DNA from: Chitinophagales bacterium | GTDB taxonomy: Bacteria > Bacteroidota > Bacteroidia > Chitinophagales > CAIOSU01 | Assembly: GCA_026003335.1 (NCBI GenBank) | Contig: BPHB01000001.1 | Location: 1,014,591 to 1,078,590, forward strand | Length of the DNA stretch: 64,000 nt | Direction of reading: 5' to 3' | In this document: positions 1 to 64,000 of the stretch, piece after piece | Layout: each line of letters starts with the position of its first letter | Numbering within the stretch: position 1 is the first letter of the stretch | Notes under the pieces: generated by a model | The model's input: only the letters and a program-made list of their open reading frames with translations | Told to the model about the DNA's origin: nothing | Databases searched by the model: none | Translations under genes and position numbers: made by a program

Positions 1-939
1 GAACATCAAAATGGCATCTACACCGTTCATACCCGTAGCAGCACCTCATGGTTTTCTGCAAGGAAGAAAACATATCGCTCCCGGGGATTGGTCGTTAGCG
101 GTGGTGTATTGGGCACTCTTGAGCTCCTACTGAAACAGAAATATGAAACCCGCACACTGCAAAACCTTTCCGACCAGTTAGGCAACCAAGTACGAACCAA
201 CTCGGAGATGATCTGCGGAGTACACTCCTTTGACCGCAAGCTCAATCATGGCATTGCCATCAGCAGTGTTTTTAATCCCGATGAAGTAACTCATGTAGAA
301 GTGGTAAAATTTCCGGATACATCCGGATTGCTGGGCCGGCTGGGCACCTTAGCTACAGGACCCGGCAAACCTGCTATACGTACACTGAAACTCCTGGTTA
401 ATATTCTGCGGAATCCGTGGAAAGTACTACGTAGCTACCTGAATCCGAAAATTATGCGGGGCACAGTTATCCTCCTTGTTATGCAAACGCTGGATAATTC
501 CATGAAGATGGTTTGGAAAAAGGGTCTCTTCGGTGGCAGAATGCATATGGAAAATCCGGGGAAAAGAGTGCCGGCATATATTGATATCGGACAGCAGGTA
601 ATGCAGCGCTATGCCGAAAAAGTAAACGGCATCGGGATAAACGCCATCACGGAAATCCTATTGGATATGTCCACTACAGCGCATATCCTTGGCGGCTGTC
701 CGATGGGTGATTCCAGAGAAACCGGTGTCGTTAACGACAAATTCGAAGTATTTGGTTACCCGAATATGTACATTTTGGATGGTTCGGTTGTGCCGGCCAA
801 TCTGGGAGTCAATCCCAGTCTCACGATTACCGCATTAAGTGAATATGCGATGGCGCAAATACCGGAGAAAGAAGGTCATCAAGGTAAAAACCTCAACGAG
901 CTGCTCCGTGAACAATCGCCCGCCTTTGTTTCGGGTTAA
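1..939 (+). CDS. GMC oxidoreductase (cholesterol oxidase-like), 5'-truncated by window edge
   Basis: The reading frame is open from base 1, so only the C-terminal part (about 312 residues) is present. A TTG near base 88 is an internal codon, not a convincing start. The end of the protein matches the GMC oxidoreductase C-terminal domain: a TAHILGGCPMGDS segment with the catalytic His region, then GYPNMYILDGSVVPANLGVNPS and LTITALSEYAM, where the Asn of NPSLT pairs with the His at the flavin. Family members are FAD-dependent alcohol or sterol oxidases/dehydrogenases. The FAD-binding Rossmann N-terminus lies outside the window, so the substrate cannot be judged. Its stop codon overlaps the frameshift-corrected end of the convergent ribD gene. 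Confidence 0.85.
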   Translation, partial: EHQNGIYTVHTRSSTSWFSARKKTYRSRGLVVSGGVLGTLELLLKQKYETRTLQNLSDQLGNQVRTNSEMICGVHSFDRKLNHGIAISSVFNPDEVTHVEVVKFPDTSGLLGRLGTLATGPGKPAIRTLKLLVNILRNPWKVLRSYLNPKIMRGTVILLVMQTLDNSMKMVWKKGLFGGRMHMENPGKRVPAYIDIGQQVMQRYAEKVNGIGINAITEILLDMSTTAHILGGCPMGDSRETGVVNDKFEVFGYPNMYILDGSVVPANLGVNPSLTITALSEYAMAQIPEKEGHQGKNLNELLREQSPAFVSG

Positions 940-1989
940 AGATTTTTTATAATCGTCAGACTATCTTCGCCCACAGTGTCTTCAGCTATCACATCTCCGG
1001 TGATTACAGGAGCTGAAATGCCGCTCCCGAAGCGCACCCTGCCGGTTAATATTCTTGCCTCATCCCAGTAACCGCTTTCAATAAAGCTATTCAGATATAA
1101 CCGCTCCTCCCTCTACCATGAGCGACAATATACCCCGGCGGTACATATCATTTAGCATAGCATGCAACAATTCGGGCCCGTCTGGTATTCTGATATAGGT
1201 GATATGACCGTTTTTGTCTTCTTTCTTTAAATTATAAACAAGCACCTGCTGTCCTGTATCATCAAAAACATGAGCCGATGGAGGCACCCGCAGGTAGCGA
1301 TCAATAATCACTCTCATAGGCTGCGCAGCATTCCACCACAAGCGGTTGGTCAGCCGGGGATTATCCGTCAACACCGTGCCGCTTCCAACAAGGATGGCGC
1401 TCTCTTCACTGCGCCAGCGATGCACCAGCCTGCGTGCGGTTTCACCCGTTATCCAATCCTGCCGGCCTGTTTTGCGCGCAAAAAACCCATCTTTAGTCTG
1501 CGCCCATTTAAGCATGATGTATGGGCGCTTCTTTTTATGAAACGTAAAGAATCTTCTGTTTAACCACGCTCCCGCTCCTTCAAGCACACCGCTGATTACC
1601 ATACAGCCTGCTTGCCTCAGCCTGTGGATGCCTTTTCCGCTCACCACGGGATTGGGATCTACATTGGCTATTACAATTTTTTTTATTCCTGCACGCAGTA
1701 TGAAGTCGGTACAGGGCGGGGTCTTACCCTGATGATTGCAGGGTTCCAGATTCACGTATAAGGTAGATTCAGGTATCCGGGGGTTCAGCTCGCGGGGAAC
1801 GGCAGCAATGGCATGCACCTCGGCATGTGGCTCACCAAATGCCTTATGATATCCTTCCCCTATGATTCTGCCGGCATATACCAGCACAGCCCCTACCATA
1901 GGATTGGGAGCAACCCGTCCGGCTCCGAGAGCAGCCAAATCCAGGCAGCGCAACATATATTTTTCATCCGTCTTTTCCTCTGCCGGCAT
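936..1989 (-). CDS. ribD: RibD, bifunctional riboflavin deaminase/reductase, with apparent frameshift near 1095
   Basis: RibD deaminates the pyrimidine intermediate of riboflavin synthesis and then reduces the ribosyl side chain. The N-terminal deaminase domain shows the zinc motifs HAE (residues 55-57) and PCNHQGKTPPC (83-93). The reductase domain follows, with LKWAQTKDG near 160 and LVGSGTVLTDNPRLT at about 200-214. The uninterrupted frame stops at 1087 just after VEGGAVI, about 50 residues short of the family. Shifting frame at about 1095 (one extra T in the sense strand) restores NSFIESGYWDEARI and a normal RibD tail ending at 936. The ATG at 1989 is preferred; a TTG at 2010 is also in frame. 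Divergent from prmC with a very short gap. The frameshift could be a sequencing error or a real lesion. Confidence 0.85.
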
Positions 1990-2022
1990 TGCGCTGATTA
2001 TTTTTGACAACTTCGCAAAGCT

Positions 2023-2907
2023 ATGACTTTGAACGACCTTTTAGAAGATGCCCGCAGGCAACTTGCCCCGATCTATGAAAAGCGGGAAATGGAAAATGTA
2101 CTGACACTGCTGTGTGAAGAGTTACTGTCTCTGCGCGGGTATAGGCTACAAAAAAATATGGTATTACATGAAACGCAAATTGCCGCTTTCCGCAATGCCG
2201 TAGCGCGATTGGCCACGCATGAGCCGATACAGTATGTATTGGGCTATGCTGACTTTTACGGAATGAAGCTTAAGGTAAACCCGCACGTTTTGATTCCACG
2301 TCCCGAAACCGAAGAGCTGGTGATAAAAGCATCTCGCATTCTGGAGGCAATGCCGCATTCTGAGAAGATAACCGTTTTAGATATCGGAACAGGAAGCGGC
2401 TGTATAGCCATAGCCTTAAAGAAAACATTTCCTTCCATTAAAGTCACCGCTCTGGAACATAGCCCGGAAGCATTGCAAGTGGCGCAGGAAAATGCTTCAG
2501 CACATAATTGCATGATCCACTTCGTAGAAGCGGATTTTCTCCGGGAATCTACCTGGAATATGCTGGGTGTTTTTCATTTTATCCTTAGCAATCCCCCGTA
2601 TATTACTCGGCAGGAATTCAGGATGCTGGATGCCCGTGTAAGAAATTATGAACCTCGCAAGGCACTAATGGCCGATGATCCCGACCCGTTTATTTTTTAC
2701 AGCAAAATCGCCTCTTTTCTGGCGCATCATCTGCATCCGAACGGCTATTGCCTGCTGGAGCTAAACAGCATGCATGCATCTGCTGTGGCTTCGGTTTTCT
2801 CCTCTTCATACCCCCATGTAGTGATAGAAAAAGATATGTATAACAATGAGCGTTTTTTAATTGTCAGAAAAAACCTGCACCATGCACATCATCACCCGGC
2901 AGATTGA
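2023..2907 (+). CDS. prmC: PrmC, release factor glutamine N5-methyltransferase
   Basis: This 294-residue protein methylates the GGQ glutamine of peptide-chain release factors RF1/RF2 using S-adenosylmethionine. Visible features are the family linker IPRPETEELV (91-100), the SAM-binding loop DIGTGSGCIAIAL (120-132) and the NPPY active-site motif (190-193) that holds the target glutamine. The N-terminal 80 residues form the helical release-factor-binding part. Length is typical. It starts 12-30 bases from the divergent ribD start, so promoters for each must lie within the neighbour's 5' region. The 3' end overlaps the next gene by 26 bases, indicating co-transcription. Confidence 0.94.
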   Translation: MTLNDLLEDARRQLAPIYEKREMENVLTLLCEELLSLRGYRLQKNMVLHETQIAAFRNAVARLATHEPIQYVLGYADFYGMKLKVNPHVLIPRPETEELVIKASRILEAMPHSEKITVLDIGTGSGCIAIALKKTFPSIKVTALEHSPEALQVAQENASAHNCMIHFVEADFLRESTWNMLGVFHFILSNPPYITRQEFRMLDARVRNYEPRKALMADDPDPFIFYSKIASFLAHHLHPNGYCLLELNSMHASAVASVFSSSYPHVVIEKDMYNNERFLIVRKNLHHAHHHPAD

Positions 2908-3304
2908 ATTCTCCACACAAGGGTTCAGTAGTATTTACAACATAACTGACAGCATTCAGTCTCTGTTAGACAACTCAGGGCTCACAGAGGGACAGGTGCT
3001 TATTTTCGGTGTGGGCTCCACTACCGGCATTTGCACGCTGGAGTTTGAGCCAGGCTTAGTCAATCATGACCTGAAAAACATGCTGGAACACATTGCCTCT
3101 TACAAGCAGCACTATGCTCACAATAAAACATGGGGTGACGATAATGGGGCTTCTCACCTGCGCTCGGCACTCATTGGTACTTCGCTGAACGTTCCCTTTA
3201 CAGGAGGGAAGCTCCTGTTAGGTACCTGGCAGCAAATTGTGTTTATTGATTTTGATACCTGCCCGCGCAACCGCAAAGTCATCGTGCAATTTACCGGTTG
3301 CTGA
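2882..3304 (+). CDS. YjbQ/UPF0047 family protein
   Basis: A 140-residue protein of the YjbQ (UPF0047, COG0432) family. Members are annotated as thiamine-phosphate-synthase-like because the E. coli protein shows weak such activity; the physiological role is unsettled. The conserved C-terminal block is clear: WGDDNGASHLRSALIGTS, then VPFTGGKLLLGTWQQIVFID and a PRNRKVIVQFTG ending. The ATG at 2882 (MHIITRQIEF) is chosen over an in-frame TTG at 2861 because it matches family N-termini. It lies inside the 3' end of prmC, so the two are probably translationally linked. Confidence 0.88.
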   Translation: MHIITRQIEFSTQGFSSIYNITDSIQSLLDNSGLTEGQVLIFGVGSTTGICTLEFEPGLVNHDLKNMLEHIASYKQHYAHNKTWGDDNGASHLRSALIGTSLNVPFTGGKLLLGTWQQIVFIDFDTCPRNRKVIVQFTGC

Positions 3305-3397
3305 ATCAAAAAACATCAGATAAGGTTAACTTTAAACGTCAGCTTCGTTTCATGTGTGAAGGTGATAAAGCGTTTGTTGTTTTTAAATATTTAAATC

Positions 3398-4402
3398 ATG
3401 TTGCTATTGATTACTACCACCCTGCTGCTTGGCAGCCTTCTGTTGTCAGCTCAGGAATCTCCCGTACAGGGCGATGATCTTCTGAAATGCCTGGGCCAGC
3501 CACGAAACAGTGAATATGTATCCAAGCTGAATGCCTTTATTGGCAACAAAGAACCTAAAGAAGAAATCTCGTTTCTTAATTACGGCAAAGGCATTCAGGT
3601 AAATATTGAAAGGTCTATCGTAAAAAGCATTGACCTGTACAACTCAAACAACCCTTATAGCGCTGAGTTTAAGCGTTTCCCGGGTGAGCTTCCTCTGGGG
3701 ATCAGCTTTAATCACACTATATTTCAGGTTAAACAACGCATAGGAGAAGGTTATGAAACCTCCGGTGAGGTAGATGGTGCTTTTCAGCTCATCAAAATTT
3801 TTAAGCTCAATGAAAATGATGACTATAAAATGGTAATTGAATTTAATGTGGGAAGGATGGTAGTCATGTCGCTTTCCTACATTGAGGGAGGCGCTGGCGG
3901 AGCTGACACTCCTGAAAAAGTGGAAGCCGCCATGGCCGGATTCAAGGGTAATGACTTTTTCACCATGATGCGGAAAAACCAGTATAACCTGGAGTATGGT
4001 CGTTTCCGCGACTTACTGGGACTACCGACCTACTACAGCCGAACCAGACAGCTCTTTGCTGATAAAGGAGTGGATGTGTTGTTTAATTCTTCAGGAAGCA
4101 TTGAGAGTATCACCCTCTATGCAGGTGGACAACCCACCGGCTATAAAGATTACGTTTTTAAGCCCTATGAACTAGACCTTCCCTTTGGCATCAGGATGGA
4201 AAACACACGGCAGGCATTGCTGAAAAAACTGGGCGAACCGGCATCTGCCGATGGCAACCTGATCACCTATAACGAGCGTTATGCCCTCTTTCAGATAGCC
4301 TTTAAAGGTGATAAAATTGATTACGTAAGAATAGCTGTGGACCATCAGCGGGAGCTGCCTAAAGGAGCTCCGTCCAAGCCTTATGTTCCCAAGCAAAACT
4401 GA
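3398..4402 (+). CDS. Secreted protein of unknown function with internal duplication
   Basis: No family recognised. The 334-residue product begins with a short signal peptide (LLITTTLLLGSLLLSAQ). The mature part seems to consist of two related halves of about 140 residues. Each opens with an LG(Q/L)P motif, continues with a V-rich strand and an I-(K/E)-SI-(D/T)-LY strand, then LPLGI or LPFGI, an LG/IG motif, and a final strand pair ending in VIEF or IAFKG. This suggests a duplicated beta-rich domain in the periplasm or outer envelope. It stands alone on the plus strand. An 18-base inverted repeat sits at its stop codon, between it and the convergent cytochrome-like gene. Confidence 0.7.
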   Translation: MLLLITTTLLLGSLLLSAQESPVQGDDLLKCLGQPRNSEYVSKLNAFIGNKEPKEEISFLNYGKGIQVNIERSIVKSIDLYNSNNPYSAEFKRFPGELPLGISFNHTIFQVKQRIGEGYETSGEVDGAFQLIKIFKLNENDDYKMVIEFNVGRMVVMSLSYIEGGAGGADTPEKVEAAMAGFKGNDFFTMMRKNQYNLEYGRFRDLLGLPTYYSRTRQLFADKGVDVLFNSSGSIESITLYAGGQPTGYKDYVFKPYELDLPFGIRMENTRQALLKKLGEPASADGNLITYNERYALFQIAFKGDKIDYVRIAVDHQRELPKGAPSKPYVPKQN

Positions 4403-4416
4403 GGAAACTTCCTCAG
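4399..4416. terminator. Short inverted repeat between convergent genes, possible bidirectional terminator
   Basis: CTGAGGAAACTTCCTCAG is a perfect 8-base inverted repeat with a 2-base centre (about 7 pairs with a 4-base loop as a hairpin). It covers the stop codon of the upstream plus-strand gene and ends 2 bases before the end of the minus-strand gene. No strong T-run follows on either side, so intrinsic termination is plausible but not certain. Confidence 0.4.
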
Positions 4417-4418
4417 CC

Positions 4419-5180
4419 TCAGAGTTTCACTACTTTGCGTGTGACTACTAATGCCTCTCCTGCACTCAGTCGCAGCAGATACACACCTGCATGCAGATCA
4501 ACAGGAAGTACTACGGAATGACGTCCCGATGCAACAACTGACTCCATCAGAGAAGCTACCTTTTTACCATGCACATCAAACAACTCCAGTCTTGCATGCC
4601 CGGTATTTTCCATAAAAAAGTCCACCTTAAACGTATGTGCAAACGGATTGGGACTGACGGATAATTCACTGCCAAATGTCAGCAGGTCTTCGGTACTTAC
4701 CCCGAAATCACAGATGCTGATAGAGTCATTCACCGCAATTACACCCGTATCAGGTGCTCCGGCAAGCACCCAGGAAAACAGCAACCGGAGGGTGGAATCC
4801 GGAAGACTCGGCTGACCATCGGGCATGTCTGCCCCTTCAAAAGGATCTTTAAGGGCCATGGGAGTATTGCCCGCACAACGCATCACTTTTCGCAACAGAT
4901 AGCTCTGCACGGGAGCAAACGGCACTATAAGCTTATGACCAACTGAATCTTTTGCATAAGGATTTCTCGGGGTGCCATTAATGAGCTGACCATAGAGAGT
5001 TGCCATCGGAGCATCCACATTGAAAGAGTTGATAGGATTACCGCTTCCGTGGCAGGATGAGGAACTGCATTTGGTGTGCAGCACCTGGTAAATATTTTCC
5101 CATGTGCTCTGGGCACTAACAAGGTGCGCAGACAGCACAACTGTTAACATGGTAAAGCTCTTAATGGTTATAGTCTTCAT
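4419..5180 (-). CDS. T9SS-exported cytochrome c-like protein
   Basis: A 253-residue secreted protein with signal peptide MKTITIKSFTMLTVVLSAHL followed by VSAQ. The mature N-terminus carries CSSSSCHG (C38, C43, H44), a CX4CH variant of the CXXCH heme site. About 100 residues later comes ADMPDG, then LPDSTLRLLFSWVLAGAPD. This resembles the axial-Met segment and closing helix of cytochrome-like domains in Bacteroidota and Planctomycetota surface proteins. The last 75 residues are a type A T9SS sorting domain (SVSPNPF, LELFDVHGKKV, GVYLLRLSAG, ending RKVVKL), predicting outer-membrane export. The ATG at 5180 is preferred over an upstream in-frame start at 5231 because it begins the signal peptide. 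Whether CX4CH holds covalent heme is unproven. Confidence 0.78.
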   Translation of the reverse strand: MKTITIKSFTMLTVVLSAHLVSAQSTWENIYQVLHTKCSSSSCHGSGNPINSFNVDAPMATLYGQLINGTPRNPYAKDSVGHKLIVPFAPVQSYLLRKVMRCAGNTPMALKDPFEGADMPDGQPSLPDSTLRLLFSWVLAGAPDTGVIAVNDSISICDFGVSTEDLLTFGSELSVSPNPFAHTFKVDFFMENTGHARLELFDVHGKKVASLMESVVASGRHSVVLPVDLHAGVYLLRLSAGEALVVTRKVVKL

Positions 5181-5268
5181 ATTCCTTATGCGTTTTTGAA
5201 TCTGCGAAAGAAAGCAATTTATCACTAACAATCCACATTAATTTTCGGTAAATTTTCTCCAATAGCGC

Positions 5269-7083
5269 TCATGGAGCAAAAGCTTTTTTTGATTCTTTTC
5301 TTTTTCTCAGGTTATGATCAAGATAAATCTTGCGAAGGCGGATACTTTTGGGGGTTACTTCCACATACTCATCAGCCTGGATATACTCCATAGCTTCTTC
5401 CAGAGAAAATTTAACGGCAGGGGCAATTTTCATTTTGTCATCGGAGCCCGCAGCCCGTATATTGGTTAATTTCTTGGTGATATTTACGTTGACCACCAGA
5501 TCATCAGGACGATTGTGCTCCCCTATTACCTGTCCGCTATATACTTCCTCTCCGGGTTCAATAAAAAACTTTCCACGATCCTGAAGTTTGTCAATAGAAT
5601 AAGCAATAGCAGTTCCGGTTTCCATGGCAATGAGCGAACCCGCAGTACGCTCAGGAATATCTCCCTTCCACGGTTCAAAACTTTTAAAGCGATGAGCCAT
5701 GATGGCTTCTCCCTGAGTAACGGTAAGAATAATATTTCGCAATCCGATCAATCCCCGGGACGGGATGGTAAATTCCAGATGAATACTATCTCCTTTGGGT
5801 TGCATGACAATCAGTTCGCCTCTGCGCCTGGTTACCTGCTCAATCACCTTTCCGGCTGTTTCTTCCGGCACATCAATGGTGAGGACCTCAACCGGCTCGC
5901 ATTTCTTTCCCTCTATTTCCTTGATGATTACCCGTGGTTGCCCCACCTGTAGCTCGTAGCCCTCACGCCTCATGGTTTCAATTAAAATACTCAGATGCAG
6001 AATGCCTCTTCCATATACGATGTAGCTATCGGGCGAGTCGGTTTCTTCCACCCGCATGGCAAGATTGCGCTCTGTTTCTTTGAAAAGCCGCTCACGTAAA
6101 TGACGGGAAGTAACAAACCGGCCTTCCTTACCAAAAAATGGCGAGTCATTCACGGTAAACAACATACTTATGGTAGGCTCGTCAATGGTGATAGGTGGCA
6201 AGCCTTCGGGCTGTTCAAAGTCGGCAATAGTGTCGCCAATTTCAAAACCTTCAATACCATTCACCGCACATAGATCGCCACAGGCTACCGCCTCCACCTT
6301 AACCTTGCCTAACCCCTCAAAAGTGAAAAGTTCTTTTACGCGGCTTTTCACTATGCTGCCATCCCGTTTCACCAGCGATACAGGGCTGTTTGCCTTCAGG
6401 GTTCCACGGGCAACACGCCCTATGGCAATGCGGCCAATGTAGTTGGAATAGTCCAGCGCAGTGATTTGCATCTGCACGGTGCCTTCCTTAACAGGAGGTG
6501 GCGGCACATGCTCCAGAATCATATCCAGCAAAGGCGTGATGTCCTGTGTTCTTACGCGCCAGTCTGTGGACATCCAGTTTTGCTTAGCAGAGCCATACAC
6601 GGTAGGAAACTCAATCTGATCATCCTGCTGAGCAAGGTTAAAAATGAGTTCAAACATCGCTTCATGTACTTCATCGGGGCGACAGTTTTCCTTATCCACC
6701 TTATTGATAACCACCAACGGCTTGAGCCCCTGATTTAAAGCTTTGGAGAGTACATAGCGCGTTTGCGGCATGGGGCCTTCAAAAGCATCTACCAGCACCA
6801 GGGCTCCATCGGCCATGTTGAGCACACGCTCTACTTCTCCGCCAAAGTCCGCATGTCCGGGTGTATCAATGATGTTAATCTTAACTCCCTTGTAGATGAC
6901 TGCCACATTTTTGGAAACAATGGTAATGCCGCGCTCCCTTTCCAGTTCATTATTATCCAGAATAAGCTCTCCGGTAACCTGATGTTCCTGAAAAACCTTG
7001 CACGCATGAATGATTTTATCAACGAGGGTAGTTTTTCCATGATCTACATGGGCGATAATAGCTACATTGCGAATGTTGGTCAT
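5269..7083 (-). CDS. typA: TypA/BipA ribosome-associated GTPase
   Basis: A translational GTPase related to EF-G that acts in ribosome assembly and stress adaptation. G-motifs are clear: AHVDHGKTT (11-19), RERGIT switch I, DTPGHADF, and NKVD for guanine recognition. Domain II, the EF-G-like III and V domains and the BipA-specific C-terminal domain follow; [25 protein letters not shown] and SRGLIGLRN are typical. The 604-residue length fits. The ATG at 7083 ([13 protein letters not shown]) is chosen over an in-frame start 21 bases upstream, since it fits family N-termini. Divergent from the AidB-type gene, with a TAnnTTTG element upstream. Confidence 0.96.
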
Positions 7084-7101
7084 ATTTTTTAAAATCGGTT
7101 G

Positions 7102-7109
7102 CAAAAATA
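7102..7109 (-). promoter_or_regulatory. Putative Bacteroidota -7 element for typA
   Basis: Read on the minus strand this is TATTTTTG, an exact match to the Bacteroidota -7 consensus TAnnTTTG, about 19 bases upstream of the typA ATG. No convincing -33 TTG was found at the expected distance, so the call rests on the -7 box and its position. Confidence 0.45.
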
Positions 7110-7146
7110 CGACAAAAGAAAGCCTGACCGGGCGAATGGCTTCTTT

Positions 7147-7154
7147 TATCTTTA
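7147..7154 (+). promoter_or_regulatory. Putative -7 element for the AidB-like gene
   Basis: TATCTTTA matches TAnnTTTG at 7 of 8 positions and lies 21 bases upstream of the ATG at 7176. Together with the opposite-strand element at 7102-7109 it would give a divergent promoter pair in the 92-base intergenic region. Confidence 0.35.
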
Positions 7155-7175
7155 CCGATAAAACCTCAAGAGCCC

Positions 7176-8816
7176 ATGAAAACCCATGAAGTCTTCAACC
7201 AACCTCCTGCTCTGGAACATTTTAATTTGTATGATACGGACCGGCTGCTCACCTCACTGATTGCAGCACATGGAGCTCAATGGGCGGAATCTACTCTAAA
7301 AGAATACGGCAGTAAGCTGGGCAGCCCTGAATGGATTGAAAAAGGATTTCTTGCCAATACCTACACTCCGGTTTTTCATTCCCATGATCGCTTTGGTAAC
7401 CGCATTGATTATATAGAATATCACCCTGCCTATCACGAGCTGATGGCAGCAGGCATTTACTATCATCTTCATGCGTTGCCCTGGGTGGAAGAAAGAAAGG
7501 GAGCCCACATGGCACGGCTGGCTTTAAATTACCTGCATGCGCAGAACGAAGCAGGCACCTGCTGCCCTATCACGATGACCTTTTCCTGCATACCTCCGCT
7601 CAGCAAATATTTTCCGAAGAAGGAAGAGTGGATACCCCGCATTCTGAGCCGCCACTATGATGCCGGCAATAAACCTTACACCGAAAAAGCAGGCATTACC
7701 ATTGGCATGGCCATGACCGAAAAGCAAGGAGGCACAGACGTCAGAGCGAATACCACGCGTGCTGTTCCTCTGAGCCGCAGAGGACCCGGAGAAGCCTATT
7801 CCCTTACCGGTCATAAGTGGTTTTGTTCAGCCCCCATGTGTGACGCTTTCCTTACATTGGCTTATACCGATAACGGATTATCGTGTTTCCTTCTTCCGCG
7901 CTGGCTACCAGATGGCACAAAAAACAGCTGGTATATTCAGCGGCTGAAAAACAAGCTGGGCAATCGTTCCAATGCCTCCAGCGAAATTGAAATGGAGCAG
8001 GCCACTGCCTGGCTTATAGGAGAAGAAGGCCGTGGTGTACCTACTATCATTGAAATGGTGGCCATGACCCGTTATGACTGTATGATTGGCTCTTCAGGGC
8101 TGATGAAACGCGGAGTCACTGAAGCAGTACACCATTGCAGCTATCGCAAGGTGCAAGGTAAGCAGCTCATTCATCACCCGCTGATGCAAAATGTATTGGC
8201 CGACCTGTGTATTGAAGCTGAGGCGGCTTTGGCTCTTACCTGCCGTGCAGCCCGATGTCTGGAAAACGCCTCTTCCGAACAAGAGCAGCTTCTGCTGCGC
8301 CTGCTGCTGCCGGTAGGGAAATACTGGATTACCAAGCGTGCCGGCCCTTTGCTGGCCGAAGCCATGGAATGTATCGGAGGCAACGGCTATGTGGAGCAAA
8401 GCATTTTACCCCGTCTTTACCGCGAAGCACCCGTCAACGCAATATGGGAAGGCAGCGGCAACGTGCAATGTCTGGATGTATTAAGAGCAATCAGTAAAAA
8501 TGCTGAAGCCCTTGACGTATTTCTGTCGGAACTGGAACAGGCACGGGGAAAACACCCGATGTACGATGAGTATTTGCAATATCTTAAAATTAACCTGACG
8601 ATGTTTCAAAACGAGCCTGGACAGGCAAGACGATTTACCGAAAGTCTGGCAACAGCAATGCAGGCAGCTCAGCTATTGCAATATGGGAATCAGGCAGTGG
8701 CAGAAGCATTTTGTGTGTCGCGGCTGGGCAACCGAAACGGACACCTGCATGGCAACCTTCCGAACGGGGTCGCCTGTATGGAGATTATCCAGCGGCATCA
8801 GCCGCTGGCACTCTGA
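7176..8816 (+). CDS. AidB-type acyl-CoA dehydrogenase family protein
   Basis: A 546-residue flavoprotein of the acyl-CoA dehydrogenase superfamily, closest in motifs and length to AidB (E. coli, about 541 residues), a protein of the adaptive response to DNA alkylation. Diagnostic segments are MAMTEKQGGTDVRANTTRA (about 178-196, FAD-binding region), GHKWFCSAPMCDAFL, and the C-terminal GGNGYVEQSILPRLYREA followed by PVNAIWEGSGNVQCLDVLR. The N-terminal HEVFNQPPALEHFNLYDTD also fits AidB. No ada or alk genes are adjacent, so a role in alkylation protection versus ordinary acyl-CoA oxidation is open. It overlaps nothing and ends 13 bases before the convergent phosphoesterase. Confidence 0.88.
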   Translation: MKTHEVFNQPPALEHFNLYDTDRLLTSLIAAHGAQWAESTLKEYGSKLGSPEWIEKGFLANTYTPVFHSHDRFGNRIDYIEYHPAYHELMAAGIYYHLHALPWVEERKGAHMARLALNYLHAQNEAGTCCPITMTFSCIPPLSKYFPKKEEWIPRILSRHYDAGNKPYTEKAGITIGMAMTEKQGGTDVRANTTRAVPLSRRGPGEAYSLTGHKWFCSAPMCDAFLTLAYTDNGLSCFLLPRWLPDGTKNSWYIQRLKNKLGNRSNASSEIEMEQATAWLIGEEGRGVPTIIEMVAMTRYDCMIGSSGLMKRGVTEAVHHCSYRKVQGKQLIHHPLMQNVLADLCIEAEAALALTCRAARCLENASSEQEQLLLRLLLPVGKYWITKRAGPLLAEAMECIGGNGYVEQSILPRLYREAPVNAIWEGSGNVQCLDVLRAISKNAEALDVFLSELEQARGKHPMYDEYLQYLKINLTMFQNEPGQARRFTESLATAMQAAQLLQYGNQAVAEAFCVSRLGNRNGHLHGNLPNGVACMEIIQRHQPLAL

Positions 8817-8829
8817 AACACTGCTGGAT

Positions 8830-10095
8830 TCAGGCTTTGACCAATTCAATAACGGTTATTTCCGGCAGAATGCCTACCCGTCCGTGAAAACCCAGAAAGC
8901 CAAAGCCCCGGTTGACGTAAAGATATTGTCTGCCTTCCTTGTAAAGACCAGCCCATTCGCGATAGATATACTGGCTGGGGCTCCACCTGATATAGCCGGG
9001 TATTTCTATGCCGAACTGCCCCCCATGCGTATGACCTGATAGAGTAAGATCAATATCAGGATACTTTGACAATACCTCCCCGCGCCAGTGGGTGGGGTCA
9101 TGTGAGAGCAGAATTTTGAAATCAGCCGATTCACTGCCTTTGACGGCCTTTTGCATATCCCCATAAGTATGGAAGCGCCCGTTTGCACTCCAGTTTTCCG
9201 AACCTATTATTGCCAGAGACTGATTCCCCTTGCGCAGCAAACGGTTTTCGTTCAGCAGCACGTCCCATCCCATGCGATGATGAATGTCAATCATTTGCTT
9301 TTTGTATTCGGCTTTCCGCCTTATGCGCTCCCGTTCAGAGCCGTAGCGGATATAATCTCCGTAATCGTGATTGCCAAAAATGGAATATACCCCTTCTTTA
9401 GCCTTAATCTGCTTGAAGATATCAATGAAACCCAGAGCCTCATCGGCATAGTAGTTTACCAGATCACCGGTGAAAAAAACCAGGTCGGGATTTTCGTCCA
9501 TCACCATCCTCACTCCTCTTTCCACCTGTGCATGCGACACAAAGCTGCCTGTATGAATGTCAGACAGTTGAACAATTTTAAGTCCGTTGAAGGCGTCAGG
9601 CAGATGAGGCAGCACGAGCCGTGTGCGGTAGATGCGATAATTATATGCATTGCGCATCATGCCGTGGAGCCCGAGAATGAGGGGGATGCCACCGGCTACC
9701 ATGGCTACCTGCCCGATAAATTGTGAACGGGTAATGAGTGATTGACCTGTGGCGGTGCCCTGAGAGGAATGGAAAAGGCCGGCTATCCAGCTTACGATGC
9801 GATATATATCTTCTGCTAAAAGAAACGGAATGGTAAACAACCGGGCTATATAAACCAGCATAATGGTAGAAAATAAAAAGGCGCGTACTCCTGGCGACCA
9901 ATCTTGAAACTGAAATACAAGGGCAAGGGTAAAAACCCCGATGGTTAATGCGGTAAAACTCCAGTAAAGAAACCGGATGGAATGCCGGAAAGGAGCTGCC
10001 AGTTCACGTGTGGCTGATTTTACGGCCTGGAATGCGTAAGTATCTACAATTAAAATAAACCCGGTGATGACCAAATAAAACATCAAATATCGCAT
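8830..10095 (-). CDS. Membrane-anchored metallophosphoesterase
   Basis: Calcineurin-like metallophosphoesterase of about 421 residues with a hydrophobic N-terminal third (four or so membrane segments within residues 1-150) and a C-terminal catalytic domain. Metal-binding motifs in order: LSDIHTG (DxH), FFTGDLVN (GD), GNHDY (GNHD), LLSHDP (H) and SGHTHGGQF (GHxH). This matches the YkuE/YaeI-like subfamily of integral or membrane-associated phosphoesterases; the substrate is unknown. The ATG at 10095 (MRYLMFYLVITG) is preferred over a TTG at 10125. It is divergent from the M1 peptidase gene. Confidence 0.88.
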   Translation of the reverse strand: MRYLMFYLVITGFILIVDTYAFQAVKSATRELAAPFRHSIRFLYWSFTALTIGVFTLALVFQFQDWSPGVRAFLFSTIMLVYIARLFTIPFLLAEDIYRIVSWIAGLFHSSQGTATGQSLITRSQFIGQVAMVAGGIPLILGLHGMMRNAYNYRIYRTRLVLPHLPDAFNGLKIVQLSDIHTGSFVSHAQVERGVRMVMDENPDLVFFTGDLVNYYADEALGFIDIFKQIKAKEGVYSIFGNHDYGDYIRYGSERERIRRKAEYKKQMIDIHHRMGWDVLLNENRLLRKGNQSLAIIGSENWSANGRFHTYGDMQKAVKGSESADFKILLSHDPTHWRGEVLSKYPDIDLTLSGHTHGGQFGIEIPGYIRWSPSQYIYREWAGLYKEGRQYLYVNRGFGFLGFHGRVGILPEITVIELVKA

Positions 10096-10170
10096 GATGC
10101 AGAATTCAACGTTGCGCTTTAACAATATTAGGCAAGGAAATGTTTATTTCGTGGAAATCAAAAGCAAAAC

Positions 10171-11814
10171 ATGCCTCCCAGATTGCTCCTCTTCTTTCTT
10201 CTGACGCTCACATTCAAAAGGTCTTCAGCACAGCATGTTTCTTCTCTGACATTCACCCGGGCAGATACCTTGCGCGGAGCTCTGACGCCCCTACGCTCCT
10301 GTTATGATGTCACTTTTTATGACCTTTCGGTGCAGGTGTTTCCTGACAGCCAGTTCATCCGGGGAACGGTAGTGATACACTTTATCGCAACGGAAAACTT
10401 CCGGAAGATGCAGATTGACCTTTTTGATAACATGCAGATTCACCGGATTAGGTGGATGAACGATACCGCATCCTGGGAGCGCATGGATAATGCCGTATTT
10501 GTTCATTTACCGCAAGAAGCCCTGCAGGGGCAGATATATACGCTGCAGATAACTTATTCCGGAAAGCCTCTTATTGCCCGCCTGCCCCCGTGGGATGGCG
10601 GTTTTATCTGGACTACCGATAACAAAGGTAACCCCTGGATAGCCGTGGCTTGTGAAGGCATTGGTGCCAGCCTGTGGTGGCCCAACAAAGATCACCTCTC
10701 TGATGAGCCTGACAGCGCCAGGATAACCATAGCCGTTCCGGACACGCTGGTGGCTGTTTCCAATGGTCGGCTCCAGCAGCTATCCTACAAAGAGGGATGG
10801 GCCTATTACACATGGAAAGTATCGTACCCGATCAATAACTATAACATCACACTCAATGTGGGTAAGTATGTGGATTTCACCGATACTTTTGTGCATAACG
10901 GTGAGGTACTGGACCTGCACTACTACATAATGTCTTACAACAAAGAAAAAGCCCGCGAGCATTTTGCACAGGTAAAACCGATGCTTCGCTGCTTTACCCG
11001 TTACCTGGGGCCCTATCCATTCGTGCGGGATGGATTTAAGCTGGTGGAAACCCCCTATCTGGGTATGGAGCATCAATCGTGCATTGCCTACGGAAATAAC
11101 TACCAAACCGGTTATGCCGGCAAGGACTATTCAGGGATAGGGCTGGATTTTGATTATATCATCATTCATGAAAGCGGGCATGAATGGTGGGGAAATGCCG
11201 TAAGCTGCAGTGACCTGGCTGATTTATGGATTCATGAAGGCTTCTGCACCTATTCAGAAGCCCTGTATGTGGAATGCCTTCATGGTTATGCAACAGCTCT
11301 GGCTTACCTGAATCATAAAAAGAAGTACGTGCGCAACGAGAGCCCTATTATCGGAGTGTATCAGCTTAACCGCGAAGGCTCTCTTGACATGTATAACAAA
11401 GGCGCTCTGATATTGCATACGCTGCGCAGTGTGATCGGTAATGATAGTATCTGGTTTTCGCTGCTGCATGCCCTTGTGGATGCTTTCAGCTACAAAACCT
11501 GCAGCTCAGCTGAAATAGAAGACTTTATCAGCACCTATACAGGTATACCCCTGGATGCTTTTTTTGATCAATACCTGCGTCATGCATCTCTGCCTGTGTT
11601 TACCTATCAACTGAAAAAGAAAACTCTGCGCTATCGTTGGTCAACAGAAGTGAGCTCCTTCAACATGCCGGTGATGGTTACAGTTGCCCCGGACAGCATG
11701 GCACGTATTTACCCCACCACTCAATGGCAAGAGATGCCCCTGAAGCTTCAAAAAAAGCATGCATTTAAAATAGCTGATGATCTTTTTTATATAGGTGTGC
11801 AGCGTGTTCCATGA
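10171..11814 (+). CDS. Secreted M1 family zinc aminopeptidase
   Basis: A 547-residue gluzincin. The zinc site is HESGH (333-337) followed exactly 18 residues later by E356 in WIHEGF, the HEXXH-X18-E arrangement of family M1. The substrate-binding GxMEN-type motif appears as GMEHQ (298-302), a variant common in Bacteroidota members. An N-terminal signal peptide (LLLFFLLTLTFKRSSAQ) predicts export, and the N-terminal half is the saddle-like beta domain. It probably trims extracellular or periplasmic peptides. Transcribed alone; the gap after its stop holds DnaA-box-like sites. Confidence 0.92.
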   Translation: MPPRLLLFFLLTLTFKRSSAQHVSSLTFTRADTLRGALTPLRSCYDVTFYDLSVQVFPDSQFIRGTVVIHFIATENFRKMQIDLFDNMQIHRIRWMNDTASWERMDNAVFVHLPQEALQGQIYTLQITYSGKPLIARLPPWDGGFIWTTDNKGNPWIAVACEGIGASLWWPNKDHLSDEPDSARITIAVPDTLVAVSNGRLQQLSYKEGWAYYTWKVSYPINNYNITLNVGKYVDFTDTFVHNGEVLDLHYYIMSYNKEKAREHFAQVKPMLRCFTRYLGPYPFVRDGFKLVETPYLGMEHQSCIAYGNNYQTGYAGKDYSGIGLDFDYIIIHESGHEWWGNAVSCSDLADLWIHEGFCTYSEALYVECLHGYATALAYLNHKKKYVRNESPIIGVYQLNREGSLDMYNKGALILHTLRSVIGNDSIWFSLLHALVDAFSYKTCSSAEIEDFISTYTGIPLDAFFDQYLRHASLPVFTYQLKKKTLRYRWSTEVSSFNMPVMVTVAPDSMARIYPTTQWQEMPLKLQKKHAFKIADDLFYIGVQRVP

Positions 11815-11853
11815 TGTGTAAAAAGGGTTATTTATTCCTATACAACTCGTAGC

Positions 11854-11958
11854 TGTGGATAAATCCTTTGGGTTTGTGCATATAATGTGGAAATAGAGTG
11901 CTGAACCATTCCCGGATGTGCATTGTACCTACAATAGGTGTGTATTAGATGTGGATAA
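11854..11958 (+). other. Cluster of DnaA-box-like sites in a convergent gap
   Basis: Two exact TGTGGATAA 9-mers (11854-11862 and 11950-11958) are each the reverse complement of the DnaA box TTATCCACA. A looser TGTGGAAAT lies between them at 11886-11894. All three share one orientation and start 32 and 64 bases apart. The 176-base gap (11815-11990) lies between the stops of two convergent genes and encodes nothing visible. It could be a replication origin element, a DnaA-titration/regulatory site, or chance. Confidence 0.45.
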
Positions 11959-11990
11959 ATTATTCCCTGACCAGGTCCAGGGATGGTGTT

Positions 11991-12764
11991 TCAGGGGAAG
12001 TAGCTGCTTATGTCTTCCACACATTCCGGCCCGAATACGATAAATTTTACTCCATCACGAAAATGCTGTACCTGCCCGGCAATGCTCAAAGAAAATTCAT
12101 TTTGCCAGTACATGACGCAGTCTGCATTGGTACAATGAGCCGGGTGCACGGTGTCTTCATGTGCTGCAGTCATGGGAACTCCCTTATTCACCAGACCCAG
12201 AGCATGCCCCACCTCATGTATCACCACCGATTGCTCCGTAAACTGCCGCATAGCGAGGGTAAGACTGGCTTTATTGATGGCCGGCTTAAACAGGGCAATC
12301 ACGGTAGTTCCTGAAAGATGCACACCCAGCACATTGTAATTCACCGAATCATTCTGAAAAAAATACCCGTTCAAAAAGAAAATAAAGATATTCCCATCCG
12401 TATCCGTACCTTCCTCCAGACGGTAGCTGTCAGCGAGGCGTTTAATGTCGTTTGCCGTAAAACTGGTCTTTCCCTGAGGAGGAATCGCCAGCATATCAGT
12501 CAACGAAGCTGGCACCCATACGTCCATACCCTGTGGCCGGGGGGCAAAGACTGACTCAATATTATATTCAGAAAATTCCCAGGCCGCATGTCCGGTTACA
12601 GTGTACATGTAGGGTTCTGCTCCAGGCTCATAGGCCACATCCAGTCGCAGGGTGGACATGCGCTTATAAAATATGTCCGGACTGAAAGATTGGGGTCTGT
12701 GTTCGTCTTTCTTGCATGCCCCCAGAATTGATACCATCATACAAAGTGTTAAAAACTTTTTCAT
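11991..12764 (-). CDS. Putative metzincin-like zinc protease lipoprotein
   Basis: A 257-residue lipoprotein with signal and lipobox SILGAC (Cys 17), then KKDEHRP. The zinc-protease signature is HEVGHALGLVN (183-193), an HEXXHXXGXXN form close to the HEXXHXXGXXH/D consensus of metzincins. It is followed by a Cys-containing ADCVMYW segment that may provide the Met-turn. The rest has no recognised family. Likely anchored in the outer membrane and acting on external or periplasmic proteins. Asn in place of the third zinc ligand is unusual and could weaken metal binding, so activity is inferred, not certain. Confidence 0.72.
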   Translation of the reverse strand: MKKFLTLCMMVSILGACKKDEHRPQSFSPDIFYKRMSTLRLDVAYEPGAEPYMYTVTGHAAWEFSEYNIESVFAPRPQGMDVWVPASLTDMLAIPPQGKTSFTANDIKRLADSYRLEEGTDTDGNIFIFFLNGYFFQNDSVNYNVLGVHLSGTTVIALFKPAINKASLTLAMRQFTEQSVVIHEVGHALGLVNKGVPMTAAHEDTVHPAHCTNADCVMYWQNEFSLSIAGQVQHFRDGVKFIVFGPECVEDISSYFP

Positions 12765-12865
12765 ACACCCTGCGGGAATTACCAGACCTTTATTGTTATT
12801 TCACCACATCACTACAAAGAACGAATATTTTTCAAAACACTTTACAACCTCAAAAACATTACGTC

Positions 12866-13060
12866 ATGGCTTATGCACACACCAATTCAAAAGGGGTCAC
12901 CTACTATCTTCATGCAAAAGAAGTAGAGCTCAAGGGTGGCAGAAAACAAACCATCTATTACTTTGCCAAGGAAATTAAACCCGGTGCGCTGGACGCACTA
13001 CCTGCCGGAAAACGGGTTGTGGAAAATCCGAAAACAGGATTGCCGATGCTGAAAGGCTGA
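12866..13060 (+). CDS. Small conserved protein, 64 residues, unknown function
   Basis: Starts MAYAHTNSKGVTYYLHAKEV and ends GLPMLKG. The sequence is basic, begins with a strand-rich segment (TYYLHAKEVELKGG, QTIYYFAKEI) and ends with ALDALPAGKRVVENPKTGLP. Similar small proteins of this YYLH/GGRKQTIYYF/LPxGxxVVENxxTGLP type occur, to my recollection, in several bacterial phyla without a known role. The ATG at 12866 is chosen because the in-frame upstream extension to 12716 reads through low-complexity, non-conserved sequence. No operon partner: flanked by a divergent protease and a convergent PBP gene. Confidence 0.72.
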   Translation: MAYAHTNSKGVTYYLHAKEVELKGGRKQTIYYFAKEIKPGALDALPAGKRVVENPKTGLPMLKG

Positions 13061-13133
13061 AGCACGCGATACAGCAACTAAGCTGCCGCACGCAGCCGGT
13101 ATCAACAAACACTGAACGGAGGCAAAATTCATT

Positions 13134-15398
13134 TTACCTCTCAGATTTCTTGCCTCTGAAAAATTTTTTTACTCGCTCTTTGAATGATGAGGGAGCAGGT
13201 GCTTCGGTTTTCCCCCTCTTATCTTTCGGTTTTGTCGGTTTTCTGGAAAAAAGACGCTCCCAGAAATTGTCATATTCCTGATAAAGCAGACAATCAGTCA
13301 TAGCTATTAGTCTTGCATCAGGCTCCGGAAAGGTATGCTTAAGGAGCCCGGAGAGCTGTTGGTCCTGCTGAAGGAGTTTGGCAAACCGGCCCCATACCGG
13401 TAAAGCGGTTTTTGCCCCCTGCCCTTCTGCGGTGCTTTTGAAATGTACGGCAGGAAACTGGGCTCCCGTCCATACTCCGCAAACCAAAGCCGGATTGTAC
13501 CCGATAAACCAGCCGTCAGAGTTATTCTGGGTTGTGCCTGTTTTGCCGGCCAGGTCGTTGTGAAATCCAAATTGAGTGCGCAGTGCCCGGGCCGTGCCGC
13601 TGTCCACTACCGTTTCGAGGAACAGCGTAATTAGTTGAGCGGTGGCAGGCTGAAGCACCTGCTGCGGAACTGGCGGGGTATAGTTGAAAAGCACACGTCC
13701 TTTATTATCTTCCACCCGCACAAGAAAATAAGGCACAACACGATATCCCCCGTTGGCAAAAGCACAATAGGCGGTGGTCATCTCCAGCAGGGGTATTTCG
13801 ACAGCACCCAGGGCAATTGCCGGCACCTCCGGCAAGGTGGACCGGATGCCCAACTTATGCGCCAGCGCTATTACCGGCCGGATGCCAGTCTGCTGAATAA
13901 GCTGGGCAGAGACTGTGTTTACTGAATAGGCAAGGGCTCCGCGCATGCTGTAATATCCGCCATAATAGTCATCTGCATTTTTCGGTGACCAATTGTCATA
14001 TTCCGGAAATACAATCCGCTCGTTGGGAAATCTGTCACAGGGATGCACGCCATGCTCCAGGGCTGTTGCATATAAAACAGGCTTGAAGGTGGAGCCCACC
14101 TGCCTGCGGGCCAACACATGATCATACTTAAAGTGGGCATAGTTGATGCCCCCAACCCAGGCTCTGACGGCTCCTGTCCTGGGCTCCATGGCCACTAAAC
14201 CGCAATGCAGCAGCATAAGGGCATACTTCACTGAGTCCAGCGGACTGATGCGCACAACTGTATCTGCATTATCCCATGAAAACATGCGGATTTCCGCAGG
14301 CGTAGCCATGGTTTTTTCAATTTCCTTGTGCGTCAATCCTCTGGCTTTGAGCTGCTGGTAACGGGGGGCATTTTTCACGGCTTCGGTGAGCAAATTTGGA
14401 TATTTGTCCCAGGGCTTTTCTTTGCTCCATTGTGCATCAAGCTTCCTTTGCAATCGTCTGAGATGCTCCTGAACAGCTTTTTCGGCATACCGTTGCATAC
14501 CTGCATGCAGGGTAGTGTAGATTTTCAAACCATCAGTATACAGGTTGTAATGGGTAGTATGCTGCCGGTTGTACGCAGTCAGGAGGCTATCCAGATAGAG
14601 GCGAAGCATTTCCCGGAAATAAGGAGCAAGACCAGTTTCGTGGGTGAGCCGGGTATAACGGATTTCCAGGGGCAGTGCTTTTATGGAATCGGCTTCTTTA
14701 GGGGATAGATAGCCATATTTTGCCATCTGGGAGAGCACCACATTGCGTCTCTGCAGGGCTTGCTGAGGATTGTTTTTCGGATGATAAAAGGAAGGAGCTT
14801 TCAGCATACCCACAAGCATGGCCGCCTGTTGTACATTGAGTTCAGCCGGCTTCACTCCGAAATAGCGTTCGGCCGCAGTTCCTATGCCAAATACTTCTTC
14901 TCCGAACGGTACAGTATTCAGGTACAACTCCAGCAGTTCCTCTTTGGTGTAAAGCTTTTCCAGCCGCTGTGCGATGACTGCTTCCCGGATTTTGCTACGC
15001 AGGAGTCCCAGAAATTCCTTCTTCCGGGGATACAGGTTTTTCGCCAACTGCTGACTCAGAGTACTGCCTCCGCCAGACCGCTCATCGTTCAGTAAAATAG
15101 TTTTTACCAGCACCCTGAGTAAGCTACGGGTGTCCACGCCCTGATGGGAATAAAACCGGGCGTCTTCGGTGGCAATCAGCGCCTGAATCACAAAAGGAGG
15201 AACGGATGCAAGGTTTACATGGGTGCGATGTTGAATAAAATACCGCCCCAGCAACACACCATCAGCAGAATACACCTCTGAGGCTGTATGGTTTTTGATT
15301 TTCTTCAGCTCATCCTCGGAGGGAATCGTGCCGATGCAGCCATGCAGCAATAAGGCACACAGGCATACGATAGGTATTCCGGCAAATCGTTTTCTCAT
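13134..15398 (-). CDS. Class A penicillin-binding protein (transglycosylase/transpeptidase)
   Basis: A bifunctional peptidoglycan synthase of about 754 residues, PBP1A-like. The glycosyltransferase (GT51) domain has the catalytic Glu in EDARFYSHQGVD (78-89), GGSTLSQQLAKNL (110-122) and RKIREA/ELLELYLN-type motifs. The transpeptidase domain has STFK (436-439), SVN (492-494) and KTG (619-621). Instead of a plain N-terminal membrane helix, the hydrophobic segment ends in LLHGC (Cys 21), resembling a lipobox with an atypical His at -2. The C-terminus is lysine-rich. The ATG at 15398 is preferred over an in-frame start at 15458 because the extension is non-homologous. Divergent from the paraoxonase-like gene. 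Confidence 0.93.
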   Translation of the reverse strand: MRKRFAGIPIVCLCALLLHGCIGTIPSEDELKKIKNHTASEVYSADGVLLGRYFIQHRTHVNLASVPPFVIQALIATEDARFYSHQGVDTRSLLRVLVKTILLNDERSGGGSTLSQQLAKNLYPRKKEFLGLLRSKIREAVIAQRLEKLYTKEELLELYLNTVPFGEEVFGIGTAAERYFGVKPAELNVQQAAMLVGMLKAPSFYHPKNNPQQALQRRNVVLSQMAKYGYLSPKEADSIKALPLEIRYTRLTHETGLAPYFREMLRLYLDSLLTAYNRQHTTHYNLYTDGLKIYTTLHAGMQRYAEKAVQEHLRRLQRKLDAQWSKEKPWDKYPNLLTEAVKNAPRYQQLKARGLTHKEIEKTMATPAEIRMFSWDNADTVVRISPLDSVKYALMLLHCGLVAMEPRTGAVRAWVGGINYAHFKYDHVLARRQVGSTFKPVLYATALEHGVHPCDRFPNERIVFPEYDNWSPKNADDYYGGYYSMRGALAYSVNTVSAQLIQQTGIRPVIALAHKLGIRSTLPEVPAIALGAVEIPLLEMTTAYCAFANGGYRVVPYFLVRVEDNKGRVLFNYTPPVPQQVLQPATAQLITLFLETVVDSGTARALRTQFGFHNDLAGKTGTTQNNSDGWFIGYNPALVCGVWTGAQFPAVHFKSTAEGQGAKTALPVWGRFAKLLQQDQQLSGLLKHTFPEPDARLIAMTDCLLYQEYDNFWERLFSRKPTKPKDKRGKTEAPAPSSFKERVKKFFRGKKSER

Positions 15399-15516
15399 GA
15401 GCAAAGCCAAAGTTACCCGCTGATTAGGATGTAAAACGGCATCACTTGGATTCACCATATATCTTTCGGCAAGCCCGAACGCATGAGAATTGTTTTACTT
15501 TAGCGCATAATTTATC

Positions 15517-16590
15517 ATGTCAAAAAAAGTCCTTGCAGTAATTGGGTTGTTTTTGACCTGTTGCATTGTCTTTATCCTGAAGACGCTCAGAGATGCCGGA
15601 GAATTCAAAAAGCTACGTCCACACTTTGCCGGTATTATAAGCCGTGTAGAAGGAGTTGTCGGAGCAGAGGATATTACGATTGCCCGGGATAAAGCCATAG
15701 CCTATATCAGCTCTGACGACCGCTATGCCGCAATAAAGGGCCGGCCTGCGCAAGGCGGCATTTACGGGCTGCGGCTGGATATTGCCGGTGCAGAACCCTT
15801 TTTGTTGAAACGTATTCCCGAACAGGAGATACACCCGCACGGGATTTCTTACTACCTGTCTCCTTCGGGAGAGGCTTTTCTGTTTGTGGTTGACCACACC
15901 GGAGGAAGGCAGGCTATATTGATTTATCAGTTTCAAGGTGATTCTATACTTGCTCTGAAACGCATAATACACCATCCAATGCTGGTTAGCCCCAATGATA
16001 TAACAGCAGTGGATGAAGACAAGTTTTACTGCACAAACGACCACGGATCAGCGGGGAAAGTGAGCAAAATGCTGGAAGATTATCTGCAACTGCAGCGCTC
16101 CCATGTTGTGTATTATGATGGGAAGCAACTTCGTGTAGTCGCAAAAGGAATCGGCTTTTCCAACGGAATTCAGGTAAGTAAAGACGGGAAAGAAGTTTAT
16201 GTTGCCGCCACAACCGAAAAGAGGGTGCATGTTTATGAGCGGGGAACTGATGGGGGGCTTACTTTGAAAACGTCCATTGATCTCCATACAGGAGTGGATA
16301 ATATAGAACTGGATTATTCCGGCAATTTATGGATTGGATGCCATCCCAAACTGCTCACTTTTGTGCGCCATGCGGCAGATACGAGCCGACAGGCCCCATC
16401 GCAGGTGATTCGGGTAGTGCGCCATGCCGATGGCAGCTTTACTTCCGATGAGGTGTTTCTTAACTCCGGGAATGCTCTCTCAGGTTCCAGCGTGGCAGCC
16501 GTATATAAAGATATTTTGCTTATAGGCCCAGTGTTGGAGAGACATTTTCTGCGTTGCACCCTGCCGGCTAAATTTGCTGAAGCATATTAA
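15517..16590 (+). CDS. Paraoxonase/arylesterase-like six-bladed beta-propeller
   Basis: A 357-residue protein resembling animal serum paraoxonases (PON), calcium-dependent lactonases. PON key residues are retained in order: E51/D52 (GAEDITIA), H108 (HPHGISYY), H127 (FVVDH), N160 (SPNDI), N216 (FSNGIQVS), D261/N262 (VDNIELD). LWIGCHP also matches PON. The N-terminal 21 residues form an uncleaved-looking membrane anchor or signal, as in PON. It probably hydrolyses lactones or esters in the periplasm; natural substrate unknown. Its 3' end overlaps the convergent HEAT-like gene by 23 bases. Confidence 0.82.
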   Translation: MSKKVLAVIGLFLTCCIVFILKTLRDAGEFKKLRPHFAGIISRVEGVVGAEDITIARDKAIAYISSDDRYAAIKGRPAQGGIYGLRLDIAGAEPFLLKRIPEQEIHPHGISYYLSPSGEAFLFVVDHTGGRQAILIYQFQGDSILALKRIIHHPMLVSPNDITAVDEDKFYCTNDHGSAGKVSKMLEDYLQLQRSHVVYYDGKQLRVVAKGIGFSNGIQVSKDGKEVYVAATTEKRVHVYERGTDGGLTLKTSIDLHTGVDNIELDYSGNLWIGCHPKLLTFVRHAADTSRQAPSQVIRVVRHADGSFTSDEVFLNSGNALSGSSVAAVYKDILLIGPVLERHFLRCTLPAKFAEAY

Positions 16591-18499
16591 GCCGCTCTGC
16601 CGCTGCATTGCGTACAAAGTCAATCTGGTCATCGCGGATTACCTGGAAAAGCACTTCCTTATCATTCAGCTTTTCCACTGCCGTTTTTCTCACATACATA
16701 TCGGGAGCAGAAAGCGCCAGCTCTCTGAGTATCTGCTGGTCCGTGATTTTTTCAGCAGCGCGCTTGCGGACATAAGGGTCTTGCGCTTGCCTGGCTATAC
16801 GGTTCAAAACCGGCTCCGACTCCACACGCGAAACCGCTGTTTTTCTTACATGCAACTCCTCGGCACTGATGGCTACATCACCCAGCACTTCCGCATCGGT
16901 AATGCTCCATACTGCCAGGTTGCGGAGAAACTCATGACTGGTCTTTTGCGCTATTTCAGCAAGTATTTGCTGATCGGTAATCCGGTCAATGGCCTCTTCT
17001 TTCAATTCATCGGGCACGTTGTCAAATATAATGGCTCGCAATACCTGCTGGTCAGTTATTCTGCGCAAAGCCATCTGCCTGATTTTTATCTGTTTGTCAC
17101 GTTTAGCCAGGCTTATGAGAAATTGCGCATCATGAATTTTACGGATGGCTGTTTTTCTGATAGAAAAGTCATCGGAGCCACTGGCAATTTGCTTCAGTAT
17201 TTGTTCATCGGTAATCTCCCACACCGCAGCGTTTCTGACTTCCGCATCAGGATCATGCAAGGCCATTCGGGCAAGCACTGCCTGATTAGTAAGCTTCTCC
17301 ACAGTGGCCTTGCGCACTTTTTTATCCCGGGCATTCAGCGCCACCTCTTCCAGCACACTTTGTTCGGTAACCATGCTTCTGGCGCGGGATGCTGCCGCTG
17401 GTTTTTTTGTGGAATGAAGCAGTTCCAGAAATTTTTTCTGTCTTATCAACTGATAACGTACGTGCTCATCCTTTACTTTTTCCAGTAAGTCGTTCAGCAG
17501 GCTTATGTCATCAATTTTGTTTACGGCAGCTTTGCGCAGAGGCAAAGGCTCAGAGCTCCTCACAATTTCAGCCAGCAGTTTTTTATCGGTAAAAATTTCA
17601 ATGGTTTGCAGATTCAGTGCGGTTGACCCTTCCGAATCGGGCATACCTGCATTTTCGGAAGCCGGAGCATTGTCCGATAGGTTTTCAGCTTGCTGATATT
17701 CGGCATGCGTGCGCGCAGTGGAATTTCGGGTTTCTTTTTCTGAAGCATCCACTCCGGAATCAGAATCTGTTATCGCTTCAACCGGATTCTTAATCAGGCC
17801 ATTTTCGGCAATCACAATTGTCGCATGTGCTTCTGTTTCAGGTTTGTTCTTGCGCAATCTGCTGCTGCCCAGTTTCAAGGCAGCCACATGCCTGACGGGT
17901 TCTTCCCTGTCTTGTTCTGCAATCCGGGCCAGTATATCCGGATTTTTCATCTGCCACACTGCAATTTTACGGACATCGGTATGCTCTTCGGTTTTAAGAA
18001 TTTCCAGAAGCACCTGGTCATCTTCAATATTTTCTATTGCGGCTATCCTGACTTCATGATGCGGATCTGAGCGGGCAATAAGTGCCAGTATAGAGTTGTC
18101 CTTCACTTTCCGTACAGCCGTTATCCGGACAAACTTGTCGGGATCATGCTGGGCAATGCGCACAAGGAGGTTTTTGTCGTTCAGTTTTTTGACGGCTGCC
18201 AAGCGCACATATTTACTTTCACTGCAGGTGGCCACCACACCCAGCAGTGTAGTACTATTCAGTTTTTCCACTTCATCTATGCTGAGATTTTCGCGGGTAT
18301 GCTGAAGCTCTGCAAGCAGCTTTTTGTCAGTAATCATTTTTTTTGCTGCCATTCGCACGTACGGGCTGGTATCAAATTTGGCAGTTTCCAACAGTACATT
18401 TGGGTCTTTAATATCAGCAAGCATTTGCAGACGCACCTCAAGGTCATCATCTTTTTGAGTATTACTTGACCTGTTGCTGAAAAGACGGGTCAGTTTCAT
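16568..18499 (-). CDS. HEAT/leucine-rich-variant-like repeat protein
   Basis: A 643-residue protein built of about 20 helical repeats of 23-24 residues with consensus ITDQQVLxEIAxxxxDxxVR followed by KxAVEKI. Repeats fall in two blocks, residues about 20-215 and 295-640. They are separated by an acidic, Ser/Thr/Ala-rich linker (about 220-290) without repeats. The pattern suits a HEAT or leucine-rich-variant-type solenoid that binds protein or nucleic acid. There is no signal peptide, so it is likely cytoplasmic. No enzymatic domain is visible and no neighbour gives a clue to the partner. Confidence 0.75.
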   Translation of the reverse strand: MKLTRLFSNRSSNTQKDDDLEVRLQMLADIKDPNVLLETAKFDTSPYVRMAAKKMITDKKLLAELQHTRENLSIDEVEKLNSTTLLGVVATCSESKYVRLAAVKKLNDKNLLVRIAQHDPDKFVRITAVRKVKDNSILALIARSDPHHEVRIAAIENIEDDQVLLEILKTEEHTDVRKIAVWQMKNPDILARIAEQDREEPVRHVAALKLGSSRLRKNKPETEAHATIVIAENGLIKNPVEAITDSDSGVDASEKETRNSTARTHAEYQQAENLSDNAPASENAGMPDSEGSTALNLQTIEIFTDKKLLAEIVRSSEPLPLRKAAVNKIDDISLLNDLLEKVKDEHVRYQLIRQKKFLELLHSTKKPAAASRARSMVTEQSVLEEVALNARDKKVRKATVEKLTNQAVLARMALHDPDAEVRNAAVWEITDEQILKQIASGSDDFSIRKTAIRKIHDAQFLISLAKRDKQIKIRQMALRRITDQQVLRAIIFDNVPDELKEEAIDRITDQQILAEIAQKTSHEFLRNLAVWSITDAEVLGDVAISAEELHVRKTAVSRVESEPVLNRIARQAQDPYVRKRAAEKITDQQILRELALSAPDMYVRKTAVEKLNDKEVLFQVIRDDQIDFVRNAAAERLNMLQQI

Positions 18500-18664
18500 G
18501 ATTGTTCGGGTAGCAATTTATTAAGCATCACAATGGTAATAAGTTTTGCCATTATTATACCGTCTCGTTTTACACGGCCTGTGAAAAGCATCGTCCGAAT
18601 AATCAGACGCAACGGAGGTGTTTATTTATGTGTGAGTTTTATTTTATTATCTTTCGCGCCACGG

Positions 18665-19009
18665 ATGAAGCTCCTTATTTGTATATTGACTTTAATTGCC
18701 TTCAGCACGGCAGGCTTTGCACAAGAGGAAACCGAAGCGTACGTTTTCCGGATAAAGGTAGCCGCCTCCAGAACACCTTTACCTGAAGGAGCAAAGGTGT
18801 TTAAAGATTTTCCCGAAGCCGAAGGAATGCTTTTCCCCGATGGCTACTATCGGTATTTTGTAGGAAAGTTTGAAACGGCTCATCGTGCCACCCTACAGCT
18901 CTCAGCGGTTAAAGACAAAGGCTATAAAGATGCCTATGTGGTCTGCATTCATCAGGGACGCCTGTTGACGGTAGATGAGGCGCTTACGGAAATTTACGAA
19001 GACAGGTAA
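18665..19009 (+). CDS. Secreted SPOR-like domain protein
   Basis: A 114-residue protein: signal peptide (MKLLICILTLIAFSTAGFAQ) and one domain, YVFRIKVAASRTPL to TVDEALTEIYED. The layout of a V-rich strand with AAS, a central DGYYRYFVGKFETAH segment and a final AYVVCIHQGRLL strand matches single-SPOR proteins of Bacteroidota, which bind denuded peptidoglycan or act in the envelope. The ATG at 18665 places the signal peptide at the start; an open frame extends to 18533 but is not conserved-looking. The upstream gap 18500-18664 shows nothing else I can support. Confidence 0.7.
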   Translation: MKLLICILTLIAFSTAGFAQEETEAYVFRIKVAASRTPLPEGAKVFKDFPEAEGMLFPDGYYRYFVGKFETAHRATLQLSAVKDKGYKDAYVVCIHQGRLLTVDEALTEIYEDR

Positions 19010-19012
19010 CGG

Positions 19013-19672
19013 TCAGGCGGCCACCAGTCCGCGTTTGATGGCATAAAGCACAAGCTCTGAAGGTGATTTCAGGCCCAATTTGCCTAAGATGTTTTTGCGG
19101 TGTGTATTGATGGTATGTACACTGCGGCAAAGCATGCGTGCAATCTCGGCAGTGGTATATCCTTCTGCCACCAGTTTAACGATTTCCAGCTCACGCTCCG
19201 TTAAGACGAGGCCCTCGCAGGAAACCGGATAGCGCCTTTCCAACACATTATCTACAATCTGAGAACAGAAAAACTGTTCGCCATGCATGGTAGCCTTCAG
19301 GGCACTGAAAATTTCATCCTTACCGCATTCCTTAAGCAGATAGCTGGATACACCTGCCTGCAGGGCGGTGACAATGTCATGCTTATGCTTATTGTTGGAA
19401 ATGACCAGAATTCTGATTTGAGGATATCTTCTTGCTATCCACACCAAGTCATCCAGCGAAAATGCCCCGGGCTGATCATAATCCATAATCAGCATATCAG
19501 GAATAGTGTTGCGCAAAACCGCTTTCAACTCCTGATAGTTTGCCGCTTCCCCAACGACCTCATAATCGGGCTGATCAGCAAGCAAACACTTCAAGCCCGT
19601 TTTTAAAAGAAAATCCCGGTCAGCGATGATGATACGATGAGGCACTTTATTTAGAATATTTCTAAACAACAA
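19013..19672 (-). CDS. NarL/LuxR-type response regulator (orphan)
   Basis: About 219 residues: an N-terminal receiver with phospho-acceptor Asp 64 (LIMDYD), Lys in SYLLKE, and a C-terminal LuxR-type helix-turn-helix (LTERELEIVKLVAEGYTTAE, then INTHRKNILGKLGL). The acidic pocket reads ADRD where most receivers have ADDH, so the second acidic residue is Arg, which may change phosphorylation. The start is unclear: TTG at 19672 or GTG at 19648. No histidine kinase lies next to it. A palindrome resembling a NarL-family site lies about 48-63 bases upstream, suggesting autoregulation. Convergent with the SPOR-like gene, separated by 3 bases. Confidence 0.86.
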   Translation of the reverse strand: MLFRNILNKVPHRIIIADRDFLLKTGLKCLLADQPDYEVVGEAANYQELKAVLRNTIPDMLIMDYDQPGAFSLDDLVWIARRYPQIRILVISNNKHKHDIVTALQAGVSSYLLKECGKDEIFSALKATMHGEQFFCSQIVDNVLERRYPVSCEGLVLTERELEIVKLVAEGYTTAEIARMLCRSVHTINTHRKNILGKLGLKSPSELVLYAIKRGLVAA

Positions 19673-19719
19673 AAATAGCCGATGAAGCGCATTTTTCCAA
19701 AGTACGCTAAATTAAATGC

Positions 19720-19735
19720 TACCTAATAGTAGGTA
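19720..19735. promoter_or_regulatory. Palindrome resembling a NarL-type 7-2-7 operator
   Basis: TACCTAATAGTAGGTA is a perfect inverted repeat (TACCTA, 4-base centre, TAGGTA). Written as TACCTAA-TA-GTAGGTA it is two inverted heptamers with 2-base spacing, the geometry of NarL-class binding sites (heptamer TACYNMT). It lies between the divergent LuxR-type regulator gene and rplS, nearer the regulator. Confidence 0.45.
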
Positions 19736-19851
19736 ATCTGACAATATCAGGGATTGTATTGTGAAGGAAAAGAGTTTCCAAAGCGAAAAGTCCGGGGTTG
19801 AAGGGAGGTCAGGCGCTGAAAATAACCCTTTCTCGTGTCTTGATTAATTAT

Positions 19852-19859
19852 TACCTTTG
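19852..19859 (+). promoter_or_regulatory. Putative -7 promoter element of rplS
   Basis: TACCTTTG is an exact match to the Bacteroidota -7 consensus TAnnTTTG, about 30 bases upstream of the rplS ATG. The preceding sequence is AT-rich (TTGATTAATTAT). A canonical -33 box at the expected spacing is not obvious. Confidence 0.5.
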
Positions 19860-19889
19860 CATCCCCTTTTACCTCAAAAGACCAGCGTC

Positions 19890-20294
19890 ATGGACAAAAT
19901 AAAAGCGATAGAAAAAATGCTGCTGCCTGATAAGGAGCTGCCAAAATTCAAGGCAGGCGACAACATCACGGTGCGCTACAAGATTGTGGAAGGCAGCAAG
20001 GAACGAATACAGCCTTTTCGCGGAGATGTTATCCAGATAAGGGGAAGCGGGCTGACTACCACATTCACGGTAAGGAAAATATCAAATGGTGTAGGTGTGG
20101 AAAGAATTTTCCCATTATACTCTCCCAATATTGAGAGCATAGAAGTGAACAAGGTAGGTAGGGTAAGACGTGCCAGAATTTTCTATCAGCGCAACCTGAA
20201 AGGGAAGAAAGCCCGTATTGTGGAAAAGAAGAGCTTCTCCACCACTGAGCAAGATCTTACCCAACAGCAGTCGCAGGCGGCAGCCAACGAGTAA
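19890..20294 (+). CDS. rplS: 50S ribosomal protein L19
   Basis: A 134-residue protein that sits at the 30S-50S interface. The family core is clear: [55 protein letters not shown], and [11 protein letters not shown], followed by [18 protein letters not shown]. The C-terminal Gln-rich extension ([13 protein letters not shown]) goes beyond the core, as is common in this phylum. The ATG at 19890 ([10 protein letters not shown]) is chosen over an upstream in-frame codon at 19857, which lies in the promoter. Its stop abuts the stop of the convergent thioesterase with no gap. Confidence 0.96.
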
Positions 20295-20729
20295 TCAACT
20301 TACCCTGTTTAATTGTACTACTGCAAGAGTGAGGCGGCTGATGCAAACCAGCTTTCCTTCTTCATTGGTGATTTTGATATCCCACACCTGAGTGGTTTTT
20401 CCCAAATGCAGGGGACGCGCAATGCCTTCCACATAGCCTTCTCTGACGGAGCGAATGTGGTTGGCATTGATTTCCAGTCCAACCACCGCTTCCTCATTGG
20501 CGTTTACGCACATGGTTCCGGCCACGCTGCCCAACGATTCAGCAAGGGCTACTGAGGCTCCCCCATGCAACAAACCGTAAGGCTGAGTTGTGCGGTGATC
20601 AACCGGCATGCGGGCTTTGACAAAGTCATCCCCTATTTCGGTAATCTCTATCCCCAAATGGGCAGGGAGACAGCGACTGCTTCCCTGGTTTAACACTTCT
20701 ACAGTCGCAGGTGATTTCCAGATTGACAT
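20295..20729 (-). CDS. Hotdog-fold acyl-CoA thioesterase (PaaI/MenI-like)
   Basis: A 144-residue hotdog thioesterase. The signature GLLHGGASVALAESLGSVAG (about 52-71) contains the HGG and catalytic Glu region of the PaaI/YdiI/MenI group, which hydrolyses aromatic or fatty acyl-CoAs such as 1,4-dihydroxy-2-naphthoyl-CoA. Length and fold fit. It lies 24 bases downstream of the AsmA gene on the same strand and probably shares its transcript. Exact substrate cannot be told from sequence. Confidence 0.87.
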   Translation of the reverse strand: MSIWKSPATVEVLNQGSSRCLPAHLGIEITEIGDDFVKARMPVDHRTTQPYGLLHGGASVALAESLGSVAGTMCVNANEEAVVGLEINANHIRSVREGYVEGIARPLHLGKTTQVWDIKITNEEGKLVCISRLTLAVVQLNRVS

Positions 20730-20753
20730 TTATTGAATTGGCTTAAAAATTCA

Positions 20754-23687
20754 TTATGGTTTAGACTGAAGCAATTGGTCTGCACGCTTTTGTGCATTTT
20801 CCAGGATACGGTTGGCCTGGTCATTGGCTTCCCGGATAATCTTGTCTGCTTTATCATCGGTTTCTTTTCTGAGTTTTTTGGCTGCTGCCTGAGCCACTGT
20901 TTTTGCCAGAGGGTTTTTAGCCTCGTCTTCCAGCTTCTTTGCTTGAGCATATCCTTCCCTACGCACCTGGTCGGCCAGCTTTTGGGCTGCATCTTTGACT
21001 TTTTGGGCCTGCTGTCGGGCTTCTTGCATGATTTTTTCTGCTTCCTCCCGTGCTTTTGTGCTTACCTGTTCTTTCACCTCCCGGATAGTTTCCTTCACTT
21101 CTTCCCGGATCTGCTCTTTTACAGAGCCTTCTCCCTTTCCGGCTATGCTTATTTGCACTTTGGGATTGGTTAAGGTTTCGGTTATTCTAACTCTGAACTT
21201 CATCACCTGCGGCAAATTGCCGGGCCCGATACCCGATAACGGATTTTTCGCCAGCAGGTCATTTATAAATCCACTGGCCGCACCCAGCATTTCAGTGGGC
21301 ACATCTATTACAGAGTTAAAATCTATCGTATTATCCAGCCCATAAGAGCCATAGTTGTGCAGCTTAATGGCATTGATGGCTACATCAAATGGTTCTATTT
21401 CAACCCTGCCGTTTCTGATTTCAAACACTGTCCAGGCGTCACTGATGCGCAGGTTTTTGAGCTGCTGAAGTTGCAATTGATCAGCAATGCGCACAAGGGC
21501 AGGGAATCCGCTTATCACAGCATTTTTAATATCTACCCTTCCCTTGCCCGATACTGAAGGAATTTGCAGAGATAAATCTTCCAGTAATGCCCCGCTCATA
21601 TACATTTGGGAGCTGAACCGTCCGTTCATATAGGTAAATACAGGAGCCAATTTTGCCGCCAGCTCCAGGCTGGAAACAGTTTTTGCAATATCCAGATCTT
21701 TGAGGTTGTAAGAGAAATTCACAAGAGTATTGGTCGGATTTTTGGCATCCAGATACCCTTTCACGTCCAAAGTACCTCCCATACCGGAGGTAGAAAGGGA
21801 TTGCAGGGTAAGAACCTGGTCTTTAACAGTGGCACGTCCGCTCGTATTATAGAGCTCGGCTTTATCAAACACCATCCTGGCAACGGCTAATCCAAGATCA
21901 ATAGCTACATTATTCGGGATAAGAGCTGCGGATGATTCCGTTTGAGCTGGCGATGCGGCCTCTGAATCCGCTGAGGCAGTGGCATCCATCCATTCGTTAA
22001 GGTCAATGAGAGAGGATTTCAGATTCAACTGCCCGGTGAGGGTTCCATCGCTCAGCAGATAAGCCAACAGGTTATCCAGACGACCGGTAAGCTCGGCATC
22101 TGTTTTTCCAATTTGCGCCTTGAGATGCTGCAAAGTCACATCATTCTGATTTACAATGAGATGTAAACCGCTCAGGTGGAGGCGCCCCCCGGGCAGTGTG
22201 TTATCGGCATAAGTGAGATTCTGTATGTCAAGTGTAGCATAGGCATTCACAGGTAAACCGGCAGAGGAAACGTTACTGCCTTTTGTGGCAAATCCAAGTA
22301 AGGTTTTATCTACAGCTACGCCTGCGGGTAGTGAAGGGCTCTTATACTTCAATCCGTTGATGTTTACTTTACCATCGGCCTGAATCTTTTCATACTGTTC
22401 TTTTTCCAGATAAGACAACCGGCCCTTGAAAGCAGCATTTGCCTCCAGGAGGCCGGCTATTTCTTCGCCTTCCTGCAGCGGATAGAACTGTTTTACATTA
22501 GTTAGATTCAGCTTCCCTTTTGCCTGTATATCCATATCAGGATCTGAGACGGGTGTTTTCACCAGTATTCTCAGCTCCAAAGGTTCACCGCCTGCTTTTA
22601 AACTGAATTTTGGAATATGAATAACCGTATTATCCAGATTACCACCCGGATTTTCAGCCTTGAAGTCCATCTGAATATCCGTAACCGCAGCCGGCAGGTC
22701 GGGGTATTGAAAGCTTGCATCTTCTACTTTCATCTGAAGGGCAAAAGCCGGAAAACTTTCCTCACGCCAGGTGCCTTTTGCATAACCGTTGAGAGACAAC
22801 CGACCCTCGGTCTTTACCTTTTCAAAATCTTTCAGATAAATAGCCGGCACCAGTGAGAGAATATTTTTAAAAGAAGTTTCCCTAGCGGAAAATTTTACAT
22901 CCATTCCGTATTGACCAGGAGTACGGTCAGACACCCATCCCTCCATGCCCAGGACGAGGGCATTGACACGCAGAGTGTTATCCTTCAGGGTGTAGGTTTT
23001 ATTCGGCAGATCCACACCCAGATTCATCTTCAATTCAATGTTGGCATTATTGAGATATTTTATTCCTGCCAATTTCAGGGTAGCCTGACTTATGGACAAC
23101 AGCGTTTGAAAATCAAACAGATCCTGAGTGAAATCGCCCTTACCCCTGAAATTCAGATCAGCCAATCGCGCCTCCATATCCCCCTGCCGGTCTGTGTATG
23201 ATAGTTCACCGCGATTGATTGCAAAAGACTTCAGTTTTACACTATAAGACGCGGGTGACGCGGATTGTTTACCCTGTGAAGTATTATCGGATTTGAAGAT
23301 ATCGTAATTAGCTGTTCCGTCAGGAAGTATTTTAATATGAGCCAGGGGCCGGTCTATGCGAATACTGCGGATATCAATCGGACCTTGTTTCAGCAGGCTC
23401 ATGAGATTGATACTAAATGAAAATGAGCCCACATAGGCGAGCGTATCGCCCTCAAATGGCGTATGATTAATGACGCTCAGGTCTTGCAGCGAAAAGGTAA
23501 GATGGGGAAAGTCGCTAAGAAGCGTAATGCCCACGTTCCGGAAGTCCACCTTGGCATTGACGCTTTTGTTTATTTCCTGCCGCGCCAGATTTATCAGCCT
23601 GTCTTTAAACACAAATGGAATTGCAAACAGTGCACCCAAAAAAAGAATAATCAGGACGACCAAAACCCAAAGAACTTTTCTGAACAT
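20754..23687 (-). CDS. AsmA family envelope protein
   Basis: A 977-residue protein with one N-terminal membrane helix (residues about 5-27) and a long periplasmic beta-rich region. The AsmA N-terminal domain is evident (NVGITLLSDFPHLTFSLQDL, IRIDRPLAHIKILPDGTANY). AsmA-like proteins are relatives of bridge-like lipid-transfer proteins and affect outer-membrane lipid balance. The last 130 residues are an Ala/Lys/Glu/Gln-rich predicted coiled coil (VKEQIREEVKETIREV through ILENAQKRADQLL), an extension not universal in the family. It is first gene of a likely two-gene unit with the thioesterase. Confidence 0.88.
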   Translation of the reverse strand: MFRKVLWVLVVLIILFLGALFAIPFVFKDRLINLARQEINKSVNAKVDFRNVGITLLSDFPHLTFSLQDLSVINHTPFEGDTLAYVGSFSFSINLMSLLKQGPIDIRSIRIDRPLAHIKILPDGTANYDIFKSDNTSQGKQSASPASYSVKLKSFAINRGELSYTDRQGDMEARLADLNFRGKGDFTQDLFDFQTLLSISQATLKLAGIKYLNNANIELKMNLGVDLPNKTYTLKDNTLRVNALVLGMEGWVSDRTPGQYGMDVKFSARETSFKNILSLVPAIYLKDFEKVKTEGRLSLNGYAKGTWREESFPAFALQMKVEDASFQYPDLPAAVTDIQMDFKAENPGGNLDNTVIHIPKFSLKAGGEPLELRILVKTPVSDPDMDIQAKGKLNLTNVKQFYPLQEGEEIAGLLEANAAFKGRLSYLEKEQYEKIQADGKVNINGLKYKSPSLPAGVAVDKTLLGFATKGSNVSSAGLPVNAYATLDIQNLTYADNTLPGGRLHLSGLHLIVNQNDVTLQHLKAQIGKTDAELTGRLDNLLAYLLSDGTLTGQLNLKSSLIDLNEWMDATASADSEAASPAQTESSAALIPNNVAIDLGLAVARMVFDKAELYNTSGRATVKDQVLTLQSLSTSGMGGTLDVKGYLDAKNPTNTLVNFSYNLKDLDIAKTVSSLELAAKLAPVFTYMNGRFSSQMYMSGALLEDLSLQIPSVSGKGRVDIKNAVISGFPALVRIADQLQLQQLKNLRISDAWTVFEIRNGRVEIEPFDVAINAIKLHNYGSYGLDNTIDFNSVIDVPTEMLGAASGFINDLLAKNPLSGIGPGNLPQVMKFRVRITETLTNPKVQISIAGKGEGSVKEQIREEVKETIREVKEQVSTKAREEAEKIMQEARQQAQKVKDAAQKLADQVRREGYAQAKKLEDEAKNPLAKTVAQAAAKKLRKETDDKADKIIREANDQANRILENAQKRADQLLQSKP

Positions 23688-23820
23688 ACGTGAAGTTTAT
23701 AAACGGAGGCTAAATTAGAAAAGACTGCTGTTTGATAGACAAATCCTTCTGGAAATAATAACAGACATCCGAGAAGATGGTAAATTAAGTATCTGATTAA
23801 ACAAAACCGCATGAGACAAT

Positions 23821-24438
23821 ATGACTCCTGAAAGAGAACAACGCATGGCTGATGTATTGAAGAGACGACAACCTGATATCACGGTAGTGCTGGAGAATGT
23901 GCATGACCCGCATAATATTGCTGCCGTATTGCGCACCTGCGATGCAGTAGGCGTTCAGACAGTATATGCAGTGAATGAAAAGGTTCCCCGGCCTAAAAAA
24001 TTCGGTCATAAAACATCCTCCGGCTCAGAAAAATGGGTGGACGTGTACTATTACCGCGACCCCGATACATGCTTGGAAGACGTGCGTAAAAAATACGAAA
24101 AAGTATATGCCCTTAGTTCGGATCATCCAGGCAAAAGTCTGTTTGAAGCAGACCTTACCGGATCAGTAGCCCTTCTTTTTGGCAATGAACATGCAGGCTT
24201 AAGTTCCCGCATGCTTTCGCATGCTGACGAGTTGTTTACCATTCCCATGGTGGGCATGGTTACAAGCTTAAACATCTCAGTGGCGTGTGCCGTTACACTA
24301 TATGAAGCCTTCCGGCAAAGGTATGCTGCCGGATTGTATGAGCGCACCAGCCTTACCGAAGAGCAGGCTGAAACTTATAAAAAGTGGGTGTTACGGGAAA
24401 TACGGAAACGCTACCACCTATCCATCCAGAAAACATAA
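23821..24438 (+). CDS. TrmH-family tRNA/rRNA 2'-O-methyltransferase
   Basis: A 205-residue SPOUT-class RNA methyltransferase, probably the tRNA (Gm18) enzyme TrmH. Motif 1 is VVLENVHDPHNIAAVLRTCD (28-47, with the conserved Asn and Arg), motif 2 is ALLFGNEHAGLS, and motif 3 is IPMVGMVTSLNISVACAVTLY, forming the trefoil-knot SAM site. N-terminal MTPEREQRMADVLKRRQPD is typical of TrmH. It stands alone between divergent AsmA and convergent cupredoxin genes. Confidence 0.92.
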   Translation: MTPEREQRMADVLKRRQPDITVVLENVHDPHNIAAVLRTCDAVGVQTVYAVNEKVPRPKKFGHKTSSGSEKWVDVYYYRDPDTCLEDVRKKYEKVYALSSDHPGKSLFEADLTGSVALLFGNEHAGLSSRMLSHADELFTIPMVGMVTSLNISVACAVTLYEAFRQRYAAGLYERTSLTEEQAETYKKWVLREIRKRYHLSIQKT

Positions 24439-24463
24439 CTCCACCTTACCGGTTTCTTTAAGC

Positions 24464-25813
24464 TCAGTAGCGGGCAATTCTGGTAGTGTAGGTTCTCTGC
24501 GGTCCAGTGATTTTTACTAAGTAGATACCCGCCGGAAGAGACGAAATGTCCAGCAGGATATGGCCTTCTTCGGTTCGTATCTTATCGGAAGAGTACATCC
24601 ACCGGCCATGGATATCAAAAAGGGAAACGACATCATTTCCGGGTCTGCCATCCTTCGGAAGGTTAATCTGATAAACTCCGTTCTCCTGCAGAAAAACTGT
24701 CACCTGTGACCTTAGTCTTTGCATGTCTAAACCAGAAACCACCACATTTTCACAAGCCGAAGTATCTCTGCAGCCTGCTGAACTCACCATCAGGGCATAG
24801 CTGCTTGTAGTTGTGACCACGAAAACTGCCGTTGTTTCGGCAACCAACGGAGTAAAGCCATTTCCGCAGTCTAACCATTGAAACGTTTCTGCTGTATTAT
24901 TGGCCGTTAGAATATTCCCTGAAATGGAAAAGGTGGGATCCAGAGATACCACACTGACGGCAAGTACCTGCGGCACCGATGCACCGCAGGCATTATCAGC
25001 AGTTACCATAATATTTCCACCTGTGTTGCCCGCTACCACCGATGCCGAACTTGATGAAGAGCTGCCACTCCATCCAGCCGGAAAGGTCCATGTGTAGGCA
25101 TCAGCGCCCGACACAGGCGCCACACTGTAGTTTACACTTTCCCCGGCACAAACAGAATCAGGACCACTGATAGTGCTCGGTTGTTCAGGCAATGTAAACA
25201 CGTTTACTGTGAAAGTCTGAGCAAAAGAGCTGCCGCAATTATTTTCAGCCGTAACAGATATAGTTCCACCCGTACTGCCGGCAACAACGGTAATAGAGTC
25301 AGCCGTTGAACTGCCGCTCCAGCCTGCAGGCAATTCCCACGCATAGGCAGTTGCACCCGACACCGGGGAAACGCGATAAGTAACTGTGGCGCCAGCACAC
25401 ACTCCCATTTGCCCTGATATAGGACCGGGCTGTGATGGAGGGGTACAAGGCTGCACGATAATCACTCCCTTCATACCAATAGCAGCATGCGGCTGACACA
25501 CATACCAGTGCGTCCCAACAGGAAGCTTAGACGGTAAAACGATTCCACCTCCAAAGGGGACAGAAAACCCGCCAGGCAGAGGGGTTGTTGAGTTGGCGTT
25601 CCAGGTGGCCTGGCTCACCTCCACCGCATTGTGGTTGTTTGCTATAACAAAGCTCACTGTGTCTCCTTCGGTGATGGTGATGCTGTCAGGCCTGAACGTA
25701 TTGCCAGAGTTGTTGATAGTCCATACGGTAGCAAAGGCATTTACGGTATGCACCATCAGGAATAATGAAACAAATCGTGAAGGCATAAGTAATTTATATT
25801 TTATGTTCAACAT
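24464..25813 (-). CDS. T9SS-secreted cupredoxin with PKD/Ig-like repeats
   Basis: A 449-residue secreted protein. After the signal peptide (ending VNAFA) comes a plastocyanin-like domain (about 28-122) with a full type 1 copper ligand set: H61, C106, H109 and M114 (CQPHAAIGM). Two or more PKD/Ig-like repeats follow, with the recurring phrases VCAGATVTY, VSGATAYAWELPAGWSGSS and GGTISVTAENNCG. The C-terminus (SLFDIHGRWMYSS, LPAGIYLVKITG, ending TTRIARY) is a T9SS sorting domain. Likely anchored or released at the cell surface as a copper electron carrier or sensor. Confidence 0.84.
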   Translation of the reverse strand: MLNIKYKLLMPSRFVSLFLMVHTVNAFATVWTINNSGNTFRPDSITITEGDTVSFVIANNHNAVEVSQATWNANSTTPLPGGFSVPFGGGIVLPSKLPVGTHWYVCQPHAAIGMKGVIIVQPCTPPSQPGPISGQMGVCAGATVTYRVSPVSGATAYAWELPAGWSGSSTADSITVVAGSTGGTISVTAENNCGSSFAQTFTVNVFTLPEQPSTISGPDSVCAGESVNYSVAPVSGADAYTWTFPAGWSGSSSSSSASVVAGNTGGNIMVTADNACGASVPQVLAVSVVSLDPTFSISGNILTANNTAETFQWLDCGNGFTPLVAETTAVFVVTTTSSYALMVSSAGCRDTSACENVVVSGLDMQRLRSQVTVFLQENGVYQINLPKDGRPGNDVVSLFDIHGRWMYSSDKIRTEEGHILLDISSLPAGIYLVKITGPQRTYTTRIARY

Positions 25814-25894
25814 TTAATTATGTATGACGGATTTAAACATTTATAGCCCTGACTTTAAGAGAGCTAAAATAAAAACCATTGCCTTAAAAAAAAA

Positions 25895-27439
25895 TCACAG
25901 TGGGATATTGCCGTGTTTCTTCCTGGGCAGTCTGGCTACTTTATTTTCCAGCATGCTAAAGGCTTTCATGAGCTTTACGCGGGTTTCTTCCGGTTTTATC
26001 ACTTCATCAATAAATCCGCGTGCAGCAGCGCGATAGGGGTTGGCAAACTTTTCGGTATACTCATCCACCTTTTCCTGCAGCCGGGCTTCAGGATTTTGCG
26101 ACTGCGCAATCTCATGCTTAAATATGATTTCGGCAGCACCCTTCGGTCCCATGACGGCTATTTCGGCAGTGTGCCAGGCATAATTCATGTCTGCGCCAAT
26201 ATGTTTTGAATTCATCACGTCATAAGCCCCTCCATAGGCTTTCCGGGTTATTACCGTCACCTTGGGCACCGTAGCTTCTGCAAATGCATACAATAATTTC
26301 GCACCGTTGCTGATAATGCCGTTCCATTCCTGGTCGGTGCCGGGCAGAAAACCGGGCACATCCACCAACACCAGCAACGGTATATTGAAGGCATCACAGA
26401 AGCGGACAAAACGCGCTCCTTTGCGGGAAGAGTTAATATCCAGCACTCCTGCCAGATGAGCAGGCTGGTTGGCCACCACTCCGATGCTTCGGCCAGCCAG
26501 GCGACAAAATCCTATGATTATGTTTTCAGCAAAATCTTTTTGCACCTCAAAAAACGAACCCTCGTCCACAATATCGGTAATCACTTCTCGCATGTCATAG
26601 GGCTGCTGCGGATTTTCAGGAATGAGATTATTCAAATCCGGGCGCAGTTCACTTCCCTGAAATGTATATGGAATACGGGGCGGCTCGTCTTCACAATTCT
26701 GGGGAATATAATCCAGCAGCTTTTTTATCAGGGCAATACATTCGGCTTCATTAGCGCAGGCGAAATGTGTTACTCCCGATTTTGCGGCATGGGTATGCGC
26801 TCCGCCAAGCTCTTCAGCACTCACCTCTTCATGAGTAACGGTTTTCACCACATTGGGACCTGTTACAAACATATAAGAGGTTTTCTCCACCATAAAAATA
26901 AAATCGGTTATGGCAGGTGAGTAGACGGCACCACCTGCACAGGGACCCATGATGGCTGAAATCTGCGGCACTACACCAGATGCCAGTGTATTGCGGTAGA
27001 AGATATCTGCATATCCACCCAATGAATTCACTCCTTCCTGAATGCGCGCCCCCCCACTATCATTCAGCCCGATGATAGGTGCCCCGTTTTTCATTGCCAG
27101 GTCCATGATCCGGCAAATCTTTTCGGCATGGGTCTCCGACAAAGACCCACCAAAGACGGTAAAGTCCTGAGAAAAAACATACACCAGTCGTCCGTTGATT
27201 TTGCCAAACCCTGTAATCACACCATCTCCGGGAATAAGTTGCTGTTCCATACCAAAGTCATGGCAGCGGTGCGTTACCAGCATACCAATTTCTTCAAAGG
27301 TGCCCGCATCCAGGAGCAATTCAATCCGCTCACGGGCTGTGAGCTTACCCTTGCCGTGTTGCTGCTTAATACGTTTTTCTCCCCCTCCCAGCAGGGCCTG
27401 AGCTCTTTTTGCCTCCAATTCTTTCAGCTTATCGTTCAT
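25895..27439 (-). CDS. pccB: Acyl-CoA carboxylase beta (carboxyltransferase) subunit, PccB-like
   Basis: A 514-residue carboxyltransferase that transfers CO2 from carboxybiotin to propionyl-CoA or a related acyl-CoA. Family motifs: [17 protein letters not shown] near the N-terminus, [23 protein letters not shown] (first oxyanion region), [18 protein letters not shown] and [18 protein letters not shown] (second). Length is normal. The biotin carboxylase/biotin carrier alpha subunit is not in the window. Propionyl-CoA is the likeliest substrate but methylmalonyl-CoA decarboxylase-type activity cannot be excluded. Divergent from the SDR gene. Confidence 0.93.
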
Positions 27440-27526
27440 GAGTGCGCATCTTTTCTTTCAGTGCAAAGATGAAGATTATTCCTCTTAAGTCGGCAATGCC
27501 TTTTGTAATTATCTTAGCAGACGAAA

Positions 27527-28294
27527 ATGAAAAAGATTGCCCTCATTACCGGAGCCACATCAGGCATCGGTAAGGCCACAGCAGAGCTGTTTGCCGAAAA
27601 TCAGATAGCCGTTATTGTCTGCGGAAGAAGAAAAGAACGTCTGGAGGCGTTGCAAAAAAAGCTCTCTGAAAAGGTGCCGGTGCACACACTATGCTTTGAT
27701 GTACGGGAAAAGGAAGCCGTTTTCGGTGCCATTCAAAGTCTGCCACCGGATTTTCAATCCATTGATATTCTTGTCAACAATGCCGGCAATGCACATGGGC
27801 TGGCCACCATTGATGCAGGCGACCCGGAAGACTGGGATACGATGATTGACCTTAACATAAAAGGGCTTTTATATGTGTCAAAGGCAGTGATTCCGGGCAT
27901 GGTAAAACGCGGGCAGGGCCATATCATAAATATTGGTTCAATCGCTTCTTTTGAAGTGTATCCCAAAGGCAATGTATATTGTGCCACCAAACATGCCGTT
28001 GATGCCCTCACAAAAGGTATGATGCATGACCTGTTGGATAAAGGCATACGCGTTACAGGCATTTATCCCGGAGCCGTAGAAACGGAATTTTCACTGGTTC
28101 GCTTTAAAGGAGATGTCCAAAAAGCAAAAGAAGTTTACACAGGTTTTGAACCTTTGCGTGCCGAAGATGTAGCAGAGACGATTCTTTTTGCCGCCACAAG
28201 GCCTCCCCACGCCAATATCAGCCAGTTAACCATCCTGCCTTCAGCCCAGGCCAGTGTTCAGCATATTTTCAGACGCGACTCTTCTGGCACATGA
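27527..28294 (+). CDS. Short-chain dehydrogenase/reductase (YdfG-like)
   Basis: A 255-residue classical SDR. Cofactor motif TGATSGIGKA (9-18), basic residues CGRRKERL after beta-2 suggesting NADP(H), NNAGNAHG, catalytic Ser in NIGSIAS and YCATK (Tyr/Lys). The sequence resembles YdfG-type NADP-dependent 3-hydroxy acid/serine dehydrogenases (IYPGAVETEFSLVRFKGD). The stop overlaps the start of the next gene as ATGA, so it is translationally coupled to the large FAD/Fe-S dehydrogenase; the two may act on related hydroxy acids. Confidence 0.9.
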   Translation: MKKIALITGATSGIGKATAELFAENQIAVIVCGRRKERLEALQKKLSEKVPVHTLCFDVREKEAVFGAIQSLPPDFQSIDILVNNAGNAHGLATIDAGDPEDWDTMIDLNIKGLLYVSKAVIPGMVKRGQGHIINIGSIASFEVYPKGNVYCATKHAVDALTKGMMHDLLDKGIRVTGIYPGAVETEFSLVRFKGDVQKAKEVYTGFEPLRAEDVAETILFAATRPPHANISQLTILPSAQASVQHIFRRDSSGT

Positions 28295-31275
28295 GCAGAT
28301 TTCCCCCTGTAAGTTATAGTACTGCAAACGCGTCATTACATGCTGCCCTGGAGCAGTTGGGTAAGCGTCTTGAAGGCGAGCTGTTCACCGACAATATGAC
28401 GCGGGCCATGTATGCCACCGATGCCTCCGTATATCGTGAATGGCCGCTGGCTGTGGTGTATCCGAAACATGCAGAAGACATCAAGGAGCTGATTCATTTC
28501 GCACGCAGGGAAAAAACCCATATCATTCCCCGCACTGCCGGCACCTCTCTGGCAGGACAATGCGTGGGCGGAGGTATTGTGGCAGATGTATCACGCCACA
28601 TGCACCACATTCTGGAAATCCATGCAAAAGAGCGGTGGGTAAGGGTACAACCGGGAGTCATACGGGATGAACTCAACCTGTTTCTCAAGCCTTATGGACT
28701 TTTTTTCGGACCCAATACCTCTACAGCCAACCGCGCCATGATTGGTGGCATGGTGGGAAATAATTCCTGTGGTTCTTACTCTATTGTGTATGGCACTACA
28801 CGTGACCATGTGCTGGAACTGAAAACTATTTTAAGTGATGGCTCCGAGGTTGTTTTTAAAGCCTTATCAGATGAAGAGTTTCGGGCAAAGGCCGCCCTAA
28901 ATACGCTGGAAGGGCAGATTTATCGCCACATTGCCGATGAACTCGGGCCCGTGGCAATGCAGGAGGAAATACGCAGACAATTTCCGCATCGTGCTATACA
29001 CAGACGAAACACAGGCTATGCAGTAGATGCATTGATTGAAACGTCTCCATTTTCTCCGGGCAAGCCGTTATTTAATTTCTGTAAAATGCTGGCCGGCTCT
29101 GAAGGTACCCTAGCGTTTATTACCGAGATAAAACTGAACTGTGTTGATCTTCCCCCAGCCGAACAGCTACTGGTGTGCATTCATTTTAATTCGCTGGACG
29201 AAGCACTGCAGTCCGTTTTGCTCGTTCATCGTTTCAGGCCACGGGCTATTGAGTTGATGGATAAGAACATTCTGGAATGCACCAAAGAGAATATTGAACA
29301 ACAACGCAACCGCTTTTTTGTGCATGGTGATCCGGAAGCCATTTTGGTTATTGAGTTTGGCGCTGCATCCGTAGAAGTTCTTGAACAAACCGCTAATCAA
29401 ATGATTGAAACGCTGCAGACTGCAGGGCTGGGTTATCATTTTCCAAAGGTATATCCCCCGGATATCAGCAGGGTGTGGAAGCTCCGGGAAGCAGGGCTGG
29501 GGTTGCTGTCCAATGTCAAAGGAGACCGAAAGCCCGTTGCAGTAATTGAAGATACTGCCGTGCGGGTGGAAGATTTGCCTGATTATATAAGAGAATTCTC
29601 TGCATTAATGCAGGAGTTTAAACAACAGCCTGTGTATTATGCGCATGCCGGAGCCGGTGAGTTGCACCTACGCCCTAAGCTGAACCTGCGTGACCCCGAA
29701 GATGTAAAACAATTCCGTGCTATTGCCACCGCCTCGGCACAGCTGGTAAAAAAATATAATGGTTCACTTAGCGGTGAGCACGGAGACGGGCGCGTAAGAG
29801 GTGAATTTATCCCCTTTATGATGGGTGAAAAGATATATCAGCTTTTCAGACGCATCAAATACACCTGGGACCCTGATAACATCTTTAATCCCGGAAAAAT
29901 TGTAGACACCCCTCCGATGGACACTGCCCTCCGTTATGAACCGGGACAACCCGTCAGACCGCTCCGAACGCTTATTGATTTTTCCGATGCAGGGAATATG
30001 CTCAGAGCAGTGGAAAAATGCAATGGCTCTGCCGACTGCCGCAAGCTGGCTTTTGCCGGAGGCACCATGTGCCCCAGTTATATGGCTACACGCAATGAAA
30101 AAGACACCACGCGTGCCCGCGCCAACGTGTTGCGCGAGTTTCTGACGCATTCCCAAAAATCAAATCCTTTTGACCATCAGGAAATTGCTGAGGTAATGGA
30201 TTTGTGCCTGTCCTGCAAGGGATGTAAGTCTGAATGCCCTTCCAATGTGGATATGGCTCTGCTCAAAGCGGAATTTCTTTATCAATACTATCAGTCGCAT
30301 CGCATTCCGCTGCGCTCGCTGGCCATTGCACATATCGGCACACTAAACAGGCTCGCCATTTTATTTCCTGCTCTCAGCAACTATCTGTTATCCCGGTCTG
30401 TTGCCGGCAGCTGGCTAAAACGCCTGCTGCATATTGCCCCTCAACGTTCCTTGCCTCTCCTTCATCGGTTCACCCTAAGAAAATGGTTTTCTCAAAACCA
30501 AAAAAGGCTGATACCACATCGTCCCCTTGGTAAGGTTTACCTGTATGCAGATGAATTTACCAATTACAATGATGTAGAAACAGGCATAAAAGCCGTCTGT
30601 CTCCTAAGCAGTCTGGGATATGAAGTATGTATACCGCAAGTGCATGACAGCGGACGGGCTTTTATTTCCAAGGGACTGTTACAACAAGCACGGAAGCTTG
30701 CAGTATACAATGTTACCAAACTTGCTCCCATAGTTTCGGAACATACTCCGCTCATAGGCATTGAGCCATCAGCCCTGCTTTCTTTCAGGGATGAATATCC
30801 TCTTTTGGTAGACCGGCATCTGAAACCGACAGCTCTGCAGCTGAAACAACATGCACTGCTTATTGATGAATTTATTTCCCGGGAAATAAAAAAAGGGAAT
30901 ATCAGCCCCCAATCTTTTACCGATAAGCCAGCGCATATTCTCTTGCATGGTCATTGTCATCAAAAGGCATTAAGCAGTCTGGGACATACCGTTAGTATGC
31001 TCTCCTTGCCGGAAAACTATTCGGTGACCACTATCCCTTCCGGCTGTTGCGGCATGGCTGGTTCTTTTGGATACGAAAAAGAGCATTATGACCTTTCACT
31101 CCGTATTGGTGAGTTGGTTTTATTTCCCAGACTCAGAAAAGCACATCCACAGGATCTGATTGCCGCTCCGGGCACGAGCTGCCGGCATCAGATTGCTGAT
31201 GGCACGGGCATTAAGGCCTTTCATCCGGTGGAAATTCTGGCAGAAGCCTTAAAGCCTGAAATACGCAATTTTTGA
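28291..31275 (+). CDS. FAD-binding and Fe-S fused hydroxy-acid dehydrogenase (YdiJ/D-lactate dehydrogenase-like)
   Basis: A 994-residue fusion of a GlcD-like FAD domain with a GlcF-like iron-sulfur domain. N-terminal FAD-binding segments: PRTAGTSLAGQCVGGGIV and GGMVGNNSCGSYSIVYGTT; then EDTAVRVEDL, AHAGAGELHLRP and SGEHGDGRVRGEF. The middle holds two ferredoxin-type clusters: CNGSADC with MCPSY, and CLSCKGCKSECP. The C-terminus has CCG-type motifs GHCHQK and SGCCGMAGSFGYEKEHYD. Such enzymes oxidise D-lactate, D-2-hydroxyglutarate or similar acids and pass electrons to quinones. Its ATG overlaps the SDR stop. Exact substrate is undetermined. Confidence 0.92.
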   Translation: MSRFPPVSYSTANASLHAALEQLGKRLEGELFTDNMTRAMYATDASVYREWPLAVVYPKHAEDIKELIHFARREKTHIIPRTAGTSLAGQCVGGGIVADVSRHMHHILEIHAKERWVRVQPGVIRDELNLFLKPYGLFFGPNTSTANRAMIGGMVGNNSCGSYSIVYGTTRDHVLELKTILSDGSEVVFKALSDEEFRAKAALNTLEGQIYRHIADELGPVAMQEEIRRQFPHRAIHRRNTGYAVDALIETSPFSPGKPLFNFCKMLAGSEGTLAFITEIKLNCVDLPPAEQLLVCIHFNSLDEALQSVLLVHRFRPRAIELMDKNILECTKENIEQQRNRFFVHGDPEAILVIEFGAASVEVLEQTANQMIETLQTAGLGYHFPKVYPPDISRVWKLREAGLGLLSNVKGDRKPVAVIEDTAVRVEDLPDYIREFSALMQEFKQQPVYYAHAGAGELHLRPKLNLRDPEDVKQFRAIATASAQLVKKYNGSLSGEHGDGRVRGEFIPFMMGEKIYQLFRRIKYTWDPDNIFNPGKIVDTPPMDTALRYEPGQPVRPLRTLIDFSDAGNMLRAVEKCNGSADCRKLAFAGGTMCPSYMATRNEKDTTRARANVLREFLTHSQKSNPFDHQEIAEVMDLCLSCKGCKSECPSNVDMALLKAEFLYQYYQSHRIPLRSLAIAHIGTLNRLAILFPALSNYLLSRSVAGSWLKRLLHIAPQRSLPLLHRFTLRKWFSQNQKRLIPHRPLGKVYLYADEFTNYNDVETGIKAVCLLSSLGYEVCIPQVHDSGRAFISKGLLQQARKLAVYNVTKLAPIVSEHTPLIGIEPSALLSFRDEYPLLVDRHLKPTALQLKQHALLIDEFISREIKKGNISPQSFTDKPAHILLHGHCHQKALSSLGHTVSMLSLPENYSVTTIPSGCCGMAGSFGYEKEHYDLSLRIGELVLFPRLRKAHPQDLIAAPGTSCRHQIADGTGIKAFHPVEILAEALKPEIRNF

Positions 31276-31281
31276 CGGTTG

Positions 31282-33513
31282 CTATTCAAAGCCTTCAACG
31301 GTGAAAATGTCGCTCAGAAAGTGGTTATCGCGGGAAGACTTTCCTATCCATATCTGATGCGGCATATTTTCTACTCTCCACATTTTCAGTTCAGGGTCAT
31401 AGTAACTGATATCTTCCGGTTTAATGATAAACGCAACTTCCCGGTGTTCGGCAGGTTGCAGATACACCTTCTGAAAACCACGCAAGAGTTTTACCGGCCT
31501 ATCCAGGGTTGAATGACCAAAACCGATATACAACTGTACCACTTCAGCTCCACTTCGGTTTCCGGTATTTTTCACTTTAGCTGTTATGTAAAGTGTATCC
31601 CCGGGACAAAGCGTACGGCTGCTGAGCGCCAATTCTGAAATTTCAAACGTGGTGTAGCTTAAACCAAAGCCAAAAGGATAACGCACGTTTTGGTTTGTTT
31701 TATCAAAGAGTGTATATCCGTGATAATAGCCGTAGTGCACCTCCTCAGCATAGGAATCAAATGGCGGAAGATGCGAGGCATCTGCAGGAACGGTAAAAGG
31801 TAATTTTCCGGAAGGATTTACTTCTCCAAATAATACCCTGGCCAAAGCATGACCAAATTCCATCCCGCCATAGAAAGTATGTAAAATTGCTCCAACCTGC
31901 TGCTGCCACTCTTCCACGGTTATAGCTGATCCGGCTATCAGGCACACAATTAACCGTGAATGCCCTGCAGATGCAGCCTGAATGGCTTCCACATCATGGG
32001 GATGAAGATGCAGATGGGGGCGGTCACCACCCAGTCCCAATATACCGAGTCGGGTAAGAAAGGTTTTTTTATGTGGCTTGTCCCGTCTGCGGTTTTGCCC
32101 CATACCGATATATTCACCCTCATCACGATATGTGGTTCCTGCAATCACAATCACCGCATCTGCTTCGCTGCAGGCTTTATGCAGCTTGGCCCTATTACGA
32201 TAGCTCACATACTCAACCTTTGTGTTTTCATTTTGCAGGTAGCTGCGAATACCCTCTAATGCACTCACAACATATCGCGGCTTTACCCAACTGCTGCCAT
32301 GGTCACCTGTTTCCTTAATATCGGCAAGTGATCCTGTAATTACTAATTTGTGTATCTGTACTTTGTTGAGGGGAAGCAAGTGGTTCTCATTTTTCAGCAG
32401 AACCATGCTTTTTTCCGCAGCCTCGCGCGCAAGGCTACGATGCTCCCTGCAGCCCACCAGAGCGCGGGGATAAGTGTTTTTTCCGGTGTCCGTACTAAAA
32501 AGCTTTTTCGTGCGCAACACCGGATAAATCAGCTCATCAATCTGTTGCATGGTAATTCTTCCCTCACGAAGCAGTTTTGAAATGTTTCTATAGGAATATA
32601 CTTTTCCGGAGGGCATTTCTACTTGCATGCCCGCTTGAATGCCCTTTACAGCATCATGTAAGCCGTCCATCCAGTCGGAAGTAACATATCCTTTAAATCC
32701 CCACTCATTTCTGAGAATGTTGGTAAGTAAAAATTTGTGATGCCCGCAATATTCACCGTTGAGTTTGTTGTAAGCACTCATTACTGAAGCTGCACCCGCG
32801 TGTACGGCTTTCCGGAAATGAGGCAGATATACCTCATACAGCGTCCGGATATCCATGGAGATATTTCCTCCGAAACGGTTATTCTCCATGCTGTTAGCAG
32901 CAAAGTGTTTCAGGCATGCCTGCACCCGATGCCGCTGAATGCCTTTCACCAATGCAACAGCCATCTCGCCCACATGGTAAGGGTCTTCTCCGTAGGTTTC
33001 CTGGGCTCTGCCCCAGCCGGGGTGCCGAAGCAGATTCATACATACGGCTCCCGAGTAGTTGGCTCCCAGGGCCTTCATTTCACGGGCTATAGCTTCACCA
33101 ATGCGCTCCTCAAGGTGCGGGTCCCAACTCGCTCCGCGTGCCATGGTAACCGGAAAGGCAGTAGCACCCCGAACAAAGCTTACACCACGGGGGCCGTCCA
33201 GAAATACCAGCTCCGGAATGCCCAGCCTCTTGGAGCCGCCAGCCCGCACCGGCTTCACCGGAAGACCTAAAAGCATGCGTATTCCGTAGCGCAACATGCC
33301 ATGGCCGTGCATTTCATATACTTTTTCCTTCAGGCTCATCTGTGCAAGCCTGTCTGTAACCCACTTATCCAATTCTTCTTCACTGAGCGCATGACCGGCT
33401 TGTTTCCGGGCACCTCCGAGAGTCATAGCATAATTGTTTTCTTTTATCAAAGACATTAGCAAGATTTGAATAAACAATGAAAGGAAAAAGGTATTGCGAA
33501 AAGGTTTTTTCAT
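31282..33513 (-). CDS. Secreted glycoside hydrolase family 3 (beta-glucosidase-like)
   Basis: A 743-residue GH3 enzyme. The N-terminal TIM-barrel domain includes LDGPRGVSFV, the KHFAANSMENNR motif and the nucleophile Asp in GYVTSDWMDG (about residue 273). The second alpha/beta sandwich domain follows (SMVLLKNENHLLPLN), and a C-terminal fibronectin type III-like domain (YTTFEISELAL, VKNTGNRSGAEVVQLY). A hydrophobic N-terminus predicts export. It probably releases glucose or other sugars from oligosaccharides. No SusC/D pair or other glycosidase is adjacent, so it is not part of a recognisable polysaccharide-utilisation locus. Ends 6 bases from the convergent dehydrogenase. Confidence 0.93.
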   Translation of the reverse strand: MKKPFRNTFFLSLFIQILLMSLIKENNYAMTLGGARKQAGHALSEEELDKWVTDRLAQMSLKEKVYEMHGHGMLRYGIRMLLGLPVKPVRAGGSKRLGIPELVFLDGPRGVSFVRGATAFPVTMARGASWDPHLEERIGEAIAREMKALGANYSGAVCMNLLRHPGWGRAQETYGEDPYHVGEMAVALVKGIQRHRVQACLKHFAANSMENNRFGGNISMDIRTLYEVYLPHFRKAVHAGAASVMSAYNKLNGEYCGHHKFLLTNILRNEWGFKGYVTSDWMDGLHDAVKGIQAGMQVEMPSGKVYSYRNISKLLREGRITMQQIDELIYPVLRTKKLFSTDTGKNTYPRALVGCREHRSLAREAAEKSMVLLKNENHLLPLNKVQIHKLVITGSLADIKETGDHGSSWVKPRYVVSALEGIRSYLQNENTKVEYVSYRNRAKLHKACSEADAVIVIAGTTYRDEGEYIGMGQNRRRDKPHKKTFLTRLGILGLGGDRPHLHLHPHDVEAIQAASAGHSRLIVCLIAGSAITVEEWQQQVGAILHTFYGGMEFGHALARVLFGEVNPSGKLPFTVPADASHLPPFDSYAEEVHYGYYHGYTLFDKTNQNVRYPFGFGLSYTTFEISELALSSRTLCPGDTLYITAKVKNTGNRSGAEVVQLYIGFGHSTLDRPVKLLRGFQKVYLQPAEHREVAFIIKPEDISYYDPELKMWRVENMPHQIWIGKSSRDNHFLSDIFTVEGFE

Positions 33514-33586
33514 TGCTATTTCATACCTTTAGTGTACCGGTAAGTTATTATGATATTTTCCTGCAAGCAAAACCCAATAAATAAAT

Positions 33587-34210
33587 ATGGCGGCACCCTT
33601 CCATGTGCTGGCAGGCAAAGTCGTGTTGGTGATTTTGGGTTTCCTGTTGCTACTAAATGCCTGTGTTCAGCAGACAAATCATGCGGAGAAAACCACTGTA
33701 TCCCTATCCGAAACCGATAGCTTGCAGATGATGCAGACTGCCAGCGAAGCCACTTTAGCACTTCAGCAAACACTTAGCGCTGCTTTAAAAAAAGCTATGG
33801 AAGATAGTGGCGCGGCTTATGCCATTCATTACTGCAATCTGCATGTGCATCCTCTTACCGACAGTATATCTGAAGCTCTGCGTTTAAACATTGCCAGGGT
33901 ATCACACCGGGCTCGTAACCCCAAAAATCAAGCTTCAGCGGACGAACTGCGCATGATAGCTGCCTATGAACAACAGCTGGCTGAAGAAAAACCATTGAAA
34001 CCGATTTTGCAAAAAGCAGGAAATCAGTATACTTTTTACTCTCCCATCCTTATTTTCTCCCCCCTATGCTTGCAGTGCCACGGCCAACCGGATACAGAAA
34101 TTCATCCTGCCACGCTTCAGGCTATCCAAAACCTTTATCCGGAAGATAAGGCAACGGGATTCCGGCTGCAGGATGTGCGTGGTCTGTGGCGGGTAGAATT
34201 CCGGCAATGA
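33587..34210 (+). CDS. DUF3365 (Tll0287-like) heme-binding lipoprotein
   Basis: A 207-residue envelope protein. The N-terminus is hydrophobic and ends LLLLNAC, a relaxed lipobox (Cys 26). The globular part matches DUF3365: AIHYCNLHVHPLTDSIS, RVSHRARNPKNQASADEL, the single c-type heme site CLQCH (161-165), and the closing KATGFRLQDVRGLWRVEF. Such domains sense redox or gas via heme, often as the sensor part of kinases; here it is free-standing. Divergent from the GH3 gene; it may serve in periplasmic redox sensing or electron transfer. Confidence 0.85.
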   Translation: MAAPFHVLAGKVVLVILGFLLLLNACVQQTNHAEKTTVSLSETDSLQMMQTASEATLALQQTLSAALKKAMEDSGAAYAIHYCNLHVHPLTDSISEALRLNIARVSHRARNPKNQASADELRMIAAYEQQLAEEKPLKPILQKAGNQYTFYSPILIFSPLCLQCHGQPDTEIHPATLQAIQNLYPEDKATGFRLQDVRGLWRVEFRQ

Positions 34211-34400
34211 TAATAAGATGCCCTTATCGTGCATAGCACCCCCTAAATGTCGGTTACGTTTTTTCCAGTTTCTTCCAAAATCAGAGAAAAGATTTGATTA
34301 AAATACACGGACATGGGTTTCGGGTCCTGCACCCGGAATTAAGTACCGCCGGCAAATAATTGCAGCTATCAGTCAATTAACGTACATTGCCAACATCCGG

Positions 34401-37400
34401 ATGAAAAAACGCAGATTATTCTATATCGGACTGTTATTACACTTTACAGTAGCTTTCCTTTTGCCCGAAGGGCTGCTGGCAGCATGTATGCTACCGGTGC
34501 CGTCAATAACTACTTCAGGGCCTCTTACTTTCTGCCAGGGTAATTCAGTCACCCTTACCTCCAGCTCCGATACGGCCTACACATATCAATGGAAGAAAAA
34601 CGGGGTTAGCATTCCCGGAGCTACGAATGTGAGCTATGAAGTTAGCGAAAGTGGTAGCTACACGGTAACGGTGAAAGTAGATACCTGTGAAAAAACCTCA
34701 CTGCCGGCTGAAGTTACAGTGAACCCCACACCCAATGCCACGCTGAATGGTCCTGGAGCGATATGCTTTGGAGAATCCGCACAGCTGATAGCAACCGGAG
34801 GAACCTCCTATAACTGGAGTGCTGCAGGCGCCAGTGGTAATACTATTACTGTTTCCCCTACCTTCAACACCACCTATTCGGTGACAGTTACAAACAGCTA
34901 TGGTTGCAATTCCGTGTTATACCTACAGATAAATGTGAAACCTCTTCCTCTGGCAAATATTTCTGTGGCCGGCTCCGACACATTGTGCAACGGACAAAGC
35001 GTAACGCTGCAGGCAAGCAACGGAACAGGGTATACTTACCAGTGGAAAAAAGATAATGTAAGCATTAGCGGAGCAACCAACTCTTCGCTGACGGTAAATA
35101 CTGCCGGAGATTACAAGGTTGTAGTAACCCTCAACGGCTGCTCCCGCACCTCTGCTGTGCAGAAAATTGTAGTACATCCGCTACCCCAACCTCAGATTAC
35201 TGCTGATACCACCATATGTGCTGGGGAGACTATTGTATTGCATGCTGCCGGTGGCGTGGCCTACCGATGGAGCGGAGGCGGACCGACCACTGCCGATTTT
35301 CCGGTTACACCTACTTCAACCAAAACCTACACCGTAACCGTAACAAATGCGTATGGTTGCACTCAGACTGCCAGTACCACAATAACCGTGAAACCCCTCC
35401 CTCAGGTCTGGGTCAGTGCTGCAGGTTCCACTACTTTGTGTGACGGTCAATCCGTAAACCTAAGTACAGCCAATACAACCGGATATAGTTATCAATGGCA
35501 TAGGAATAATCTGCCGATAGCCGGAGCTACCTCCAATATGTATGCCGCCTCCGCGGCGGGAAACTACTTTACGGTGAACACGTTGAACGGCTGCTCTGAT
35601 ACCTCGGGAATCATCACCATTACAGTAACCCCCCTGCCGCAAACATCCGTGAGTAACGATACGACCATCTGCTCCGGTGACACGGTAACCTTGTCAGCAA
35701 GCGGAGGCATATCCTATCAATGGAATACCGGATTTGCCGGTGCTGTCTACACGGTTTCAACCACATCAACCCGGACATATTCAGTAACCATTACTGATGG
35801 TAACGGATGTTCTGTTTTACGCAGTGTAACAGTGTCGGTCATTCCGCTTCCCAATGCATCCCTGTCGCTTTCCGGGCCTACTACTTTCTGTGCTAATCAC
35901 ACACTTATCATGACCGCAAGTTCCGGAAGCGGCTATGCTTATCAGTGGTTTAAAGATTCAGCACCTCTGCAGGGAGCTACTGCGCAGACCTATGAGGTTC
36001 AGCAGAGCGGAAGCTATTTTGTAAAGGTAACCGCAAGCGGGTGTTTCAAAAATTCAGTCACTACAAACGTGACTATCCACCCGCTTCCTGCAGCAACTGT
36101 AAGCAATGACACGACCATCTGCTCAGCCGACACAGTAACGCTGCATGCCTCAGGTGGAACGGCATATGCCTGGTCAAACGGATCCAGTGCCAGCAGCATA
36201 CAGGTTGCGCCCATGAACACTACCACCTACCGCGTGACCGTATCCAATTCCTACGGATGCACGGTCTCAAAAGCCATCACTGTTTCCACTATCTCACGAC
36301 CTACTGCCTATGTGAATCCGGCCGGTAGCATTTCTATCTGTCAGGGTCAGACTGCTACCCTCTCTGCCAGCACGGGTAGTGGATACAGCTACCAATGGAT
36401 GAACGGCCCTGCTGTTATAAATGGAGAAACCAGTTCTACTCTGCAAGTGAGTAGCTCAGGCAGCTATCAGGTGGTAATAACGGCCAATGGCTGTCCTAAA
36501 GCATCCAACAGTGTGCAGGTTGCAGTGCACCCCAAACCAATCGTTACTGTAAGTGAGGATACCACAATCTGTTCGGGACAGTCTTTGAACTTAGAAGCTG
36601 CTGGTGGTGCAACTTACAAGTGGAGCACTGGTGCAAATAATGCCACCATCACCGTATCTCCGGGTGTTTCAACCACCTACACTGTTACAGTAACTTCCTC
36701 TCAGGGATGCTCGGCTACCGGTGATGTATTTGTTTCGGTGATTCCCTCACCCTCTGCTGTCGTGAGTGTGACGGGTTCAACAAATCTCTGCCAGGGCGAT
36801 TCGGTAGTTTTCACTGCTGCACTGGGCACCGGCAACACCTATCAATGGCGCGAAAACGGCATCCCTATTCCGGGGGCATCAGGCAACAGCTACACAACTA
36901 CACAGGCAGGTACTTACTCGGTGGCGGTCAGTGCATTTGGATGTAGCACTCTTTCACAAGCGTATACGGTAGTGGTGCATCCGCTGCCCGCAGGCTCCAT
37001 CAGCAACGATACACTTATCTGTCAGGGCAGTGCAGTTACGCTTACCGCATCCGGAGGGGTTACCTATCAATGGAGTAATGGGCGCTATGGTAGTCAGATT
37101 ACGGTTACTCCCAATGTTACCACCACTTACCAGGTGACCATAACAGATGCCTACAGCTGCAAGGATTATCAGGAAGTAACCATAGAGGTAAAACCGCTGC
37201 CCAATGCCTACGTGTCAGTTTCGGGCGCAACTAATATCTGCACCGGACAAACGGTAACACTGAGCGCCAGTACCGGAAATGGCTATTCCTATGCATGGTT
37301 TAAGGACAGTGTGCTGATCAGCGGTGCCGACAGCTCTCGTCTTGTAGCCAGTCAAACGGGAACTTATCACGTAGTGGTCACTCTGAACGGATGCAGCAAA

Positions 37401-38825
37401 TCATCATCTGCGATACAGGTAAATGTCAGCAACGTATTGCCTGCTACTATAAGTCCGGATGTAACTATTTGTTCAGGCGATTCTGTTACGCTTGTCGCTG
37501 GAGGCGGAGGAAATTATCTATGGAACACCGGGGACACCACAGCATCCATCATTGTGGCACCGTCTTCTACGAAAAGCTACTCGGTAACCGTGAGCAGTGG
37601 CAGCTACTGTTCAGCGGTGAAAAGTGTTACCGTAACGGTAAAACCCTTACCCAATGCGTTCATTATTGTATCAGGTGGCTCCACGGAAATATGCCAGGGA
37701 GATAGCGTCACCCTCAATGCCAACCTTGGCAGTGGATTGGGTTATCAGTGGATGAAAAATGGAATGGCTATCCCCGGAGCCACGGGGTCAAGCTATATGA
37801 CTGCTGATGCGGGAAATTATACTGTGGTAGTCACCTTAAACGGATGCAGCAGGGAATCGGGTCCGAAAGAAATCATCCTGCGTCCCTTGCCAGAGCCGAC
37901 AGTAAGCAACGATACGGCTGTATGTGCTCAAAGCAGTGTAAAACTGCTGGCATCCGGGGGCACAGGTTACGTGTGGAGCACGTATGCCACAGATTCTTTT
38001 ATCATCATTAATCCTACAGTATCAAAAACCTACAAAGTAACGGTGATAAACACCTACGGATGTGCAGCAACCGATTCGGTAAGGGTAGATGTGCTTCCTT
38101 TGCCGGCCAATGTTAATATTACCACTTACACTTCAACCAACATCTGTGAGGGGAAGAGCGTCACGCTGCGTTCAACGAATACCGAGGGTCCAGGCTTTCA
38201 GTGGCTGCTGGACGGAGTAGCGATTCAGGGAGCCACGACAACAACATATGAAGCTGCAGCAGAAGGGGCGTATTCTGTAGAAGTAACGGGCAGCAATGGA
38301 TGCCGCAAGCGCTCAAATCCCCTCACTGTAACCGTTCATCCTACTCCGTCCACGCCCTCTATCATACAGGTTGGGATGGACTCTCTGCTTTGTTCCGAAG
38401 AGGGGAGTAATTATAAATGGTTCCGAAACGGTCTTACCTACAACATAGGCAACCGGCAAATCAGAGCCAGCAAGGAGGGGTTTTATACCGTGTATGTGGT
38501 AAGCGACAAAAACTGCCCCTCTGATACTTCGGCTCCGTTTTTCTTTTCTCTGACAACGACCTTCACGCCTCATGAGGATTTTATGCGGATATACCCTACT
38601 GCGGGATACGGTATGTTTTCTCTGCATATTCCGGACCCCTACCGCAGCCAGTCGCTTGTATTCCGTGTTGCCTCACTTTCAGGCAGAGTAGTCTGGCATC
38701 AGAATATTCTCCCAACAGAGTATCCGGTAGTATTCAATCTTTCCTTTCTTCCGGCCGGCCTTTACCTGCTGCAGGCAACCACCGCAAACGGAGACAGGAT
38801 TATCGCCAAAATAATTCTGCACTGA
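34401..38825 (+). CDS. Giant Ig-like repeat surface protein with T9SS sorting domain
   Basis: A 1474-residue secreted protein: signal peptide (to GLLAA), then Ig-like repeats in strict alternation of two types. Type A (about 80 residues) carries LCxGxSVTLxA, YQWxKxGxxIxGAT and NGCSxxS. Type B (about 71 residues) carries VSNDTTICSGDxVTL, GGxxYxWSxG, TTTYxVTVTxxYGC and ends in PLP. I count nine A and eight B units plus a degenerate last B, each with a Cys pair. The final 80 residues (YPTAGYGMFSL, FRVASLSGRVV, LPAGLYLLQATT) form a type A T9SS sorting domain. Probable adhesin or surface-layer fibre. The 190-base upstream gap has only a weak hairpin near 34317-34339. Confidence 0.86.
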   Translation: MKKRRLFYIGLLLHFTVAFLLPEGLLAACMLPVPSITTSGPLTFCQGNSVTLTSSSDTAYTYQWKKNGVSIPGATNVSYEVSESGSYTVTVKVDTCEKTSLPAEVTVNPTPNATLNGPGAICFGESAQLIATGGTSYNWSAAGASGNTITVSPTFNTTYSVTVTNSYGCNSVLYLQINVKPLPLANISVAGSDTLCNGQSVTLQASNGTGYTYQWKKDNVSISGATNSSLTVNTAGDYKVVVTLNGCSRTSAVQKIVVHPLPQPQITADTTICAGETIVLHAAGGVAYRWSGGGPTTADFPVTPTSTKTYTVTVTNAYGCTQTASTTITVKPLPQVWVSAAGSTTLCDGQSVNLSTANTTGYSYQWHRNNLPIAGATSNMYAASAAGNYFTVNTLNGCSDTSGIITITVTPLPQTSVSNDTTICSGDTVTLSASGGISYQWNTGFAGAVYTVSTTSTRTYSVTITDGNGCSVLRSVTVSVIPLPNASLSLSGPTTFCANHTLIMTASSGSGYAYQWFKDSAPLQGATAQTYEVQQSGSYFVKVTASGCFKNSVTTNVTIHPLPAATVSNDTTICSADTVTLHASGGTAYAWSNGSSASSIQVAPMNTTTYRVTVSNSYGCTVSKAITVSTISRPTAYVNPAGSISICQGQTATLSASTGSGYSYQWMNGPAVINGETSSTLQVSSSGSYQVVITANGCPKASNSVQVAVHPKPIVTVSEDTTICSGQSLNLEAAGGATYKWSTGANNATITVSPGVSTTYTVTVTSSQGCSATGDVFVSVIPSPSAVVSVTGSTNLCQGDSVVFTAALGTGNTYQWRENGIPIPGASGNSYTTTQAGTYSVAVSAFGCSTLSQAYTVVVHPLPAGSISNDTLICQGSAVTLTASGGVTYQWSNGRYGSQITVTPNVTTTYQVTITDAYSCKDYQEVTIEVKPLPNAYVSVSGATNICTGQTVTLSASTGNGYSYAWFKDSVLISGADSSRLVASQTGTYHVVVTLNGCSKSSSAIQVNVSNVLPATISPDVTICSGDSVTLVAGGGGNYLWNTGDTTASIIVAPSSTKSYSVTVSSGSYCSAVKSVTVTVKPLPNAFIIVSGGSTEICQGDSVTLNANLGSGLGYQWMKNGMAIPGATGSSYMTADAGNYTVVVTLNGCSRESGPKEIILRPLPEPTVSNDTAVCAQSSVKLLASGGTGYVWSTYATDSFIIINPTVSKTYKVTVINTYGCAATDSVRVDVLPLPANVNITTYTSTNICEGKSVTLRSTNTEGPGFQWLLDGVAIQGATTTTYEAAAEGAYSVEVTGSNGCRKRSNPLTVTVHPTPSTPSIIQVGMDSLLCSEEGSNYKWFRNGLTYNIGNRQIRASKEGFYTVYVVSDKNCPSDTSAPFFFSLTTTFTPHEDFMRIYPTAGYGMFSLHIPDPYRSQSLVFRVASLSGRVVWHQNILPTEYPVVFNLSFLPAGLYLLQATTANGDRIIAKIILH

Positions 38826-38829
38826 GCGA

Positions 38830-39807
38830 CTAGAACCATTCCTCCTGAGGCTTGTTTTGAAGGATTTGTTCAATTTCTTCCATCACCTCAGCGGTGAGCC
38901 TATCGATGACTTTTATGGATTCCATGTTTTCCTTAAGCTGCGCTAGTCTGGATGCCCCCAAAATTACGGTGCTGACGTTTGGATTTTTTAAACACCAAGC
39001 AATAGCCATCTGCGGCAATGTAACACCCAGCCGTTTGGCAACCTGGGCAAGGAGCTGTGTCTTTTGAAGATTTTCTTTTTTTGATACCATTTCTTTAAGC
39101 CATTGCATATCCGTAAGGGCAACGCGGCTATCCGGAGGAATGCCCTCATTATACTTACCGGTAAGCACACCTGATGCCAGCGGAGACCAGATGGTAGTTC
39201 CAATTCCAAAATCTCTGAACAGACGGGCATACTCAGATTCTATGCGGTAGCGATGCAGCATATTGTATTGCGGCTGTTCCATCGCAGGAGGTATCAGGTT
39301 ATACTTTTCGGCAGCAAGAAAAGCCGCAGTAATCTCCTGAGCAGTCCACTCGGAAGTCCCCCAGTAAAGCACTTTACCCTGCATAATAAGAGAATGCATG
39401 GCCCAAACTGTTTCTTCAATGGGTGTGGTTTTATCGGGTCGGTGACAGAAGTAAAGATCCAGATACTCTACCTGCAGGCGTTTTAATGCAGCATGGCAGG
39501 CTTCGGTTACATGTTTTCTGCTTAAACCCTTTTGATTGGGTTTGTCACCACCCCAAAAAACTTTGCTGGAAACCAGATATGTGGTACGATCCCAGTTTTT
39601 CCTTTTCAGTATCTGCCCCATGACGACCTCTGAGCGGCCAGATGCATAGCTTTCGGCATTGTCAAAAAAATTTATTCCATTGTCATAGGCATACGTCATC
39701 AGCTCTTCTGCAACGGCATCCGAAATCTGACTACCAAAAGTAACCCAGCTGCCCAAAGACAAAGCACTCACTTTTAAACCCGACCTGCCTAACTTTCTGT
39801 ATTCCAT
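38830..39807 (-). CDS. Aldo/keto reductase (voltage-gated K+ channel beta-subunit/YghZ-like)
   Basis: A 325-residue NADPH-dependent aldo/keto reductase. Catalytic tetrad regions are present: FFDNAESYASG (Asp and Tyr), VSSKVFWGG (Lys) and LYFCHRPD (His). The subfamily features MEYRKLGRSGLKVSALSLGSW, WGTSEWTAQEI and VSTVILGASRLAQLKEN fit the Kv-beta/YghZ group, which reduces methylglyoxal and other aldehydes. It ends 4 bases from the stop of the convergent giant surface protein and is divergent from gldC. Confidence 0.93.
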   Translation of the reverse strand: MEYRKLGRSGLKVSALSLGSWVTFGSQISDAVAEELMTYAYDNGINFFDNAESYASGRSEVVMGQILKRKNWDRTTYLVSSKVFWGGDKPNQKGLSRKHVTEACHAALKRLQVEYLDLYFCHRPDKTTPIEETVWAMHSLIMQGKVLYWGTSEWTAQEITAAFLAAEKYNLIPPAMEQPQYNMLHRYRIESEYARLFRDFGIGTTIWSPLASGVLTGKYNEGIPPDSRVALTDMQWLKEMVSKKENLQKTQLLAQVAKRLGVTLPQMAIAWCLKNPNVSTVILGASRLAQLKENMESIKVIDRLTAEVMEEIEQILQNKPQEEWF

Positions 39808-39874
39808 GATTTATTCTTTTCTTTGAATAAAAATAGACTTACTCCCTAATTCATCCTAATCATCAGCTTATCCT

Positions 39875-40237
39875 ATGTCTGTTAATCAATCGGAAATAAA
39901 AATACACGTAGCCTTAAACGAAAAAAAGTTACCGGTTTCTCTCTCCTGGAGTGCAGAAGAAGTTGGTGAGAAAGAAAAACCTTGTGAGGCGCTTATGCTA
40001 TCCCTCTGGGATACACAAGAAAAAAACACCCTGCGCATTGATCTGTGGACACAAAACATGCGCAAGGATGAGATGACCGATTTTTTTTTTCAATCTCTTG
40101 TTTCCTCCGCAGAAACCTATGAACGCGCCACGGGCATCCGCGGTATTGCAGAAGCTACTAAACAATTCTGCAGACAACTATCTGAAACCATTACTCAGCA
40201 GGTGCAGTCATCGGCAGATACAGAAGGCATGCAGTAA
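39875..40237 (+). CDS. gldC: Gliding motility protein GldC
   Basis: A 120-residue protein matching GldC, found in Bacteroidota gliding/T9SS gene sets. Landmarks are QSEIKIHVALNEKKLPVSLS, a WSAEE segment, ALMLSLWDTQEKNTLRIDLW and MRKDEMTDFFFQSLVS. GldC is a small soluble protein needed for efficient gliding in Flavobacterium johnsoniae and is not itself a channel part. No other gld genes are in the window, but three T9SS cargo proteins are. The response regulator gene starts 70 bases downstream on the same strand. Confidence 0.92.
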   Translation: MSVNQSEIKIHVALNEKKLPVSLSWSAEEVGEKEKPCEALMLSLWDTQEKNTLRIDLWTQNMRKDEMTDFFFQSLVSSAETYERATGIRGIAEATKQFCRQLSETITQQVQSSADTEGMQ

Positions 40238-40307
40238 TTTTGATTATTATCCCGTTAGTTTAAGCCGTAAGATAAGTCTGATTTATAAAAACAAGCAGCC
40301 GGCAGTT

Positions 40308-41000
40308 ATGCATTATCGCATTCTTCTTGTAGAAGATGAAAAAAATCTGCAGGAAGCCATCCGCATGAACCTTGAAATGGAAAATTACGAGGTAGAAGTG
40401 GCTTCCACCGGACCGCAGGCTCTTAAGAAATTCAGTGAACAGCGTTTTAACCTCGTCATTCTGGACATCATGATTCCCGAATTAGACGGGTTTACCGTTT
40501 GCCAGCGCATTCGGCTGGAAAACCATGACCTTCCGATTTTGTTTCTGACAGCAAAAAATACTCCGGCCGATAAAATCAAGGGACTACGCAGCGGAGCTGA
40601 TGATTACGTTACCAAACCGTTTAATCTGGAGGAACTGCTTCTGCGGGTGCAGATATTGCTGAGGCACAGTTTAAAAGGCACGAAAAATGAAACTGCTGCT
40701 CACGTATATACATTTGGCGGCAACAAGGTTAATTTCATCACCTATGAGGCGATAGGGGTAAACGGAAAGTTCCATCTGACCAAAAAAGAAGTGCAACTGC
40801 TTAAGCTGCTCATTGACCATAAAAACGAAGTAGTTTCCCGCCAGCAGATACTGCAATATGTATGGGGCTATGACGTGTTTCCCTCTACACGAACAATAGA
40901 TAACTTCATTCTCTCCTTCCGTAAATACTTTGAAAAAGACGCAAAGAATCCCCGTCATTTTCATTCTGTGCGGGGAGTAGGTTATAAGTTTACGGATTAA
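40308..41000 (+). CDS. OmpR/PhoB-family response regulator (orphan)
   Basis: A 230-residue regulator. Receiver: acidic pocket VEDE (8-11), phospho-acceptor D53 (VILDIMIPELDG), Thr in LFLTAK, Lys in DYVTKPF. C-terminal winged helix: FHLTKKEVQLLKLLIDHKNE, LQYVWGYDVFPSTRTID and VRGVGYKF. The ATG at 40308 (MHYRILLVEDE) is chosen; the longer open frame from 40098 overlaps gldC and is not receiver sequence. No kinase gene adjoins it. Its last 11 bases overlap the convergent deoxynucleoside kinase gene. Confidence 0.94.
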   Translation: MHYRILLVEDEKNLQEAIRMNLEMENYEVEVASTGPQALKKFSEQRFNLVILDIMIPELDGFTVCQRIRLENHDLPILFLTAKNTPADKIKGLRSGADDYVTKPFNLEELLLRVQILLRHSLKGTKNETAAHVYTFGGNKVNFITYEAIGVNGKFHLTKKEVQLLKLLIDHKNEVVSRQQILQYVWGYDVFPSTRTIDNFILSFRKYFEKDAKNPRHFHSVRGVGYKFTD

Positions 41001-41622
41001 TATAGTGTATTCCGGGAGTATAATCGTGCTTCAGTAAGTCCTTTATTCTGCGATAATGTTCTTTATTTTCAGTAAAGTTCAGTTGAGCTACATGCACGAT
41101 AAGTACGGCCGCCCAGGAAATGCTTCTAAAATACTGGAAATAGGCCAGTTGTATTTTCTCCAGATAGGCCTCCTGAATCTGACGTTCATAGGGACGCCCC
41201 CGTTTCGCAATCTGAATCATCAGATTAGCCACATCATTATGCAGATAAATGATAAGCTCCGGACGGGGCAGGTTACGCTGGATAATATCAAATAATTTTC
41301 TGTACAGGACATATTCATCACCACCCAGATTTATTCCTGCAAACAACAGCGACTTGGCAAAGCAATAATCACTTATCAGCAAATCTTTAAACAGGTCACG
41401 ACCTGCCTGCAACTTCGACATCTGCTGGAATCGTTCGGCCATGAAAAATAACTCCAGTGGAAAGGCATATCTGCGTGGATTGCTGTAAAAACGGGGCAGA
41501 AACGGATTATCCTCAAATTTTTCCAGACAAAGCTGAGCATTATATTCTTCAGCCAACATGCAGGCAAGAGAGGTTTTGCCTGAACCGATGTTTCCTTCAA
41601 TTGCAATAAAATTATACTTCAT
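40990..41622 (-). CDS. Deoxynucleoside kinase (dGK/dAK family)
   Basis: A 210-residue deoxynucleoside kinase that phosphorylates deoxyadenosine/deoxyguanosine or similar for nucleotide salvage. P-loop EGNIGSGKTS (9-18), substrate-site ELFFMAERFQQM, SDYCFAKSLLFA, and the LID motif KRGRPYERQI are all present. Its start codon lies inside the 3' end of folK (11-base overlap), so it is probably translated by coupling from folK. Base specificity cannot be decided from sequence. Confidence 0.92.
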   Translation of the reverse strand: MKYNFIAIEGNIGSGKTSLACMLAEEYNAQLCLEKFEDNPFLPRFYSNPRRYAFPLELFFMAERFQQMSKLQAGRDLFKDLLISDYCFAKSLLFAGINLGGDEYVLYRKLFDIIQRNLPRPELIIYLHNDVANLMIQIAKRGRPYERQIQEAYLEKIQLAYFQYFRSISWAAVLIVHVAQLNFTENKEHYRRIKDLLKHDYTPGIHYINP

Positions 41623-42112
41623 GGGCAGGATACACTATTCTTACCGGCAAGGGATCAGTGCAGCGGCTGAGCAATGCGCTCACCGAAAGGCCTAATAAGG
41701 GATGTATTGCGTTTGGAGCTATTTCTGCCAGCGGCACAAGGGCAAATCTGCGCTCATGCAAGCGGGGATGTGGAACAATTAACTGTGAGGTGTGAATAAT
41801 ACGGTCTTCCGCTAAAAGCAGATCAATATCCAGCACTCTTGGCCCCCAACGCGGAGCGGCAACCCTGCCGGCTTCCTTCTCCATCTGCTTAAGCTGCAGC
41901 ATAAAGGCCTCAGGCTCCGACTCCACGATTACTTCCACTGCCTGATTCAAAAAATCCGGCTGCTGCTGAAATCCCCATGGAGCCGTCTCATACACGGATG
42001 AAACGCCCACCACCACAGCCCGTGCACGCAACGCATCAAGTGCACGCAGCAAATGAGCCTCCCGATTGCCCTCATTACTGCCCAGCAACAGATGAAAGGT
42101 AAGTATAGGCAT
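41612..42112 (-). CDS. folK: FolK, hydroxymethyldihydropterin pyrophosphokinase
   Basis: A 166-residue enzyme that pyrophosphorylates 6-hydroxymethyl-7,8-dihydropterin in folate synthesis. Motifs: LLGSNEGNREAHL near the N-terminus, YETAPWGFQQQPDFLNQAVE, and RWGPRVLDIDLLLAEDR with the metal-binding DxD. Length is normal. First gene of a two-gene unit with the overlapping deoxynucleoside kinase; divergent from sppA across a 64-base gap. Confidence 0.95.
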   Translation of the reverse strand: MPILTFHLLLGSNEGNREAHLLRALDALRARAVVVGVSSVYETAPWGFQQQPDFLNQAVEVIVESEPEAFMLQLKQMEKEAGRVAAPRWGPRVLDIDLLLAEDRIIHTSQLIVPHPRLHERRFALVPLAEIAPNAIHPLLGLSVSALLSRCTDPLPVRIVYPAHEV

Positions 42113-42176
42113 GGCTTGGGTAAAAGTAACAAATCACCTAAATTAGCCCATTCCCTTCACCCTAAACTACTCTCCC

Positions 42177-43940
42177 ATGAGACAATTTCTGAAGTTCTTT
42201 TTCGCTTCCATGTTCGGAACCATCTTTGCCCTGCTGATTGTCTTTTTCCTGATTCTGGGTATGCTGGCAGCAGCGTCAGCCGGCTTTACACAGGCTCAGG
42301 AAAGGGTAAAGGCGAAGCCTAATTCTGTCTTACACCTGAAGCTGAACTACCCTATTCCCGAAAGAACACCCAAAAACCCATTAACCCAACTGAGCTTTTC
42401 TTTTGACCCGCCCCGCCTGGGATTGAATGATATCCTGAAAAACATTCGCGATGCAAAAACGGATGATAACATTAAGGGCATTTATCTGGAAGTGACCCCC
42501 ACCCCTTCTGCATTCGCCACCCTGGAGGCAATACGGAATGCACTGATGGATTTTAAGTCTTCAGGCAAATTCATCGTTGCCTATGGCGAAATACTTTCGC
42601 AAAAAGGCTATTATGTTGCCTCTGTTGCCGATAAGATTTACGCAAACCCTTCCGGTTTTGTAGAGTTCAGAGGCCTGTCTTCGCAACTGGTTTTTCTCAA
42701 AGGCACTCTTGACCGCCTGGGCATTGAGCCGCAGATATTCTATGCCGGAAAATTCAAAAGTGCTACAGAGCCCCTGCGCCTGGAAAAAATGAGCGATGAA
42801 AACCGCGAGCAAATCACTTCAGTAATTGTTGACATCTATACCCATTTCATCAAAAACATTGCTGAAGCCCGCAACTTGAATAGTGAGTTGCTGGATAGTA
42901 TTGCTGACAACATGCTGATTGTAAAGGTAGAAGACGCAGTGCACTACAGCCTGATTGACGGGCTTGCCTATTTTGATGAAGTGATTAAAGAACTTAAAGA
43001 GCGCAGCGGACTTACCGAAGATGATAAGTTGCCCCTCATGAGCATTCAGAAATACCGTAAATCTACACTTCGGCAAAAGGAAGGCGGTGACGAAATCGCT
43101 GTGCTTTATGCTCAGGGTGCCATCATTGATGGACAAGGAGATGAAGATGAAATCGGCTCCGAACGTTTTGCCAAAGCTATTCGTGATATCCGGGAAAACA
43201 AGAAAATCAAAGCTCTGGTGATGCGCATTAATTCCGGAGGAGGCAGCGTACTGGCTTCTGAAGTCATTCTGCGTGAAGTGATGTTGGCCCGTGAAAAAAT
43301 GCCGGTTATCGTATCCATGGGTGATGTGGCTGCATCCGGGGGCTATTACATCGCCTGTATGGCAGACACCATCCTTGCGCAGCCCAACACCATTACAGGC
43401 TCTATTGGCGTATTTGGCTTGCTTCCAAACATGCAAAAATTCTTCAATGACAAATTGGGGATGACCTTTGACGGAGTTAAAACGGGAAAATTCTCTGACA
43501 TGGGCACCGTGTCGCGCCCCATGACGGAGGAAGAACGGGCTATCTGGCAAAAAGAAATAGACCGCATCTATCTGGAATTCAAAGAAAGAGTAGCCTCCGG
43601 CCGGGGCATGTCAGCCGATAAAGTAGAAAGCATTGCCCAGGGACGTATATGGACAGGACTGCAGGCAAAAGACAACGGCCTGGTTGACCTCATCGGCGGC
43701 CTGGACGAAGCCATCAGCATTGCTGCCGAAAAAGCCCAACTCACCGACTATGAACTGAAAGATTACCCAAAACAGAAAGATCCATTTGAAAAACTTATGG
43801 AAGAATTAAGCGGCACAACGCAATCCTTGCTGCGCAGCACCCGATGGGCTCCTTACTATTCCGCATTGGAAAAACTAACCGAAATAGAAAAGCTCTGCGG
43901 CATACAGGCAAGGCTCCCTTACGAGCTGGAGATTAACTAA
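42177..43940 (+). CDS. sppA: Signal peptide peptidase SppA, 67K type
   Basis: A 587-residue inner-membrane serine protease that degrades cleaved signal peptides. It has an N-terminal membrane helix (about 5-33) and two tandem S49 domains. The catalytic Lys is probably K194 (AGKFKSATEP) in the first domain and the nucleophile S387 (DVAASGGYY) in the second, the Ser/Lys arrangement of E. coli-type SppA. Also visible: MRINSGGGS and GSIGVFGLLPN. Transcribed alone. Confidence 0.94.
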   Translation: MRQFLKFFFASMFGTIFALLIVFFLILGMLAAASAGFTQAQERVKAKPNSVLHLKLNYPIPERTPKNPLTQLSFSFDPPRLGLNDILKNIRDAKTDDNIKGIYLEVTPTPSAFATLEAIRNALMDFKSSGKFIVAYGEILSQKGYYVASVADKIYANPSGFVEFRGLSSQLVFLKGTLDRLGIEPQIFYAGKFKSATEPLRLEKMSDENREQITSVIVDIYTHFIKNIAEARNLNSELLDSIADNMLIVKVEDAVHYSLIDGLAYFDEVIKELKERSGLTEDDKLPLMSIQKYRKSTLRQKEGGDEIAVLYAQGAIIDGQGDEDEIGSERFAKAIRDIRENKKIKALVMRINSGGGSVLASEVILREVMLAREKMPVIVSMGDVAASGGYYIACMADTILAQPNTITGSIGVFGLLPNMQKFFNDKLGMTFDGVKTGKFSDMGTVSRPMTEEERAIWQKEIDRIYLEFKERVASGRGMSADKVESIAQGRIWTGLQAKDNGLVDLIGGLDEAISIAAEKAQLTDYELKDYPKQKDPFEKLMEELSGTTQSLLRSTRWAPYYSALEKLTEIEKLCGIQARLPYELEIN

Positions 43941-44058
43941 GCCGGCCCAAAATGTATCTGCACGGGGACTTCGGTCTGCAATAAAAACAGCAATTTTTGC
44001 CTAAATTATATGGTGCCTTAAACGGACACTGAAAGCTTTTCCTTAAATTCATCCTGGT

Positions 44059-46623
44059 ATGTCCGTTTTGCAAATTGCACCAGTTGAACTCCGAGAAGCA
44101 TTCTATGAACCCCTCCGCCACATGGTGCTGATTCTGGATGTGAGCGGAAAAATACGCTACATCAATTCAAAAGGCGCACAACTACTCAGAAGGCCCAGAC
44201 ATGACATAATCGGGAAAAACTGGCTTCAACAGTTTGTGCCTGATGAATATCATGCAGACATACTAAAACGTATCCGGAAAGCAATTCGCCAAAAAGAAAT
44301 CGTAGAAAGTTATGAGCACTATGTGAAATGCGGAGACAACCAAAATCGGATTATAAAATGGCACAATAATCTCATTACGGATCCGGATGGCAATGTAGTA
44401 GAAATACTAAAAACCGGTGAAGATGTAACACAGCAGAGAGAAAATGAAAAGAAGCTGGCCGAGAGCGAAGAAAATTACCGTGCCCTGGTAGAAAATATTT
44501 ATCAGGTAGCTTACAGGGTGGACTTTCCCCCTAACATCAAAAAAGTATATCCCCGGCTCACTCCAACGTTTACTACTCAACGGGTAGAGGAATTCACCGG
44601 TTTCCCGGCTAAAGCTTTCCATAACGGCACGGTAATTTATCTGAATCGTGTTCACCCCGATGACCGCGAAGCAGTTCGCAGAAGCTTTTTTAAAATGATT
44701 GAAACCCGAAAGGCCATTCACCGTACTTACCGTTTCCGGCATAAAAATGGCTCCTACAGGTGGTTTGAAGATACTATCATTCCAATCCCCAACGCACACA
44801 ATATCGTAACCGGATGCTACGGGGTGGTGCATGACATTACCGATAGAGTGCGGCATCTGGCCACTATCCGGGAATATGAAAAATTTTTCTCCCTATCACA
44901 GGATATGTTCTGCATTGCCGGCACAGATGGCTATTTCAAGAAAATAAACCCAAGCTTTGAACGTATTCTGGGATATAGCTCCCGACAGTTGCTGAAAGTT
45001 CCTTTTATAGAATATGTCCATCCCGATGATGTACAAAAAACGCAAGAGGTGATGCAGCACCTCGCTGCCGGAGGCATTACCATAGATTTTGAAAACCGCT
45101 ACCGCTGTAAAGACGGCAGCTACAAATGGCTATCCTGGACATGTACCCCGTCTCTGGATTCCGATCTGCTTTATGCAGCCGCCCGAGACATCACCCTGCA
45201 AAAAATACATGAGGAACGCCTCCGCAAAAGCGAAGCCTTTCTGAGCTCTGTTATTGAAAACATTCCCGCCATGATTTTCATCAAGGATGCAGTGGATTTA
45301 AAATTTGCAAGACTCAACAAGGCCGGGGAAACTCTTCTGGGATATTCTGAAAAAGAACTGCTTGGAAAAACTGATTATGATTTTTTCCCAAAAAGTGAAG
45401 CTGATTTTTTCACCCGCATTGACAGGGAGGTGCTGCGTAAGAGAAAACTTTATGTCATCCCGGAAGAAAAAATAAAAACCCGTCTGAAAGGAGAGCGCAT
45501 CCTGCACACACGCAAAATTCCGCTCTATGACCAGCAAGGTAACCCAGAGTATCTGCTGGGTATTTCCATTGATATAACTGATCGGAAAAAAGCAGAGGAA
45601 CTTATTAAAGAAAATGAACAAAAGTTGATTGAAGCGCAGAAAATTGCTCATGTCGGAAGCTGGGAGGTTGACCTCAAAAGCGAAACCCTTACCCTATCTG
45701 AGGAGGCATGCCGCCTTTTTGGTCTGAAAAACAAGAAAAAGCTCACCCGTAAGGAATTCCGAAATCTTATTCATCCTGAAGATCGCGCCCTGGTAGCAGA
45801 GCTGGTTGAAACAGCTGTAAAACTTAAAGATTCCTTTGAAACCGAAGTGCGGGTAATAAGACCGGATGGCTCCCTTCGCTATCTTCTGACCCGTGGAAGA
45901 CCGATGTTAAAGAATAAAAAGGTTGTCAAAATTATTGGAACAGGATTGGATATTAGCGAGCGCAAACAAACCCAATTTCGCATTATGAAAGCGCTGGTTT
46001 CCGGTCAGGATTATGAAAGGCGCAGGATAGCCGAAGACCTGCATGATAGTCTTGGACAGAAACTTTCTGCCATTAAATTGTCTGTTGAGAATATTTCTTC
46101 CCGTAATGGTTTAAAACACTCTGAATTGAACAGGCTGAGCGCGCTGCTCAATGAAGCAATAGAAGAAGTCAGAAATATTTCTCATAACCTCATTCCGGCC
46201 GGATTGCACGAATTTGGAATAAAAAATACCCTGCATAATTTGTGTCATCGTCTGCAATCTACTACCGGAATGCACATCAACTTTCAGGCTTACGGATTAA
46301 AGAAACCACTAGATAAAACCATAGAGCTGGCAATATACCGCATCGCCCAGGAACTGATCAACAACGCCATGAAGCATGCTCAGGCAAATGAAATTTCCGT
46401 GCAACTCTTTGGGCGTAGCAAACAATTAATTCTTACCGTTGAAGATGACGGAATCGGATTTGATAAAAAAGTGCTTAATTCTGATAAGTCGTTTGGACTC
46501 CAGAGCATTGCCTCCCGGACAATGGCTTTAAGCGGTAACTTTGAAATAGATACCCATCCCGGAAAGGGAACCATTGCTTCAATACAAATACCATTGCACC
46601 AACCTAAACCAGTTGAGTCATGA
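44059..46623 (+). CDS. Multi-PAS sensor histidine kinase (HisKA_3/NarX class)
   Basis: An 854-residue cytoplasmic kinase without membrane helices. About five PAS/PAC domains occupy residues 10-635 (HPDDREAVRRSFF, HPDDVQKTQEVM and HPEDRALVAEL mark the PAC ends). Next are a HisKA_3 dimerisation domain with phospho-His H662 (RRIAEDLHDSLGQKLSAI) and an HATPase domain (YRIAQELINNAMKHAQA, VEDDGIGFD, SFGLQSIASR). It is followed 30 bases later by its probable partner response regulator. Signals are probably intracellular redox or small molecules, but no heme or flavin ligands are assignable. Confidence 0.92.
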   Translation: MSVLQIAPVELREAFYEPLRHMVLILDVSGKIRYINSKGAQLLRRPRHDIIGKNWLQQFVPDEYHADILKRIRKAIRQKEIVESYEHYVKCGDNQNRIIKWHNNLITDPDGNVVEILKTGEDVTQQRENEKKLAESEENYRALVENIYQVAYRVDFPPNIKKVYPRLTPTFTTQRVEEFTGFPAKAFHNGTVIYLNRVHPDDREAVRRSFFKMIETRKAIHRTYRFRHKNGSYRWFEDTIIPIPNAHNIVTGCYGVVHDITDRVRHLATIREYEKFFSLSQDMFCIAGTDGYFKKINPSFERILGYSSRQLLKVPFIEYVHPDDVQKTQEVMQHLAAGGITIDFENRYRCKDGSYKWLSWTCTPSLDSDLLYAAARDITLQKIHEERLRKSEAFLSSVIENIPAMIFIKDAVDLKFARLNKAGETLLGYSEKELLGKTDYDFFPKSEADFFTRIDREVLRKRKLYVIPEEKIKTRLKGERILHTRKIPLYDQQGNPEYLLGISIDITDRKKAEELIKENEQKLIEAQKIAHVGSWEVDLKSETLTLSEEACRLFGLKNKKKLTRKEFRNLIHPEDRALVAELVETAVKLKDSFETEVRVIRPDGSLRYLLTRGRPMLKNKKVVKIIGTGLDISERKQTQFRIMKALVSGQDYERRRIAEDLHDSLGQKLSAIKLSVENISSRNGLKHSELNRLSALLNEAIEEVRNISHNLIPAGLHEFGIKNTLHNLCHRLQSTTGMHINFQAYGLKKPLDKTIELAIYRIAQELINNAMKHAQANEISVQLFGRSKQLILTVEDDGIGFDKKVLNSDKSFGLQSIASRTMALSGNFEIDTHPGKGTIASIQIPLHQPKPVES

Positions 46624-46653
46624 TTTTTTCAGGATGATAAAAATCAATAAGCC

Positions 46654-47307
46654 ATGCAATCGCTGAGCATTTTAATTGCTGATGATCATCCCCTCTTCAG
46701 AAGCGGTATCCGACAGATACTCTCTGATGAAAAGTTTGAGCGTATTGACGAAGCCTCCAATGGGAAGGAAGTGATTGAAAAACTAAAAAATCACAAGTAT
46801 GATATAGTCATTATGGATATTAAAATGCCGGAGATGAACGGCATTGAAGCCACCCGCATTATCAGAAAAAAATTTCCCCACGTAAAAGTGCTGGCATTGT
46901 CCATGTATGATGATCAGCCATACATTCTGAAAATTATAAAAGCAGGAGCACGAGGTTATTTGCTGAAAAATACCGGCAAGGAGGAATTGTTGAATGCCAT
47001 TCATCAGCTGATGGCTGGTAAAAATTATTTCAGCAAAGAAATTTCGGGGGTGATGATGGAACAAATAGTGTCTGGCAAACCACTGCCCTATGCAAAAGAT
47101 ACTCCCGAACAGGTCACCCTCACCAGGCGGGAAAAGGAAATCATCCGGATGATTGCAGAAGAATACACCAATGTAGAGATTGGAAAACACTTTGGCATCA
47201 GCCCACGTACGGTAGACACACACCGCAGAAATCTCCTGCAGAAGTTAAAGGTAAAAAATACTGCCGGACTGGTTAAGTATGCTATGAAAAACAACTTACT
47301 GGACTGA
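46654..47307 (+). CDS. NarL/LuxR-type response regulator paired with the PAS kinase
   Basis: A 217-residue regulator: receiver with ADDH pocket (9-12), phospho-acceptor D55 (IVIMDIKMPEMNG), Ser in ALSMYDD, Lys in YLLKNTG; C-terminal LuxR-type HTH (LTRREKEIIRMIAEEYTN, then TVDTHRRNLLQKLKV). Lies directly downstream of the HisKA_3 kinase, the usual partner class, so the two form a two-component system. Targets are unknown. Ends 12 bases before the stop of convergent trxB. Confidence 0.95.
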   Translation: MQSLSILIADDHPLFRSGIRQILSDEKFERIDEASNGKEVIEKLKNHKYDIVIMDIKMPEMNGIEATRIIRKKFPHVKVLALSMYDDQPYILKIIKAGARGYLLKNTGKEELLNAIHQLMAGKNYFSKEISGVMMEQIVSGKPLPYAKDTPEQVTLTRREKEIIRMIAEEYTNVEIGKHFGISPRTVDTHRRNLLQKLKVKNTAGLVKYAMKNNLLD

Positions 47308-47319
47308 AGTGCCCCGAGC

Positions 47320-48264
47320 TCAGGAATGGCCCTTCAGGGCAAGGTAGCGCTCTGCATCCAGGGCAGCCATACAGCCGGTGCCGGCAGCCGTAACAGCCTG
47401 ACGGTACACCTTATCCTGTACGTCTCCGCAGGCAAAAATGCCCGGCACATTGGTTTTGGTAGAGCCGGGCTGCACCTTGATATACCCTTGTTCGTCTGTT
47501 TCCACGAAGTCTTTGAAAATTCCGGAATTCGGTGTGTGCCCGATAGCTACAAAAAATCCCTTTACCGACACTACCCGTTTTTCGCCCGTTTTATTGTTTA
47601 CTATGCGCACTCCCTCTACTTCCTTTTCGCCCAGAATCTCCTCCACTTCGGTATTCCAGTAAATACGGATATTTTTTGTGTTTTTTACCCGCTCCTGCAT
47701 GATGGCGGAAGCACGCATCTGATCTCTGCGAATAAACATATGAACCGTAGTGCAGAGCTTGGAAAGATACAAAGACTCTTCGGCAGCCGTATCTCCTCCG
47801 CCCACGATGGCTACTTCCTGTCCACGAAAGAAAAAACCATCACACACCGCACAGGCAGACACTCCGCTGCCATTGAGACGCTTTTCTGACTCCAGACCCA
47901 GCCATTTGGCTGAGGCTCCCGTAGCGATAATGACGGCATCCGCATAAATTTCTTTTTGATCATCCACCACTGCTTTATGTACCGGCCCGGTGAAATCTAC
48001 TTTGGTAACCATCCCAAAGCGGATATCGGCTCCCACTCTCTCAGCCTGCTTTTTAAAGTCTTCCATCATTTTAGGTCCCTGCACACCTTCCGGATAGCCG
48101 GGGTAGTTCTCCACGTCTGTAGTAATCATCAGTTGTCCGCCCGGCTCAATACCCTGATAGAGCACGGGTTTTAGATTGGCACGGGCAGCATAAATGGCAG
48201 CGGTGTAACCGGCCGGCCCCGACCCGATTATCAATACCTGCACTTTTTCAATATTTTCTGACAT
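47320..48264 (-). CDS. trxB: Thioredoxin-disulfide reductase
   Basis: A 314-residue NADPH-dependent flavoenzyme that reduces thioredoxin. FAD motif IIGSGPAGYTAAIYAARA (12-29), redox disulfide CAVC (138-141), NADPH-binding GGGDTAAEE and the C-terminal FAD segment GIFACGDVQDKVYRQAVTAA all match. Length is typical. Upstream spacing of 160 bases separates it from the secreted hypothetical on the same strand; a hairpin lies in that gap. Confidence 0.96.
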   Translation of the reverse strand: MSENIEKVQVLIIGSGPAGYTAAIYAARANLKPVLYQGIEPGGQLMITTDVENYPGYPEGVQGPKMMEDFKKQAERVGADIRFGMVTKVDFTGPVHKAVVDDQKEIYADAVIIATGASAKWLGLESEKRLNGSGVSACAVCDGFFFRGQEVAIVGGGDTAAEESLYLSKLCTTVHMFIRRDQMRASAIMQERVKNTKNIRIYWNTEVEEILGEKEVEGVRIVNNKTGEKRVVSVKGFFVAIGHTPNSGIFKDFVETDEQGYIKVQPGSTKTNVPGIFACGDVQDKVYRQAVTAAGTGCMAALDAERYLALKGHS

Positions 48265-48379
48265 TACGTTTTGACTTTGCTTTAATGAAAACCAGGCACA
48301 CGAAATTGAAGTATCAGCGGGAAACTTTCCATGATTAAGGTATTTGCGGAGCGAAAAGTTTCCACATTGAAGCAGATGC

Positions 48380-48412
48380 GGCCGGGTTTATAAATATAAA
48401 AGAGAACCGGCC
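48380..48412 (-). terminator. Possible terminator hairpin downstream of the secreted hypothetical
   Basis: GGCCGG (48380-48385) and CCGGCC (48407-48412) form a 6-pair GC stem, extended by AA/TT, around an AT-rich loop of about 21 bases. It lies 12 bases past the stop of the gene at 48425-49009 and upstream of trxB. No T-run follows on the minus strand, so termination is only suggested. Confidence 0.3.
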
Positions 48413-48424
48413 TATGCACATGTA

Positions 48425-49009
48425 TCAGAACTGAATGGAGCGATACACCTTTCCGCTGTTTTCCATGATATCCAGTATGGCTCCGGCCCAGTAGTTTCTC
48501 AGGCCAAACCCTCCCGGTTTACCGGCAAACCTTGCTGTTTTTATAATTTCACCGCTTGAGGCATTAAAAAGAACTACCCAGATGTATGCCTTCTCTTTTG
48601 TTTTGTCAAAACTTTCCACCACATACAACAATCCTACACCTTCCCCTCCTACATAATTTTTGACTACCTGCCTCACATCCTCTTCCGTAATGCTGTAGCT
48701 ATCATCAATAATTAGCTCAAAAGCATCCACAGTGTTGTTGCGCTCCTTAACCCTGGAAATATCATAAGCAACCGGCTTTTTATAAAATTTTGCTATGTCA
48801 TACTTTTCCTTTTCATTCAGAATGAGGGCATTCCATGCATCAAAATAATAATCCCTGATCTTTTCCGGATCGCTAAATCCCAGGCTGCCAATCATTTTAG
48901 CTTTGGTGAAGTCCAAACCATACCAGATAAGCTTTTTGCTTTGAGCCTGCGTTTGTTGGGCACATATCAAAAAACAAAAAAGGGCAAAAAGGGTGGTTAA
49001 TCGTTTCAT
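48425..49009 (-). CDS. Secreted protein of unknown function
   Basis: A 194-residue protein with a signal peptide (MKRLTTLFALFCFLICAQQT, then QAQ). The mature part begins KKLIWYGLDFTKAKMIG, has an alpha/beta look (DAFELIIDDSYSITEEDVRQ; VGLLYVVESFDKTKEKAYIW) and ends with GGFGLRNYWAGAILDIMENS. This resembles a family of Bacteroidota periplasmic proteins of unknown role that I cannot name. No conserved catalytic cluster is apparent. The 167 bases upstream (49010-49176) hold no gene I can see. Confidence 0.7.
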   Translation of the reverse strand: MKRLTTLFALFCFLICAQQTQAQSKKLIWYGLDFTKAKMIGSLGFSDPEKIRDYYFDAWNALILNEKEKYDIAKFYKKPVAYDISRVKERNNTVDAFELIIDDSYSITEEDVRQVVKNYVGGEGVGLLYVVESFDKTKEKAYIWVVLFNASSGEIIKTARFAGKPGGFGLRNYWAGAILDIMENSGKVYRSIQF

Positions 49010-49176
49010 ATTTAGTAGCCTTTAGTTTTTAAAATCCGTATTCTCATTTCCCCAAGAGCATCAGAATGCCGGACACAAGATAAAAATATTCCTTTCTGCT
49101 CAGATGATGGGAATCATATTGATGGGAATTCCACTGATGGTGGTTCAGGCCATTTATATGTTCGGTAAAGCACCGT

Positions 49177-50058
49177 CTATTGGGGTATATATAAAGTGTC
49201 GTAGAACACGGCTGATCCGCCCCATATTCCCAGCCCGCCCTGAATATTGCCCTTAATGACAGTTCCTGAGCTAAAGGGCCCTCCGCTGTTCATTTCTGCA
49301 TCCAGAGTGTTCCAGAAATCATAATGGGCTTTATCAATGGCTGCCCATTTGATAATAACCGTATCACCCCTCCAGAAATAGCCGCTGGTAACCAGATCAA
49401 AATCATCATCCGGATCCTGGCCTCGTTGCAAAGGAATGCTGAAGGTCTGGCCGTTATAAAAGCGGTCGTCCGTAACAAAAATCTGATAAAACGGCTCGCT
49501 GTTGCGTTTGGAAAAAACACGACTGTAATTCACTTCATCGCCCGGATCCCGAATGCGGGCAATCAGGCTCACCAGCGTGTCATTATCGGGATTGCTGTGG
49601 GGCTGCCACCACAGGGAGTCGAGAGGATATAAATCAGGTATGGTAGTGGTGGCCGTGAGGATGGTGTCATCCACTTCAACATACAAGCTGTAAGTCTTAT
49701 TCAGTGCTCCTGTAATGCGTGCGTTTGATGGATTCAGCAAATGCCCATAAGCGCAGGCCTCAAAAATGCGGTCGCCATTATTTATGGTAATGCAAACCTC
49801 CGGTAAGGTGTCATAAACAGAGCCGTCTGAGACCACAACAAGAGCATCATGCACCAAATAGGTGCTTAAATCATTCAGGGAAAATTTTCCAAAGTAGGGA
49901 GCATTGCGGGAAAGGATCACATAAGGAATAGTATCCTGCTCAATGTAACCTTCCACTACAATCATGGGCCGCGGATCGGGCAGCGTAACTGTAATGTCTG
50001 TAACACAAGCCGGAAGCAGAAAGCCTGAAAAAAAGACTACAACAAGCAGACGGTTCAT
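49177..50058 (-). CDS. DUF4249 lipoprotein, partner of a TonB-dependent receptor
   Basis: A 293-residue lipoprotein (lipobox LLPAC, Cys 18) matching DUF4249: the N-terminal VTLPDPRPMIVVEGYIEQD and the beta-sandwich body with TIPDLYPLDSLWW are characteristic. DUF4249 proteins are regularly encoded right after a TonB-dependent receptor of Bacteroidota and are thought to be surface lipoproteins working with it, as SusD does with SusC. Its start overlaps the receptor's stop by 4 bases. The ligand is unknown. Confidence 0.88.
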   Translation of the reverse strand: MNRLLVVVFFSGFLLPACVTDITVTLPDPRPMIVVEGYIEQDTIPYVILSRNAPYFGKFSLNDLSTYLVHDALVVVSDGSVYDTLPEVCITINNGDRIFEACAYGHLLNPSNARITGALNKTYSLYVEVDDTILTATTTIPDLYPLDSLWWQPHSNPDNDTLVSLIARIRDPGDEVNYSRVFSKRNSEPFYQIFVTDDRFYNGQTFSIPLQRGQDPDDDFDLVTSGYFWRGDTVIIKWAAIDKAHYDFWNTLDAEMNSGGPFSSGTVIKGNIQGGLGIWGGSAVFYDTLYIPQ

Positions 50059-52427
50059 TTTAAAAAGTTAAAATTCCAAGTTAAGGATGGCAGTATGGGA
50101 AACAGGGAAACCTTTTTAGCACTTACCTCTACATTGCCTTCCTGGATATTACCCGAAACATCAAAATAGATGAAATACGGATTTTTGTGCGAGTACACAT
50201 TGTAGATAGAAAATACCAGTTCGCTGTTGAAGCGTTCCCTCTTTTTGAGCGCATAGGTTACGGAAAAATCCAGGCGGTGATAGGGCTCCATCACATAGTT
50301 GTTTTTACCGGTATACTGGTTGACAATACGCCCGTCAATGAAGTAGCGCCCGGTGGGCAGGGAAACAGATTGCCCTGTTCCGAATACAAATACGCCTGAA
50401 AATTTCCATCGCTTCCAGGAGTAGGAGGCCACAACGGATAGATCATGCCTGCGATCATATTTTGCCCGAAAGGGTTTGCCATTATTCAAATCCGGAAACA
50501 TGCGATGAGTGTATGACAGCGTATAGCCTACCCAGCCAGTAAATGCTCCTTCTTTTTTGTTAACAAAAAACTCTATTCCGTAAGAGCGGCCCTGACCGAA
50601 GACAAAGCTCTCTTCTACATCCACATTTAGTTCAGGCACATAGCTCTCTCCGAATTCAATCTGATTCCACAGGTGTTTGTAATACATTTCCACGGAAGCC
50701 TCGTAGGAATTGTTTTTGAAGTTGTGAAAATAACCGAGCGCTCCCTGAAGACCTGTCTGGGGTTTCACCCGGGCGCTGCTGGGTGTCCATAGATCAGTAG
50801 GCAAGGTGGTAGTGCCATTTGTCACCAGATGAATATACTGATTAATGTAGGTCAAACTGGCTTTCACTGAAATATCTTCCCGGATGCTATAACGAATACT
50901 TATACGTGGGTCAATGCCCCAGTAGGTTTTTATTATTTCATTTCTTCCAAAGATGGTTGTATCAGAAGGATTTCCTGCAAAGTCATACTCATAGCGTGCA
51001 AAAGGGCCCACCTGCATGAACAGGCTGCCACGCACCCCCACGTTGACTTTTACCCTATCGCTGATACTCCAGTCATCCTGAACATAAACAGCAAGTTCAT
51101 GAGCGTATTTTTTATTCAAGGTATCGTTGCTAAACTGCGCATCACCCGCCTTGGTGTTAGCAGTATAAGGTGTGAAGATATGGTAGGTGTACTGTGCCCC
51201 TAGCTTAATTTTATGTTGCAGCCCAGGGATGTAATCCAAATCGGATTTAAAGCCGAAATCACGAATACCTGAAAATACGTTAAAGGAAAACTCATTGAAG
51301 GTAGAGCGAAAGGAGAAGTCAAAATCGTTGAAGATAAAGCTGGTATTCATAAACAGCTTGTTATTGAAAAGATGGTTCCACCGCATGGTGGCAGTTGCAT
51401 TGCCCCAGGGTATGGATATAGTAAATTCGCTGTCGGGAGGACGAAAAGTAAATACATCCCTTCCGAAATAACCGCTCACATAGAGGCGGTCTTTATCGGA
51501 AAAGCGGTAGTTCAGCTTGGCATTAATGTCATAAAAGTAATAGGCATTCCCTTCAAATTCTCCATTGGAAATTTTATCCTGAAAGGGTTTAATGAGCAAG
51601 TCAGCGTACGTGCGCCTACCCGAAACGATGAAAGAGCTTTTCTCCTTTACAATAGGACCCTGTATGGTGAGCCGCGAAGCAATGACACCAATACCTCCAT
51701 TGATCTCATAGTGCCGGTTGTTGCCCTCCTTCATGGTTATGTCCAATACGGACGACAACCGGCCGCCATATTTGGCCGGAATGCCACCTTTCAGCAGCGT
51801 GGTGCTGTTTAATGCATCAGAGTTAAATACCGAAAAAAAACCAAACAAATGACCGGGATTATATACCAGTGCCTCATCCAGCAAAACAAGATTCTGATCC
51901 GGACCGCCCCCTCGCACATACAAGGATGAGTTACCCTCACCGGATGACTGTACTCCCGGCAAAAGCTGCACCGTTTTTAATATATCCGCCTCTCCCAGCA
52001 GAACCGGCAGTGTCTTTATCTGCTCTACCGATATTTCCACCGCACTCATTTGAGAACTTTCCACGTTTTTATCTTTCCGTTCAGAGGTAACTATCACTTC
52101 TTCGGTTACTTTAGCCTGGGGCAACAGTTCAAAATTTACCCTGCGGTCGGACTGTAAGGTAACCTCCGCTTCAGCGGCAACAAAACCCAAATAGGAAGCG
52201 GCAATCACATACTCTCCTGCAGGAAGGGTGAGGGAGTAAAATCCATATTCATTGGTAGTTGTACCCCGAAAGGTGTTTTTTTCATACACATTAGCGCCAA
52301 TAAGCGATTCTCCGTTTTCTTTGTTTCTCACGTAGCCACTGATAGTAAACTTTTCCTGTGCTGTCACTCCCGAGGTAAACAAAACAAGCAGGCAACAGGT
52401 AAAAAAAGACAAAGTAAAAATAGGCAT
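50055..52427 (-). CDS. TonB-dependent receptor with carboxypeptidase-like N-terminal domain
   Basis: A 790-residue outer-membrane receptor. After a signal peptide (to TAQ) comes a CarboxypepD_reg-like domain (FTISGYVRNKENGESLIGAN, about 25-105), a plug domain (GEGNSSLYVRGGGPDQNLVL, GGRLSSVLDI) and a beta-barrel with many aromatic strands ending in LPSLTWNFNFLK (terminal Phe/Leu/Lys). It imports a specific ligand using TonB energy. It is translationally coupled to a DUF4249 lipoprotein and is not a canonical SusC (no SusC/RagA signature recognised). Ligand unknown. Confidence 0.92.
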   Translation of the reverse strand: MPIFTLSFFTCCLLVLFTSGVTAQEKFTISGYVRNKENGESLIGANVYEKNTFRGTTTNEYGFYSLTLPAGEYVIAASYLGFVAAEAEVTLQSDRRVNFELLPQAKVTEEVIVTSERKDKNVESSQMSAVEISVEQIKTLPVLLGEADILKTVQLLPGVQSSGEGNSSLYVRGGGPDQNLVLLDEALVYNPGHLFGFFSVFNSDALNSTTLLKGGIPAKYGGRLSSVLDITMKEGNNRHYEINGGIGVIASRLTIQGPIVKEKSSFIVSGRRTYADLLIKPFQDKISNGEFEGNAYYFYDINAKLNYRFSDKDRLYVSGYFGRDVFTFRPPDSEFTISIPWGNATATMRWNHLFNNKLFMNTSFIFNDFDFSFRSTFNEFSFNVFSGIRDFGFKSDLDYIPGLQHKIKLGAQYTYHIFTPYTANTKAGDAQFSNDTLNKKYAHELAVYVQDDWSISDRVKVNVGVRGSLFMQVGPFARYEYDFAGNPSDTTIFGRNEIIKTYWGIDPRISIRYSIREDISVKASLTYINQYIHLVTNGTTTLPTDLWTPSSARVKPQTGLQGALGYFHNFKNNSYEASVEMYYKHLWNQIEFGESYVPELNVDVEESFVFGQGRSYGIEFFVNKKEGAFTGWVGYTLSYTHRMFPDLNNGKPFRAKYDRRHDLSVVASYSWKRWKFSGVFVFGTGQSVSLPTGRYFIDGRIVNQYTGKNNYVMEPYHRLDFSVTYALKKRERFNSELVFSIYNVYSHKNPYFIYFDVSGNIQEGNVEVSAKKVSLFPILPSLTWNFNFLK

Positions 52428-52516
52428 GCAGATAAAAAAAAGCGGTAACTAAGGGCTGCTAAAATTAGCCAACTATTCAGAATTCGTGCTGTTGAGCCGT
52501 CCTGTTGCTGTGTTAA

Positions 52517-52933
52517 TTAAATGTCAAAAATGAGGTAAGTTTCCCAGTTGCCCAGGTGATTTCTTTGGACGTCTGCCTCGTGGTAAGTGATTGCCTTAAC
52601 ATCTGTATCAAAAGCATCCGTTTTTTTACCTTGTACGGTGGCTGTAAGTTTATTTTCTGAAATATGGGCTACCTCCAGTTCGCAAAACACCACAGTTTCA
52701 ATGTAGCTCTGAGTCAGAATTTCCGAGAGAAAATCAACCAGCAGAAGAGTAAGGTCGGCAGCCTCTATGCTGATGGTGTATTCCACATCAAAATCCGTAT
52801 GCTGAAAGCAGAAGTCTTTTTTCAGTATCTGGGCCATCCCTTTCAATCCGGCTTCAAACAATTCTTCCAGAGAATCTGCCTCAATTCGTAGGCGCATGTC
52901 GGCAATATGCGGGAGGTACTCAATGGTCTTCAT
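52517..52933 (-). CDS. Archease family protein
   Basis: A 138-residue archease: EYLPHIADMRLRIEADSLEE at the N-terminus, LTLLLVDFLSEIL in the middle, VKAITYHEADV near the C-terminus and the conserved final LIFDI. Archease activates the RNA ligase RtcB by promoting its guanylylation with divalent metal. No rtcB gene lies in this window; the gene instead follows an SGNH hydrolase gene on the same strand (53-base gap). Either RtcB is encoded elsewhere or the protein has another partner. Confidence 0.9.
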   Translation of the reverse strand: MKTIEYLPHIADMRLRIEADSLEELFEAGLKGMAQILKKDFCFQHTDFDVEYTISIEAADLTLLLVDFLSEILTQSYIETVVFCELEVAHISENKLTATVQGKKTDAFDTDVKAITYHEADVQRNHLGNWETYLIFDI

Positions 52934-52986
52934 TCCCGGCTGTGGTGGTTGTAAATTTATTGAAAAAAAACCTTGGCATTAATCAG

Positions 52987-54102
52987 TCAGTTTTCCAGCC
53001 ATGCCTCCACTTCAGGCCCCAAACGCATTGCCATGGCCTCAGCAATCTTTTCATGACCTGCAGCCGTAACATGGCAGTCATCCAGAAACCATTGGGGATT
53101 ATTACCTAGCAGGTCAGCAAGGGAAAAAGCAAAGTTTCTCTCGTGGGTGCCTTTCTCCAATGTGCGGTATAGCACTTGTAAAGCCTGTCTTCTGCGATCA
53201 TCCGAATTTACGGGAGAAGCGGCAAACCGCACCGGCTGAAAAAAACTGTAATACGAGATACCTTTGGCTTTGCAGAACGCATGGGTATCATCTATAATTT
53301 GCCAGTAACGCCTGCTGACAGCACCAGATTTTTCCCGCACAAATGTCTCCCAGTCAAATTGCCGCTCGTATTGCCGCTGTCGGAGAAACTGCACCGCCCG
53401 GTTGATATTGCTGAACAGCAGGGATAGAGCTCTCCACCGCTGATTTTCCTTTTGCAATGTCTCCACAAAACGCAAATATTCCCAATGATGCGGAGGCAGT
53501 TCAAATTCTGCCCTATTCCTCCGGTTGAGGATAACCGTAAGCAGGTCATTATACCCATCCAGCCCGATAATCACGTCAGGCTCGTAGTGTTGCACAATGA
53601 GCTGTATAAGAAGAAACTCCTGCTCTACCACATAAGCTGACATGCCGGCATTTATTACTTCAATACGGTTGGTATGAAAAGCGGCATTCAGCTTCTGCTC
53701 CAGATAATACGCAATGCTTTGTTCCGGCTCTCTGCCTCTTGCCACACTGCCCCCTACCAAAACAATACGAAAATGGCCGGCTTTTTTTTCTACCGGATAA
53801 GCCGTCTTAAAGCCATGCACATTGAGACCCGGCACTGAATCAAACAGATAATATAAATACGGGAAGTCATGGATAGCCATAGGTTCAAGCCCCCTATCCT
53901 TAAAATGAAACAGAATGCCCAGGGCCAACTCAACTATGATGACCAGAATTACCAACAGTAAGCCGCTCAGCAGTATGTATTTTACGTATTTTATCACCGG
54001 AATGGTCAGACGAGAGCCTCTTGGAAAAATAGCTAAATTTAACCGCCCTAAAAAAAACCGAACATGCAAATACGAAACGACTGGACCAAGGAAGAGATTC
54101 AT
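52987..54102 (-). CDS. Membrane-anchored SGNH/GDSL hydrolase-like protein
   Basis: About 370 residues with one N-terminal membrane helix ([20 protein letters not shown]) and an SGNH hydrolase fold: block [12 protein letters not shown], block II ISAGMSAYV-type glycine, block [12 protein letters not shown] and block [18 protein letters not shown] with the Asp/His pair. It may be an esterase or acyltransferase-like enzyme acting on envelope polymers. The start is uncertain: ATG at 54102 lies inside divergent bioB (head-on overlap of about 39 bases); GTG at 53997, just before the membrane helix, would avoid overlap. Confidence 0.82.
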
Positions 54103-55029
54103 GCCATATACCACCTACCCCTGCTGGAACTGATTTACCGCGCAGCTGCCACCCACCAGCAATTTCATGCTACAGGAGAGGTGCAGGTGTGTACCCTGCT
54201 ATCCGTAAAGACCGGAGGTTGTCCGGAAGATTGTGCCTACTGCCCTCAGGCTGCCCGTTACCAAACCGATGTAGAACCACATAAGCTGCTGGACAAGGAA
54301 ACGGTAGTGGCTGCTGCCCGTGAAGCCAAAGAAGCCGGAGCCTCACGCTTCTGCATGGGCGCAGCCTGGCGTGAAATCCGTGACAACCGCGATTTTGAAA
54401 AGGTGCTGGACATGGTCAGGGAAGTAAATGCCCTTGGACTGGAAGTGTGCTGCACCATGGGTATGCTTACTGAAAGTCAGGCTCAGAAACTGAAAGAAGC
54501 AGGTTTGTATGCCTACAATCACAACCTGGATACCTCAGAAGGCTATTATAATAAAATTATCACCACCAGAACTTATGCCGATCGTTTGCAAACGCTGCGT
54601 CACGTCCGTAAGGCAGGTATCAGCATCTGCAGCGGAGGTATTATCGGCATGGGCGAAACCGATGAGGATCGTATCCATCTGCTGCACACACTGGCTACCT
54701 TGCCTGCTCATCCTGAAAGTGTGCCGATCAATGCCCTGGTGCCGGTGAAGGGCACTCCGATGGAAAATGCAAAACGTGTGTCTGTGTGGGAGCTGGTGCG
54801 CATGATTGCCACTGCACGTATTCTGATGCCTGCGGCCATGATTCGCCTGTCTGCCGGACGCCATGGCATGCCGATAGCCGAACAGGCACTATGTTTTCTT
54901 GCCGGAGCCAACTCCATATTTTCAGGAGAAAAGCTACTGACCACCCCCAATCCGAATTTTGTAGATGACCGGAAAATGTTTGAACTGCTGGGATTGCGGG
55001 CTAAAGCTCCTGAGCCTATTACAGTTTAA
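54064..55029 (+). CDS. bioB: Biotin synthase BioB
   Basis: A 321-residue radical SAM enzyme that inserts sulfur into dethiobiotin. Radical SAM cluster Cys are C53, C57 and C60 (CPEDCAYC), preceded by [11 protein letters not shown]. Conserved segments [39 protein letters not shown] and [14 protein letters not shown] fit; the Cys ligands of the auxiliary [2Fe-2S] cluster are in these blocks. First gene of bioB-bioF-bioD; the start of bioF is 25 bases downstream of its stop. No promoter or BirA operator is identifiable with confidence. Confidence 0.96.
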
Positions 55030-55054
55030 AAACCAAGAATGATTCCCGGCTGTC

Positions 55055-56206
55055 ATGATAACTCAGCAGATACATATCAGCGATCCTCCTGTGCTTGTGG
55101 AACTGCTGGAAAAGCGTAGAGCAGAAAAAAATCTGCGTACGCTGAAAGACAAGTCAGGGCTCATAGACTTCTGCTCCAATGATTATCTGGGATTTTCCCG
55201 GTCAGCATTGTTGAGAGATAAAATCGTACGCGCTCTTGAACAGCAGCAATTTTTCCCCATAGGGGCTACCGGCTCGCGCCTTATCAGTGGCAACCATCCT
55301 TTGTTTGAAGCACTGGAAAAAAAACTGGCTGTTTTTCATCAGGCACCGGCAGCACTGATTTTTAACTCCGGCTATGACGCCAATGCAGGGTTTTTTGCTT
55401 CTGTACCTCAATATCATGACAGGATAGTCTATGATGAAATGGTACATGCCTCCGTATATGACGGCATCAAAATGAGCCGGGCCGAAGCGGTTGCTTTCCG
55501 GCATAATGATCTGGATGACCTGAAGCAAAAGCTGCAGGGCAATTATGCAAATTTTTACGTTGCCGTGGAGAGCGTATATTCCATGGATGGCTCCTTTGCC
55601 GACCTGGAGGAACTGGCCAAAATATGCCATGCCACCAACGCCAGGTTGGTAGTGGATGAGGCACATGCCACCGGCCTGTTTGGCCCTCAGGGAGAGGGCC
55701 GTGTAGTGGAAACTGGGACGCAGCAATATTGCTATGCACGTTTATATACCTTTGGCAAAGCCTTAGGATGTCAGGGCGCCCTCCTTGCAGGCACGGAAAC
55801 TTTGAAACAGTTTCTTATCAACTATGCGCGTCCCTTTGTGTTTTCTACAGCCCTGCCTTATTTGACTCTGATTGCCATTCAATGTGCCTATGACCTGTTG
55901 CCGAGTCAGTCAGCCAAAAGGGAAAAAATCAAGGGGCTGGCCAGACGTCTGCAGCAAGGCCTGAAAGCTTTTAAAACCGCACGTCTCTGTTTCAGCCCGG
56001 GTCCTATCCAGAGCATTATTATCCCTGGCAACGAAAATGCTCTTCGGATATCTGCCGGACTGGAAAAGGCCGGCTTTTACGCCAAAGCCATCCTGTATCC
56101 CACTGTTCCGCGGGGAGAAGAACGTATCCGCCTCTGCATGCATAGCTTCAACACCGAAGAAGAAATTGACCATTTGGCCGAAGCCTTTAATCAGCTTGTG
56201 GAATGA
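55055..56206 (+). CDS. bioF: BioF, 8-amino-7-oxononanoate synthase
   Basis: A 383-residue PLP enzyme that condenses pimeloyl-ACP/CoA with alanine. Visible: FCSNDYLGFSRS, GATGSRLISGNHP, VVDEAHATGLFGPQGEG and the PLP-lysine K235 in LYTFGKALGCQGALLAG. Alpha-oxoamine synthase relatives make other products, but neighbours bioB and bioD support KAPA synthase. Its TGA overlaps an ATG (ATGA), the first of two tandem start-stop overlaps leading into bioD. Confidence 0.94.
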   Translation: MITQQIHISDPPVLVELLEKRRAEKNLRTLKDKSGLIDFCSNDYLGFSRSALLRDKIVRALEQQQFFPIGATGSRLISGNHPLFEALEKKLAVFHQAPAALIFNSGYDANAGFFASVPQYHDRIVYDEMVHASVYDGIKMSRAEAVAFRHNDLDDLKQKLQGNYANFYVAVESVYSMDGSFADLEELAKICHATNARLVVDEAHATGLFGPQGEGRVVETGTQQYCYARLYTFGKALGCQGALLAGTETLKQFLINYARPFVFSTALPYLTLIAIQCAYDLLPSQSAKREKIKGLARRLQQGLKAFKTARLCFSPGPIQSIIIPGNENALRISAGLEKAGFYAKAILYPTVPRGEERIRLCMHSFNTEEEIDHLAEAFNQLVE

Positions 56207-56236
56207 ACATTTTTGTCAAATGAACATTTTTGTCAG
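56203..56236 (+). repeat. 17-bp tandem duplication at the bioF/bioD junction creating a 6-codon mini-ORF
   Basis: The unit ATGAACATTTTTGTCAA (56203-56219) is followed by ATGAACATTTTTGTCAG (56220-56236), 16 of 17 bases identical. The first ATG overlaps the bioF stop (ATGA) and encodes only MNIFVK before a TGA at 56221-56223, which itself overlaps the second ATG (56220). The second copy is the start of full-length bioD. The duplication therefore gives two successive ATGA termination-reinitiation points. Confidence 0.85.
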
Positions 56237-56855
56237 TGGCATAGATACCGGAGTCGGAAAAACCATCGTGTCTGCTATACTATGTGAGGCACTGTATGCG
56301 GATTATTGGAAGCCTGTGCAATCCGGCAATCTCAGCCAATCAGACACTCAAACGGTCAGGAAACTGATTACTAACCCGCATACGGTGTTGCATCCTGAAG
56401 CTTGGCGGCTGAAACTTCCTGCGTCACCACACAAAGCTGCAAGAGCAGAAAAAAAGATCATACGCTTGCATCACATCCGGATGCCACAGACAAGCCGGTA
56501 TCTCATCATTGAAGGGGCTGGGGGATTGCTTGTTCCGCTCAACCATAGCCAGCTGATTATTGACCTCATCCAGCGCTGGAATATTCCGGTAATCCTGGTA
56601 TCCAGGAATTATTTAGGCTCCATTAACCATACGCTCCTTTCGGCTGAAGCCTTGAAATCACGTGGGATACGCACCCTGGGTATTATTTTCAACGGTAGCC
56701 CTGATCCGGAAAACGAGCGGGTGATTATAAAAATGAGTGGCATGCCCTGCATCGGGCGCATTCGGCCCCATCGTGTACTCACCAGGCGTATAATCGCCTC
56801 CTATGCCGCACAATTTCGCCCTGGCCTGCTGACTGTAATCCGCAGAAAGAGCTAA
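56220..56855 (+). CDS. bioD: BioD, dethiobiotin synthetase
   Basis: A 211-residue ATP-dependent carboxylase that closes the ureido ring of dethiobiotin. P-loop GIDTGVGKT (7-15), substrate Lys in WKPVQSG, and EGAGGLLVPL match the family. The ATG at 56220 is preferred to the nearly identical ATG at 56203, which is followed by a stop. bioA, bioC and bioH are not in the window, so pimeloyl precursor supply and transamination must be encoded elsewhere. Confidence 0.92.
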   Translation: MNIFVSGIDTGVGKTIVSAILCEALYADYWKPVQSGNLSQSDTQTVRKLITNPHTVLHPEAWRLKLPASPHKAARAEKKIIRLHHIRMPQTSRYLIIEGAGGLLVPLNHSQLIIDLIQRWNIPVILVSRNYLGSINHTLLSAEALKSRGIRTLGIIFNGSPDPENERVIIKMSGMPCIGRIRPHRVLTRRIIASYAAQFRPGLLTVIRRKS

Positions 56856-56920
56856 CACGGATTTTTCCAGGCTTTAAAAAGCAGAAAAAAAAACAGAGCC
56901 AGACCGCCTTTGGAATTGGC

Positions 56921-56950
56921 TGCGAATATTTAATTTGCGAATATTTAATT
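56921..56950 (+). repeat. Tandem 15-bp direct repeat
   Basis: TGCGAATATTTAATT occurs twice back to back, exactly. It lies in the 245-base AT-rich gap between bioD and the sulfotransferase-like gene, where no gene is visible. It could be a regulatory site of the downstream locus or a neutral slippage product. Confidence 0.6.
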
Positions 56951-57100
56951 TTGGAACGTCCTGCTGCATGCATATTTAACAATGCAAAGGGAAAACCATT
57001 GATTATAAAATGCAGTTAACCTATACTTTCGGATTGTTTATAATGCCAGCCTTTTAGGTCGTCCGCCTATCCTGAAACAAGCTAATGATGAAAATTTTCT

Positions 57101-57913
57101 ATGAAAGAGGTGTATTATCTTATCGTAGGTTTGCCACGCAGCGGAAATACTGTTTTGCACCTAGCACTTGCCGCCCATCCGCAGGTCAGCGCCTGCATTG
57201 ACGAAATAAAATACCACCCTTTTTTCAGCGAAGGGATTTCGGTGTTTACCCGAGGAGGTGAAACTGAGCAGGAAAAGCAGAATAGCCACTTAGGTCTATT
57301 CCAAATGATGGCATCCCTGAGTGGGAAGAAGAAGGTCAAAGCTTATGGCTTGCACACCGTTATATCCCACACGGAAGCGGCTGATCTTGTATATGCCATT
57401 CAGAAAAATTATCCTGCGGTGAGAATCATTTACGTCAAGAGGCTTAACATCATAGCACAGCTTGCATCTGTAATCCGTTCGGATAAAAAACAACTCTGGA
57501 TTTCCATGCAGCCCGTAGAGCCGGATTACTCGCCCCTGTCTATTGACCGGCAGCACTTAATCGAATATACCCAACAGGTCATTAGGGCCCTTGACCGAAT
57601 GGAAGACTTAAAGACAACCCATTCGGTCAAGGAATGGATATACGAATTTCAACTGGAGCAGTGTCAAAACTTTACCGAACTATTTGATTTTCTTGGTTTA
57701 GACGGTTTTTACGCATACCCTTTTCTTCCCTCAAAGCTTAACCCCCCTGCAAGGACTTACGTACATGATTATTTTGAACTCCTGGAAATCGTAGCCCGCA
57801 TTATTGAACAAGAACCGATACACCTGGGACTAAAAAAGCAGTTCCTGGACTACATACAAACCGAATTGTCAGCACCGCTTGACAAAAGCAAACCAGATTT
57901 TGCTGCCGCATAA
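57101..57913 (+). CDS. Sulfotransferase-like protein
   Basis: A 270-residue protein resembling PAPS-dependent sulfotransferases. The 5'-phosphosulfate-binding loop is GLPRSGNT (10-17). A likely 3'-phosphate-binding segment is RIIYVKRLNIIAQLAS (108-123, with Arg 114 and Ser 123). The C-terminal half is all helical with no recognised domain. Substrates of this class are carbohydrates, proteins or small molecules. It opens a co-directional cluster with three radical SAM genes and an SGNH gene, suggesting a shared modification pathway. Acceptor unknown. Confidence 0.78.
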   Translation: MKEVYYLIVGLPRSGNTVLHLALAAHPQVSACIDEIKYHPFFSEGISVFTRGGETEQEKQNSHLGLFQMMASLSGKKKVKAYGLHTVISHTEAADLVYAIQKNYPAVRIIYVKRLNIIAQLASVIRSDKKQLWISMQPVEPDYSPLSIDRQHLIEYTQQVIRALDRMEDLKTTHSVKEWIYEFQLEQCQNFTELFDFLGLDGFYAYPFLPSKLNPPARTYVHDYFELLEIVARIIEQEPIHLGLKKQFLDYIQTELSAPLDKSKPDFAAA

Positions 57914-58027
57914 GGCAAATCTCACATCGGCAACCACAACGGAAAAAATCGGGATTGGCTGAATCTTCGGGCTCCCCGCCATAGAGATAAAATGGCAGGA
58001 ATCCGGCTATCATTGTAACTTCATGGC

Positions 58028-59401
58028 ATGTTGAATAAACTAAGAAATAATGTTTCATCACTATTCCGTGAACAGCCCGACCCCTATGCCGCCTATGATG
58101 CCTCCCGCTACATAGCCGATAAGCGCTACTTATGCTTTGCTCCCTTTAACAACATGTACTTTAATGTACATGGAGAGGTAGCTCCCTGCTGGCTCACCCT
58201 CACCGGTGCAGATAACATCCGGGAAAAAAGCATTAAAGAAATCTGGCAGGGCAATCGTTTCCGGCACATACGTCAGGCCATTGAAAAACGCGATTTATCC
58301 TTTGCCTGCACCACCTGTGAAAAAAATATCCGCAGCGGCAATCATATTTCATCTCTCTCCCGCCTTTACGATCTGGACTATCCTTTATCCGATTTTCCGG
58401 TAGAAATGGAGTTTGAGCTTAGTAATACCTGTAATCTGGAATGTGTAATGTGTAAGGGTGAACTCTCGTCCACTATCCGGAAAAACCGGGAACAGCTACC
58501 CCCGCTGGAGGTGCCCTATGATGAAAATTTCGTGGAGCAGCTTACCGAATTTCTCCCGCATCTGAAGGAAGCAAAATTCCTCGGTGGCGAACCGTTTCTT
58601 ATCCCGATTTATTACAAAATCTGGGAAAAAATCATTGCCGTTAATCCGCGCATAAAAATTACGGTAACCACAAACGGCACCGTCTGGAACCGAAGAGTTG
58701 AGCGTATCCTTCAATCCCTGGACTTCAGCATCATCATGTCCATTGACGCCTTTACCAGAGATACCTATCACGCTATCCGGATAGGCAGCGATTTTGATAA
58801 GGTAATCTCCAATTTTGAGCGCTTCAGAAACTATACCCGCCAGAAAAAGACTTATATGGGCATATCCGTGAATCCGCTCCGGAAAAACTGGAAGGAACTG
58901 AAAGCGTATGTGGACTTCTGCAATCAAAAAGATGTCTTCCTGTGGTTTAATACCATCGTATATCCCTTTGATGAAGCCCTCTGGACATGGGGGGCGCGCA
59001 GGCTTGAGGAAGTGTATCGTGTGCTTTCGGCACAACATCCAGCAGACAGGGAAGCCGTCTGCCGCAAAGAAGTTTATCATTCTAATGTCACCAATTACAA
59101 AAATCTGGTGGAAGTGCAGATAAAAAACTGGTGGCAACAGGCTGTGCAGAAGGAGCAGCAGAAAACACAATACCTTAAAACCCTCAGCCCTGCAGAACTG
59201 AGGGAAAAATTGCGGGAACAACTTTTATCTTATGTTTACTCAGATGCCTACCTGCCCGCATCCATCAAAGAGCAAAAGGCCCTGTGCGTTGAAGAAAAGA
59301 TAAACCAGCTGCAGTCCGAATCGCACACCGGGGAACTTAAAAAACTTTTTCTGCTTCCTGAAACGGAAGCCATGCAAATCATAGCCAATGAAACTTTGTA
59401 A
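58028..59401 (+). CDS. Radical SAM protein with N-terminal SPASM-like cysteine module (first of three)
   Basis: A 457-residue radical SAM protein. An N-terminal module has C36, C54, C94 and C97 in the arrangement C-X17-C-X39-C-X2-C, as in SPASM/twitch auxiliary-cluster domains, with a PC, an EIW helix and a CTTC ending. The radical SAM core follows, with CNLECVMC (C135, C139, C142), then FLGGEPF, TVTTNGTVW and MSIDAFTRDTYHAI. A helical, charged C-terminal tail (about 345-457) completes it. SPASM modules are normally C-terminal, so this order is unusual. It is followed without a gap by the second radical SAM gene. Product unknown. Confidence 0.85.
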   Translation: MLNKLRNNVSSLFREQPDPYAAYDASRYIADKRYLCFAPFNNMYFNVHGEVAPCWLTLTGADNIREKSIKEIWQGNRFRHIRQAIEKRDLSFACTTCEKNIRSGNHISSLSRLYDLDYPLSDFPVEMEFELSNTCNLECVMCKGELSSTIRKNREQLPPLEVPYDENFVEQLTEFLPHLKEAKFLGGEPFLIPIYYKIWEKIIAVNPRIKITVTTNGTVWNRRVERILQSLDFSIIMSIDAFTRDTYHAIRIGSDFDKVISNFERFRNYTRQKKTYMGISVNPLRKNWKELKAYVDFCNQKDVFLWFNTIVYPFDEALWTWGARRLEEVYRVLSAQHPADREAVCRKEVYHSNVTNYKNLVEVQIKNWWQQAVQKEQQKTQYLKTLSPAELREKLREQLLSYVYSDAYLPASIKEQKALCVEEKINQLQSESHTGELKKLFLLPETEAMQIIANETL

Positions 59402-60652
59402 ATGAGGCCGCCCGTGATTGAGAAATTTCTCCGCTACCTGCATATCAGGCCCGGAACAAAGCTGAGGCCGGCTCCCGACAATTCTGTATGCCTGTATCCT
59501 TTCTTTAATATCATGGTCACAGCAGGAGGCAATTACAAGCCCTGCTGCAAATTTTCCGGTCACCTTTCCCATGCAGGTACATTATTGCAGACACCCCATC
59601 ATACATTTCTTGATGCCTGGAATTCCAGTGATATGCAGAAGCTGCGCCAGGAATTGCTGCGCGGAGAAAAACCACAGGGGTGCCGCGTGTGCTGGGAAGA
59701 AGAAAGCAAGGGCATTCAGTCCATGCGTTATGACTCAGCCGATTATCCTGTCACCGAAACGCACATCCAGCAAAGCCCTGCACCGTTAAGAATTGACCTT
59801 TACCCGAGCAATGTCTGCAATCTGAAATGCCGCATCTGCAGTCCGCATTACAGCAGCAAATGGATACCTGAGGCACGGGAAACGTTGGGTGTGGAAGAAG
59901 AAATGCATCTTAATCTTACCGAAGAAAACTTCAGCCAGCTCAGGGCCTGGCTTCCCAACATAGTAGAAATAGGCTTGTTCGGAGGCGAACCTCTTTACCT
60001 CAAAGAGACGCATACTTTACTGGAATACTGTGTAGAACAGCAGCTCAGCAAAAACATCACTCTTCTTATTAATACAAACGCTACAATTTATTCCGACCGG
60101 CTCATGGGACTATTCCATGCTTTTAAAAAAGTCATCCTGAACTTTAGCATTGACGATATAGAAAAACGATTTGAATATCAGCGTAAGGGTGCAAAATGGG
60201 AAGAGGCAGTGCAGAATATGCAATCCTATCTTGCCCATGGCGGAAGCACAAAAGCCGATGCTCCCATAGAATGCAAAATCTGCTGCACCATCAGCATATT
60301 CAACATTTTTTACCTTCCGGAGTTACTGGATTGGATAGACACGCACCTTCCCGGCATGCGTGTGTATCTCAACCTGCTGCATGGGCCCTACGCCCTGTCT
60401 GTAAGGAATCTGCCCGGGCAGGTTAAGACCCACGTGATTTCAAAAATTGCAGGCTACCGGCCGCGTACTTTGCAATTTCAGGAAAAAGCCACCCGCACAC
60501 TGGATAATGTGGTTGAATTTCTGAATCTGCCTCCCAACGTCCCTTTTACAGAATGTCTCAAAGAAATAAAACGGGGGGACATATACAGAAAGGAAAGTTT
60601 TGAAGAGGTATTTCCGGAAATGCACAAGCTCCTGCAGCAGGCTCAGGCTTAG
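59402..60652 (+). CDS. Radical SAM protein with N-terminal SPASM-like module (second of three)
   Basis: A 416-residue protein, closely similar to the third gene of the set. N-terminal cysteines C30, C48, C94 and C97 (C-X17-C-X45-C-X2-C; CLYPFFNIMVT, KPCCK, CRVCWEE). Radical SAM cluster CNLKCRIC (C139, C143, C146), then LFGGEPLY, TNATIYS and FSIDDIEKRFEYQRKG. Its ATG lies directly after the TAA of the preceding gene. Annotated homologues are usually called twitch domain-containing radical SAM proteins; their chemistry is not known. Confidence 0.86.
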   Translation: MRPPVIEKFLRYLHIRPGTKLRPAPDNSVCLYPFFNIMVTAGGNYKPCCKFSGHLSHAGTLLQTPHHTFLDAWNSSDMQKLRQELLRGEKPQGCRVCWEEESKGIQSMRYDSADYPVTETHIQQSPAPLRIDLYPSNVCNLKCRICSPHYSSKWIPEARETLGVEEEMHLNLTEENFSQLRAWLPNIVEIGLFGGEPLYLKETHTLLEYCVEQQLSKNITLLINTNATIYSDRLMGLFHAFKKVILNFSIDDIEKRFEYQRKGAKWEEAVQNMQSYLAHGGSTKADAPIECKICCTISIFNIFYLPELLDWIDTHLPGMRVYLNLLHGPYALSVRNLPGQVKTHVISKIAGYRPRTLQFQEKATRTLDNVVEFLNLPPNVPFTECLKEIKRGDIYRKESFEEVFPEMHKLLQQAQA

Positions 60653-60719
60653 TCTCCCTTAAATCTGTATTTCCTTACATCCGTATTTTGATTAACTTAG
60701 CTTACATCAGAAAAGACCT

Positions 60720-62312
60720 ATGAGAAACCCCGAAGATTCCAATTTCTGCTACTATCCGTTTTTTCAGATTCTGGTTACTGCAGAAGGGAAATACAAACCA
60801 TGCAGTAAACATGATGACCATATTCAGCATAAGGGCAGAATACTGACAACTAAAAATGCAACGCTGGAAGATGCCTGGAATTCCGATTACATGCAGCAAA
60901 TGCGGCATGATTTCAATCATGGCATCCTTTTTCCCGGATGCGCTGAATGCTGGCGCATGCAGAAAATGGGGCTGCGTTCCATGCGCTATGATTCCTATCA
61001 ATATGGCATCTCAGAAGAACAGGTAGCCAATCCGGTAAATCCCACACGCATAGAAATAAACTCCTCTAATGTGTGCAATCTTAAATGCAGAATCTGTACT
61101 CCCACAGCATCCAGCAAATGGATAAAAGAGGGTAAAGATCTTTATGCATGGAATCAAAAAATACATGATAATCTGAATGGTAAAAATCTGGAGCAGATAA
61201 AACGATGGGCTCCCAATCTCACTGAACTATGTTTTTTCGGAGGTGAACCTCTGTTGTCAGAAGAAAATCTCATCTTGTTGGACTATCTGATACGGGAAGG
61301 CTACGCCAAAAATATTGCCTTACTTTTTAATACCAACGGAACTGTTTTCAATGAAGAAATTGAAGCCCGTCTCCTGCCATTCAAAAGAGTAAGATTTCAT
61401 TTCAGCATTGATGACATCGGGAAGCGTTTTGAATATCAACGATATGGCGCCTCATGGAAAACAGTGGAAGAAAATCTGCATAAGGTTTACCGCCAGTCCA
61501 TGACACCGGCATGGAAGCATATTGAATTTAAAATATGTTGTACGGTATCTACGCTGAACATTTACTACTTCCCCGAATTTTTTACTTATCTGAATACACA
61601 TTTACCGGGTCTGAAAGTGCTCTGGAATCTGTTATATGATCCGTGGGAGTTTTCCGTTCAGGTACTTCCTCCCCAAGTCAAAGAAATTGTCCGCCAAAGA
61701 CTGTTGACCATCCGGCCTTCCTATACCTTGAGCGAAGGGGAAACCAAAACCATGGAGACGCTGATTAAATACCTGGAGCATCAGGTGCATAAGCCTTTTG
61801 AAGAGTTTTTCAGGCTTGTCAACAGGCACGATGTCTACCGCAAGGAGAGCTTTGCGGAAACTTTTCCGGAATTCTATCAGATTATACAAAAATATAAGCC
61901 CGCTAATTTAACTCCCGGCGGATACGACCAATACGACCTGATTCAGCAACGCATGCTGACCAATATCAGTCAATACAAATACCTCAACTATTTTGAAAAC
62001 CTCAGAGACACAGTCAATCTCACCGAACCCCGCGACACAGAAACCTGGAACGAACTAAGCCACGTGGTACTGCAAGCCCTCCGTGAGATTGCCGCAGAAA
62101 TAAACCGGGATACCTCATTTGAAATAAAAATGCACCTCCTGAAAGAACTGCTGGAAGGTCATCACTTTAATCAGCGCGACTTTCTGCATGACTGTTGTGT
62201 GTACGGTCTTTTCCGCATTTATAAATCACTGTGCGACATAAGCAGTGCCGAGATAAATAGTCTGCTGCTTCGTAAATATCCGGCAGACATGCAATACAAA
62301 TATGTAAATTAA
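60720..62312 (+). CDS. Radical SAM protein with N-terminal SPASM-like module and C-terminal extension (third of three)
   Basis: A 530-residue paralogue of the second gene: C10, C28, C74 and C77 (C-X17-C-X45-C-X2-C), radical SAM cluster CNLKCRIC (C119, C123, C126), FFGGEPLL, TNGTVF and FSIDDIGKRFEYQRYGASW. Shared later segments include KICCTVSTLNIYYFPEF and THLPGLKVLWNLL. It has an extra C-terminal helical region (about 410-530) of no recognised family. The gap to the second gene is 67 bases. Likely arose by tandem duplication followed by divergence. Confidence 0.86.
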   Translation: MRNPEDSNFCYYPFFQILVTAEGKYKPCSKHDDHIQHKGRILTTKNATLEDAWNSDYMQQMRHDFNHGILFPGCAECWRMQKMGLRSMRYDSYQYGISEEQVANPVNPTRIEINSSNVCNLKCRICTPTASSKWIKEGKDLYAWNQKIHDNLNGKNLEQIKRWAPNLTELCFFGGEPLLSEENLILLDYLIREGYAKNIALLFNTNGTVFNEEIEARLLPFKRVRFHFSIDDIGKRFEYQRYGASWKTVEENLHKVYRQSMTPAWKHIEFKICCTVSTLNIYYFPEFFTYLNTHLPGLKVLWNLLYDPWEFSVQVLPPQVKEIVRQRLLTIRPSYTLSEGETKTMETLIKYLEHQVHKPFEEFFRLVNRHDVYRKESFAETFPEFYQIIQKYKPANLTPGGYDQYDLIQQRMLTNISQYKYLNYFENLRDTVNLTEPRDTETWNELSHVVLQALREIAAEINRDTSFEIKMHLLKELLEGHHFNQRDFLHDCCVYGLFRIYKSLCDISSAEINSLLLRKYPADMQYKYVN

Positions 62313-62360
62313 CATTGCTTCACAGTATTCTGCGGGTACTTCCATGGTCAGACAGGAAGA

Positions 62361-63434
62361 ATGCCAGAGGAAAGATTTACTGCATGCATCGATATAATCC
62401 AAACGGTGAAATGTCTTCTCTTTTCGGTTTTGTTTTTCATTTTCTTACTGGAAGCGGCTCTTCGCATCACGGGCAAATGGATTACCGCATCTGAAAAAAG
62501 CACCGGGAGATTTTTTTATGAATGGGGCTATGAAACGCATCGCCACTACGCCTATCCGCCTAACGATACCTTTGTGATGGATATAGGTGAATACAGCTGG
62601 GAGTACCACACCAACAGCCTGGGATATCGCGAGAGGGAAATGGATACCGCACCTCCACACGCAATCCGGGCATTGGTTATTGGCGATTCCTTTGCCGAAG
62701 GTAATGGAACCTCCTACGATAGCTCATGGGCTCGTCATCTGGAACGCAGGCTGCAACAAAAACATCCGGATGCAGAAGTGTATGTATGCGGAATTTCCGG
62801 ATTTGATCCTTTTTATGCATATGTTGCCCTGAAAGAGCGACTGCTGCCTTACCGCCCTACCCACGTTTTGATTTCTGTAAATGATTCAGACTTTGACGAC
62901 TTCATTATACGGGGCGGCTTCAGCCGTTTTAAAGACGGGAATCGTGTGCAATATAAAGATCCTCCCTGGTTTCTGCCTGTTTATCGGTATAGTCATATCG
63001 CACGCATGATCGCTCACACGTTTTGCCACTACGACTATTACCTGATACAACGTGTACATACGGAAAAGGTACGCAGAGAAGCTGCCGATAGCATATCCGC
63101 CTGTTTACAAAACATATATCAACTATGCCGGGAAAATCATATCCGATTCCTGGCGGTTATTTATCCGGTTCCACACAAGGTTTGTTATGCCACCGATGAC
63201 CATATCTTGTCTGATGTGCCTGCGCTGGAAAAAACAACAGCAGCCTATCCCGCGCTGTTTCTGTATAACGACCTGAGCAAAAACCTCAAAGCAGGTGATT
63301 GCATGAGTTACTGTTGGAAAACAGACAGCCATTTCAACAACAAAGGATATGCACTACTGGCTCATCTGATTGACTCGGCTATACAGGCTCAACATCCGGA
63401 TTTCTGGAGCATACCTGATTCCCCGGGATACTGA
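62361..63434 (+). CDS. Membrane-anchored SGNH/GDSL hydrolase-like protein
   Basis: A 357-residue protein with an N-terminal membrane helix (VKCLLFSVLFFIFLLEAAL) and SGNH blocks: VIGDSFAEGNG (Ser), VCGISGFDPFYA (Gly), ISVNDSDFDD (Asn region) and TDSHFNNKGYALL (Asp/His). The active site faces outside the inner membrane. Many SGNH proteins with this layout are O-acetyl/acyl-transferases or esterases of envelope glycans. It is last in the radical SAM/sulfotransferase run, 48 bases after it. Its last 46 bases overlap the convergent gene. Confidence 0.83.
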   Translation: MPEERFTACIDIIQTVKCLLFSVLFFIFLLEAALRITGKWITASEKSTGRFFYEWGYETHRHYAYPPNDTFVMDIGEYSWEYHTNSLGYREREMDTAPPHAIRALVIGDSFAEGNGTSYDSSWARHLERRLQQKHPDAEVYVCGISGFDPFYAYVALKERLLPYRPTHVLISVNDSDFDDFIIRGGFSRFKDGNRVQYKDPPWFLPVYRYSHIARMIAHTFCHYDYYLIQRVHTEKVRREAADSISACLQNIYQLCRENHIRFLAVIYPVPHKVCYATDDHILSDVPALEKTTAAYPALFLYNDLSKNLKAGDCMSYCWKTDSHFNNKGYALLAHLIDSAIQAQHPDFWSIPDSPGY

Positions 63435-64000
63435 GGCGCCCCCTGTAATACATTTTTACCCGGATGTGTTATCCTTTCGGGAATGACCACTGTCTTTCCG
63501 CCTTTTTGAATCAAAATCTGCCAATTGCAATCCGCGCACAGGTTCACACCTTTTACAATCAATGTTTCTGCATATCCATTCGCTACATCAGCCATCAGCG
63601 GAAACAATCGTATTTTTTCTCTTTCGCCTTCCTGATAAAGTAACACATAGTGCAGGTTATTGCTGAATCCTGAATAGACGGGCGTTGGCCCGGTGTTGTA
63701 AAGATGTATCCTGAACGCAGCCTGCCGCCATCCGGCACAGTTCTCAACCCGACTAACCCGGGCAGACACATGTGCTTTCAGATATTCCCAATCATTTTCC
63801 TTTTCTTCATTCAGCAGGCAATATGCTGATGAAGAAAAAGGAAAAAAATGCGGATTTACCGGCTCCGAGATTTGGTGTATATGATTCAGCAACTCCTGCT
63901 GCATAGCTTCATTTACAGGAAAACGTTTTGACTTGCGGGCCGGATCAGAAGGCCCTTCACGGAGAGCAATCCCCTGCCGGTGCCACTCCAGCATTTCCCA
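63389..64000 (-). CDS. Unknown protein, 5'-truncated by window edge
   Basis: At least 203 residues, reading open beyond base 64000. An internal Met at 63994 could be a start, but the frame continues upstream (WEMLEWH). The segment has mixed composition, NDWEYLKAHVSARVSRVEN, a GFSNNLHYVLLYQEGE stretch and a C-terminal VKGVNLCADCNWQILIQKGG. No family or catalytic motif is recognised. The 46-base overlap with the SGNH gene is long for convergent genes, so one of the two ends may be misjudged. Confidence 0.5.
   Translation of the reverse strand, partial: WEMLEWHRQGIALREGPSDPARKSKRFPVNEAMQQELLNHIHQISEPVNPHFFPFSSSAYCLLNEEKENDWEYLKAHVSARVSRVENCAGWRQAAFRIHLYNTGPTPVYSGFSNNLHYVLLYQEGEREKIRLFPLMADVANGYAETLIVKGVNLCADCNWQILIQKGGKTVVIPERITHPGKNVLQGAPQYPGESGMLQKSGC

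Follow-up and report, generated by a model that had tools for sequence, protein, structure and literature searches.

A Chitinophagales gene cluster of radical SAM enzymes with an N-terminal SPASM/twitch domain, SGNH proteins and sulfotransferases, with a probable role in surface-glycan tailoring

INTRODUCTION

The window analysed here, a 64,000-nucleotide stretch of a Chitinophagales genome (3.9 Mb in 24 contigs; window C1:1014591–1078590), carries a row of genes for a PAPS-type sulfotransferase (stf1), three radical SAM proteins (rsA, rsB and rsC) and an SGNH protein (sgnh1), and so raises the question of what such enzymes might modify together. The preliminary description had recognised no pathway with this set and had considered a glycan, a lipid or a peptide as the target. 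Our literature search, made mostly outside subscription journals, likewise gave no described pathway with these genes, and no paper was found under the name or accession of the N_Twi radical SAM family or for the combination of radical SAM, sulfotransferase and SGNH genes. Here, we report that the five genes belong to a larger cluster, that its radical SAM and SGNH part is conserved while its stf1-type sulfotransferase is a local addition, and that, judged from sequence, models and gene neighbourhoods, the cluster probably serves surface-glycan tailoring.

RESULTS

The five genes are part of a larger cluster

By an ORF check of the window, stf1-rsA-rsB-rsC-sgnh1 were verified as five intact ORFs on the plus strand, separated by 114, 0, 67 and 48 bases (Table 1), in agreement with the co-directional genes and the gaps of 0–114 bases described earlier; the earlier domain calls (sulfotransferase, three radical SAM, SGNH) were borne out as well by Pfam matches above the curated cut-offs. 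The previously given extent of 6.3 kb holds for the five genes, but these are only the left end of a cluster of ~21 kb. It extends beyond the window by ~15 kb, ends near 78515 in extended window coordinates and comprises seven radical SAM genes, two sulfotransferase genes, two SGNH genes and genes for three multi-TM proteins. The cluster membrane proteins have neither a Pfam match nor a PDB sequence match; tm1 is weakly related to tm2 and perhaps GT-C-like. As to export genes, no transporter was seen in the host cluster. The leader of stf1 is likely the promoter region; a search upstream of stf1 for the Bacteroidota promoter pattern (TTG, 18–23 bases, TAnnTTTG) gave no match, and sigma-70 and terminator scans returned fewer sites than shuffles.

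Table 1. Features of the cluster in extended window coordinates (the window ends at 64000)
Feature	Coordinates	Strand	Description	Basis
Leader 5′ of stf1	56856–57100	+	245 bases	
stf1	57101–57913	+	PAPS-type sulfotransferase, 270 aa	Pfam Sulfotransfer_3, alignment with stf2
rsA	58028–59401	+	Radical SAM, N-terminal SPASM/twitch, 457 aa	Pfam, NCBIfam, tree
rsB	59402–60652	+	N_Twi_rSAM, 416 aa	NF033640, 324 bits
rsC	60720–62312	+	N_Twi_rSAM, 530 aa, helical C-terminal extension	NF033640, 324 bits; model
sgnh1	62361–63434	+	Predicted membrane-anchored SGNH-fold esterase or acyltransferase, 357 aa	Pfam, model, TM prediction
tm1	63389–65230	−	Membrane protein, 613 aa; C-terminal part (63389–64000) inside the window	
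sgnh2	65302–66579		Second SGNH	
stf2	66647–67540		Second sulfotransferase	
tm2	67647–69113		Membrane protein, 488 aa	
rsD	69229–71901		Radical SAM, 890 aa	
rsE	71902–73458	−	Radical SAM	
rsF	73580–74761		Radical SAM	
rsG	74773–76368		Radical SAM	
CBS-domain-like gene	76378–76842	−		Named by eye
tm3	77025–78515		Membrane protein, 496 aa	

The radical SAM proteins carry a permuted SPASM/twitch domain

Pfam places the SPASM domain of rsA, rsB and rsC (36–97, 30–98 and 10–78, respectively) before the Radical_SAM core (130–279, 134–282 and 113–258), that is, in the reverse of the usual order. This permuted N-terminal SPASM/twitch domain with four Fe-S cysteines was identified in all seven radical SAM proteins of the cluster, confirming the auxiliary-cluster cysteines noticed before. 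In rsA, the cysteines are Cys 36, 54, 94 and 97, followed by CxxxCxxC at 135–142; the latter motif reads CNLECVMC in rsA and CNLKCRIC in both rsB and rsC. Among the 137 related proteins gathered, the host's included, every one keeps CxxxCxxC, and all seven Fe-S positions are cysteine in 136. Against the NCBIfam model NF033640 (N_Twi_rSAM, curated cut-off 170 bits), rsB (323.8 bits) and rsC (323.9 bits) pass, and rsA stays below with 152.3 bits; in the tree, the rsA clade has 25 members from 23 genomes. The seven proteins divide into two groups, B-C-D and A-E-F-G, with ~22–27% identity between them. The long C-terminal part of rsD (L001:17229–19901) has several stretches like the rsE C-terminus, as if a module were repeated. 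The host genome (G000) has an eighth N_Twi radical SAM gene on contig C3 (L036:9511–12304), beside a third SGNH gene with 40% identity to sgnh2.

The rsC model was confident (mean pLDDT 87, pTM 0.85), and its Foldseek and VIA-align matches, which cover mainly the radical SAM core, include anSME (Z 13.1, the best), DesII (12.8) and BlsE (12.4); a sactipeptide synthase falls with anSME in the range Z 12.7–13.1. Since DesII and BlsE have sugar-type substrates whereas those of anSME are proteins, the fold matches do not decide the substrate of rsC. For a profile of rsA, rsF, rsG and their relatives, the best PDB sequence match was the twitch domain of BtrN (E 1.4e-10), spanning the Fe-S domain only; the rsB/rsC profile had no match among PDB sequences.

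SGNH genes accompany the radical SAM genes

The sgnh1 protein matches Pfam Lipase_GDSL_2 with 38.7 bits (cut-off 32.9) and carries the nucleophile S110 in a GDS motif and D322-x-H324; none of these three residues varies in the 15 proteins aligned. One TM helix is predicted at its N-terminus, conforming to the membrane-anchored SGNH protein of the preliminary description, and it shares 32% identity with sgnh2. The nearest folds of its model (pLDDT 86) are GDSL and carbohydrate acetyl esterases, at modest TM-scores of ~0.44 by query length. An SGNH profile yielded 4–9 matches in each of ten genomes with arrays (10/10) and no match in five array-free genomes (0/5); of the 39 strong matches in those ten, 27 have an N_Twi gene within ~5 kb, compared with 0.35 expected. 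This closeness and the near-invariant Fe-S cysteines of the radical SAM proteins together indicate that the gene set is more than chance. Another SGNH-type gene of the window, upstream of bioB (52987–54114, minus strand), is barely over the Lipase_GDSL_2 cut-off and matches neither sgnh1 nor sgnh2 at E 1e-3.

Radical SAM and SGNH genes recur in conserved arrays

A search at E 1e-30 detected N_Twi_rSAM genes in 47 of 298 sampled Chitinophagales genomes, where they usually form arrays, and in 2 of 392 genomes sampled from the phylum, the host included; related loci are titled as Bacteroidetes MAGs, Chitinophagales among them, and a few are labelled Chryseobacterium or Chitinophaga. Frequent in these arrays are genes for a methyltransferase, UbiA, AsnB, one or two glycosyltransferases (Gly_transf_sug domain in the C-terminal half by Pfam), rsG convergent to rsA and rsE, rsC, rsH and an SGNH protein, and genes for an ABC-2-type permease, an ABC ATPase, a carbamoyltransferase, an NTP-transferase, GT2 and DegT lie in or beside several. 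The glycosyltransferase family and N_Twi genes occur together in 43 genomes and are both missing from ~244, with only N_Twi in four and only the glycosyltransferase family in six (Fisher 1.6e-40, a guide only as it ignores kinship). At one locus (L042:5304–9913), four PhyH-like dioxygenase genes stand in a row directly before an rsC gene, and this family recurs near other arrays.

A genome of another family (G037) holds relatives of rsA, rsB, rsC, rsE, rsF and rsG; rsA-rsB and rsF-rsG are adjacent there as in the host genome, and the host and G037 copies of rsA, rsB, rsE and rsF pair in the tree with support of 0.98–0.999. Thus, the radical SAM and SGNH genes sit in conserved arrays and are not scattered singly, so this part of the co-occurrence expected for the five genes stands; the sulfotransferase does not share it, as only the host, of 296 genomes searched in the order, has the stf1 type.

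The stf1-type sulfotransferase is a local addition

The stf1 protein matches Pfam Sulfotransfer_3 with 33.1 bits (cut-off 27). Its PAPS 5′-loop GLPRSGNT and the 3′-phosphate residues R114/S123, picked out by eye in the alignment, are kept in stf2 (45% identity) except for P12. A conserved five-gene unit including the sulfotransferase was rejected because the stf1 type is absent from the rest of the 296 genomes: it is a local addition, while the radical SAM and SGNH part is conserved. No stf1-type sulfotransferase was found in phage records. Other families take this place elsewhere, namely Sulfotransfer_4 beside the array in G037 and Stf0 beside an array on a virus contig (L095), and since the three families are unlike, sulfation may have been added to such arrays more than once. 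The host genome has an APS kinase gene, so PAPS can be made.

Similar arrays occur on virus contigs

N_Twi matches were found on five IMG/VR contigs, 2–9 on each. One of these (L092) is similar to the Chitinophagales arrays and could be of bacterial origin; tandem N_Twi arrays are present on L093, L094, L095 and L096. On L093 (67.8 kb), the array is followed by SGNH and carbamoyltransferase genes, with DegT and SDR genes farther along; on L095, it is accompanied, besides Stf0, by genes for a B12-radical SAM protein, a UDP-sugar dehydrogenase, a C-methyltransferase, SDRs, DegT and a cupin. The content of these two contigs, with deoxysugar genes on L095, is separate evidence of a sugar context. 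Among GenBank phage records, only Vibrio phages gave N_Twi matches, and these are distant; KVP40 (AY283928.2:136052–137152), for one, has an N_Twi-like radical SAM protein of ~24% identity that is annotated as moaA/nifB/pqqE family.

DISCUSSION

What the cluster modifies

From its sequence features, the cluster probably acts in surface-glycan tailoring, with the radical SAM enzymes editing sugars and the glycan being further acylated or deacylated and sulfated. This is suggested by the conserved neighbourhood with UbiA, AsnB, the Gly_transf_sug glycosyltransferase, methyltransferase and SGNH genes; by the co-occurrence of glycosyltransferase and N_Twi genes in 43 genomes, the closeness of SGNH genes, and the ABC, carbamoyltransferase, NTP-transferase, GT2 and DegT neighbours; by the sugar genes on virus contigs, the three sulfotransferase families beside arrays and the APS kinase; and by the BtrN twitch match and the carbohydrate acetyl esterase folds near that of the SGNH protein. 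Some observations speak against it. The UbiA and glycosyltransferase module of the host genome lies on contig C3, outside the cluster, which would then depend on distant genes; the BtrN match is confined to the Fe-S domain and the rsB/rsC profile finds nothing in the PDB; and, since sulfotransferases and carbamoyltransferases are common in glycan loci, finding them repeatedly is poor evidence for a single shared product.

Of the three targets considered in the preliminary description, a glycan is thus the most likely. A lipid or glycolipid pathway, in which the radical SAM enzymes and sulfotransferases would decorate a modified lipid made by UbiA, the methyltransferase and PhyH, appears unlikely: UbiA, CMAS/UbiE-like methyltransferase and PhyH dioxygenase genes do recur beside arrays, but all three are absent from the host cluster, glycosyltransferases and an ABC-2-type exporter recur near arrays as well, and the virus contig that was examined carries deoxysugar rather than lipid genes. 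More doubtful still is modification of a RiPP or protein, in which the SPASM-type enzymes would crosslink or epimerise a peptide before its sulfation and processing. Most SPASM enzymes are peptide maturases, and the rsC core is best matched by the protein-modifying anSME, with a sactipeptide synthase close by, both of which count against a glycan. However, all gaps from stf1 to rsG are ≤121 bases, no convincing small peptide gene was found in the two largest gaps of the window or in the 245-base leader, and the NCBIfam peptide-maturase models score the radical SAM proteins far under their cut-offs; moreover, the arrays of other genomes and of virus contigs sit among sugar and glycan genes. A RiPP precursor in those gaps was rejected as the small ORFs there are unconvincing, and the peptide is therefore the disfavoured target, although a precursor encoded at a distance is conceivable. 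Least probable is an island of unrelated surface-modification genes acting on different molecules, for although stf1 is peculiar to the host among the 296 genomes of the order and arrays vary in copy number and partners, the well-supported host and G037 pairs and the closeness of SGNH to radical SAM genes argue for a joint function of at least these two.

For surface-glycan tailoring, the order of steps that we infer would run as follows. In the cytoplasm, the paralogous radical SAM enzymes would oxidise, epimerise or otherwise edit sugars, possibly by BtrN-like dehydrogenation or by epimerisation, the sugars being either nucleotide-bound or part of a lipid-linked glycan. The glycan would be completed at the membrane, where the cluster membrane proteins may transfer sugars and the SGNH enzymes may attach O-acyl groups or take them off, and sulfate from PAPS would be put on it by stf1 and stf2.

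Relation to known systems

The family N_Twi_rSAM (NF033640) has the architecture of rsB and rsC, an N-terminal SPASM/twitch domain and then the radical SAM core, and is named without a function; rsA falls under its cut-off, and the literature searched holds no description of paralogue arrays with a dedicated SGNH family. BtrN, the twitch radical SAM dehydrogenase of butirosin, oxidises an aminocyclitol (PMC9012708). Like the cluster enzymes it has four cysteines for one auxiliary [4Fe-4S] cluster, but its twitch domain is C-terminal and that of rsA, rsB and rsC N-terminal, only the domain itself being BtrN-like. The SPASM peptide maturases and anSME share the radical SAM core fold (Z ~13) and the SPASM Pfam domain, but carry SPASM at the opposite end, whereas the cluster has no apparent precursor and a sugar-type neighbourhood. 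ABC-transporter-dependent surface polysaccharide loci likewise combine glycosyltransferases, an ABC-2-type permease and ABC ATPase, and sugar-nucleotide genes, which lie near several arrays; export genes are part of those loci, whereas no transporter was seen in the host cluster, and radical SAM arrays are not known from them.

It is conceivable, though we put it forward tentatively, that the N_Twi enzymes constitute a functional class of their own, in which sets of paralogues act successively on a lipid-linked or nucleotide-bound glycan and, alongside a dedicated SGNH family, introduce radical-based modifications, both in Chitinophagales and in viruses carrying similar arrays. A radical SAM subfamily that is named but functionally blank would thereby gain a testable role, and the conserved trio rsG/rsA/rsE plus SGNH offers a minimal set to express and test. 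If these enzymes do act on glycans, radical chemistry would be routine in the surface-sugar assembly of mostly uncultured Bacteroidota, and would be found on viruses as well.
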